From positions 1 through 40,956 of the forward strand of contig JAIQFY010000047.1 of the NCBI GenBank assembly GCA_020072965.1: a stretch of DNA of 40,956 nt, in the 5' to 3' direction. The DNA is from Terriglobia bacterium. GTDB lineage: Bacteria > Acidobacteriota > Terriglobia > JAIQFV01. The notes under the pieces are model-generated. The model saw only the letters and a program-made list of their open reading frames with translations, did not search any database and was not told the DNA's origin. A program made the position numbers and the translations under genes. Positions 1 to 40,956 of the stretch are shown piece by piece (positions within the stretch are counted from its first letter, which is position 1; each line of letters begins with the position of its first letter).

Positions 1-305
1 CGGCACCGCGGCGCTCAGGTCGCTCTTCAGCGTGGCCCTATCCTCCCGGTGCTGGCCGACATGATACGCTGTTCATGGGATTTCCTTTGCCCAAAAGCGA
101 TAAACTTTCTTCCACAACTTTGAGATGTATATCAGGCCTCCGCAATCTTCAATTGCTGGTAGGCGAGCCCCAGCACGGGCCGATCTGACCCTAAGCCGCG
201 TCTAAAGAAAAAAGTGAAGGTCGGCTATTCGTGATGCCTTGTATCCAGGTCTTCAATCGTGTCCTCCGGAGCCTCCGCCCCGCTCAAATCGAGCCGCTTC
301 CGGCG
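1..305. other. No supported gene at left edge
   Basis: No convincing gene is visible. Read on the minus strand, a short open stretch near positions 1-70 gives YHVGQHREDRATLKSDL, which could be part of a gene leaving the window, but an in-frame stop lies just upstream and no start with a ribosome site precedes it. The rest lies downstream of the class V aminotransferase-fold gene, and I see no clear terminator hairpin. Confidence 0.4.
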
Positions 306-1559
306 TCACGACAGTGCTTCCAGCAGATGGTCGATATCTTTCAGGTCGTTGAACACTGACGGCGACACCCGCAGCCAATGGCGCGCCAGCCTCACGTTAA
401 CCTTGGCTCGTTCGAGACGCGCCAAAATGGGCCGGTAATCTTTGATCGCAAAACTGACCAGCGCCGACCGGGACTCGGGAGGCGTCATCGGATCAAATCC
501 GAGCCGGGGCATTTCTTCGTGAAGACGTTTCAGCAGGGGCTGCCGGTACGCTTGTATGTTCTCGACACCCAGTTTCCGGATATAGGGCAAAGAGGCCCCC
601 AAGATATGAGTCACTCCAATGGCGCTTGTTCCGACTTCGAAATGGGCGCTCGCATCCGTCCCCAGCTTCCAGGTGTATGGACTCGTGGCCGGGGGATCAC
701 CGGGGACAAAGTGGCTCTGAAGATCCGTCGCCTGGTAATAGCCGTATTGTGTTCGCGAGATGACTCGATCGAGCAGGTCTTCTCTCACGTAGAGAAACCC
801 GAGGCCGAAGTCTCCCATCAGCCACTTGAAGCTGCAGCAGGAACAAAAATCCACGCCGCTCGCCCTGACATCGATCGGCGTGACGCCGGCAGCCTGGGCG
901 ATGTCGGCATAGACGTAAGCGCCATGCGAGTGCGCCAGGTCGCACACCGCTTTCAGGTCATACTGGAAGCCGTTGTTCATGGCGACGAGCGAGATTTCGA
1001 TCAATTTCGTTTTCTTGTCGACCACGCGCTCCAGATCCTTCATGTCAATCCGCCAATCGCGCGGCATCACGATGCGAAGATCAAGGCCGAACTGCTGTTG
1101 CAGTGCCTGCAGATGCAGGATCGCCCCTTCAAAATGGAGCGCGTCGGTCACGACGTTGCCGGAGCCCTGCGGAATGCCCAGGCCATTGACCACGAGGTTC
1201 TCTCCCGCGCTGGTGCTTGTAACGAAGCTGATCTCCGAGGGCTTGGCGTTGATCAGGGCTGCAAATTCCGGCTTGACGTCTTTGAGTTCCAGTGGACGCG
1301 AGACCGCCTCAGGCCGCGACCGGAAATCTGCATATTGATGCGCCGCCTCGACGGCCGCTTTCGGCATCGGATGCACATATGCACCGTTGAGGTAGGTCAC
1401 GCCTTCAGGAATCGCAAAGTCACTCTTGACCGGGAACGGGGAGCCGGCGACTGAGGAACGGGGATCTGGCGTGGACGATTCGAAACCAAAACCCGGGACG
1501 GCGCTCAACGCCGCCACACCACCAATACCAGTCAAAAACTCACGCCGGCCGACTTTCAT
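306..1559 (-). CDS. Tat-exported PLP enzyme, class V aminotransferase fold
   Basis: Predicted fold-type I pyridoxal-phosphate enzyme of the class V aminotransferase / isopenicillin N epimerase / kynureninase-like group. The N-terminus MKVGRREFLTGIGG carries a twin-arginine motif (R5-R6-E-F-L) followed by a hydrophobic stretch ending near residue 25, so the folded holoenzyme is probably exported by Tat. The PLP-binding Asp is in YADIAQAAG (about D219) and the Schiff-base Lys is in SFKWL (about K245). The start has a strong site, AGGAGG, 6 nt upstream. This is the last gene of the leftward unit, 157 nt after the M61-like gene. The reaction cannot be read from sequence: epimerisation, beta-elimination (cysteine-desulfurase/lyase type) and transamination are all possible. 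A RidA with its own signal peptide in the same unit fits an enzyme that releases enamine/imine products outside the cytoplasm; that link is inference. Confidence 0.85.
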   Translation of the reverse strand: MKVGRREFLTGIGGVAALSAVPGFGFESSTPDPRSSVAGSPFPVKSDFAIPEGVTYLNGAYVHPMPKAAVEAAHQYADFRSRPEAVSRPLELKDVKPEFAALINAKPSEISFVTSTSAGENLVVNGLGIPQGSGNVVTDALHFEGAILHLQALQQQFGLDLRIVMPRDWRIDMKDLERVVDKKTKLIEISLVAMNNGFQYDLKAVCDLAHSHGAYVYADIAQAAGVTPIDVRASGVDFCSCCSFKWLMGDFGLGFLYVREDLLDRVISRTQYGYYQATDLQSHFVPGDPPATSPYTWKLGTDASAHFEVGTSAIGVTHILGASLPYIRKLGVENIQAYRQPLLKRLHEEMPRLGFDPMTPPESRSALVSFAIKDYRPILARLERAKVNVRLARHWLRVSPSVFNDLKDIDHLLEALS

Positions 1560-1716
1560 AAAGATCCTCCTCTTCTATGATTTCGCAGGTTGCAACGCAG
1601 TGCTGGTATGCAGGCCCGCGGGCGGAAAATTCCGGTTGTGTGTGTGTCGCGATCGGCAATCCGACGAGGAACGTCTGCCCAGAGCGTCCCCTTCCGTTCT
1701 GTAGCTACCATCTTCC

Positions 1717-3510
1717 CTAAGGCAGCGCACACCGATTTTCCTGCACCCCCGGGACTTTGACCCATTCATAGCCCTCAACCGCCGCCCCGCGGGGAAGATA
1801 TTCGATCTTGAATGTCTGATCCCCGCGCCGGACCTCGAACTGCACCTTCCGCGTCGGGTCTCCCATAAAAGGCTGCACAGCGAGCGGTTGCAAGACCTCG
1901 TCCCCCTCCCGCAACCCCGCGGCCGCCGCCGCCGAACCACTCACCAGTCCATGAACCATGCGGGGGGCAAGGTCGAGCGAGGCGTGTTCGTCGAAACCGA
2001 GTTCGAACAGCCGCATCTGAACCGGCCTGCGCTCGAAACAGGGCCCGAAAGCATTTGATGGTGGAACCACCGTGCTGCCCCTGACGATCATGGATTCGAA
2101 CTCCCCTTTTGCGGAGGGGCCGAGCACTGTTTCGAGTTTGCCCAGATAGACGTCCGTTGTCAGCGGTTTTCCTTGCCGGTGGCGGGCGAGCATCGAAAGG
2201 ATGATCGTATCGAGAGAAGTTTTCTCGTGTGAGGCCTTCCGAAGGCGGGAGTCGACATCGGCAAAATAGAGGCTTCCGCGGTCATAAGGAATGACTTGCG
2301 CATTGCGCTCCTTCCAGAACAATTTGGGAACCTCGTCGTTGGGGATATTCCGCAGCGGGTTTGTGTAATACCGGACCGCCGCTTGATTGGTCTCCTTCAG
2401 GTAATCGTCGGCCGACTGTAATTGAGCCCGCAGTGTTCCCAGCCGGGAGTAGTACTCTGCCAGGCCCTCGTGATACCAAGGGATGACGCCAGGCGGTCCT
2501 TCCAGTCCCACGACCCAGTTGTGAACCATTTCGTGCGCGATGATCAAGTGAGTGCTTGCCAGTCCGGATCCCTGAATGTCCTTATCAGGGAAAAACATCA
2601 TGAATGAATTCGTCAAGCCCGAGCCGCCGACGTTTTTGTAATCCGCCCCGAAGCGAAGAAAAAAGCGATAAGGGGTTCCACTCTGATCCGCAAAGAACAT
2701 CCTGTAATAGGAATTGCATTTCGCGGCCCAGGCCATCATCGCGTTTGCGTCGAATGGGGGAGACCCGACCCAGTAGGCACTGAAGTGGTCAACCGAGCCT
2801 TGGGCGGGATATCTCGCGATGCGCCCGGCCATGTAATAACTGGAATTCAGTTCTTCCATTTTCCCCAGGGCCTTCACGTCCCCGTCGCCAAGGCTTGACA
2901 CCCCCGATGAACCGGGAGGCATGTTTCGCAGGTCCCATCGCAGATGAATATTGAAAACACGTGTGTCGTCGGGAAGGATGAGGAACCCGGCGCCCGCACC
3001 GCTCATCCCGCCATCCTTGGCGCGAAGGGCGAAAGGCGGTCCCGGCCGGAGCCGGACCATCAGTTGCGACCGGTAGTGGACGTTCAGCGGCCACTGGACT
3101 TCTCGCGAAGCCTTCCATCTCCGCCAGGACATAAACCCACCCGTGTCCGCAGGGTCGTCGATCACCTCCACCGGAAGTTTCCCCTTCGCATCCGTCGCCT
3201 CCAAATCGTGGACGCTGTCGGCGATTCCGGTAATGCCGGCGTAAACTACAGGAATTCGCAAATCAGGCAGTGCGCCTTTGTTGCCTGCATTCATCCAGGT
3301 GAGACTGACTCCAACGCTCGAGATGTTTCCGTCCGGACCCGGGTCCGGACGGATCGTGACCCCCACAAAGGGATGAGGTCCCCTGGAATGCGCCGGGCCC
3401 ACCTCCTGCGCCTTCACCATGGCCGGTGCGGCGCTGGATAACATCAGAATGAGAAAGGTCGTCCGAGAGACCCTTGAGAAGATCCGTAGTTTCACACGAT
3501 TGACGAACAT
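1717..3510 (-). CDS. M61-like zinc metallopeptidase with C-terminal PDZ, copy 1
   Basis: Predicted exported zinc peptidase related to family M61 (glycyl aminopeptidase-like). It has an N-terminal signal peptide (about 1-35, ending VKAQE), a beta-rich N-terminal domain containing the signature GMSGAGAGFLILPDDTRVF, and a gluzincin active site: HEMVH at residues 326-330 and a third ligand Glu in WYHEGLAEYY (about E348). A C-terminal PDZ-like domain follows (VHGLVSGSAAAAAGLREGDEV, about 505-580). The start at 3510 has AGAGGA 8 nt upstream. A paralogue of similar length and the same architecture lies at 7525-9312. The gene sits between the exported RidA and the class V PLP enzyme, so it probably works on small peptides in the periplasm. 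The assignment to M61 rather than another HExxH clan MA family rests on the PDZ arrangement and is moderately sure. Confidence 0.85.
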   Translation of the reverse strand: MFVNRVKLRIFSRVSRTTFLILMLSSAAPAMVKAQEVGPAHSRGPHPFVGVTIRPDPGPDGNISSVGVSLTWMNAGNKGALPDLRIPVVYAGITGIADSVHDLEATDAKGKLPVEVIDDPADTGGFMSWRRWKASREVQWPLNVHYRSQLMVRLRPGPPFALRAKDGGMSGAGAGFLILPDDTRVFNIHLRWDLRNMPPGSSGVSSLGDGDVKALGKMEELNSSYYMAGRIARYPAQGSVDHFSAYWVGSPPFDANAMMAWAAKCNSYYRMFFADQSGTPYRFFLRFGADYKNVGGSGLTNSFMMFFPDKDIQGSGLASTHLIIAHEMVHNWVVGLEGPPGVIPWYHEGLAEYYSRLGTLRAQLQSADDYLKETNQAAVRYYTNPLRNIPNDEVPKLFWKERNAQVIPYDRGSLYFADVDSRLRKASHEKTSLDTIILSMLARHRQGKPLTTDVYLGKLETVLGPSAKGEFESMIVRGSTVVPPSNAFGPCFERRPVQMRLFELGFDEHASLDLAPRMVHGLVSGSAAAAAGLREGDEVLQPLAVQPFMGDPTRKVQFEVRRGDQTFKIEYLPRGAAVEGYEWVKVPGVQENRCALP

Positions 3511-3584
3511 CCTTCAGTCCTCTTTAGATTCATTTTCGATCGGGTGAATTCCGCCCATGAATCCTTCCCCAGTCTGACTCCTGA

Positions 3585-4037
3585 TCATTTGTGGGCAATG
3601 ACCGATATTTCAATGTGGGCGTTCGGGACAGCGAGCTGTGTCACGCCAGCCGTTACTCGCGCCGGTCTGGGGGACTTGATCATCGATGCGTAGACGGCAT
3701 TCATCCTCGTGAATTGATCCATGTTGACAAGGTAAACCTGAACAAAATCGATATTCCCATAATCCATGCCGGCAGCTTTGAGGACGATCCTGATGTTCTG
3801 CAAACAAGTTCTGACCTCCGCCTCGAACTCGTCCGGAATTTTTCGGTTATGAAGGTCGACGCCGATCTGACCTGAAACGTAGAGGGTATTGCCGTCAAGA
3901 ATACCGGGGCTGAAGGGCACCCGGTCACTGCCCTGCCCTTCAAATTCCGGCGGCGCAATGGCTCTTCTGGACTGTCCCGAGGCTACGAAGGGGATTAGAA
4001 GCAAGAGGAAAGCTATGTAATAGAGGATTGTCCGCAT
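3585..4037 (-). CDS. RidA/YjgF family protein with signal peptide
   Basis: Member of the RidA (YjgF/YER057c/UK114) family, whose founding members hydrolyse reactive enamine/imine intermediates released by PLP enzymes. The 150-residue product begins MRTILYYIAFLLLLIPFVASG, a clear signal peptide or anchor, unusual in a family that is normally cytoplasmic. Family marks follow: LYVSGQIGVD, VQVYLVNMDQF, and the conserved Arg in PRPARVTAG with a hydrophobic IEISVIAH ending. The ATG at 4037 has AAGGAG about 6 nt upstream; a TTG two codons earlier is too close to that site. It lies 74 nt after the previous stop-side neighbour and 64 nt from the amidohydrolase, within the same leftward unit. Presence of the Arg suggests real deaminase activity. 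The likely partner is the Tat-exported PLP enzyme two genes downstream. Confidence 0.9.
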   Translation of the reverse strand: MRTILYYIAFLLLLIPFVASGQSRRAIAPPEFEGQGSDRVPFSPGILDGNTLYVSGQIGVDLHNRKIPDEFEAEVRTCLQNIRIVLKAAGMDYGNIDFVQVYLVNMDQFTRMNAVYASMIKSPRPARVTAGVTQLAVPNAHIEISVIAHK

Positions 4038-4101
4038 CGTCAACTCCTTGGATGTTCGGCGGCATAAGAAACGATCATTCCTCTCCGCCGGAAGGTTAAG
4101 G

Positions 4102-5463
4102 TCAGTACTTTGTCTCGAGCGCGCCCGGCGTCGGCGCGCCGTTCATTTTGTAAATGACACCGCCCTTCATGACGAACTGCACATGTTCCATCCGGGTCAT
4201 GTCCTCGAGGGGGTCTCCCTGAACAGCGATGATGTCCGCAAAATGTCCCGGCTGAAGGGAACCGATGTCCTCCGAATCTCCGATGAGATCGGCGCCACTC
4301 TGAGTGGCCGATACCAGCGCGTCCATGGGTGACATCCCGAGGCGAACCATTTCCGTCAGCTCTTTGGCCGGGGTGCCGGTTCTGAAGTTTCCCATGGTAT
4401 CGGTGCCGAAGGCGATTTTTACGCCGGCGTGATAGGCGTTGGTGAACATGGAAGCAATCACGGGGGCGATGGCCTGGATCTTGGCAATCACATTCGGGGG
4501 AAGCCTGTCCGGATGCTCCCTGGCGGTCTCGAAAAGAACGCGGGCAACATAGACGGTCGGAACGAGGTAGGTCCCGTGCTCCTTCATCAATCGAAAGGAC
4601 TCCACATCGGCATAGGTTCCATGATCGATTGAATCGACCCCGAGGCGTATCGAGCTATCAATCGCCAGTTTTCCATGGGCATGTGCAGCCACTTTCATGC
4701 CCAAGGCATGTGCTGTATCGATCGCTGATTTCATTTCATCGTCGTTCATCAACTGAAGTTTCGGATCATCACCGATTGAGCCGACCCCTCCACTGGGCAC
4801 GATCTTGATCAGGTTATCTCCGTATTTACGGTGTTCACGGACAATCTTACGGATCGCCAAAGGGCTGTCGGCAATGGAAGACTCCCAGTCGGGGTGAATG
4901 ATTCCGGGCGCCAGGCCATCGCTCGGGTCAGAGTGCCCCCCGGTCGGCCCGATGATGGCTCCGGAAACCCACATCCGGGGACCCACAACCATTCCTCGTT
5001 CAATCGCCTTGCGGAGGGATACATCGACGTTGCCCTGCGCCCCTACGTTTCGAATACTGGTGAACCCGTTCAACAACGCCATCCGGGCATTCACCACGGC
5101 ATAAAACGCGTCATCCACTGGTGTTTGGGTGACCAACTCCTGATATGCATTCGGCCCGCCAATGTGCATTGTGAGATGTTTATGACAGTCAATTAGCCCA
5201 GGCAAGACAGTCTCCTTGGAAAGGTCGATGATTTCGGCGCCCTCCGGAGAGACAAATCCGTCCTGGACCGCTGTAATTCTGTCTTGGTGGATCAGGATCG
5301 AGACCTGCGTTCGCACATCCTTCTGAAGCACATCGATCATCCGGCCCGCGTGTATGACCGTGGTCTTGCTTTGAGCCGCCGAGGTTGAAGCCCATGCAAT
5401 CAGGCCGGAAGCGAGAAGTGCCATCATTCGGGCCCGTTGTGAGAAAAATGAAGTGTGTATCAT
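4102..5463 (-). CDS. Exported amidohydrolase, Xaa-Pro dipeptidase-like
   Basis: Metal-dependent amidohydrolase of the imidazolonepropionase-like / Xaa-Pro dipeptidase group. After a signal peptide (MIHTSFFSQRARMMALLASG..., ending near SAAQ) come the HxH metal motif GLIDCHKHLT, a candidate carbamylated Lys in LIKIVPSGG, the metal His residues in VAAHAHG and SIDHGTY, and the catalytic Asp in AFGTDTMGN. The open frame extends a further 97 codons upstream, but the ATG at 5463 has AGGAG at good spacing and begins the signal peptide, so I chose it; the product is 453 residues. Family members of known function cleave dipeptides, including proline dipeptides, which fits the peptidases on either side. 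Exact substrate is not determinable. Confidence 0.88.
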   Translation of the reverse strand: MIHTSFFSQRARMMALLASGLIAWASTSAAQSKTTVIHAGRMIDVLQKDVRTQVSILIHQDRITAVQDGFVSPEGAEIIDLSKETVLPGLIDCHKHLTMHIGGPNAYQELVTQTPVDDAFYAVVNARMALLNGFTSIRNVGAQGNVDVSLRKAIERGMVVGPRMWVSGAIIGPTGGHSDPSDGLAPGIIHPDWESSIADSPLAIRKIVREHRKYGDNLIKIVPSGGVGSIGDDPKLQLMNDDEMKSAIDTAHALGMKVAAHAHGKLAIDSSIRLGVDSIDHGTYADVESFRLMKEHGTYLVPTVYVARVLFETAREHPDRLPPNVIAKIQAIAPVIASMFTNAYHAGVKIAFGTDTMGNFRTGTPAKELTEMVRLGMSPMDALVSATQSGADLIGDSEDIGSLQPGHFADIIAVQGDPLEDMTRMEHVQFVMKGGVIYKMNGAPTPGALETKY

Positions 5464-5566
5464 GGCCAACTCCTGAGGTGCTTTGTTCCTGAGTGATGAC
5501 GATCGAATACAGTGACATCGATGACTGGGCAGGGTGAAGTTATGCAGCTCTGCTGCGACCGCGATA

Positions 5567-7060
5567 TCATGGTGTGGTCCGTACGAAGGCGCGGATGTCA
5601 TCAGTGAACTTCTTGGCAGACCGCTCGACCGTGTAGGCCATGTGGCCGCCCTCATAGAAGGCGAGGGCTGCGCGGCCTTCGGGCCAGCCCGCCTGCCGGA
5701 CTGCAAGTTCCGCCGCCCCGATGGTCGTTGTGGTGTCGAAATAACCGTTGCCAATCAGCACGCGGAAGCGCGGATTGGCCTTCATCACCTTCAGCAGCCG
5801 GTCGGTGTATGGCCAGTTTGAAAAAGGGGTCGTGCCGCCCCATTTCCAGTCTTCCAGCCCGCCGACCTGTGCCGCGATGACATATTCCTCCGGCCAGTCC
5901 ACCTTTAGGTCGTTACGAACATAATCGGCGAAAAGACGCTTGAAAGGAGACATGATGAGGGTTGCCGGGTCCTCGGCCAAGCCCTTGCTGGTCATCGGCG
6001 CGAGATAACGACCGTCGGTGCGGCCGAGCAGCAACCCGCGGTCCTTAAGCAACTCGGCGCGATACTGCTCCTTGGTGATCCGGAGGCCATGCTCCCGATA
6101 ATACACTGCTGGAATGCCGCTCAGCTCCTCGAGCCTTTTGGCCACGCGATCGCGTTCCACCATGCCGATGGCGCTGCCTTGAAAGAGCGCCGCCAGGTAT
6201 TCGGTTTGCGCAAAATGCCACGCCTCGTCCACAAACTCCTCAAGTGTCCTGCCCTTGCGGTCGATCTTCTGATGGTACCAGGAGAGCGCCGCCAGCGTCG
6301 GCAGCGACACCACGTAGCTGATAATGTTCTGCGGTCGCTGACTGAATTCGACGATGTTGACTGCCTGCCCCAACAGTACAACCCCATCGAGCAGGATGGG
6401 CTGGGGCCGCTCGGCGAGCTGGGCAGCGACCTCAGCGGCACGGACCGTGCCGTAGCTCTCGCCCAGAAGATAGGCGGGCGAGGAGAGGCGGGCGTGCTTT
6501 GACAACCACGCGGAGATGAACGCGGTCACCTGCTGTCCGTCGGCGACGACGGAGTAATAGCTCTCCGGCGCTGTCCCGGGCAGGGCGTGACTGTAGCCCG
6601 TGGACGCCGGATCGATGAAGACCAGATCGGCCGTGTCCAGCGGGGAATAGGGGTTGTCGACCAGCTGATAGGTCGATGTGTCGGCGGACAGGTCCTCAGG
6701 CACAGCCACCCGCTTCGGCCCCATGACGCCGATGTGAAGCCAGAGCGACGCGGTGATCGGCCCGCCATTGAATACGAACATTACAGGCCGCCTCGAAGGG
6801 TCGGTGAGGTCGTCGGCCACGTAGGTAAAGCTCACCAGTCGCGCCGATGGCTTGCCCTTGGCATCAGGAACGTCGATCCCCTCGACGGCGGCTGTGTAAC
6901 GGACCTTCTTGCCATTGAATGTGCCGGCGTGGCGAGTAATGACGGGCGGATGCGAAGCGCTCTGCGCGATGGCGGCGCTCTGTCCCATGATAGGGGCCGA
7001 TGCGAAGAGAGCCGCCATCAACGCCACTTTCAAGCCCGCTGCCGGTCGCCTCGTGATCAT
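5567..7060 (-). CDS. S10 family serine carboxypeptidase-like protein, copy 1
   Basis: Secreted alpha/beta-hydrolase-fold peptidase of family S10. A signal peptide (about 1-33) is followed by the N-terminal strand region TRHAGTFNGKKVRY, the oxyanion-side motif FVFNGGPITASLWLH, the nucleophile motif GESYGT with Ser at about residue 202, the Asp region VLIGNGYFDTTTT, and the catalytic His in EGGHMAYTV near the C-terminus. At 497 residues it is full length for bacterial S10 members. The typical bacterial sequence GGPGASS is altered to GGPITAS here, so the oxyanion environment may differ. The ribosome site before 7060 is weak. An inactive S10 fragment lies immediately upstream and another full S10 gene is at 14861. 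It would release C-terminal residues from imported peptides in the periplasm. Confidence 0.9.
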   Translation of the reverse strand: MITRRPAAGLKVALMAALFASAPIMGQSAAIAQSASHPPVITRHAGTFNGKKVRYTAAVEGIDVPDAKGKPSARLVSFTYVADDLTDPSRRPVMFVFNGGPITASLWLHIGVMGPKRVAVPEDLSADTSTYQLVDNPYSPLDTADLVFIDPASTGYSHALPGTAPESYYSVVADGQQVTAFISAWLSKHARLSSPAYLLGESYGTVRAAEVAAQLAERPQPILLDGVVLLGQAVNIVEFSQRPQNIISYVVSLPTLAALSWYHQKIDRKGRTLEEFVDEAWHFAQTEYLAALFQGSAIGMVERDRVAKRLEELSGIPAVYYREHGLRITKEQYRAELLKDRGLLLGRTDGRYLAPMTSKGLAEDPATLIMSPFKRLFADYVRNDLKVDWPEEYVIAAQVGGLEDWKWGGTTPFSNWPYTDRLLKVMKANPRFRVLIGNGYFDTTTTIGAAELAVRQAGWPEGRAALAFYEGGHMAYTVERSAKKFTDDIRAFVRTTP

Positions 7061-7223
7061 CGCTTCAGCATCCCATTGGATCCCTGCAACCCATGTCTCC
7101 CGTCGGGTTGCACAACTCCCATCGAATCAGGTATAAGAAAACGCGAAGACGCTATTGACTCGTTCACCTCTCTCGTCCTTCAGGATCGGCGGCTCGAAGT
7201 TCTGTTGATGACGATATCGTCTA

Positions 7224-7490
7224 CTAAAGTGTAGGACTCGTCTCCCTCAACGGAGCGAAGCGGCGATGGAGCTTGCCACACTCGTCGCGAACAGACAAGT
7301 GTCCCCCACGGGCGGCGTACGTGAGAGCTTTTCCATCCAGGGTAATCTGATGATGAATGACGACGGGTTGGTCACCAGGCTGCTCAGGAGCGCTCGAAGG
7401 ACGTGTTGCCTGGACAGCGAGGAGTGACGGAACAATGAATAACTGAACAGCCACAGTGGCGGGACACCAGTTCCGCTTGACCCCCCGCAT
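7224..7490 (-). pseudogene. N-terminal remnant of an S10 peptidase
   Basis: An 88-codon frame starts at ATG 7490 with AGAGGA upstream. It encodes a signal peptide (MRGVKRNWCPATVAVQLF..., ending about SLLAVQA) followed by VVIHHQITLDGKALTYAARG and HLSVRDECGKLH. That segment matches the start of S10 peptidases (compare TRHAGTFNGKKVRYTAAVEG in the intact neighbour) and stops where the conserved core, including the GGPxxS and GESYG motifs, should begin. The last 12-15 residues look unrelated. It lies 34 nt after the second M61-like gene and 163 nt before the intact S10 gene, so it is best read as the stub of a tandem S10 copy. A short exported peptide with its own role cannot be excluded. Confidence 0.7.
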
Positions 7491-7524
7491 TAGTTCAATC
7501 CTCTTTGAATTGCCACTCTTCCAG

Positions 7525-9312
7525 CTACATGATTCGGCACTGCGCATCAGTCACGTGGGGTATCCGCACCCATTCATACCCTTGGACTTTCTTCCCTCGA
7601 GGCAGGTACTCGATCTCCATCACCTTTTTCCCCCGACGGATTTTCAGCTTCGCTTTCATGTCCGGGTTGCTGCGCAATGCGTCCAAATCAACCGGCTCAA
7701 GGACCTCATCGTCGTTGCGTAGACCGGCCGCTTCCGCGGCGGAGCCCTTGATCAAACCGTGAATCAGGCGAGGGGGAATATACAGGGACGCGCGTTCATC
7801 AAATCCCACCTCAAAGGTGCGTAACTCCACTGGCCGCCGTTCAAAGCATCGTCCAAATGCCTCCGAATCCGCCACGAGGGTGTGCCCTTCGACCATCACA
7901 GATTCGAACTCTTTGAGAGCACTTGCCCCGAGGACCGCTTCGACGGTTTCCAGCCATGTTTGCTGGGTCGGCTCCTTCCCGTGTCTTTGTCGATCGATCA
8001 TTGAAAGAACCAAATCATCAAGCGACACTTTCCCCTTTGTGACGGTTCGTAACTTGGCGTTGACATCCACAAAGTAGAAGAAGCCGCGATCGTAAGGCAC
8101 GATCTGCGCATTTCGCGTTGTCCAAAAATATTTTGGAACCTGGTCGTTGGGGAGATTGATCAACGGATTGGTGTAATACTGAACCGCTTTGCGGTTGATC
8201 ATGTCCAAAAACTGGGGAATGGAAAGAAGTCCCACGCGAAACATTTGCACGCGCGAGTAATACTCCGCCAGCCCCTCTCCATACCACGAGATCAATCCCG
8301 GCGTCCCTTCCAGGCTGCCCACGAAATGGTGGACCATTTCATGAGCGATCACTCCGTCGACGTTTCTTGTCAGGTTGGCGTCCGTCGGGAGGAACAACAT
8401 GAACGAATTAGTGAGGGCGGCGCCTCCCTCGGACACGTTATCCGGCCCTTCGCGCATGAAGACACGAAACGGAGGAGGATTAGAGTCTTGGAAAAAAGAG
8501 CATAGCGCCGAATAGGCCTTTGCGGACCGGGCCATCACCTCTTCCGCGTTAAAGGGGGGTGTCCCGATCCAGGCCGCGCTGAAGCCGTCCGCTCCCCCGT
8601 CCGCAGGATATCTCTTCAAGGGACCGGCCATGAAAAAACTGGCTAAAAGGGCTTCCATCGGCACTTGCACCTGGACATCGCCATTGCCCAGGCTCGATGC
8701 CCCTTGCGAACCGGCCTTCATATTCCCGAGGTCCCAGCTCAGGTGAACATCAAAGACCCGTTTGTCATCAGGAAGCAGTAGGAAGCCGGCACCCGCGCCG
8801 CTCACGCCTCCGCCATTAGGCCGGAGGTCAAAGGGAGGCCCCGGGTTCGGATGCGGGGTCGCCAAATGGTATCGGTATTTCGCCGCAATGGTGCCCCTTA
8901 TCGGCTGAGCGGCTTGCCAGCGCCGATAGTACACAAATCCGCTGGCGTCGGGTGCGTCATCGGTCTGATCAAGCCGGACCGCCCCGCTTTCGCCTCCCAC
9001 GACAAGGTCTTTCACTCCATCGGCGATTCCGCGCACCCCTCCGAAGACGACAGGAATCTTGAGCGTAAAGGGAGCGTTGGCCGGCTCCACTCCCAGTCTA
9101 ATGGTTGTGGACACCTCCACGTCTGTCACCTGGCTCGCCGCGTTTACGACGGGACGGAGGACCAGGTCCATACGGGGCCGATCCTTCTGATTCTCGGCGG
9201 CACTTTCGTGTTGCAGCGCAGCCCGCGCCGCTTCCGGGGACGGTCCTCCGGCCAGGATCCAAACCAGACCGACAAACACACCTGCTCTCCCAAAATTGAA
9301 AGCTGGACGCAT
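7525..9312 (-). CDS. M61-like zinc metallopeptidase with C-terminal PDZ, copy 2
   Basis: Paralogue of the gene at 1717-3510 with the same length and order of parts: signal peptide (about 1-33), beta-rich domain with GVSGAGAGFLLLPDDKRVF, HEMVHHFVG zinc motif, Glu ligand in WYGEGLAEYYS, and a C-terminal PDZ-like segment LIHGLIKGSAAEAAGLRNDD. Two ATG codons lie two codons apart; I favour 9312 because AAGGGA is then 6 nt upstream, whereas it would abut the ATG at 9318. It is the second gene of the leftward unit, 70 nt after the receptor, so its product probably meets peptides early. The two copies are clearly diverged rather than recent duplicates, which suggests different peptide preferences. 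Confidence 0.85.
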   Translation of the reverse strand: MRPAFNFGRAGVFVGLVWILAGGPSPEAARAALQHESAAENQKDRPRMDLVLRPVVNAASQVTDVEVSTTIRLGVEPANAPFTLKIPVVFGGVRGIADGVKDLVVGGESGAVRLDQTDDAPDASGFVYYRRWQAAQPIRGTIAAKYRYHLATPHPNPGPPFDLRPNGGGVSGAGAGFLLLPDDKRVFDVHLSWDLGNMKAGSQGASSLGNGDVQVQVPMEALLASFFMAGPLKRYPADGGADGFSAAWIGTPPFNAEEVMARSAKAYSALCSFFQDSNPPPFRVFMREGPDNVSEGGAALTNSFMLFLPTDANLTRNVDGVIAHEMVHHFVGSLEGTPGLISWYGEGLAEYYSRVQMFRVGLLSIPQFLDMINRKAVQYYTNPLINLPNDQVPKYFWTTRNAQIVPYDRGFFYFVDVNAKLRTVTKGKVSLDDLVLSMIDRQRHGKEPTQQTWLETVEAVLGASALKEFESVMVEGHTLVADSEAFGRCFERRPVELRTFEVGFDERASLYIPPRLIHGLIKGSAAEAAGLRNDDEVLEPVDLDALRSNPDMKAKLKIRRGKKVMEIEYLPRGKKVQGYEWVRIPHVTDAQCRIM

Positions 9313-9388
9313 TACCATTCCCTTGGCTGGTCTTCTTGTCGCAGGGATATCACACGCGACGAATAATTCGCCCTCAGAAGGCCTCGAA

Positions 9389-12300
9389 CTAGAAACTGAA
9401 TTTCACCGCAAGTTGCATGATTCTGGGATTAACTGATGTCCCGGTGATCACTCCAAAGTTTCCCGAACTCGTATCGCTCCCGGGATTTGAGAATTGCGGC
9501 GTATTGAACGCGTTGAACAGTTCCGCGCGCAGGATCACGTTCATGGTTTCTCGCAATTGGATTCTTTTGGAGATGGCCATATCAAAATTGAATTGTCCCG
9601 GACCTGTGGCAATGCCGACGCCACTGTTGCCGAACCCGGTCGCAATCCCGTCTGATCCGACCACGGGCCAGGCGAAATCGCCGTTCGAATCGGTTGCAAT
9701 GCAGCTGGCATTGAAATAGTTATTCAGCCTGCTAGTGACCGAGCCCGATCCAGTGAGGCCGGCAGGGGCGCAGCCCGGGGCCAGTTGGACCCGATCGTTG
9801 GTAATGCCAAACACATTGAGGGTATTTCGACCCGTAATTGTCAGATGCTGGCCGGTTTGGAGCGTGGTTACCCCTGACACGGACCAACCGCCTAAGAACA
9901 TCCCTTTCAAGTCTCTCAAGTTCTTCGGACTGGGCAGTTCGTAGACGTAACTGAAGACAAACCGATGGTCTCTCGAGAACAGACTGGGGCCATATCGCGA
10001 GGAAGGATCATTCTGATTTCCCGTATTGCTTCCGCCTGCCGTCAGGGTTTCCGGATCCACTCCGTCCGTGTCTAATGTCTTGGAAAAGGTATAAGAGGCG
10101 AGAAACTGCAAGCCGTTGCTGAACCGTTTCGTGAGACTGGCCTGAAGGCCGTTGTACCACATGGCGCCTGCCGTTTCGAGTTGCCGCACCCCCTCCTCAC
10201 CCGAACTGAAGCCCACGTATGGAAGACGTTGGGCGATGTTGTCGAAGGTGTTGGTGGTCTCTCCTCGAATGGGGTTGGAAGCGCTGGCCAACAAGGCTTG
10301 GTTCAAGCCGCGCGCTCGAATGATATGCGTTCCCCGCGTCCCCACATAACCGATCTCGAATAACAGGTTGTGAGACAGGTCGGCTTGAATTCCTAGACTA
10401 TATTGTTGCGTGATCGGAGGCCGATAGTCCTGAGCCAGTTCGATGATGGTCAGGTTTGTATCCGGCGAATAAGGCTGAAATAGCGGGAAGCTTGAAATCG
10501 CAGGCGTGAAGGCTCCAAAGGGCTGGCCCGCCGAAGCCGTCCCATTGCATGTTGCGGCGCAGACGCGCAGCAGGCCGAAGGGAGGATCTGTTTCCAGCTG
10601 GAACGTGGCCTGGCCCACCGGGCGGGTGTAATAAATCCCATAGCCGCCGCGCAGCACCAGCCGGCTCGAGTTTGGCAGCATCTGCCACGCCAGGCCAAAG
10701 CGCGGCCCCAGAGTGTTCTGCCCGACACCGGCAATGCCCAGATTGTTGTCCCTTCGGGTGACGCCGTCCGGAACTGTCCCGGAGAAATTCGAGGGCACCG
10801 TGTATCCCTGGAGGGTACCCGCTGCGGGCGGGTTTTGGTTGGCCAATGCCGGATCGAAATTCCCATTGCGACCCAGCTCATCGCCCAGCTCTCCGATGCG
10901 CTCATAGCGGAATCCGAGGTTGAGCGTGAGTCGGGGGGCAACTTTCCAATCATCCTGCACGTACCCAAAACCATCCCAGGTTCTAAAGGCCCGATCCGGC
11001 AGACCGAGGAAGTCGATGGACACGAGGATATTGCTGAAGACGTGCGTGCCGTTCTGGGCCCCATTCAACCCCAGCAGGAAGTCCGGCCAGGTCGGGTACA
11101 GGTTGGTCCCCTGAAAGCGGAAGTTCTGAACGTCGTCGTAATTTCGAACGATTCCCCCTCCGAATCTCAGGTTGTGCTTGCCATGCACATAGGATAGGGA
11201 ATCAGTCCATTGAAAGATGTTTTGAATGCTCGTCTGATTGCCGGCACCGCCAATTTGACAACAACCGGAGATATAGATCGAAGGGAGACTGTCATAAAAA
11301 GAAGAGGTATTGGCACCCACGCTGGAGAATGTAAAGGGATTCTGTTGGTTGACCGTCACCGTGGTCCGGTGGTATCCAAACTTCGCTTCGTTGATCATAT
11401 GGGGGCTGATGATATAGGTGTGCGAGAAGGAGAGCACCTGGAACCGTTCTGGCTGGCTGCTGGGAGATCCGGGAAGACCGGTTTGGACTTGGTTGGAGAT
11501 CGCTCCTCCAGGAAAAGTCACCGTCTGGCTGCTGTCGGCGAAGAAGTAATGAGCGGCGATCCGGCTCTTGTCGCTATGAATATAATCGATGTCTCCCAAG
11601 GCCTGGTCCTCGCTGAAGCTGCAAGGATCGTGAAATACGGAGAAGCCCCGCACGGCGGTCGGACGAGAGGCATCAATCGACTGGGGGTTGGGGATGAGGA
11701 ATTGACCGTTCGGCAGCTTTAACTGCAGCAGGTTGAGTGAAACAGGATTGATGTTTGACCCGTTGGCGGCAACCGCTGGCCCCACGCGACCAAAGGCGTT
11801 TTGGAATAAGCCTCGCTGCCCGGCAAACAACGCCCCAATAGCAGCCGCAGATCGGTCATTCGTCAAGGGTGGAAGCAGGAGGCTGGAACTGCAGGTCGCG
11901 GCGACACCGTTCTTTTGGCGGGTCCCTTGATAGGAGGCGAAGAAGAAAAGCTTGTCCCTCCTGATCGGACCTCCAATGGTCCCTCCAAACTGATTCTGGT
12001 GCAAGGCGGCCTTGGGCTGCCCAGCCAGGTTTGAGAAAAAGTCGTTCGCGTTGAGTGCCTTGTCTCGATAGAACTCGAACAACGTGCCGTGGAAGTTGTT
12101 GGTCCCGGACTTGGTGACAATGTCCACGTTGCCCCCGGCGTTCCGTCCAAAACTCGCGTCATATTGACTGGTCTGGACCTTGAACTCCTGGATCGTATCG
12201 GGATTGGGGATCGCCACTCCGCCGGTCAACGAGCCCATGCCGGCGAGATCGTTGATTCCCAGTCCATTCATCTGGAAATTGTTGTCAATGGCACGGGCGC

Positions 12301-12877
12301 CATTGACGTGAACCCCGCCTTCACTGCCGACCAGCCCGCCGTTGCCTCGCCCGAGATCCCCGGCGTTGGTTACATCGGCAACGATCCCCGGCGAGAGCCC
12401 GAGAATCTGCGTGTAGTTGCGGGTCACTAACGGAAGATCTGTGAGGGCCTGCTCGGAAACGATTCTTCCCTGCGCACTGGATTCTGTCTGGACAAGCTGC
12501 TCAGTGGCACTGACTTCGATGCGCTCTGTAATGGCGCCCACATCCAGCCGCACTCTCACTTGAGCAACCTCGGTGACGGAGACGGCGATGTTGGAAAGCT
12601 GTATTGTTTTGAAGCCGGACTTCTCAACTCTAAGCCCATACAAACCGGGGGGAAGGAGCTGGAGACGGAAAGTCCCTTCCGGCCCCGAGACGGTGGTACG
12701 CGATTCTCCCGTTCCATTGTTGGTGGCCATGACCTTGGCGTCCGGAACCACCGCTCCACTGCTATCGAGGACGGTGCCTGCGAGCGCTCCCGTTCCAGCA
12801 CTTTGGGCCCAAACGTTGAATGGCGTCACTCCAAACAGCACGGCCACTGCAATGGTTAAAAGCGTTTTGAGTTCCAT
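9389..12877 (-). CDS. TonB-dependent receptor with carboxypeptidase-regulatory-like domain
   Basis: Outer-membrane active-transport receptor of the large type abundant in Acidobacteriota (Oar-like). Signal peptide 1-25 (ends NVWAQ), then a carboxypeptidase-regulatory-like beta-sandwich (about 28-115; GALAGTVLDSSGAVVPDAKV, GTFRLQLLPPGLYGLRVEKS), a plug domain (about 125-260; includes IQEFKVQTSQYDASFGRNAG and GGNVDIVTKSGTN) and a long beta-barrel ending in LAVKFSF with terminal Phe, as expected for BAM recognition. GGAAGGAG lies just upstream of the ATG. It heads a leftward unit of exported peptidases, so peptides or small proteins are the likely ligand; no sugar-degrading enzymes are nearby. 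The predicted promoter is about 230 nt upstream, leaving a long leader. Confidence 0.93.
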   Translation of the reverse strand: MELKTLLTIAVAVLFGVTPFNVWAQSAGTGALAGTVLDSSGAVVPDAKVMATNNGTGESRTTVSGPEGTFRLQLLPPGLYGLRVEKSGFKTIQLSNIAVSVTEVAQVRVRLDVGAITERIEVSATEQLVQTESSAQGRIVSEQALTDLPLVTRNYTQILGLSPGIVADVTNAGDLGRGNGGLVGSEGGVHVNGARAIDNNFQMNGLGINDLAGMGSLTGGVAIPNPDTIQEFKVQTSQYDASFGRNAGGNVDIVTKSGTNNFHGTLFEFYRDKALNANDFFSNLAGQPKAALHQNQFGGTIGGPIRRDKLFFFASYQGTRQKNGVAATCSSSLLLPPLTNDRSAAAIGALFAGQRGLFQNAFGRVGPAVAANGSNINPVSLNLLQLKLPNGQFLIPNPQSIDASRPTAVRGFSVFHDPCSFSEDQALGDIDYIHSDKSRIAAHYFFADSSQTVTFPGGAISNQVQTGLPGSPSSQPERFQVLSFSHTYIISPHMINEAKFGYHRTTVTVNQQNPFTFSSVGANTSSFYDSLPSIYISGCCQIGGAGNQTSIQNIFQWTDSLSYVHGKHNLRFGGGIVRNYDDVQNFRFQGTNLYPTWPDFLLGLNGAQNGTHVFSNILVSIDFLGLPDRAFRTWDGFGYVQDDWKVAPRLTLNLGFRYERIGELGDELGRNGNFDPALANQNPPAAGTLQGYTVPSNFSGTVPDGVTRRDNNLGIAGVGQNTLGPRFGLAWQMLPNSSRLVLRGGYGIYYTRPVGQATFQLETDPPFGLLRVCAATCNGTASAGQPFGAFTPAISSFPLFQPYSPDTNLTIIELAQDYRPPITQQYSLGIQADLSHNLLFEIGYVGTRGTHIIRARGLNQALLASASNPIRGETTNTFDNIAQRLPYVGFSSGEEGVRQLETAGAMWYNGLQASLTKRFSNGLQFLASYTFSKTLDTDGVDPETLTAGGSNTGNQNDPSSRYGPSLFSRDHRFVFSYVYELPSPKNLRDLKGMFLGGWSVSGVTTLQTGQHLTITGRNTLNVFGITNDRVQLAPGCAPAGLTGSGSVTSRLNNYFNASCIATDSNGDFAWPVVGSDGIATGFGNSGVGIATGPGQFNFDMAISKRIQLRETMNVILRAELFNAFNTPQFSNPGSDTSSGNFGVITGTSVNPRIMQLAVKFSF

Positions 12878-13113
12878 TGATCTTACTCCTTCCCACTTCG
12901 GCTAGATTTATAGAGAGAATCGCCCCATTCGATAATGTGGATCATCGTTTCTGCGCCGATTAATGCCACCCGTTACTTCGGGTACACTTATTAAGAGCTT
13001 ATAAATAAATTGTATAACTAAGAGTTGACGATAAAACTTATTTTATGGCTCTTGCTCCATGTTTTATCTGTCACTAATTGAAAAATAAACTGTTATAATG
13101 TTTCGCTCCGCAT

Positions 13114-13142
13114 CATATATATCAATTGTTTTTGTAAGTCAA
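13114..13142 (-). promoter_or_regulatory. Candidate sigma70 promoter for the leftward receptor unit
   Basis: On the minus strand TTGACT (13142-13137) is followed after exactly 17 nt by TATATG (13119-13114), a reasonable -35/-10 pair. Transcription would begin near 13107 and give a leader of about 230 nt before the receptor ATG at 12877. The -35 box overlaps the inner part of the inverted repeat at 13129-13159, so a protein bound there would be expected to affect initiation. Confidence 0.45.
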
Positions 13143-13159
13143 GCGCATACTTACAAAAA
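13129..13159. promoter_or_regulatory. Candidate operator: perfect 11-bp inverted repeat
   Basis: TTTTTGTAAGT (13129-13139) and ACTTACAAAAA (13149-13159) are exact reverse complements separated by 9 nt. Centre-to-centre spacing of the arms is 20 nt, about two helical turns, typical of a dimeric regulator. It overlaps the leftward -35 box and ends 4 nt before the rightward TTGACA. The YheO/DauR-like regulator encoded at 13871 is the obvious candidate ligand; this is inference from position only. Confidence 0.6.
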
Positions 13160-13163
13160 ATAT

Positions 13164-13192
13164 TTGACAGTTAACGTCTGAATCGGTAGGCT
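13164..13192 (+). promoter_or_regulatory. Candidate promoter for the RidA-regulator unit
   Basis: A perfect -35 hexamer TTGACA (13164-13169) is followed after 17 nt by TAGGCT (13187-13192), a poor -10 with three matches to TATAAT. The weak -10 would suit an activated promoter. It lies directly beside the inverted repeat at 13129-13159 and would give a leader of about 140 nt before the RidA start at 13339. Confidence 0.4.
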
Positions 13193-13338
13193 TAAATCGA
13201 AGGGACAATCCAAGGTGGCTTCGGGTGTTGTCCTTTTCCCAGATTTCCGTAAAATTCAGGGACAGAGTTTGTTCACTCCCGCGGAGAGGATGGGAAATCC
13301 TCTGAAACTCATTATTGTGGGCTGGGGAGAACTACACG

Positions 13339-13782
13339 ATGACGACAAAGCGGAAACCTCCTAAGGCGCTTTCATTACAGGGCTCCCAGGTAAGAAACAC
13401 AACCGGATCCCGCCGCCGACATATCCAGATGGATCCCGCACACCCTTTTAGTGACGCTGTATTGGTGGGAGATACTTTGTACATGTCCGGCCGCATTGGA
13501 CTGGATGAGGCCCGGAGCAAGGTGCCAGGGGATATCGAGGTTGAAGCGCGCAATGTGATGGAAGACGTAAAATCCGTGCTACGCGAGGCGGGCATGCAGA
13601 TGGACGATCTGGTGTATGTGCAGATCTTTTGTTCCGACATGTCTCTATGGGATCGCTTCAACGAGGTCTATTGCTCCTACTTCAACGGAGGATTACCTGC
13701 AAGGGCATTCATTGGGGCGGGAAAGCTGCTCTTTGACGCCCACTTCGAAGTACAGGCCATCGCCATCAAAAGGCCGGAGTGA
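13339..13782 (+). CDS. RidA/YjgF family protein, cytoplasmic type
   Basis: 147-residue RidA family member without a signal peptide, in contrast to the exported copy at 3585. Family features: LYMSGRIGLDE, VYVQIFCSDMSLWDRFNEVY, the conserved Arg in LPARAFIGAG and the closing FEVQAIAIK. It has an N-terminal extension of about 30 residues before the RidA core. I use the ATG at 13339 with GGGGAG 8-9 nt upstream; a TTG eight codons earlier is possible but lacks a site. It is the first rightward gene, 88 nt before the regulator. Likely role: hydrolysis of enamine/imine intermediates from intracellular amino-acid breakdown; some RidA paralogues have other roles. Confidence 0.88.
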   Translation: MTTKRKPPKALSLQGSQVRNTTGSRRRHIQMDPAHPFSDAVLVGDTLYMSGRIGLDEARSKVPGDIEVEARNVMEDVKSVLREAGMQMDDLVYVQIFCSDMSLWDRFNEVYCSYFNGGLPARAFIGAGKLLFDAHFEVQAIAIKRPE

Positions 13783-13870
13783 CCGATCGGGAAGGTTTCT
13801 TGCCGAATTTTCTTCATTCCGCGGAGATCGAATATTGACCGGAGGGATTAATATAGGAGGAGGTCTGGTG

Positions 13871-14593
13871 TTGACCAAGCAGTTTTCCACAATCTCCTTA
13901 ACGGAGTCAGCCATGCAGCCATCAGAAAAGATCCGTCTTCTCGAGTTCGTGTCCAGGCTCAGCCAGGGACTGGCCGATGCAATCGGCAAGAATTGCGAGG
14001 TCGTCGTCCACGATTTGAGTTCTCCCGAAAAGTCCATCATTGCCATTGCTAACAGCCACATCACTGGACGCAAGGTGGGGGACACGCTCGACGCCCTCGG
14101 GTTCCAATTGCTGAAGACCCCTCCTCCGGGCGACCTCCTCAACTACCGAACCAAGGCCAAGGACGGGAAGGTACTCCGTTCATCAACGGTTTTTCTTCGA
14201 GACGAGAACGGTGAGGTTTTTGGAGCGTTGTGCATCAACATGGACATTTCGGAGCTCATCAAGGTTCAATCATGGCTGCAAGACACCACTCAGGTGGAAA
14301 ACCCCGTTGTGGAAGAGAACTTCGAACACACAGTGGACGAGGTTTTGGAGAACTTCATCCGGAGCGCGATCAACAGCAGCGGGAAAGACATTTCAGAACT
14401 GACTCGTGAAGACAAGATTGCCATCGTGGCACACCTGGAGGCCAATGGGGCGTTTCTCATCCGTTACTCGGTTGACCGAGTCGCCGATCTGCTGAAGATG
14501 TCCAAGTACAGCATCTATAACTACCTCGACGAAATCAAGAAAAGACAGGGCGTCTCCGAACTCGAAGGTGTCCGACCATCACGTAGCGAGTGA
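13871..14593 (+). CDS. YheO/DauR-family PAS-HTH transcriptional regulator
   Basis: Regulator with an N-terminal YheO-type PAS domain (EFVSRLSQGLADAIGKNCEVVVHDL, SIIAIANSHITGRKVGDTL, FGALCINMDIS) and a C-terminal helix-turn-helix (VDRVADLLKMSKYSIYNYLDEI, about the last 50 residues). The family includes E. coli YheO (about 240 aa) and Pseudomonas DauR, which controls D-arginine catabolism. Start choice: TTG 13871 has AGGAGGAGGT with a 6-nt gap and gives 240 residues, the family length; ATG 13913 with GGAG is a good alternative (226 residues). It sits between a RidA and an S10 peptidase and opposite the receptor unit, so it most likely controls the whole divergent locus in response to an amino acid or small peptide. 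Confidence 0.88.
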   Translation: MTKQFSTISLTESAMQPSEKIRLLEFVSRLSQGLADAIGKNCEVVVHDLSSPEKSIIAIANSHITGRKVGDTLDALGFQLLKTPPPGDLLNYRTKAKDGKVLRSSTVFLRDENGEVFGALCINMDISELIKVQSWLQDTTQVENPVVEENFEHTVDEVLENFIRSAINSSGKDISELTREDKIAIVAHLEANGAFLIRYSVDRVADLLKMSKYSIYNYLDEIKKRQGVSELEGVRPSRSE

Positions 14594-14860
14594 TCCCCGG
14601 CGTAACATCCAAATACAACTTCAAGCGTGGGCGGGGATGCAATTTTCTTCCGCTGCGGAATCCGGCATTCAGAGAGACTTGCCAAAAGGAAACGCCCTCG
14701 GCACGACTCGATGCTGCTGCTGTATGTCGAACTATGGAATGATAGCCATTGAATGTGCCAGGAGGCCCGGACCGCTTCGGCGACGAGCCTCCGTCGTTTG
14801 ACTGCTTCAATGAATCAATGTGGCGAGGTGTGCTCCCATCACAAGTTTGGAGGGCGAGGA

Positions 14861-16381
14861 ATGAGAAGAGCGAGAAATTGTGCACGACTGATGCTGATCG
14901 GCTTGGCCTTGCAGTGCGGGGCGACTGTCTGGGCGAACGGCACGCCGGCGTCGGCGTCTGAAGGCCTGATTGCGCCCGCGACGGCCCGGCATCGCCTTCG
15001 CCTCCATGGCGTCGACATCACTTACCACGTCACCTGGTCGGAAACTGTCCTCGAGGATGAGACCGGGACTCCACAAGCGACAATCTCCGCGACCGGCTAT
15101 GTGCGGGATGACGTGGGCGATCGCATGCGACGGCCGGTCATGTTTGCATTCAACGGCGGACCTGGCGCGTCCTCCTCGCTGCTCCATTTCGGGCTGCTCG
15201 GCCCTCGGTTGCTGACCGATCCGGACGCGAACGGCGTGCGCAAGTTGGTGGACAACAGCGAGAGCCTGCTCGATGTGACGGACCTCGTGCTCATCGATCC
15301 GGTCGGCACGGGCTTCAGCCGGGAGATCAAGCCGGATGGCGGCAAGGCCTACTGGAGTCCCGCCGGTGACTCGAAGGCGGTCGAGACGCTGGTCCGCAAC
15401 TGGCTGCACGACAATGGCCGGACCAGTTCGCCAATCTACTTCATCGGCGAGAGCTATGGGGGGTACCGGTTGGCCGAGATGGCGAAGAACATCGGCGACC
15501 TGAACGTCGCCGGGCTGGTCTTCATTTCCCCGATAACCGACCGCTCCGGGACGAGCGGGCGCGGCAACGACCAGCCGTTCATTTTTGCGCTGCCATCGAT
15601 GGCGGCGACGGCCTTCGCACAAGGCAAAATCCAGACCAACGGGCGCAGCGTCGAGCAGGTGTTCGAGGAGGCGCGCGCTTTCGCCCAGGGCGATTATGCG
15701 GTCGCGCTCCAGCAGGGGGAGGAGTTGCCGGCCGCCGAGCGTGACCGGCTGGCGGAGCGCATGTCGAAGCTGATCGGTCTGCCCGCCGCCCCCATCGCCG
15801 CCGCCAACCTCCGGGTCGATACCCAGGATTTCCTCGAGCAACTCGTGCCAGGCAAGATCGTCGGCCGGATCAATACGCGGGTCTCGGCGCCCAAGCCGGA
15901 CGGGCCACTCATCCCCGGCCGAAGCAAGGCGGCCGACGACCCGGCGCTCAACATGGGCGCCTCCAACATCAAAAAATCGGTGTGGATCCGCGACTATCTG
16001 TGCACCGAGGTCGGGGTGAAGACCGACCGCGATTACATCTCTTTGACGCTTGACGTGAACTTCTCCTGGAATTGGAGCTCGGGATCGCCCAAGGCGGAGG
16101 ACAACAGCTACTTCAACATCACTCCCAACATCGCCAAGCTGATGAAGGAGCGCCCTCGGTCGCGCCTCCTGCTGATCGGAGGCTATTACGATCTTGCAAC
16201 CCCTGTCCTCTTGCAGCGGTACGCGCTGACACACAACGGGGTGCCGCTCGATCGGACGAAAATACACGTCTTCGCCTCAGGCCACGCGCCCTACGACGAA
16301 GACGAGGGTCGCATGCGGGTCACCTCGGAGCTCCACGAGTTCGTGGCGAAAGGCTCGCAAGGTACGCCCGAGTCACGCTAG
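14861..16381 (+). CDS. S10 family serine carboxypeptidase-like protein, copy 2
   Basis: Full-length S10 peptidase of 506 residues. Signal peptide about 1-27 (MRRARNCARLMLIGLALQCG). Core motifs: FAFNGGPGASSSLLHFG (canonical oxyanion motif, unlike copy 1), IDPVGTGFSR, nucleophile GESYGGYRLAEM with Ser at about 198, Asp region IGGYYDLATP, and His in FASGHAPYDED. The frame extends 36 codons upstream, but ATG 14861 follows a purine-rich site (GGAGGGCGAGGA) and begins the signal peptide. It is 267 nt after the regulator, probably in the same unit. Copy 1 lies in the leftward unit; the different oxyanion motif suggests that the two act on different peptides. Confidence 0.92.
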   Translation: MRRARNCARLMLIGLALQCGATVWANGTPASASEGLIAPATARHRLRLHGVDITYHVTWSETVLEDETGTPQATISATGYVRDDVGDRMRRPVMFAFNGGPGASSSLLHFGLLGPRLLTDPDANGVRKLVDNSESLLDVTDLVLIDPVGTGFSREIKPDGGKAYWSPAGDSKAVETLVRNWLHDNGRTSSPIYFIGESYGGYRLAEMAKNIGDLNVAGLVFISPITDRSGTSGRGNDQPFIFALPSMAATAFAQGKIQTNGRSVEQVFEEARAFAQGDYAVALQQGEELPAAERDRLAERMSKLIGLPAAPIAAANLRVDTQDFLEQLVPGKIVGRINTRVSAPKPDGPLIPGRSKAADDPALNMGASNIKKSVWIRDYLCTEVGVKTDRDYISLTLDVNFSWNWSSGSPKAEDNSYFNITPNIAKLMKERPRSRLLLIGGYYDLATPVLLQRYALTHNGVPLDRTKIHVFASGHAPYDEDEGRMRVTSELHEFVAKGSQGTPESR

Positions 16382-16941
16382 GATTCGCAGCAAGATCCCC
16401 TTTCCCCTTTTGATAATCGCTTTAAGAATTGGCTGGCATCTCCCACAAGAGAGATCATCAACGGTTGTCGGTACCTGGTCTCAACGGGTTGTTGCTCAAA
16501 TGCGGTTTTTTGGCTCGAGGAATTGCTCAGGGGCCAGAATTCCACAGGCCGATTCCCAAAGAGGCTCCGGAACCCAAAATGGGATCAAAACGGCTTTGTC
16601 CGGGGAAAATCGCCGGATCATGGAGCATCGTTGCCAACGCTAAGGCCACTCGTTGCGGGCCTCGCGCATAGCAAACCAAAATGGCGATGTTCTGAAGGGT
16701 GGGCGTCAGATACTCTTGAATCTTCGCACGCCATAGTCGGCCGCGGTCACCGTCTCCGCCGCCCTCCTTCGGCTCGAAGAAAGGGGAGAAGGACCAGCCG
16801 TATGCCGAGATTTTCCATCCGACCTAATCCTAATTGAAGCTTGGAAGGATTCGACCCGATTCATTTTCACTCTCCTTGGCTTTTCCTTGACATCTTTACG
16901 CGCACAAGGTTAGGATTCGTGTTCTTCAGGCCCTGTTCCCT
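16382..16941. other. Intergenic region before the kinase gene
   Basis: A 560-nt stretch with only short unconvincing frames on either strand. I see no clear terminator, RNA gene or large repeat. No purine-rich ribosome site precedes the kinase ATG at 16942, so that gene may be translated from a near-leaderless or weak start. Confidence 0.5.
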
Positions 16942-19146
16942 ATGCTCGGCGAGACTATATCTCACTATCACATTTTGGAAAGATTGGGTGGCGGTGGCAT
17001 GGGTGTCGTGTATAAGGCCAAAGACACCCGGCTCGACCGCAACATCGCCCTAAAATTTCTGCCGGATGAATACTGTGCGGATCGTCAGGCGGTGGAGCGA
17101 TTCCAGCGTGAGGCCCGCGCGGCCTCAGCCCTGAATCATCCCAACATCTGCACCATTCACGACATTGACGAGTACAATGGGAGGCCTTTCATCGCTATGG
17201 AGTTGTTGGAAGGCCAGACCCTGAAGCATCGAATCGAAGGTCAACCGATCCCGGTCGATGAACTCCTCACCCTGGGGGTCCAGATTGCCGAGGGTCTGGA
17301 GGCCGCGCATGCGAAGGGGATTGTTCATCGCGATATCAAGCCTGCCAACATCTTCATTACTGTACGCGGCCAGACCAAGATCCTGGATTTCGGCTTGGCC
17401 AAGCTGGCCCCGAAGCGGCCGCGACCTCTAGGAGAGGGCGGGAGTTCGATTCTGGCGACCGTGGCCAAGCCCCCGGAGGACCTGACCACCCCGGGCACAG
17501 CGTTGGGCACCGTCGCCTACATGTCTCCCGAGCAAGCGCGCGGCCAGGACGTGGATGCACGCACGGATATTTTTTCTTTTGGCGTCGTGCTCTACGAGAT
17601 GGCGACCGGTCAACCGGCGTTTTCGGGCAACACCTCCGCCGTCATTTTTGACGCCATTCTCAATCGCGCGCCCATTTCATCGGTGCGGTTGAATCCGAGA
17701 TTGCCGGCTGAGTTGGAGCAAGTGATCAATAAAGCGATCGAAAAAAGCCCGCAGGCGCGCTACCAGACGGCGGCCTCTTTGCGGGCAGACCTGCAGCGAT
17801 TGAAGAAGGATTCAGATTCGGGGCGCGCGGCAGTCGCCGGCGTCGCGCCGGCGGAAAAATCGGTGGCCGTCCTCTACTTCGAGAACCTGAGCGGAGCCAA
17901 AGAGGACGAATACTTCCGCGACGGGATGACTGAAGACGTCATCACCGAACTTTCAAAGATCAGGAATCTGCGCATCTTCCCGCGAGCGGCCGTGCTGGCG
18001 TACCGCGACAAACCAGTCACCGGCCCGCATGTGGGCCAGGACTTAAACGCCACTTATGTGCTGGGCGGCTCGTTGCGCCGTGCCGGCAACCGCCTGCGGA
18101 TTACGGCCCAGCTGGTCGAGACTCGATCGGGCCACTCGGCCTGGGCGGAACGTTATGACCGGGAATTGAAAGACGTTTTTGAGGTTCAGGAAGAGATCGC
18201 CCGAAGCATCACCCAGGCTTTGCGCATCACGCTCACGCCGCAGGAAGAGAAGGCCATTGCCCACAAGCCAACCGAGAACACTCAAGCCTACGACTACTTT
18301 CTCCGGGGCCGCAGCCATGCCCGGCGCGAGACCCGTTCAGACATGGAATTTGCAATGCAAATGTACGAACAGGCCATCATGCTCGATCCCGGTTTTGCGC
18401 TGGCACACGCCGGACTCGCCAACGCTTGCGCCACCGTGTATGAATGGCACGAGAAATCTCCCCGTTGGATAGAAAAGGGACTGAGCTCGTGCGAGCAAGC
18501 TTTGAAGTTGGAACCCCAGCTTGCGGAGGCGCTGGTGGCCCGGGCTCGCATCCTTTATGCCCAGAAGAAGTATGACGAAGCCATTCAAGATGCACGGCTG
18601 GCCATCGACCGCAAGGCGGATTGCCCCGGTGCCTACAATGTTCTGGCACGATGTTATTTTACGTCGGACCGCTGGGAGGAAGCCGTCGCCCTGATCGATC
18701 GCGCCGTGGAGGTGAATGGGGATGATTACAATATGTACATCCCCCTGGTTAATTCCCTGGAGAATCTGAAGCAGCCGGATGCGGCGCGGGAGCTGCGTGA
18801 TCGCCACCGGGGCGTCCTCAAGCAGCAACTGGAGCTCGTTCCAGAAGACGTCCGGGCCCGGATCCTGCTCGCTGCCCACCACGCCTCTTTCGGAGACACC
18901 GGGGCGGCGGGGCAGGAGCTTCAAGTCGCCGTGGCGCTTCGTCCCAACGATTCCAACATTCTATATAATGCAGCCTGTGTCTATGGGCTTCTAGGAAGGA
19001 AGAAAGAGGCGTTGGAATCGGTCAAAAAAGCGATAGCAGCCGGCTATCACAATCTGGATTGGATTGCCCGTGACGCTGACCTTGCCTGCCTTCACGAAGA
19101 AGAAGAATTCCGCCACCTGGTTGGGCAGGCCGTGCGCAAGACCTAG
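16942..19146 (+). CDS. Ser/Thr protein kinase with TolB/FlgO-like domain and TPRs
   Basis: Hanks-type kinase of 734 residues. Kinase domain about 8-270: glycine loop [17 protein letters not shown]-binding Lys in IALKFLP (about K38), catalytic [10 protein letters not shown] (about 128-137), DFGLAK (about 149-154) and [13 protein letters not shown]. Residues about 305-440 form a TolB-N/FlgO-like domain ([51 protein letters not shown]), and about 450-730 contain TPR units ([29 protein letters not shown]). There is no transmembrane helix, so it is probably cytosolic. The same architecture also occurs with adenylate-cyclase domains; here it is kinase-linked, common in Acidobacteriota. Substrates are unknown and no phosphatase is adjacent. 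The start is fixed by the conserved [16 protein letters not shown] beginning. Confidence 0.93.
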
Positions 19147-19511
19147 CGGCGCCACCCCCTGCACCCCCCCCATTTTCTCCCCTGGGAGGCGCCTCGGGCC
19201 ACCTCAAGTGGGTGGTCAAGGTCGGATTGAACCTCTCTCTTACCCAAACCCCGTAAGCGGTAAGTAATTCCAGATGAGTTTTGGTGTCAGGCTATCACGA
19301 TCCCACAATTAGAATTTTCGGGTCAGATCTTTCCAATTCCTAATACAGGAAGATGGCGGGTGCCGCAGACACGTCTCTGGCGGCCGACTTTTTGCCCGGG
19401 CGGGCGTCTGTTTGCGATTCAGAAGAAATCAATGGTCCTGCCACGCGCGCGGAAAAGCCCCCGCCACAGGAACGTGGCGAGGCTACCAAAGCTGGATCAC
19501 GCAAACGTGTA

Positions 19512-19527
19512 GGGGTCGCATCTCCAC
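19512..19527 (+). repeat. 16-nt direct repeat, copy A
   Basis: GGGGTCGCATCTCCAC occurs here and again exactly at 21628-21643, flanking the alpha/beta hydrolase and small exported protein genes. A related GGGGTCGTATCT lies at 23455. The exact match in two intergenic spots suggests fragments of one dispersed repeat family. Confidence 0.6.
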
Positions 19528-19618
19528 TATCCACTTTTGAGATTCGGTCTAAGGTGTCGCGGGGTGGCGCATACCCCAGATCTATCGGGTTGCGCGGTTT
19601 CCTTGGGAACTGGAAGAA

Positions 19619-19679
19619 GGGGACAGAAACCTCTTTCAAAGCATCTTTCAAGTTTCTATAAGAACAGGTGTCTGTCTCC
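19619..19679. repeat. REP-like imperfect inverted repeat
   Basis: Left arm GGGGACAGAAACCT (19619-19632) and right arm AGGTGTCTGTCTCC (19666-19679) pair at 12 of 14 positions, separated by 33 nt. The sequence type (GGGACAGAxACCT) resembles palindromic ends linked to REP-associated tyrosine transposases in many bacteria; no such transposase gene is in this window. Confidence 0.55.
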
Positions 19680-19765
19680 ATCAGATAGCTTGAGGGAAAC
19701 TGGACCAGGAAGCCTACCCTTTCCTGCAAACCGCATTGACTATACAATCAGGCGTGGAGGTGATC

Positions 19766-20950
19766 ATGCGAGCGAAACGAGTTTCATTCGGGGTGCTCTT
19801 TGCGTCCTTACTTATGCTGAGTTGTGTGGCAACGCCGATGTCGGCGGGGCAACCTGTCAATCTGACTGCGTCCGACGGGACCCTTCTCAAGGCGACCTAT
19901 TTCGCTGCGGCCAAGCTGGGGCCCGGAGTCCTGCTCCTTCATCAATGCAACCAGCAGCGGAAATCTTGGGACGTGCTCGCCGCAAGGCTCGCCGAGGCGG
20001 GAATCAACGTCCTTACCGTCGACTACCGGGGGTTTGGCGAGAGCGGGGGCGCTCCCTTTGACAAGCTGACGCCCCAGGAGCAGAACAAGATCGTTACCGA
20101 CACATGGCCCGGCGATATCGACGTGGCGTTTCAATACCTCGTGTCCCAACCGGGTGTGACTCGCGACGTGGTTGGCGCCGGCGGAGCCAGTTGCGGGGTC
20201 AATAACTCCATCCGGCTGGCCCGGCGGCATCCGGAGGTGAAGTCGCTCGTGCTGCTCTCCGGCGGGACCGATCGCGAGGGGCGACTGTTCCTCGAATCCT
20301 CGAAGAACCTGCCGGTATTCACCTCCGCGGCGGAGGATGACGCGTTTGGCCGTTTGACGGAGATGATGCAGTGGCTGTTCAGCGTGTCCTCCAACCCCGC
20401 CAGCCGGTTCGAGCACTACGCCAAAGGAGGGCACGGCGTGGAAATGTTCGCAGTTCACCCTGAGCTGCTAAGCCGGATCACGGAGTGGTGGGGGGCCACC
20501 CTGATGAAGAGGCCGGTTAGCCCGCCGAAAGCGAATGGATCTCCGCTGGAGCCGCGAGTGCTCAGCACTTTGGAGTTGATTGACCAACCGGGGGGCGCCG
20601 GCAAAGCTGGAAAGACCCTGGCGGAGGCCCGCGTAAGCGATCCGAAGGCCAGCCTGTTCCCCGAATTCATCGTCAATTTACTCGGTTACGAGCATCTCCA
20701 GCGCGCCGACACGAAGGGGGCCGTGGAAATCCTGAAACTGAATGTAACGGCGTATCCCCAGTCCCCCAATGTGTATGACAGCCTTTCGGACGCTTACCTG
20801 GCGGATGGCCAAAAGGATTTGGCGTTGGAGAATGCGAAGAAGGCTTTGGAACTGCTTGCGAAGGACACAATCGACCCGGACCAGCGCCGGAATGCCATTC
20901 GAGACAGCGCGGAACAAAAATTGAAACAACTTGGCCAGACCCGCCCGTAG
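19766..20950 (+). CDS. Exported alpha/beta hydrolase with C-terminal TPR-like repeats
   Basis: 394-residue protein with a signal peptide (about 1-29, MRAKRVSFGVLFASLLMLSC...). An alpha/beta hydrolase domain of the dienelactone-hydrolase-like group follows: GVLLLHQCNQQRKSWD, VDYRGFGESGG, nucleophile motif GASCG (Ser), acid region SAAEDDAFG, and His in KGGHGVEMF. From about residue 300 the C-terminus reads like TPR units (VEILKLNVTAYPQSPNVYDS, LSDAYLADGQKDLALENAKK). The start at 19766 has a near-perfect GGAGGTGATC; ten further upstream codons are open but lack a site. Substrate is unknown. The Cys in the membrane stretch (LMLSC) is not a canonical lipobox. Confidence 0.85.
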   Translation: MRAKRVSFGVLFASLLMLSCVATPMSAGQPVNLTASDGTLLKATYFAAAKLGPGVLLLHQCNQQRKSWDVLAARLAEAGINVLTVDYRGFGESGGAPFDKLTPQEQNKIVTDTWPGDIDVAFQYLVSQPGVTRDVVGAGGASCGVNNSIRLARRHPEVKSLVLLSGGTDREGRLFLESSKNLPVFTSAAEDDAFGRLTEMMQWLFSVSSNPASRFEHYAKGGHGVEMFAVHPELLSRITEWWGATLMKRPVSPPKANGSPLEPRVLSTLELIDQPGGAGKAGKTLAEARVSDPKASLFPEFIVNLLGYEHLQRADTKGAVEILKLNVTAYPQSPNVYDSLSDAYLADGQKDLALENAKKALELLAKDTIDPDQRRNAIRDSAEQKLKQLGQTRP

Positions 20951-21023
20951 ATTGGGTGCGATTCAACGGATGTGGCGATTGCCACTCGACCTGACCCTAC
21001 CTAACTTTTTGGAGGAAAATGTC

Positions 21024-21617
21024 ATGCGTCAAATCAAGGCCTGTCTTTTTGCAGTTCTTGGAAGTTTGCTTCTGGGCGCACCCAGTTTGGCTCAAACGCT
21101 CAGCACTTGCCCGCCGACACCGAAAACGAACCTGGAGAGTCTGGAGGACATCCCGGGAACGGTCATTATCCGGGGCACCACTCCAATCGGAAGCATCTCA
21201 TCCAAAGCGGCGACAGGAACGGGAACCGTGACGGTTCGGTTCAGCGAAGTCGCCGATGCCGGAAGTAACCGCCGGGAGTATGGCATCGCCATCGGCGTTG
21301 CTGAGGGCACTCACCTCCACGAAACGGTCGCGGTCGATTACGAAGAGATCGCATCGCTGCTCAACGCCATCGACTATTTGAACACGCTCGACTGGTCGGC
21401 CACCTCTCTGAAAAGGTTTGACGCCGTTTACACCATGAAGAATTCCTTTCGAATCGCGGCCCTCGCCCGACAACGGTCCAGCCCCATCGAATTTGCCGTC
21501 CGAACTTGCCGCCTGAACGAAACCACCGTCCTGCTCTCGCGGGATCAGTTGGCTCAGCTTCGCGGATTCATCGAACAAGCCAGAACCCAATTGGATATGC
21601 TGCGCGCCGGCAAATAA
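21024..21617 (+). CDS. Exported protein of unknown function
   Basis: 197-residue product with a typical signal peptide (MRQIKACLFAVLGSLLLGAP..., cleavage likely after SLAQ). I do not recognise the mature part. It is rich in beta-type segments (GTGTVTVRFSEVAD, FRIAALARQRSSPIEFAVRT), has two Cys (near the mature N-terminus and in VRTCRLNE) that could pair after export, and ends in a helix with QLAQLRGFIEQARTQLDML. The ATG at 21024 has TTTTTGGAGG upstream. It lies 73 nt after the alpha/beta hydrolase gene and probably shares its transcript. Confidence 0.75.
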   Translation: MRQIKACLFAVLGSLLLGAPSLAQTLSTCPPTPKTNLESLEDIPGTVIIRGTTPIGSISSKAATGTGTVTVRFSEVADAGSNRREYGIAIGVAEGTHLHETVAVDYEEIASLLNAIDYLNTLDWSATSLKRFDAVYTMKNSFRIAALARQRSSPIEFAVRTCRLNETTVLLSRDQLAQLRGFIEQARTQLDMLRAGK

Positions 21618-21627
21618 CCGGCATGTT

Positions 21628-21643
21628 GGGGTCGCATCTCCAC
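21628..21643 (+). repeat. 16-nt direct repeat, copy B
   Basis: Second exact copy of GGGGTCGCATCTCCAC (see 19512-19527), starting 10 nt after the stop codon of the exported unknown protein. The two sequences diverge soon afterwards (CATC versus TATC). Confidence 0.6.
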
Positions 21644-21749
21644 CATCGATTCTGCTTCAAAGCCCTCTCGGCTTGATCTGTGGAAAAAGAAGTCGCCTTC
21701 AATATGCCTACAATGCATTTCCATCATGTCGGGATATATTTGTGATCCC

Positions 21750-21782
21750 CCCCCCATTTCGATTTTTTCAAGAAATGGGGGG
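21750..21782. terminator. Strong hairpin between convergent genes
   Basis: CCCCCCATTTC (21750-21760) and GAAATGGGGGG (21772-21782) form a perfect 11-bp stem with an 11-nt loop GATTTTTTCAA. It lies between the rightward gene ending at 21617 and the leftward gene ending at 21910, a natural place for a bidirectional terminator. A U-run after the stem is missing on both strands, so a REP-like origin is equally possible. Confidence 0.45.
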
Positions 21783-21909
21783 TGAAGCAGAATCGACATT
21801 CGACAATCAGTGGTTTTTGAGACCCATCCCCACCGTTTCTTTCCATCGTTTCATTCTTTTTGCCTGGCGTCATCGGTGAATGATGCCACGCCCCAAGTCC
21901 TCCGATTCT

Positions 21910-23367
21910 TCAAATTTTCTGGAAGATGAACAAATCGCCGGCGACCGGCTGACCCCTCTCAAATCGAAGCGTGACCGAACGGACTCGACGCTCGACCAGC
22001 CCCGTTTCCTCAGCGAGTCGCCGGATATAGGCTTGGGGATGGGCATAACGACCGCTGGGTCGAAGAACGTAATGATGTCCTTTGCATGACTCGACCGAAA
22101 ATGCCAGCAGCCCGCCCCGCCTGAGAGTGTTGAACACGGCGCCGAAAACCTTCACCAGGTCTCCCTGGTAACAAAAGACATCTGCCGCAAAAACCAGATC
22201 AAAGGCTCGCGGTCGAGTGCGCATTCGTTCAGCCAGCTCTCCGACAATCAATTCGTCATAAGTACCAAGGGCACGAGCCTTATTGATCATGCCGGGCGAT
22301 AGGTCAACACCGACCAGATGAGTGCCCAATCGCCTCAACAAATGTGCGGCTAGGCCGGTCCCGCAGCCGGCATCGAGAATTCTGAAAACTTGTGGAGCGG
22401 CCCTTCGGCCGATGGCTGAACTGTCCTTTCTAGACCGCCCTTTGGATGCAATCCTGTCGTTCGCCCGAAGCTGCCTGACGATTCTGCAAAGCACTTCAGG
22501 TACCCTGTACTGAAGTTTCCGGATCAGATGCTTATCGTAGTCGAGCGAGAACTGGTTAAAGAAAGCCCTCAGATAATCTCTCGGCGGCGCTGGCGGGACA
22601 GAGGTGCCTCCGAGCGCGGCGATGAAGTAGTTGAGGGTGGCGTTGCCCGGGTCCATATTGCGGGCTCGCTGATAGGCTTCCAACGCTTTGTCGTGGCGAT
22701 CGAGCGCGATCCAGGTGTGACCAAGGTAAAGGATCGCAAGGGGGTCCGAAGGGCGGAGTTTCACCGCCCGCCGGAACGCCGCAAGTGCTTCATCGCAGGA
22801 ACCGGCACGGAGGCGGATATTGCCAAGCTGAACAAGCGATTCATAATCCCGATTCAGGTTGTGAGCATGAGCGCGAGCTTTCCGGGCCTCCTCCTTTCGA
22901 CCACATGTCTCAAGAGCGACGGCGAGGTTTCCCCAAGCCACGGCCGAATATGGGTTCAGGGTGATGACTTTACTGAACATTTCCGCAGCCTTCTCGAACT
23001 GACAGCGTCTCAGACAGACTATGCCGATGTTGGTGTAAGCATCTTCATTTGTCTCGTCAAGCCGTATGGCTGCTTTCCATGCGGCCATGGCGCCTCGGAG
23101 ACGGTTGTGCTCATAATGGATGAGGCCGAGGTTGTAACGGAAGCCGGCATCCGCCGGGCTTAGCCGAATGGATTGCCTGACCAGTCTGAGCGCCCGCGCG
23201 CTCTGGCCGGTCCTGAAGGCGACGAACCCGAGGAAGTGAAGAGCGCGGGGGTGATGGCGATTCTCTGCCAATGCAGAACGGAATGCGGCCTCGGCTTTAC
23301 GATGCTCCCCTTTGAGGAATAGAGCCAAGCCTTCGCGGAAACACCTTTCGGTGGCGCGTGTGGACAT
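21910..23367 (-). CDS. TPR protein fused to a class I SAM methyltransferase
   Basis: 485-residue protein. Residues about 1-250 are tandem TPR units (AFRSALAENRHHPRALHFLG, AYTNIGIVCLRRCQFEKAAE, AWGNLAVALETCGRKEEARK, ILYLGHTWIALDRHDKALEA). A methyltransferase of the UbiE/Methyltransf_11 type follows, with the SAM-binding motif ILDAGCGTGLAAHLL near residue 330, acidic VGVDLSPGMINKA, and FDLVFAADVFCY. The C-terminal block (GGLLAFSVES, YAHPQAYIRRLAEETGLVE) completes the domain. No signal peptide. TPR-methyltransferase fusions of this kind are widespread; the target is unknown and the neighbours do not reveal it. It converges on the exported unknown gene at 21024. Confidence 0.88.
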   Translation of the reverse strand: MSTRATERCFREGLALFLKGEHRKAEAAFRSALAENRHHPRALHFLGFVAFRTGQSARALRLVRQSIRLSPADAGFRYNLGLIHYEHNRLRGAMAAWKAAIRLDETNEDAYTNIGIVCLRRCQFEKAAEMFSKVITLNPYSAVAWGNLAVALETCGRKEEARKARAHAHNLNRDYESLVQLGNIRLRAGSCDEALAAFRRAVKLRPSDPLAILYLGHTWIALDRHDKALEAYQRARNMDPGNATLNYFIAALGGTSVPPAPPRDYLRAFFNQFSLDYDKHLIRKLQYRVPEVLCRIVRQLRANDRIASKGRSRKDSSAIGRRAAPQVFRILDAGCGTGLAAHLLRRLGTHLVGVDLSPGMINKARALGTYDELIVGELAERMRTRPRAFDLVFAADVFCYQGDLVKVFGAVFNTLRRGGLLAFSVESCKGHHYVLRPSGRYAHPQAYIRRLAEETGLVERRVRSVTLRFERGQPVAGDLFIFQKI

Positions 23368-23451
23368 GCCAACTCTCCACCGCCATCTCTATAGCGCAGT
23401 CCCTGTCGCTTTGTCACCTTGCATCCACACTCATCAGTCGGAGCCGCATTA

Positions 23452-23507
23452 ATTGGGGTCGTATCTTTGCATTCTTCATTTCAATGTGGGGCAGCCTGAC
23501 CCCCAAT
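23452..23507. repeat. REP-like inverted repeat
   Basis: ATTGGGGTC (23452-23460) and GACCCCCAAT (23498-23507) are inverted (one extra C in the right arm) around 37 nt. The arm GGGGTCGTATCT is related to the 16-nt repeats at 19512 and 21628. It lies just downstream of the MoaD-like stop, 20 nt from it. Confidence 0.5.
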
Positions 23508-23526
23508 GCGTGTTGCCTACCAGTGC

Positions 23527-23823
23527 CTAACCGCCGGCAATGGCCCCGATGATCATGAAGGGCTCGGCCCCGGACGCGACCGCGTCGGGGAGCGGCGTGT
23601 CCGGCGGGTCATGAGACAGGTCCTGCTCGCAGGCGAAGAACCGCAAAAACGGCCGGCGCTGTTGCGTCATGTGGTCGCGAATCGTACCGCGCAGCATCGG
23701 ATAGCGAGCCTCGAGCGCGTCGAGAACCGAGCGCGTGGTGACTTGACCCTTGATCTCGAGCTCCACCTCGCTGCTGACGTGGGCCAGGGTCCGAAGATGT
23801 TGCGGGAGGGTGACTCGAATCAT
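23527..23823 (-). CDS. MoaD/ThiS-family ubiquitin-like protein with C-terminal Gly-Gly
   Basis: 98-residue beta-grasp protein of the MoaD/ThiS type ([56 protein letters not shown]). It ends exactly in Gly-Gly, the feature needed for adenylation by an E1-like enzyme in sulfur carriers and in ubiquitin-like modifiers. The frame continues upstream inside the propeller gene, but the ATG at 23823 overlaps that gene's stop as ATGA, so the two are translationally coupled. No MoaE, ThiG, ThiF/MoeB or JAB protease gene is in the window, so a role in molybdopterin or thiazole synthesis is not supported by context. Pairing with the BNR propeller suggests a shared function. Confidence 0.85.
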
Positions 23824-24998
23824 GGCAACGTCTGGACCTCGACAGAAACTACGGCCGGAAGATCCCGGACGATGGGGGCCCAGCTGTCTCCGGCGTCCGC
23901 CGAGGCGTACACCTGTCCGCCCGTGGTGCCGAAATACACGCCGCATTGCTCGAGCGAGTCGACGGCCATCGCGTCGCGCAACACGTTGACGAAGCAATTG
24001 CGTTGCGGCAGACCTTTAGTGAGCGCTTCCCACTCGTTTCCGCCTGTCTGGCTGCGGTAAACGCGCAGCTTCCCATCCAGCGGAAAGTGCTCCGAGTCGC
24101 TCTTGATCGGGACGACGTAAATGGTCTCCGGCTCGTGCGCGTGCACATCGATCACAAATCCAAAGTCGGTCGGGAGGTTCCCACTGACCTCCTGCCACGA
24201 GTCCCCGGCGTTGTCGCTGCGCATAACATCCCAGTGCTTCTGCATGAACAGCACGTTCGGGCGCGACCGGTGCAGTGCAATTCGGTGAACGCAGTGACCG
24301 ACCTCGGCATCCGGATCCGGGATGTATTGGGACTTCAGCCCACGGTTGATCGGCTTCCATGTCTTCCCGGCATCGTCCGTACGGAAGGCGCCCGCCGCCG
24401 AGATGGCGATGTACATCCGCTGCGAATTGCTCGGGTCGAGAAGGATCGTGTGCAGGCACATGCCACCGGCGCCTGGGTGCCAGCCCGGCCCTGATTCGTG
24501 GCCGCGCAAACCCGCGAGTTCCTGCCAGCTCTTTCCGCCGTCGGTGGATCGGAACAAGGCGGCGTCTTCCACTCCGGCGTAGACGGTATCCGGATCCGTC
24601 GTTGAGGGTTCAAGATGCCAGACGCGCTTGAACTCCCAGGGATGGGGCTTACCGTCGTAAAACTGATGCGTGGTGAGGGGTTTGCCGGTTTCTGGCGTTG
24701 TGTCGTAAACGAATTTGTTGCTTTCGCCGGCAGGCATGCCGCCAGGCGCGATCGTGATCCCGCCTCCGGGCGCCTCCCACGTCTTGCCGCCGTCGCTGGA
24801 GCGCTGGATCACCTGACCGAACCATCCGCTGCACTGCGACGCGTACAACCGATTGGGATCAGCGGGTGAACCCTTGACGTGGTAGACCTCCCACCCCGTG
24901 AAGTGCGGACCACTGACCTTCCATCTTTTGCGCTTGCCGTCCGACGTCAGGATAAACGCACCCTTGCGTGTGCCGACCAATACTCTTACCTTGCTCAT
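23820..24998 (-). CDS. BNR/sialidase-like beta-propeller protein
   Basis: 392-residue predicted beta-propeller of the kind annotated as exo-alpha-sialidase or glycosyl hydrolase, but without an evident catalytic set. It begins [20 protein letters not shown] and contains several BNR/Asp-box-like motifs SxDxGxx[51 protein letters not shown]. There is no signal peptide, so it is predicted cytosolic, unusual for a sialidase. The open frame runs upstream, but the ATG at 24998 follows GGAAGGAG and matches the paralogous start at 34527. Its stop overlaps the MoaD-like start. Enzymatic activity is doubtful; a photosystem-assembly-like or scaffold role is possible. Confidence 0.85.
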
Positions 24999-25213
24999 TC
25001 GCACTCCTTCCTTTCTTTTGAGTTTGTCATGAAATCTCCGGCGCCTGAAGAGACCCCGGATTTCGCTTCTACGATCTTGACCCAATCTTTCACGACTCTT
25101 TTAAGCACTCCTCGTCGTCAAAGGGGTTCCTTCCCCCGTGACTACTACACCGCCGCGTTCTTGAAGAAGATAGATTATAGCGACGGATGACAGTATCTCG
25201 CAAGGTGCTACGC

Positions 25214-25333
25214 TTTGGTAGCCGGGATGCTCCGCTCGTTGGAGCATCCCGGAAATCCCGAGGTTGGTATACTCTCCCGGACTAATGCAAAAGCCCGGGA
25301 TTCGCCAGAGACCGGCGAATCCCGGCTACCAAA
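25214..25333. repeat. REPIN-like nested palindromic element, type 1
   Basis: Outer arms TTTGGTAGCCGGGAT (25214-25228) and ATCCCGGCTACCAAA (25319-25333) are perfect 15-bp inverted repeats. Inside lie two hairpins with 7-nt loops: CCGGGATGCTCC / GGAGCATCCCGG (25222-25233, 25241-25252) and CCGGGATTCGCC / GGCGAATCCCGG (25295-25306, 25314-25325). Two REP hairpins in opposite orientation within one larger palindrome is the REPIN architecture, normally mobilised by a RAYT transposase in trans. Confidence 0.8.
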
Positions 25334-25435
25334 AACGCCGCGAATGGCATGACTCGCGCGGCTTTAACAACAGCCATAAGTGAGTTGAAGAAGACACCCT
25401 CCCGTCTCTATCTCCGAAAAGTGCACCCTTTGCCT

Positions 25436-25515
25436 TGGGAGCTGCCCCGATGGGTCGGGGCGGGCCCTTGCGACCGGCAGAGGGAAACCCGCCCCGATGG
25501 ATCGGGGCACTCCCC
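25436..25515. repeat. REPIN-like nested palindromic element, type 2
   Basis: Two near-identical hairpins, GCCCCGA-TGGG-TCGGGGC (25444-25461) and GCCCCGA-TGGA-TCGGGGC (25491-25508), are embedded in outer arms TTGGGAGCTGCCCC and GGGGCACTCCCCAA that are inverted copies apart from one shifted base. The inner spacer also pairs (GCGGGCCC / GGGAAACCCGC, imperfect). The sequence differs from the type 1 element about 100 nt away, so two REP families meet here. Confidence 0.7.
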
Positions 25516-25553
25516 AAATTCCGTGTGAATCTATCTTTGTGCAACATCGATTG

Positions 25554-25976
25554 TCACTCTATTATCAAATCCTCCACAGGATTTCGCATCGGGATGAGCG
25601 CGCGCAACTGCCTGTCTCGCAAGTAAAGCCCTCCCCAAACCAGCACGCCGAATCCAATGGGAAAAAGGAACAATGGATCCTCGACGCGCACCTGGGTAGC
25701 AACAGCACCGCCAAGATACCCGGTCAACAAGATGGCGCCCAGGACGGAGGTCCGGGGAATCGCATAGAGCACAACGCACGCCAATAAAACGATGCCGAGA
25801 GGCAGAACCACACTAGCGGGATACCCGAGCTTGACAGTTCCCTCCATAGCAGGAGCCAACTTCATCACTTTGACAATGGCGTCGAAGAGCAGGAGCGCCG
25901 CGACCAGGCCGGTAATGATGCGGCCCGCCCAGAGCGCTTGCTTTGAGACCGAAGTCGTTTGCGTAGCCGATTGCAT
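25554..25976 (-). CDS. DoxX-like small membrane protein
   Basis: 140-residue integral membrane protein of the DoxX/DoxD-like group: about four transmembrane helices (ALWAGRIITGLVAALLLFDA, LGIVLLACVVLYAI, SVLGAILLTGYLGGAVATQV, LFLFPIGFGVLVWGGLYL) with the typical KVMKLAPAMEGTVKLGYPAS loop. The start has GGAGGAAC. It follows the YciI/DGPF gene by 15 nt in the same direction and is therefore probably under the same ECF sigma control. DoxX-like proteins with YciI genes are a recurring set near ECF sigma factors; the biochemical role is not established. Confidence 0.88.
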   Translation of the reverse strand: MQSATQTTSVSKQALWAGRIITGLVAALLLFDAIVKVMKLAPAMEGTVKLGYPASVVLPLGIVLLACVVLYAIPRTSVLGAILLTGYLGGAVATQVRVEDPLFLFPIGFGVLVWGGLYLRDRQLRALIPMRNPVEDLIIE

Positions 25977-25991
25977 GAATGTGTTCCTCCA

Positions 25992-26348
25992 TTAATTCGC
26001 CGGCAGGTCCGGGATCTCCATGACCGGCCGGATTTCGACGGTGCCCTTGCGTGCGCCCGGAATTCGACCGGCAATGTTGATCGCCTCGTCGAGGTCCCTG
26101 GCATCCACCAGGAAGTATCCGCCGAGTTGTTCGCGTGTTTCTGCAAACGGACCGTCGGTGACGAGCCGTTTGCCATTGCGCACCTGGACGCTGGTCGCCG
26201 TCGAAACTGGTTGCAACGGATTGGCGGCAAGATACTGTCCGTTCGACTTGAGCGTATGTGCAAGTTGTGTCGACTCCCCGTAACACTCCTCCCGCTCAGC
26301 CTCTGTCCAGGCCTGTTCGTCGGCGTAAATCAGCAGCATGTATTTCAT
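25992..26348 (-). CDS. YciI-related DGPF protein (ECF42-associated)
   Basis: 118-residue ferredoxin-fold protein of the YCII-related family with the DGPF signature in RLVTDGPFAETREQLGGY. It starts MKYMLLIYADEQAW, the standard beginning of these proteins, with GGAG 8-9 nt upstream. DGPF proteins are the hallmark neighbours of ECF42 sigma factors, and one is encoded divergently 414 nt away. A matching candidate ECF promoter sits 21 nt upstream of the ATG. Molecular function is unknown, although the YciI fold can bind small ligands through conserved His/Asp residues. Confidence 0.92.
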   Translation of the reverse strand: MKYMLLIYADEQAWTEAEREECYGESTQLAHTLKSNGQYLAANPLQPVSTATSVQVRNGKRLVTDGPFAETREQLGGYFLVDARDLDEAINIAGRIPGARKGTVEIRPVMEIPDLPAN

Positions 26349-26368
26349 TTGCGTGTCTCCATGAGTAA

Positions 26369-26395
26369 ATCGAACGGGGAATATTCAAATCGACC
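26369..26395 (-). promoter_or_regulatory. Candidate ECF42 promoter for the DGPF-DoxX genes
   Basis: On the minus strand GGTCGA (26395-26390) is followed after 17 nt by CGAT (26372-26369), 21 nt before the DGPF ATG. Reported ECF42 target promoters have TGTCGA at -35 and CGA/TC-type -10 elements, as I recall the family literature. The same arrangement, NNTCGA-17-CGAY, recurs before the sigma gene itself at 26705. Confidence 0.55.
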
Positions 26396-26704
26396 CCCCA
26401 ATTCGAAAAAATTTTCAGCCAGGCATGTCGGTCGGTGCCGCCGCCATCGAAGCTGATTCTTGTTTCGAATCTGCCTGGGCAAGGAGTGGCGTGCCACCCC
26501 CTACTTCTTTCTGGATGCTTGCATGCGCAAACACTCTTCCTGCTCCCTGAGCTCAGGCGTAAGCGTGTCACCGAAGTCCCCCGCCTCGAACAACCTGGCG
26601 GATCTCGATCTCTGTGTCTTCGTTAAGGGGATTGGGGCAGTGTTTGACCCATGAGTCCATCTCCTTCTTATTTAAAGCAGCCTATTTGCTTGTTTCCATC
26701 TGTA

Positions 26705-26731
26705 TATCGAACGCCGAGGATCGAAATCGAC
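26705..26731 (+). promoter_or_regulatory. Candidate autoregulated ECF42 promoter
   Basis: TATCGA (26705-26710), 17 nt, then CGAC (26728-26731), ending 31 nt before the sigma factor ATG. It matches the spacing and core of the opposite-facing site at 26369-26395, which supports a shared sigma factor and positive autoregulation. Confidence 0.55.
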
Positions 26732-26762
26732 ACCTCCGCAAAAAAAAATTACAATCAGGGGC

Positions 26763-28019
26763 ATGCCACTTGATGCCACCCGGGCCGTCGAAACCGTCTA
26801 TCGCTCCGATTGGGGCCGGATTGTCGCTGCCCTGATCGGGCTCGTCGGTGACTTCGACCTTGCCGAAGAGACAGCGCAGGAAGCCTTCGCCGCCGCCGTG
26901 GATCAGTGGCCGGTCACAGGCATCCCAGAGTTTCCGCGCGCCTGGATCATCCAGACGGCCCGGCACAAGGCCATCGACCGCATCCGGCGCAGGACTCGAT
27001 TCGAGGAAAAACTTGAATCCTACGCCATCACCGGCCCGGTTCGCAACATCGAAGAGCCGGATTTCGACGCCAACAAAATTCCCGACGATCGCCTCCGCCT
27101 GATCTTCACCTCCTGTCACCCGGCGCTCGCCCTGGAAGCACAGGTGGCGCTGACGCTGCGCACGCTGTGCGGCCTTGAGACGGACGAAATTGCCCGGGCA
27201 TTCCTCGTGCCTGCGGCGACCATGGCGCAGCGGCTGGTGCGCGCAAAGCGCAAGATTCGCGACGCCCGCATTCCCTATATCGTGCCGGAGACAGAGGACA
27301 TGGCTCCGCGGCTCGACGCCGTGTTGACCGTGATCTATCTCATCTTCAATGAAGGCTATGCGGCCACTCGAGGCGGGCCGCTGGTGAGGACGGACCTCTG
27401 CGCGGAAGCCATCCGGCTGGGGCGCCTGGTGAGGTCGTTGGTGTCGCCCCCGCCACAGGCAGAAGCGACGGCTTTACTGGCCCTCATGCTGCTTCACGAC
27501 GCACGGCGCGATGCTCGTCTCGATGAGGCGGGGGATCTTGTCGTTCTCGAAGAACAGGACCGCCGCCGCTGGGACCGGCGGCAGATCGCTGAGGCGCTGC
27601 CGCTCGTGGAGGAGGCATTCCGGGAAGTGCCCGGTGCATTCGCCCTGCAGGCGGCGATCGCGGCGGTGCATTGTCAGGCGGCGCGCGCCGAAGAGACGGA
27701 CTGGCCCCGGATCCTAGGCCTCTACAATCTCCTCGAACACGCGCAGCCCTCTCCCATTGTGACGTTGAACCGTGCGGTGGCAGTGGCTATGGTGGAGGGC
27801 CCCCGGCCGGGACTCGCCATCATTAATGCGCTTGCCACCGCCGGCGATCTCGACAGCTATCACCTGCTGCATGCCGCCCGTGCCGATCTGCTGCGCCGGC
27901 TCGGATCCACAGTCGATGCGGCGGAGAGCTACAAAAGAGCGCTGGCACTGGTGACCAATGACAGCGAGCGCAGATTTCTCGAGGGGCGGCTCAATGAGGT
28001 GCAGCCACCGACAGCCTGA
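26763..28019 (+). CDS. ECF42-type RNA polymerase sigma factor with TPR-like C-terminal extension
   Basis: 418-residue extracytoplasmic-function sigma factor. Sigma2 lies about 8-75 (VYRSDWGRIVAALIGLVGDFDLAEETAQEA begins there; FPRAWIIQTARHKAIDRIRR), followed by the linker LRLIFTSCHPALA and sigma4 about 115-165 (LRTLCGLETDEIARAFLVPA, AQRLVRAKRKIRDA). The long C-terminal DUF6596/TPR-like extension (about 180-418) includes DARLDEAGDLVVLEEQDRRRWD, typical of group ECF42, in which the extension rather than an anti-sigma factor controls activity. No anti-sigma gene is adjacent. It is divergent from the DGPF and DoxX-like genes. The ribosome site is weak (CAGGGGC). Confidence 0.93.
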   Translation: MPLDATRAVETVYRSDWGRIVAALIGLVGDFDLAEETAQEAFAAAVDQWPVTGIPEFPRAWIIQTARHKAIDRIRRRTRFEEKLESYAITGPVRNIEEPDFDANKIPDDRLRLIFTSCHPALALEAQVALTLRTLCGLETDEIARAFLVPAATMAQRLVRAKRKIRDARIPYIVPETEDMAPRLDAVLTVIYLIFNEGYAATRGGPLVRTDLCAEAIRLGRLVRSLVSPPPQAEATALLALMLLHDARRDARLDEAGDLVVLEEQDRRRWDRRQIAEALPLVEEAFREVPGAFALQAAIAAVHCQAARAEETDWPRILGLYNLLEHAQPSPIVTLNRAVAVAMVEGPRPGLAIINALATAGDLDSYHLLHAARADLLRRLGSTVDAAESYKRALALVTNDSERRFLEGRLNEVQPPTA

Positions 28020-28091
28020 CTTGACTCCGTCGACGAATATACCGGAGCGCCTTCGGGGATTTGATGCCTGGGGCTGATCCTCATCCCCGGC

Positions 28092-28298
28092 CTAAGAGGA
28101 GCGTTGCCCGCCTCGAAGCAGCACGAACACACCCGCCAGAGCGACTCCAAAGCACATGCCGGAGGCGATGAGCTGCAAAACATCTACGGTGTGAAAGCTG
28201 ACAAAGCGGGGTTTTTGCATCAGGTTGAACAACCCGACCAGACCGATCAAAAGAGGCATCAAAAAACCTGTGGTAAGCTTCCGATGTGAATATGCCAT
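28092..28298 (-). CDS. Small two-helix membrane protein, unknown function
   Basis: 68-residue protein, MAYSHRKLTTGFLMPLLIGL onward, with two hydrophobic helices (about 9-28 and 40-62) and the C-terminal LLRGGQRSS. The frame is open much further upstream, but that part reads like non-coding sequence; ATG 28298 has GAGGA about 10 nt upstream and starts directly before the first helix. It converges on the sigma factor gene. I do not recognise a family. Confidence 0.55.
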   Translation of the reverse strand: MAYSHRKLTTGFLMPLLIGLVGLFNLMQKPRFVSFHTVDVLQLIASGMCFGVALAGVFVLLRGGQRSS

Positions 28299-28579
28299 GA
28301 TGGAAGAATCCTCGAACCCGATCACTTTGTCAAGCCTGGGCAGTCGCACCCGGCCGCCTGATCTGGATCCATCGACGACGCAGGAGTTTTCCAGCCCTCC
28401 TTCTGGATCGATCGAGGTCCGGGTGCTTGGATCTTCACGATGCAAACTGCTTTCCCTCGATACAGTTATCCCACCCGCAATTCGGGGAGGACTCATTCAG
28501 CAAGTACCTGCCTGGAGAAGCGTTCCCAATCATGAGCAGACCGTGGAATATCCCTTGATCCTTGCGTATCGACGCTACT

Positions 28580-28595
28580 TGTGATAGAGTTCACA
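28580..28595. promoter_or_regulatory. Candidate CRP/FNR-family binding site
   Basis: TGTGATAGAGTTCACA matches the CRP core TGTGA-N6-TCACA at all ten defined positions. It lies 377 nt before the repeat protein start and about 282 nt before the small membrane protein start on the other strand, so the regulated gene is uncertain. No CRP-family gene is in the window. Confidence 0.4.
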
Positions 28596-28646
28596 TAGTC
28601 GTAGAAGCTGGCATTCTTGGGGTAGCGCCGGCAATACATTCGACGC

Positions 28647-28677
28647 AGTCAAAGGGGTTCGTGTGGACGCTTTGACT
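28647..28677. repeat. 8-bp inverted repeat upstream of the repeat protein
   Basis: AGTCAAAG (28647-28654) and CTTTGACT (28670-28677) are exact inverted copies with 15 nt between. It could be an operator or a small transcript hairpin; function is unknown. Confidence 0.4.
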
Positions 28678-28971
28678 ATGCAATACTTCTAAATCTTCCC
28701 CACCTAAAACATTCTCCTTTAGCAAGACGGAAAATACTGCAAGGATACAAGATCACGTCTTTCGATTAGTGCTCTGAGGAAATTCCATTCCTTAAGGGAT
28801 GCCCGGCACTTGGTTTTCATTTCTGGTCCTGCGGTCCAAGGCAATCTGAGGTGCGATTCCTATCATAAAAGGGATCACTGTCCGGTAAAGGTGACTGCTG
28901 CCCGATATTGTATTTGGGTTGTCTCAAAGTGATCTGATCATACGACTCATTCCATTGGAAGGGAGGCGAGT

Positions 28972-31900
28972 ATGCACCGCGCGAGGTTTTATTGCCCAAG
29001 AGGACTGCTCGGATGCTGGTTCCAGTTTTTGATTATGGTTGGCTGCCTCTGTGGTTTTGTATCCGAAGCAAAAGGCCAAACTTACCCTTTTGATGACATT
29101 ACGCTACAGATAATTCAGGCCGCACCCCTATCTTCAAGCGAGATTAGTGGCAATCAGTTTTATTTTGGCACCATCCTCCTTTACAGAACCAATGAAGGGA
29201 GGTATGGGAAGCTGCTGGTCTTGGGATACGGCTACGACCTCACTATTCAGTGGAAGACGTTTAACTCGAATGGGACTGTCTTCTCTCAGGGAAGCGGTCT
29301 TGTCATCAGAGGAACATTCAGTGGCGATCTCGATAGTGGGACAGAGTCTTCCTTTGCCGACGTCGCGAGTGATTTCTATTGGGAGCAGGTGACTGGCACC
29401 GAGAGATATCTTGTGCCCAGACACGGGGCGCAGTTTGCCAAGTTTAACTGCTCTTACACCCTCGGTCCCTCGGCGTTTTTTGATGGTTTTGGCAGGGCCG
29501 CCTGGACGACCTCTCTGAACGTTTACACGCTGAGGGGGTGCGCCTGGACCATGACGGGTCTTCCCTCGTGGATAACGATCAATTCCGGCTCCAGCGGTAA
29601 TGGGAACGGGACCGCCAACCTCACGATAGCGGCTAATCCCGGAAATGTTCTGAGGTATTCCAACCCCAGGGTGGGCGACGCTACGGGCGGCACCACATTC
29701 TTGGTCGCTCAGAACGGACAAAGTTGCACTGCCACTTTCAACCCTCCGAATGCAACGTTTTCACCCAGTGCCGGCACCGGTTCGTTTACCATGAGCACAC
29801 CTGCAACATGTTTCTGGAACATTGGGAGTACGTCATGGGTGACGGTAACCAGTGTCACCGCATCCGCCGCGCCATTTGGTAATGGATATCGTGTAGGTAA
29901 TGGGACTATCACCTACAGCGTGGCGGCAAACCCGGACACGAGTGATCGAACCGCAGATCCTGGCTACCCTTTCAACTTTCATATAACACAGAGGGGCCTC
30001 AACCAGTCTCTCACCCTCACGAAAGCGGGTTCTGGCACCGGCACAGTCACCAGTGCGCCGCCCGGAATCAACTGCGGCAGCACCTGCTCCTTCAGCTTTT
30101 CTTACAACCAGCAGGTCACCCTGACCGCACAAGCAGGTGCAAACTCGATCTTCACCGGATGGAGTGGCGAGGGATGCACTGGGACGGGAACCTGCCTCGT
30201 GACGATGACTCAGGCCAGAAATGTTACGGCCACTTTTGCCTTGATCGGGAGCCAGACGCTCACGGTCACGAAGGCGGGGTCAGGCACCGGCACGGTCACC
30301 AGTGTGCCCTCCGGAATCAACTGCGGCAGCGCTTGCTCCTCTAGCTTTCCCTACAACCAGCAGGTTGCCCTGACTGCACAGGCGGACCAGAACTCAAACT
30401 TTGGCGGCTGGAGCGGCGAAGGCTGCAGCGGGACCGGAGCCTGCAACGTGACAATGACCCAAGCCAGGAATGTGACGGCCACATTCACCCTGATCGGGAG
30501 CCAGACGCTCACGGTCACCAAGGCAGGATCTGGCACCGGCAGGGTCACCAGTTCGCCGTCCGGGATCAACTGCGGCAACAACTGCGTGTTCAGCTTCCCG
30601 TATAATTCACAGGTCACCCTCACGGCGCAGGCAGACACAAACTCTGATTTTGCCGGCTGGAGCGGCGAGGACTATAGCGGCACCGGGCCCTGCATCATGA
30701 CCATGTCCCAAGCGCATAACGTCACAGCGAACTTTACGGCGAAGCAGGCCCCCGGCTCACAGGTGAATCTCCCCCTGCCATCATTGGGCGCAGGTAGCGT
30801 CTTGACGCAGGGAAGGGTTGGACCCGTACGTGCCGGCTATGCCACGGTCAGCATCGATTCCGGTGCGGTCCCTTACGGGACGGCCGTGTTTAGTTTTTCA
30901 GCGAACGGCATTGTCGTCAGTGAGGCGGGGGTTCCCGTATCTCCCCCCACAACGTCGGCCCGGCTCTTCGTTGACTATCGCCCCAGGGTATCTACGAAAT
31001 CAGATCATGAAGAGACAGGTGTCATTAGCATCAACACAGGTTTCGCTGCGGTCAACCGGGGAAGTGGTCCTGCCCATCTATTACTCCGATTGCGGGACGC
31101 CAACGGGAACACGCTGGCTCAAGGGACCGGCACACTCGCTCCAGGCGCTCACGTGGCGAAATTCATCGATCAGTTGGGGCCGGATTTTGTTCTCCCTTCG
31201 ACCTTTGGATCTACCGGTGGGTTCGGTTCTTTGGAAGTCACCAGTGATCAGCCGGTCTCAGTCATCGCCTTGCGGCTCACCGCCAATCAGCGAGGGGAGA
31301 CGTTGCTGACCAGTACACCCATTGCCGACCTGACTCAAAGTGTCCCCGGGGGGGTGATCTCCTTCCCGCAGTTGGTGGACGGCGGGGGTTACCAGACGGC
31401 CTTGATCTTGCTTAACACCTCAGCCTCACCCGAATCAGGGATGATCTGGTTTTATGACGACCTCGCATTCCCTCTGTTAGTCCGCCTCGTGGGGGCTTCC
31501 TCACCCGCTGCCACCATTCCCTACAACATTCCCGCGGGCGGGTTCTTGAGAATTGAAACCGATGCCTCGAGCCCAGACGTCAAAGCGGGATCTGTCCGGG
31601 TGGTCCCGGTTCCGGGAACCGGCTCCCCCGTCGGCGCAGGGGTCTTTGGTTATACGGCGAGGGGTATTTTAGTCACGGAGTCGGGAATCCCATCCGCAAC
31701 TCTTACTTCTCATGCCCGCGTCTTTGTGGACATGTCGAGTGGTCATAACACCGGCTTGGCAATAGCAGATGTTACCGGAGACGCTCGACTCATCACCGTA
31801 AGCGCGTACCCCATGGACGGGAGCTATCTCATGGGAAGTGGAAGCTTCATTCTGCCCGGAAAAGGGCATACCGCAAAATTCGCGGATCAGATGATCGTCG

Positions 31901-32199
31901 GCCTTCTTCCCGGATTCAAAGGAGTTCTGGACATCAGTTCGACCACCCCATTTGCTGCCCTCACGCTGCGCTCTCTGAGCAATGCCCGGGGAGATTTCTT
32001 GCTCACGACCTTCCCCCTGGCCGATGTGACAAGGCCGGCTCCGGTTCCACTGATCTTCCCCCAGATTGCAGATGGGGGCGGATATCAGACCCAATTCATT
32101 TTTTTGAGCACCACCGGGGCAGCAAATACAACTGTCAGCTTCTTTGACGATGACGGCTCGCCATTGCCTGTCGGAAAGGGGACACCCGATAACCGATAA
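28972..32199 (+). CDS. Large secreted protein with BACON-like and InlB-B-type repeats, C-terminus probably shortened
   Basis: 1075-residue secreted protein: N-terminal export signal (about 1-36, ending EAKGQ), a BACON-like segment (about 190-240; CAWTMTGLPSWITINSGSSG) and a second related unit (ATCFWNIGSTSWVTV), then three 83-residue repeats (about 345-590) of the divergent InlB B-repeat type (LTVTKAGSGTGTVTS, NCGxxC, GWSGEGC, MTQARNVTATF). The C-terminal half has two copies of a further unit (GAVPYGTAVFSFSANGIVVS / GSPVGAGVFGYTARGILVTE; LVDGGGYQTALILLN / IADGGGYQTQFIFLS). The second copy ends abruptly at FFDDDGSPLPVGKG followed by TPDNR, where the first continues for dozens of residues. The start has GGGAGG. 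The likely role is surface binding or adhesion. Confidence 0.85.
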   Translation: MHRARFYCPRGLLGCWFQFLIMVGCLCGFVSEAKGQTYPFDDITLQIIQAAPLSSSEISGNQFYFGTILLYRTNEGRYGKLLVLGYGYDLTIQWKTFNSNGTVFSQGSGLVIRGTFSGDLDSGTESSFADVASDFYWEQVTGTERYLVPRHGAQFAKFNCSYTLGPSAFFDGFGRAAWTTSLNVYTLRGCAWTMTGLPSWITINSGSSGNGNGTANLTIAANPGNVLRYSNPRVGDATGGTTFLVAQNGQSCTATFNPPNATFSPSAGTGSFTMSTPATCFWNIGSTSWVTVTSVTASAAPFGNGYRVGNGTITYSVAANPDTSDRTADPGYPFNFHITQRGLNQSLTLTKAGSGTGTVTSAPPGINCGSTCSFSFSYNQQVTLTAQAGANSIFTGWSGEGCTGTGTCLVTMTQARNVTATFALIGSQTLTVTKAGSGTGTVTSVPSGINCGSACSSSFPYNQQVALTAQADQNSNFGGWSGEGCSGTGACNVTMTQARNVTATFTLIGSQTLTVTKAGSGTGRVTSSPSGINCGNNCVFSFPYNSQVTLTAQADTNSDFAGWSGEDYSGTGPCIMTMSQAHNVTANFTAKQAPGSQVNLPLPSLGAGSVLTQGRVGPVRAGYATVSIDSGAVPYGTAVFSFSANGIVVSEAGVPVSPPTTSARLFVDYRPRVSTKSDHEETGVISINTGFAAVNRGSGPAHLLLRLRDANGNTLAQGTGTLAPGAHVAKFIDQLGPDFVLPSTFGSTGGFGSLEVTSDQPVSVIALRLTANQRGETLLTSTPIADLTQSVPGGVISFPQLVDGGGYQTALILLNTSASPESGMIWFYDDLAFPLLVRLVGASSPAATIPYNIPAGGFLRIETDASSPDVKAGSVRVVPVPGTGSPVGAGVFGYTARGILVTESGIPSATLTSHARVFVDMSSGHNTGLAIADVTGDARLITVSAYPMDGSYLMGSGSFILPGKGHTAKFADQMIVGLLPGFKGVLDISSTTPFAALTLRSLSNARGDFLLTTFPLADVTRPAPVPLIFPQIADGGGYQTQFIFLSTTGAANTTVSFFDDDGSPLPVGKGTPDNR
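30004..30740 (+). repeat. Three 249-bp in-frame tandem repeats
   Basis: The block starting with the GGCACCGGCAC core recurs at 30034, 30283 and 30532, an exact 249-bp period (83 codons). Each copy encodes a NCGxxC pair and a GEG/GED C...C pair; in the third copy the Cys of GEGC is replaced by Tyr (GEDYSGTGPC). Copies 1 and 2 are closest over the first half. Confidence 0.85.
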
Positions 32200-32234
32200 A
32201 GAAAATCTGCGATTCCAAAATACTCCAATGCCCT

Positions 32235-32276
32235 GGGAACTTCGGGGCAGTCCCGAAGCTCCCATCGGATGTCGAT
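32235..32276. repeat. REP-like hairpin, copy 1
   Basis: Stem GGGA-a-CTTCGGG / CCCGAAG-c-TCCC (32235-32263, 5-nt loop), followed by CATCGGATGTCGAT. A related unit occurs in the same orientation at 32574-32612. It lies 35 nt after the repeat protein stop. Confidence 0.55.
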
Positions 32277-32405
32277 CTGGCGTGCTGCTCACTTGACGCG
32301 ACCATCATAAAGTCGGGCTTGATTCCCTGGACACGGAAGGTACGCACCGCGGGGGGACAAATCAACATCAGCGCCGGTTTGCAGCGATGAGGAGATAATT
32401 ACAAA

Positions 32406-32435
32406 GTCAAGGCAATGCCGCACCCGGGCCTTGAC
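32406..32435. other. Small hairpin in convergent intergenic region
   Basis: GTCAAGGC (32406-32413) and GCCTTGAC (32428-32435) form a perfect 8-bp stem around 14 nt, immediately before the terminator-like hairpin at 32444. The two together could be parts of one structured RNA. Confidence 0.4.
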
Positions 32436-32443
32436 GAAAACTC

Positions 32444-32502
32444 AAAAGCCAGCGACAGCCACCTCGTTCTAGCCAGAATGTCGTGACTGTCGCTGGCTTT
32501 TT
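32444..32502 (+). terminator. Long-stem terminator-like hairpin
   Basis: AAAAGCCAGCGACAG (32444-32458) and CTGTCGCTGGCTTTT (32487-32501) form a perfect 15-bp stem closed by a 28-nt loop and followed by TTGTTTG on the plus strand. The minus strand also has T-rich sequence after the stem. It lies between the convergent repeat protein and outer-membrane-like genes, so a bidirectional terminator is likely. Confidence 0.6.
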
Positions 32503-32573
32503 GTTTGCACTGCAGATTTGGCGAGGATAGAAACCCCTGTCCCCTCGGCGTCTCCAAGGTGAGATTCGGGTCT

Positions 32574-32612
32574 GGAAATTCGGGACATTCCCGATCTTCC
32601 ACCCGATGTCAT
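32574..32612. repeat. REP-like hairpin, copy 2
   Basis: GGAAATTCGGGACATTCCCG with following ATCTTCCACCCGATGTCAT aligns with the unit at 32235-32276. Stem TCGGGA / TCCCGA has a CAT loop, with flanking GGAA / TTCC. It ends 14 nt before the stop codon of the leftward gene at 32627. Confidence 0.55.
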
Positions 32613-32626
32613 AAGCAAGGTCATTT

Positions 32627-33301
32627 TCACTCCGAAATGTGAGGCTTCTGGCACCGCAAGCCCACTTTCAACGCCGCAGAGGTTCCGGTGTCTCGCCGGC
32701 CCGATTGGTTGTAGCGCACCAACTGCAATTCCAACCCGAGGAACAGATTCATCCGGTCTCGTCGCGTTCCTATGACTGCATCATGCTCATAGATGAACGC
32801 CGACGTTCGGTTGGGGGAGATTGTGTCTGGCAACAAGTAAGAGACCTTGATCAACATGGGTAGAGGCCGATGCCCGGGCAAACGCGCGGATCTGATATCG
32901 ATGCCCACAGCAAGATTGGGCGAGAAAAACGCCTTATTGAATTGCGAGGTGAAGTACTTGCCGCTATTTTCGCCGACTTCGGCAAATAGGTTTCGGTGAA
33001 AGTAGGACCGCAGATAGGCGTTCTCGGCCGTGGCGTGACCGTCGCCCACATACTTTCGTTCCCAACCGAGCTTGAACTGGCCGCCCACGAGAAAACGATC
33101 GTTAATGCGGTAGTCCCCCTGCAAAAACCCGCCGACCAGCGGGTTGATGTAGCCCACATTGTTGGCTTTTCCGATGGAGAATGCGGTCGTGAAATTCGTC
33201 GGCGTCTGTGCGCTCATCTTCGACGCAAGCTGAGTTAGAAAGGCGGTGAGCACTGCGACCACGAGGAATGCCAGCCATACCGGTTTTTGCTGTTCGTGCA
33301 T
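32627..33301 (-). CDS. Putative outer-membrane beta-barrel protein, unknown function
   Basis: 224-residue protein with an N-terminal hydrophobic helix (about 8-27, VWLAFLVVAVLTAFLTQLAS) ending at SAQ, consistent with a signal peptide. The remainder alternates short amphipathic strands rich in Gly and aromatic residues (VGGFLQGDYRINDRFLVGGQ, YFTSQFNKAFFSPNLAVGID, MNLFLGLELQLVRYNQ), suggesting a small beta-barrel of about 8-10 strands. The C-terminus CQKPHISE lacks the usual terminal aromatic residue, so the barrel assignment is tentative. The start has GGGAGGAGG. A terminator-like hairpin lies directly in its leader. No family recognised. Confidence 0.65.
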   Translation of the reverse strand: MHEQQKPVWLAFLVVAVLTAFLTQLASKMSAQTPTNFTTAFSIGKANNVGYINPLVGGFLQGDYRINDRFLVGGQFKLGWERKYVGDGHATAENAYLRSYFHRNLFAEVGENSGKYFTSQFNKAFFSPNLAVGIDIRSARLPGHRPLPMLIKVSYLLPDTISPNRTSAFIYEHDAVIGTRRDRMNLFLGLELQLVRYNQSGRRDTGTSAALKVGLRCQKPHISE

Positions 33302-33325
33302 GAGTCCTCCTCCCTTAAAGGAAAA

Positions 33326-33359
33326 AGCCCGTCTCCACCCATCGCGACGGAAACGGGCT
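33326..33359 (-). terminator. Terminator-like hairpin in leader, possible attenuator
   Basis: On the minus strand AGCCCGT (33359-33353), a 20-nt loop, ACGGGCT (33332-33326), then TTTTCCTTT and, a few bases later, the ribosome site and ATG at 33301. A hairpin plus U-rich tail right before a ribosome site could be the end of an upstream transcript or a leader attenuator. Confidence 0.5.
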
Positions 33360-33383
33360 CTTTGACTGGTGATAGTTGAACGG

Positions 33384-33635
33384 TTATTGAGACAAGGTTA
33401 GACACGTCACTTGCCTCATTTCGCTCGGTCCAGGACTGGGAAGCGTTGCGCCTGCGTCACTCTGCCTCACGACCGTTTGGCCGCGTGCAAAGATCAATTC
33501 GTTTTTTAATTTTGTCTTTTTTACGCTACCACCCACTTCGCCGGGGTCGAAAAGAAAATTGGCGGTGAATGAGGCTCGAACCAGTGACTGCTCTTGCTGC
33601 AAAATCGGCCGCCCTATGAAGAAGGGACTTCTCAA
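33384..33635 (-). CDS. Small ORF of uncertain reality (83 aa)
   Basis: TTG start at 33635 preceded by AAGGAG at 6 nt, product MRSPFFIGRPILQQEQSLVR onward to CLTLSQ. No signal peptide, no recognised domain. It overlaps the stop of another short frame (33632-33817) as TTGA. The good ribosome site is the only positive sign; the sequence may be a decayed gene. Confidence 0.25.
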   Translation of the reverse strand: MRSPFFIGRPILQQEQSLVRASFTANFLFDPGEVGGSVKKTKLKNELIFARGQTVVRQSDAGATLPSPGPSEMRQVTCLTLSQ

Positions 33636-33817
33636 TGGCGTCTCCTTGTTGGGTTTGGGATGGAGTCCCGTCCAGCAGCGATGAATGAATGGCCCTCTTT
33701 CAGTGTGGCTGTATTGAAAACACCAAAGAACAAACCGGTGGGGAAGGGCGGCGGAAACCGATCGACGGCAAGGCAGCAGTAGTCGTACTGTCCTGACTCA
33801 AAGTTGAGAATTGGCAC
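33632..33817 (-). pseudogene. Short ORF, possible gene remnant
   Basis: A GTG-started frame encodes PILNFESGQYDYCCLAVDRF then PPPFPTGLFFGVFN. The frame is open further upstream to about 33885 (adding YPPKGPSPKHPPAEVS). Together with the next frame at 33384-33635, which starts 2 nt inside its stop, it could be one frameshifted gene. No homologue recognised, so this is only a candidate. Confidence 0.2.
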
Positions 33818-34526
33818 TGAAACTTCTGCGGGGGGATGTTTGGGTGACGGGCCTTTCGGGGGGTAGCGAGCGTGTCAGCTTTACCACCAAAGAAATCCTT
33901 ATGCCAAGAAGAAAGTGAACTGTTTCACATGATTCTCGAAGACGCCCGTATGCAACCGGATATGTCCCGAACGCGTCCTCCCTAGTTGATAAGATAAAAG
34001 AATGCAGAATGCAACTCGGTAAAAACATGAGGGTGCATCCCTGGCGCTTGAGCTTGAAGCGCTTACATTGTTTGATCCACAGATTTCGCGAATAACGCAG
34101 ATGGATTCGAACGGATGCCGGGTTAGGCCTGAACTTTTCTACAATCCAAGAGTTACAGCTGCAGCAAGTATCGAGAAGTAAAGGAACTCTCTCAATCATT
34201 TGTTCTAAATCGATAGGCTGCAAAATTCAGATCTGACACCTTACTCATATGGAATGCAAAAAAGTGATTGGTGAAATCGCGGTTCTTGATACACAATTTG
34301 CATGGGACCTCCGCGAGGGCGGGGGAATCTGCATGTCCCCCATGTAGGGAAAATATGACTGCCGCATGAGCGGAATAAGAACCTCCTCTGGGAAAGAGGG
34401 GGCTCAACACTTGAGGATGCCGAATTTAATCTCAAAAAGATCGGTGGATTTCTGCCGCCACGCTCATTGAACGCCTGCATAGGAGCAAATGCGAAGAGCG
34501 GTGCAAAGTTTGGAAGAGAATGAAAG
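33818..34526. other. Gene-poor intergenic region
   Basis: About 700 nt without a convincing gene. Open frames on the minus strand (up to 141 codons near 33798-34223) lack ribosome sites and recognisable composition. A dispersed-repeat-like segment lies at 34074-34103. The right end leads into the BNR remnant. Confidence 0.5.
34074..34103. repeat. Dispersed intergenic repeat-like segment
   Basis: Read on the minus strand it is CATCTGCGTTATTCGCG followed by AAATCTGTGGATC. Sequences of this CATCTGCG...CTGTGGATC form recur between genes in several environmental phyla, to my recollection. Only one copy is seen here. Confidence 0.35.
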
Positions 34527-34682
34527 ATGACCGGCGGACGAGTCCTGGTCGGGACGCGCAAGGGTGCACTCATTCTGACTCCTGATGCAATGCGCGAACG
34601 GTGGAACATTACGGGCCCCCACTTTGCTGGCTGGGAAATCCACCCTCTCAAGGGATCTCGCGCAGACCTGAATCGGCTGTAG
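34527..34682 (+). pseudogene. N-terminal remnant of a second BNR propeller gene
   Basis: A 51-codon frame with ATG at 34527 and GGAAGAG upstream encodes [30 protein letters not shown] and a final ADLNRL, then stops at TAG. It aligns without gaps to residues 3-50 of the propeller at 23820-24998 ([36 protein letters not shown]), about 32 of 48 identical. In the intact gene the next residues are YASQ; here the Tyr codon position reads TAG and homology ends. The sigma54 activator begins 34 nt later. Confidence 0.8.
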
Positions 34683-34715
34683 GCTCCCGCATTGTCAGAC
34701 AGTAAGAGGCTTCAG

Positions 34716-36944
34716 ATGTCAGCACCAGCCCCGTCGGGCCCCAAGGCGACTCCTCAACGCAAGCCCGTTGAAGAACAATTGCGGGAGAGCGAACTCCGAA
34801 TTCGCGCCTTTTGGGAAAACAGCCCGAACTTGATTTTTCTCAAGGACAAAGAACTCCGTTACTTGTACGTCAATCGAGAATTTGAAAGAGCTCTCCGCGT
34901 CGATCGCGAACAGATCCGCGGCAAGACGGATCACGATGTGTTCCCACAAGAGCAGGCAATCGCCTTTCAAACCAACGACCTTGAGGTGCTCAAGGCGGGT
35001 GTCCCGATTGAATTCGAGGAGGTGACCCGGCAGGAAGACGGTCCGCACACAAGCATCGTCCATAAGTTTCCCCTTTTCGATGCGGCTGGCGAAATCTATG
35101 CGATCGGGGGCATCGTCACCGACATCACGGAGCGCAAACGATCGAGGGAAGCGCTCCAGCACAGCGAGGAGCGCTACCGAAACGTGGTCGAAACAGCAAC
35201 CGATGCCGTGGTCAGCGTCGATCAGAGTAGCCAAATTATTTTTGCGAATCCGGCGACAACCAGAACTTTCGGATATCAAATTTCCGAAATGATCGGACAG
35301 CCTCTGACGATGCTCATGCCTGAATTCATGCGTGAGCTTCATAAGGCGGGATTTCAGCGTTACCTGAAAACAAACCAACGCCACGCCGATTGGCAGGGAG
35401 TCAAGCTGATCGGCCTCCGGAAGAACGGGGAGGAATTCCCGGTTGAGGTCTCCTTCGGCGAGGTTGTAAAAGACGGCCATCACATATTTACCGGCTTCAT
35501 TCGCGACACCACCGAGCGGAAGCTGGCAGAAGAGAAAATCCGGGAACAAGACGCCGAGTTGCGACAGGTCCTGGATCTCGCGCCTCAGCACATCGTCGTT
35601 CTTGGGCCCGAAGGAAGTCGTCTTTACAGCAACCAGGCCGCGCTCGACTATTACGGACTTACTCTTGAGGAGTGGCGGAGCTGTGACCCGCGCCGCCTTT
35701 TTCACCCGGATGATTGCGAACGAATGACCGACGGAGCCCACATTAAAGTCTTAAGTGGGTCCCCGCCCGAGCGCGAAGCGCGGTTACTGGGAAAGGACGG
35801 GAAGTATCACTGGTTTCTTTTTCATCGCAACGCGCTGCGGGATGCACAGGGACACATCACGCGCTGGTATGTTGCGGCGACTGATATCGAGGACCGCAGG
35901 CAGGCTGAAGAGAGACTGCAGCACGAGAACGTTGCCCTGCGCGAAGAAATCGATAAGGCCTCGATGTTCGAGGAGATTGTCGGGAGCTCTCCCGCCTTGC
36001 AATCGCTGCTTAATCTTGTATCCAAGGTCGCTCCCACCGGCTCCACCGTTCTGATCACCGGCGAAACCGGGACAGGGAAAGAACTTGTAGCCCGCGCCAT
36101 CCACAGGCGGTCTCATCGCGCCTCACACGCCTTTGTCGGTGTGAATTGCGTCGCCATCCCGCGGGACTTGATCGCCTCAGAATTATTTGGCCACGAAAAG
36201 GGAGCCTTTACCGGGGCCACCCAGCTACGTTTGGGCCGCTTTGAATTGGCTGGAGGAGGCACGATCTTCCTCGATGAAGTCGGAGAGCTTCCGGCCGAGA
36301 CCCAGATCGCTCTCTTGCGGGTTCTGCAAGAACACGAATTTGAGCGTGTCGGCGGAATTCGATCCATCCAATCTGACGTTCGGGTGATTGCTGCCACGAA
36401 CTGTGACTTGCAGGCGGCCATCGCCGCCGGCGCGTTTCGGAGCGACCTGTTTTACCGGCTCAACGTTTTTCCGATTGAGATACCTCCTCTCCGGGACCGA
36501 AAAGAAGACATTCCCTTGCTGGTCGAGTACTTTATCGATCGCTACGCAAGAAAAGCGGGGAAGAGGATACGAACCATAGAGAAGAGCACCCTGGAACTGT
36601 TTCAGTCGTACCCCTGGCCGGGGAACATTCGGGAATTGCAGAACGTTATTGAGCGATCTGTTATCGTGTGCGAAACAGAGAATTTCTCGGTCGATGAGAG
36701 CTGGCTTTCTCGGGCGCTTCCTGCAACTGAATCGAACCGTCGGCTTGACCTTTATAAGAGTCTTTCGACTCAGGAGAAGGAAATCATTGAAGTTGCCTTG
36801 AGCGAAAGCGGGGGACGGGTTTCCGGACCGTCAGGCGCAGCTGCCAAGCTGGGTATGCCGCGTTCGACCCTGGAGTCGAAGATTCGGTCCCTGAAGATCA
36901 ACAAGGTTCGATTCAAAACTGCGAAGCCCTCTGAGAACAACTAG
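34716..36944 (+). CDS. PAS-containing sigma54-dependent transcriptional activator
   Basis: 742-residue enhancer-binding protein. Three PAS units (about 28-145, ENSPNLIFLKDKELRYLYVN; 150-275, VVSVDQSSQIIFANPATTRT; 285-405, ILVV-like APQHIVVLGPEGSRLYSNQA) precede an AAA+ domain (about 425-660) with Walker A GETGTGKE, the sigma54-contact loop GAFTGA, and Walker B GGGTIFLDEVGEL. A Fis-type HTH closes it (GAAAKLGMPRSTLESKIRSL). No response-regulator receiver and no transmembrane segment, so it senses an intracellular signal directly through PAS. The ATG at 34716 has AAGAGG at 6 nt; a TTG at 34692 is less likely. A likely target promoter with palindromic sites lies immediately downstream. Confidence 0.93.
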   Translation: MSAPAPSGPKATPQRKPVEEQLRESELRIRAFWENSPNLIFLKDKELRYLYVNREFERALRVDREQIRGKTDHDVFPQEQAIAFQTNDLEVLKAGVPIEFEEVTRQEDGPHTSIVHKFPLFDAAGEIYAIGGIVTDITERKRSREALQHSEERYRNVVETATDAVVSVDQSSQIIFANPATTRTFGYQISEMIGQPLTMLMPEFMRELHKAGFQRYLKTNQRHADWQGVKLIGLRKNGEEFPVEVSFGEVVKDGHHIFTGFIRDTTERKLAEEKIREQDAELRQVLDLAPQHIVVLGPEGSRLYSNQAALDYYGLTLEEWRSCDPRRLFHPDDCERMTDGAHIKVLSGSPPEREARLLGKDGKYHWFLFHRNALRDAQGHITRWYVAATDIEDRRQAEERLQHENVALREEIDKASMFEEIVGSSPALQSLLNLVSKVAPTGSTVLITGETGTGKELVARAIHRRSHRASHAFVGVNCVAIPRDLIASELFGHEKGAFTGATQLRLGRFELAGGGTIFLDEVGELPAETQIALLRVLQEHEFERVGGIRSIQSDVRVIAATNCDLQAAIAAGAFRSDLFYRLNVFPIEIPPLRDRKEDIPLLVEYFIDRYARKAGKRIRTIEKSTLELFQSYPWPGNIRELQNVIERSVIVCETENFSVDESWLSRALPATESNRRLDLYKSLSTQEKEIIEVALSESGGRVSGPSGAAAKLGMPRSTLESKIRSLKINKVRFKTAKPSENN

Positions 36945-36995
36945 CCTTCCTTCGTCCGAGCCCCTCGGAAAATAAGACAGGATTTTTGTACAACT

Positions 36996-37020
36996 TTCGC
37001 CAATTGGCGAAGCTTCGCCA
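36996..37020. promoter_or_regulatory. Candidate upstream activating site: two overlapping 16-bp palindromes
   Basis: TTCGCCAATTGGCGAA (36996-37011) and TGGCGAAGCTTCGCCA (37005-37020) are each perfect palindromes and share seven bases, giving three alternating TTCGCC half-sites. They centre about 80 nt before the predicted sigma54 start, a usual distance for enhancer-binding proteins, and directly follow the activator gene. Confidence 0.65.
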
Positions 37021-37061
37021 TCTCTCGATCTGTCAATTAATCCATTTTCATCTGGTTACGA

Positions 37062-37078
37062 TTGGAGCCTGAGTTGCA
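37062..37078 (+). promoter_or_regulatory. Candidate sigma54 (-24/-12) promoter
   Basis: TTGGAGCCTGAGTTGCA matches the sigma54 form TTGG-N8-TTGCA: GG (37064-37065) and GC (37076-37077) are separated by the required 10 nt. Transcription would start near 37089, about 33 nt before the STAS gene ATG. The adjacent sigma54 activator and palindromes make chance less likely. Confidence 0.7.
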
Positions 37079-37121
37079 GCGTTATCGTACTTAGCTCATT
37101 TCACATTTCAAAAGAGGGAAG

Positions 37122-37436
37122 ATGCTGAAGATTCGCAGATCAGCAAACGGGGAGGTGATTCTCACTTTGAGCGGCCGTATGAACGCGGAAAATGAAGCCG
37201 AGTTGAAAACACTATTTGAATCAGAAACGAAAGGGCGCCGCATCGTTCTGGATTTGGAGGACCTGACCCTTGTGGATCGGGAAGCTGTCAGGTTTCTCGG
37301 GCGCTGCGAAGCAGAGGGCATCAAGCTCGAGAATTGTCCGGCCTATATCCGGGAGTGGATTGAGCGAGAGAGAGGCGGAGATTCCCCGGCAAACGGTGAA
37401 CGGTTTCAGGGGCCCGGCGCGCATCCGCGATCATGA
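37122..37436 (+). CDS. STAS-domain protein lacking the usual phosphorylation Ser
   Basis: 104-residue protein with a STAS fold (about 1-85): MLKIRRSANGEVILTLSGRM, IVLDLEDLTLVDREAVRFLG, CPAYIREWIERE. In SpoIIAA-type anti-anti-sigma factors the loop has D-S-S-G with a phosphorylatable Ser; here it is D-R-E-A, so classic kinase control is unlikely. GAGGGA precedes the ATG. It is placed behind the sigma54-type promoter and is probably the main target of the neighbouring activator. Likely role: a protein-binding module in a signalling switch; partner unknown. The C-terminal tail (GGDSPANGERFQGPGAHPRS) looks disordered. Confidence 0.78.
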   Translation: MLKIRRSANGEVILTLSGRMNAENEAELKTLFESETKGRRIVLDLEDLTLVDREAVRFLGRCEAEGIKLENCPAYIREWIERERGGDSPANGERFQGPGAHPRS

Positions 37437-37466
37437 TTAGGCTTGAAGGTAAGTCTTGAAAATGCC

Positions 37467-37675
37467 ATGGAGCAGAAGACAGCAGACACTTTGATCCCCG
37501 TTGCCGTGACGGTGTTCCGGGCGAGATCTACCGTGCGCCAAAAAGCTGGGCCGAGCGCGGTTATCACAACCTCATTTATTTTCTTAAGCTCGACAAGGGC
37601 GGCCACTTCGCGTCGTGGGAACAGCCCGAACTCTTCGCGGCCGAACTCCGCGCGGCCTTCAGATCACTGCGCTAG
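37467..37675 (+). pseudogene. Frameshifted C-terminal remnant of an epoxide hydrolase
   Basis: The first frame reads ADTLIPVAVTVF; after a missing base near 37520 the next frame reads PGEIYRAPKSWAERGYHNLI then [18 protein letters not shown] and FRSLR with TAG at 37673. It aligns with the C-terminus of the intact epoxide hydrolase at 39530 ([42 protein letters not shown]), about 37 of 53 identical. The catalytic His region is kept, but everything before about residue 335 is gone. It is followed 91 nt later by a RidA gene. Confidence 0.88.
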
Positions 37676-37766
37676 TTAGGGCGAGGCGGGGGCGCGCGCA
37701 ACATGGGCGCCTTCCTCCACTGCCCCGCGCGGCAGCGCCCATTTAAATTCAAGAGGAGAGAGAAAA

Positions 37767-38273
37767 ATGAGTACAAAAGTGAAACGGCAAATGGCAACGC
37801 GCTCTCAGCCGGCCGGCGCCGAGCAGCGGTTGAAAGAACTTGGCATCAATCTCCCGGCGCCGCCCGAGCCGTTCGGCACCTATGTGGAAGCGGTGCAGAC
37901 GGGCAATCTGCTTTTTCTGAGCGGGATGCTTCCCACGGAAGGCCATGAGGCGAAATTCACTGGACGCGTCGGCGCGGAGCTCGATGTGGAAGCGGGGCGC
38001 AACGCGGCTCACCGCGCAGCGCTCAACGCGCTCGCTGTCGCAAGGCAGCATTTGGGATCGCTCGACCGGGTGACGCGGATCGTCCAGCTCGGCGTGTCGG
38101 TGGCCACTTCGGGAGATGTCCGCGAGCAGCCCAAAGTCGCTGACGCCGCTTCGGAGTTGCTCGAAGACGTCTTCGGAAAGGACAAGAACCCCTGCCGCCT
38201 GGTGTCTGGCGTCGCAAGCCTTCCGCTCGGCACCCCAGTCGCGCTGGAAGTGATTTTCGAGGTGGCGGGGTAA
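37767..38273 (+). CDS. RidA/YjgF family protein, third copy
   Basis: 168-residue RidA-family protein of the YjgF-like subgroup with a longer core: EQRLKELGINLPAPPEPFGT, LLFLSGMLPTE, NALAVARQHLGSLDRVTRIV, QLGVSVATSGD, and the Arg in NPCRLVSGVASLPLGTPVAL. The first 15 residues (MSTKVKRQMATRSQP) are basic and not a signal peptide, so it is cytoplasmic. AGAGGAGAG precedes the ATG. It differs clearly from the copies at 3585 and 13339 and belongs to a different part of the family. Context here is oxidative/aromatic-type metabolism rather than peptide use. Confidence 0.88.
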   Translation: MSTKVKRQMATRSQPAGAEQRLKELGINLPAPPEPFGTYVEAVQTGNLLFLSGMLPTEGHEAKFTGRVGAELDVEAGRNAAHRAALNALAVARQHLGSLDRVTRIVQLGVSVATSGDVREQPKVADAASELLEDVFGKDKNPCRLVSGVASLPLGTPVALEVIFEVAG

Positions 38274-38492
38274 AGGCGCGGCGAGCCATGGTCGGTTGCC
38301 TCGCTAGTAAGGAGTAAGTGCTTTCAACAATGGTTGAAGATCCATAGGACGATTTATGGCAACGAAAAATGAAGACAACGCCTTAGTCAGGTCCAGCTTT
38401 TCAGCAACTCTCAATGCAAGTAATTCTGTTGGTTGACGCTCGCATTCAACAAATCTGACTTCGATTCAGGTGAACGCACAGGAGGAAAGTGC

Positions 38493-39431
38493 ATGGCGAA
38501 TCTGAAGTATTCAAGCTCGAAAGGCACGTCTCTGCTATTGGTCGCTGCCCTCGTGTTGTGCGCAATGACCGCTGTGGCACAAACCGCAAGTGACAACTGT
38601 CGACCCGCTTCGGTTATCCCGCTCGCCAGTGAGCCCCCAGCGAAGATCGTCATCGATCCTCCGCTGGCCGGACCCCTCGCCTCCCGGGGAGTGGCGATTA
38701 TCCAATACTGTACTCAGAACCTGCACCTTGTGCCGGTGTTCGGCCCCAATGCTCTGGCTGTCTCGCCGCGCGTCGGCCACCTTCATGTGAGACTCGACGA
38801 TGCCCCATGGGTGTGGGCAGATGCGAGTGGCAACCCCATCATCCTGATGGGCCTTCCCCCCGGTCCGCACAAAGTGCTCATTGAATTGGAGAACGCGAAC
38901 CATCACACCCTCGACAAAGGCACGGTCACATTTGTCATTCCAGATAAGTTTGAGGCTGAAAAGGCCCCCACATCTGGACGGGCCGATGGAGAGGCCGCCC
39001 CGATCTTCGGAGTCAAAATCCCCCCCGGATACCGCGACTGGAGATTGATCTCCGTGGCCCACGAAGAAGGCAACCTCAACGATCTGCGCGCCATTCTGGG
39101 CAACGACGTGGCGATCAAGGCCTATCGCGAAGGAAAGCTTCCGTTCCCGGACGGCACCATCATTGCCCGAATAGCCTGGAGTTCCGTCGCCTCAGAGGAA
39201 AACAACAAAGTCTTTGGCCGTCCCCAATCTTTCGTTCCCGGGCTCGCCCCGGATTGGTACCTTCAGTTTATGGTCAAGGACTCAAGAAAGTACGCCGCCA
39301 CGGGCGGCTGGGGGTTCGCTCAATTCAATAAGGACGGCAAACCTGCCGACGAGGCGCCGCTCAAAACCTGCTTTCCCTGCCACGAGGCTATCAAAGTTCG
39401 CGACTTGGTCTTCACCCGTTACGCCCCTTAA
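38493..39431 (+). CDS. DUF6130 and cytochrome P460 fusion protein
   Basis: 312-residue exported protein. Signal peptide about 1-30 (ends AVAQ). The first domain resembles DUF6130 (PPLAGPLASRGVAIIQYCTQ, VSPRVGHLHVRLDDAPWVWA, GLPPGPHKVLIELENANHHT; about 45-155). The second is a cytochrome P460-like domain (IPPGYRDWRLISVAHEEGN, GTIIARIAWSS, YAATGGWGFAQFNKDGKPAD) ending with the c-type heme motif CFPCH (Cys293, Cys296, His297). P460 proteins act in periplasmic redox chemistry such as hydroxylamine oxidation. The ATG at 38493 follows GGAGGAAAG; upstream codons are open but precede the site. Confidence 0.85.
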   Translation: MANLKYSSSKGTSLLLVAALVLCAMTAVAQTASDNCRPASVIPLASEPPAKIVIDPPLAGPLASRGVAIIQYCTQNLHLVPVFGPNALAVSPRVGHLHVRLDDAPWVWADASGNPIILMGLPPGPHKVLIELENANHHTLDKGTVTFVIPDKFEAEKAPTSGRADGEAAPIFGVKIPPGYRDWRLISVAHEEGNLNDLRAILGNDVAIKAYREGKLPFPDGTIIARIAWSSVASEENNKVFGRPQSFVPGLAPDWYLQFMVKDSRKYAATGGWGFAQFNKDGKPADEAPLKTCFPCHEAIKVRDLVFTRYAP

Positions 39432-39529
39432 TACCGAGAATCACAGCAGAAAGAAATGAGACGATGACCGCACACAAATCAACTGCATCATAAACCAAGA
39501 AATCCACGACTACTTAAAAGGAGGACACC

Positions 39530-40759
39530 ATGACCCCAGCCAGTGCTACAAAACGAGGCCGCGAGATGGCAGATGACAAGAATGCGATCCGTCCGTTTCA
39601 GGTAAACGTTCCAGAGGCGGACCTGACCGAATTGCGCCGGCGCATCAACTCGACTCGGTGGCCCGATCGCGAGACGGTTACCGATCAAACGCAAGGCGTG
39701 CAGCTCGCCACGGTTCAAGCCCTCGCGCGGTATTGGGCGACCGAGTATGACTGGCGCAAGTGTCAGGCCAGACTGAACGCCCTGCCGCAGTTCATCACCG
39801 AGATCGACGGGCTGGACATTCACTTCATTCACGTCCGTTCAAAACACGAAAATGCGTTGCCGCTCATCGTCACGCACGGCTGGCCCGGCTCAGTCGTCGA
39901 GCAGCTGAAGATCATCGATCCGCTGACCGATCCCACGGCGCATGGCGGCAGCGCATCCGATGCGTTCCATCTGGTGATTCCGTCCATGCCCGGCTACGGG
40001 TTTTCGGGCAAGCCAAGCACCACCGGCTGGGACCCTGTCCACATCGCGCGTGCCTGGGTCGTGCTGATGAAGCGCCTGGGCTACTCGAAGTTCGTGGCCC
40101 AAGGTGGTGATTGGGGCGCGATCGTCACGGAACAGATGGGGGTGCAGGCGGCTCCGGAATTGCTCGGCATTCACACCAACATGCCCGGCATCTTTCCAGC
40201 CGACATTGATGCGGCGGCCTTTTCGGGCGCGCCGGCGCCATCGGGTCTCTCAGCTGAGGAGAAAATCTCTTACGACCGTCTGCAGTTCGTGTATCAAAAG
40301 GGTATCGGATACGGTTACCAGATGGGGCTGCGCCCGCAGACGTTGTACGGAATCGCGGATTCACCCATCGGCCTGGCAGCTTATTTCCTTGATCATGACG
40401 CGCGCAGCTACGAGCTGATCTCACGCGTTTTTGCGGGAGAATCCGAAGGCCTGACGCGCGACGACATCCTCGACAACATCACGATCACCTGGTTGACGAA
40501 CACGGCGCTCTCCGGCGCCCGCCTCTATTGGGAGAATTGGGGCAAACTCGGGTATTTCAACGCCAAAGGCGTCTCCATCCCGGTTGCCGTGAGCGTCTTC
40601 CCTGACGAACTCTATCCAGCCCCGCGCAGCTGGGCAGAGCGGGCGTATCCCAAACTCATCCACTACAACAAGCTGGACAAAGGCGGACACTTCGCGGCGT
40701 GGGAGCAGCCGAAGCTCTTTTCAGAAGAGGTTCGCGCGGGCTTCAGATCGCTGCGGTAG
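39530..40759 (+). CDS. Epoxide hydrolase, microsomal-EH/EphB-like
   Basis: 409-residue alpha/beta hydrolase with the epoxide-hydrolase N-terminal domain ([34 protein letters not shown]). Catalytic features: oxyanion motif HGWPGS, nucleophile Asp in GGDWGA (about D194), and His in [11 protein letters not shown] (about H387). The cap includes [27 protein letters not shown] precedes the ATG. No signal peptide, so it is cytosolic. It would open epoxides to diols; physiological substrate unknown. Followed 30 nt later by an enoyl-CoA hydratase-type gene, suggesting an operon for degradation of an unsaturated or epoxidised compound. A broken paralogue lies at 37467. Confidence 0.93.
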
Positions 40760-40789
40760 GGTTTTTCACAAGAGAGGAGGAAATGCGCC

Positions 40790-40956
40790 ATGCCTAACCC
40801 TTCGCAGTTCAACACCGACCGCACCTATCCGGGCCGATGGACGATCACCTTCAATAACCCGCCGATCAACATGTTTGTTCCCACAACGATCGTCGAATTG
40901 GGAGCGCTAATGACCGACCTCGAGGCGGACCCGTCCGTGAAGGTCGTAGTGTTCCA
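40790..40956 (+). CDS. Enoyl-CoA hydratase/isomerase family protein, partial
   Basis: The first 55 codons, MPNPSQFNTDRTYPGRWTIT then FNNPPINMFVPTTIVELGAL and SVKVVVF, fit the start of crotonase-fold enzymes (NPPxN motif, then the helix before the oxyanion region). The gene is cut by the right edge of the window. AGGAGG lies upstream; an ATG at 40783 hits a stop after four codons. It probably forms an operon with the epoxide hydrolase. Confidence 0.85.
   Translation, partial: MPNPSQFNTDRTYPGRWTITFNNPPINMFVPTTIVELGALMTDLEADPSVKVVVF

Follow-up and report, generated by a model that had tools for sequence, protein, structure and literature searches.

A predicted local sigma54 switch before a STAS gene in a soil acidobacterium, and paired variation of activator helix and operator among its relatives

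The window, i.e., the whole stretch of DNA that was analyzed, covers 40,956 nucleotides of contig JAIQFY010000047.1 from a Terriglobia bacterium of the phylum Acidobacteriota (assembly GCA_020072965.1). It carries the gene of a sigma54-dependent activator (bEBP), followed on the same strand by that of a small STAS protein, and the region between them contains a set of putative regulatory elements (Table 1). Genes encoding RidA, a DUF6130-cytochrome P460 protein and an epoxide hydrolase come after the STAS gene, and none of these downstream neighbors resembles an RsbW-type kinase.

Table 1. Features of the activator-STAS region (positions in the window)
Feature	Position	Strand	Basis or remark
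Sigma54-dependent activator (bEBP)	34716..36944	+	three PAS folds, AAA+ with GAFTGA, Fis-type HTH
Candidate operator half-site 1, TTCGCCAA	36996..37003	+	exact; kept in same-genus genome
Candidate operator half-site 2, TTGGCGAA	37004..37011	-	pairs with half-site 1 to form the main dyad
Candidate operator half-site 3, CTTCGCCA	37013..37020	+	alternating orientation, 9-bp pitch; forms the second palindrome with half-site 2
Conserved box TTTTCA-N5-TTACGA	37045..37061	+	immediately 5' of the -24 element; column conservation
Predicted sigma54 -24/-12 element, TTGGAGCCTGAGTTGCA	37062..37078	+	GG 37064-37065, GC 37076-37077; identical in same-genus genome
GAGGG, likely STAS ribosome binding site	37114..37118	+	sequence
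Single-domain STAS protein, 104 aa	37122..37436	+	Pfam STAS_2/STAS marginal

The activator produced Pfam matches to PF00158 (E=4.9e-69), to PAS_4, PAS_9 and PAS_3, and to HTH_8 (E=9.5e-6), and its translation contains the string EKGAFTGATQ. An AAA+ sigma54-interaction domain with a GAFTGA loop, a Fis-type HTH (HTH_8) and a sensory portion of three PAS stretches are therefore all present in the one protein. The recognition helix is GMPRSTLESKIRSL, of which the first residue is Arg (the R in GMPRSTLESK). In the genome as a whole, 22 strong sigma54-activator domains were detected. The Pfam assignments and the translations agree with the earlier reading of this DNA from sequence only, which had placed palindromes and a promoter between a PAS sigma54 activator and a STAS gene. 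Upstream of the activator, a short ORF (∼34527-34682) resembles the N-terminal part of a minus-strand gene product (23820-25085) and is perhaps a truncated second copy of that gene.

Two exact 16-bp palindromes, TTCGCCAATTGGCGAA (36996-37011) and TGGCGAAGCTTCGCCA (37005-37020), overlap via a common half-site. From their dyad centers to the predicted transcription start is a distance of ∼85 and ∼76 bp, respectively, in accordance with the earlier description of two overlapping 16-bp palindromes ∼80 nt before that start. The 41-kb window contains three perfect 16-bp palindromes in total, the third of which (CCGGACCCGGGTCCGG, 3333-3348) is situated within a minus-strand ORF. The chance expectation is ∼0.6, such that a single palindrome of this length is near chance, and the case for an operator was consequently built on overlap, position and conservation. 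The main dyad, formed by half-sites 1 and 2, is centered at 37003.5, i.e., 72.5 bp from the GC of the -12 element. In a second species of the same genus, the first palindrome and the -24/-12 element are identical within otherwise diverged intergenic DNA, and a 1-bp insertion shifts the second palindrome, whose perfect symmetry is lost. An 8-bp palindrome, TTGTACAA (36986-36993), occupies the place of a left outer half-site and is kept in the sister genome.

The predicted promoter is the sole occurrence of TTGG-N8-TTGCA in the window and exhibits the GG-N10-GC spacing of sigma54 promoters, which would place the transcription start at ∼37089. Chance alone would yield 0.35 such occurrences, so that the element by itself is weak; its -24 half reads TGGAGC (versus TGGCAC), and its score, 10 out of 12 informative positions, is unremarkable. 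The promoter proposed in the sequence-only reading is nevertheless supported by the spacing, by the identity of the element in the same-genus genome and by the -24/-12 sites of relatives, and the genome contains an rpoN gene (a single PF04552 match, E=4.3e-56). In its family form TTTTCA-N5-TTRCR, the box immediately 5' of the -24 element shows conservation across 59 relatives (excluding the window and its same-genus relative), and it is perhaps a contact for the alpha subunit of RNA polymerase. The exact combination of box and -24/-12 element has a single mismatch-free occurrence in the genome, and no such box was seen at the paralogous promoter on G000:C52 (see below).

Relatives of the STAS protein were collected by searching genomes across the class, by scanning 84,980 species genomes and from retrieved regions. 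The 138 distinct relatives originate mostly from Acidobacteriota, including Edaphobacter, and also from MAGs filed under other soil phyla. In 71 of the 138, a sigma54 activator gene of the same orientation ends 30-450 nt before the STAS gene, and a -24/-12 site (counted at a score of at least 9 out of 12) is present in 63 of these 71 activator-STAS pairs. In an earlier set of 37 such intergenic regions, 32 had such a site and 17 had a dyad whose arms measured at least 7 bp, compared with 2.4 and 1.4, respectively, after dinucleotide shuffling. The activator, the operator and the sigma54 promoter are conserved jointly across the class Terriglobia and in MAGs placed under other phyla. The gene order varies in some cases: in loci L058, L059, L061, L064 and L066 a ClpB-like AAA protein lies between the activator and the STAS protein, and in L058, L061 and L064 the STAS gene is followed by that of a short second sigma54 activator (bEBP). 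The genus also possesses a second activator-STAS pair (L159 on G000:C52 and L160 on G001:C11), followed by an ECF sigma factor gene. In the host genome (G000:C52) the dyad of this paralogous pair, CCACGATATTTCGTGG, stands farther from its -24/-12 element, and the pair was left out of the dyad, spacing and covariation statistics, which comprise 40 clear loci.

In these 40 loci, the dyad center is located 73.0 bp from the -12 GC with an SD of 1.1 bp, a spread that is capped by the confinement of the search to 8 columns; an unrestricted search gave the same value (median 72.5). The corresponding SDs are 18.8 for the distance to the STAS start and 43 bp for that to the activator stop. Such fixed spacing between dyad and promoter is expected of an enhancer held at a set helical phase. 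Moreover, one or more further half-sites in alternating orientation occur ±13/14 bp from the main center in 34 of the 40 loci, compared with 0.42 of 40 at control offsets. On this comparative evidence, the overlapping palindromes of the window represent the local form of a family-wide array of alternating half-sites with a 9-bp pitch; the earlier view of two palindromes was correct in that both are exact, but they are better seen as a portion of this array. Such an array would have room for more than one dimer.

For the covariation analysis, operator centers were picked by symmetry and position only, blind to the protein, and 24 of 64 pairs without a clear dyad at the set position were excluded. 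Among the remaining rows, which are related and not fully independent, the first helix residue (x1) shared 0.92 bits of mutual information with operator base -3 (0.27 when shuffled; z 9.7). For base -4, covariation reached z 3.8 with the next residue (x2) and z 5.0 with the D/E that follows TL, and every other combination of residue and base remained at z ≤2.9. Base -3 was C with Arg in 35 of 44 arms, G with Ala in 16 of 18 and A with Gln in 5 of 6. Counted in another manner, C(-3) was found in 20 of 22 Arg-type cases versus 1 of 18 others (Fisher 4e-8), and 15 of the 18 nearest discordant pairs agreed. On the tree of the activator AAA+ domains, the helix class and the base class each change 7 times and their joint state only 9 times. 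The concentration of the signal on two base positions counts against common ancestry as its sole cause. Given the covariation of the recognition helix with base -3, the adjacent activator very probably binds the operator array. In one genome (G373), six paralogous pairs display six helix/operator combinations, two of them with weaker dyads, and these pairs may be insulated from one another.

The host genome contains the operator 16-mer only once, and a sample of 296 other genomes from the phylum lacks it altogether; the same-genus genome, which lies outside that sample, has it. Matches with up to two mismatches in the genome numbered 4, hardly more than the 3 of a reversed control pattern. A genome search had been expected to reveal a full regulon, but it returned this single site, with no second exact 16-mer in the host genome that would indicate a wider one. 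Owing to the uniqueness of the 16-mer, the switch most likely has one local target. A REP-like repeat element was ruled out on the same count. The notion of a self-contained switch with a clear DNA target is supported by the conserved design, the fixed spacing and the covariation of helix and operator, and is retained in a one-target, local form.

The STAS protein carries an NCPxYIREW signature near its C-terminus. Profile matches in the PDB included TM1442 and SpoIIAA, and in a Foldseek search its structure model matched RsbV (E=1.4e-4) and SpoIIAA (E=6.1e-4) best, with MlaB also among the matches; the fold is that of the SpoIIAA/RsbV antagonists. The position of the phosphorylated Ser58 of SpoIIAA is occupied by Glu54, rather than by a phosphorylatable Ser or Thr. 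Of 130 relatives, 52 carry E here, 46 carry D, 3 carry S and 2 carry T (Glu/Asp in 98 of 130). The earlier remark that the protein lacks the phosphorylatable Ser therefore holds for the residue itself, but not in the sense of a plain loss, since the position is acidic in most relatives. The label of anti-anti-sigma factor was not adopted in view of the missing phospho-serine. With Glu at the classical phospho-serine position, the STAS protein is probably controlled by the amount made, rather than by a kinase and phosphorylation.

The first gene after the STAS gene was tallied in 48 relatives, with ATPase domains counted as a group. It encodes a second sigma54 activator in 12 cases, a histidine-kinase-type ATPase in 9 and a sigma70-family factor in 6; efflux pumps and metabolic enzymes are found among the others. 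The STAS protein may act on such a neighboring regulator. The STAS gene of the sister species is followed by genes for an MFS transporter and a kinase-like protein, and in that place the window contains the remnant of an epoxide-hydrolase C-terminus (37494-37675; 72.8% to the intact gene of the sister genome). As the downstream MFS transporter of the sister species is gone in the host, the output of the host copy may be reduced.

The inverted repeats begin 52 nt past the activator stop, and one could regard them as a transcription terminator (or RNA switch) of the activator gene instead of an enhancer; the repeat RNA is able to fold (z -2.1, equaled by 7 of 200 shuffles). However, no terminator-like site and no T-run follow the repeats, the dyad keeps its distance to the promoter and not to the activator stop, and the operator letters covary with the DNA-reading helix of the protein. 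The spacing data and the absence of a T-run led us to discard the terminator as extremely improbable. Some other regulator (a repressor or nucleoid protein) could also occupy the dyad, since palindromes of 16 bp are used by many regulators. A locus that bears on this point is L070 (2300-2640), where the same 16-mer precedes a sigma54-like promoter by ∼72 bp, ahead of a STAS gene; its upstream gene is divergent, and the PAS activator was not found within the 5.5-kb stretch. The short bEBP downstream in L070, however, likewise has an Arg-Ser-Thr helix, and binding by a different regulator would account poorly for covariation that centers on residues of the recognition helix and on bases -3 and -4 of the operator, or for a dyad fixed relative to the sigma54 promoter. 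We consider it very improbable, and favor the adjacent activator as the protein that binds the array.

The remaining alternative concerns the STAS protein itself, which might be an ordinary antagonist of the SpoIIAA/RsbV type, operating in a kinase/phosphatase partner switch and only incidentally expressed from a sigma54 promoter. RsbV and SpoIIAA are indeed its best structural matches, and the ATPase domains (9 of 48) and sigma70-family factors (6) encoded downstream in relatives would fit such a role. In contrast, only 3 of the 130 relatives have Ser at the Ser58 position, the score against TIGR00377, the general model of STAS antagonists, is 20.7 with a cut-off of 53, and no gene seen just downstream in the window looks like an RsbW-type kinase. 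An ordinary antagonist is thus unlikely, and we prefer a STAS protein that is controlled by its synthesis.

Taken together, we are confident that the host, a soil acidobacterium, has a compact, local and dedicated sigma54 switch, composed of activator, half-site array and promoter, that drives the STAS gene; the sequence comparison reveals its architecture and spacing, the conservation of its parts, their covariation and the one site in the genome. The design recurs in dozens of relatives, and a change of helix goes together with a change of target base, which argues for a real switch and a testable recognition code. The signal, binding, oligomerization and the events beyond the STAS protein would proceed as follows. 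The PAS activator would sense some signal, and its dimers would bind the alternating half-sites TTCGCCAA, TTGGCGAA and TTCGCCA, at a 9-bp pitch, centered ∼85 bp before the start. There the activator would assemble an AAA+ ring, which would remodel the sigma54 polymerase at the -24/-12 element and thereby turn on the STAS gene. The first helix residue would read base -3 (Arg-C, Ala-G, Gln-A), and the neighboring residues would tune base -4. Specificity would thereby reside in the recognition helix, and cross-talk between paralogous switches in one cell would not be expected. The level of the STAS protein, rather than a kinase, would probably control its action, and the protein may modulate the second-tier regulator or efflux pump often encoded beside it in relatives.

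More tentatively, and with considerable doubt, one may imagine widespread insulated switches of one activator, one enhancer and one promoter in the Acidobacteriota, diversified by paired changes of helix and operator. Their common target would be a phospho-mimic STAS protein acting by abundance on an adjoining second-tier regulator (a second sigma54 activator, a histidine kinase or an ECF sigma factor), as a kinase-free, transcription-gated partner switch. The natural variation itself offers a directly testable recognition code for the Fis-type HTH of sigma54 activators, and the genome with six paralogous pairs may hold ready-made orthogonal switches of use in circuit design. The locus also points to a large uncharacterized branch of single-domain STAS proteins, acidic at the regulated-serine position and often located beside other regulators in Acidobacteriota.

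In the open-access literature, we found no STAS target of one-component sigma54 activators, and nothing relevant on STAS proteins with enhancer-binding proteins or on sigma54 regulation in Acidobacteria. The single-domain antagonists SpoIIAA and RsbV (reviewed in PMC8256260) resemble the STAS protein in fold and size. Unlike them, it has an acidic residue at the phospho-serine position and the NCPxYIREW signature, and it lies under a predicted dedicated sigma54 promoter with no RsbW-type kinase seen adjoining. STAS subunits of the MlaB type share the fold, as seen among the PDB matches, but no Mla transporter genes were noticed among the annotated neighbors. In the Fis/NtrC-type HTH, the first residue of the recognition helix contacts DNA: crystal structures show Fis Arg85 in direct contact with a conserved guanine (PMC4784862). 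The register between this residue and the Arg of the window was set by aligning the conserved R-x-TL helix by eye, as a PDB search with the isolated HTH gave no useful match. Fis, in contrast, mainly reads DNA shape, with contacts at ±7, whereas here base -3 from the center covaries, and in the present activators this helix position is occupied by different residues (R, A, P, Q, G, T). A parallel in arrangement is offered by the one-component sigma54 activators of Desulfovibrio vulgaris with local targets (PMC4641369), whose genes lie beside sigma54 promoters and whose operators consist of inverted half-sites, in one case with three conserved half-sites. In that regulome, motif similarity did not always follow the similarity of the DNA-binding domains (PMC4641369), whereas here a single design appears to be repeated across the phylum, with a residue-by-base code.
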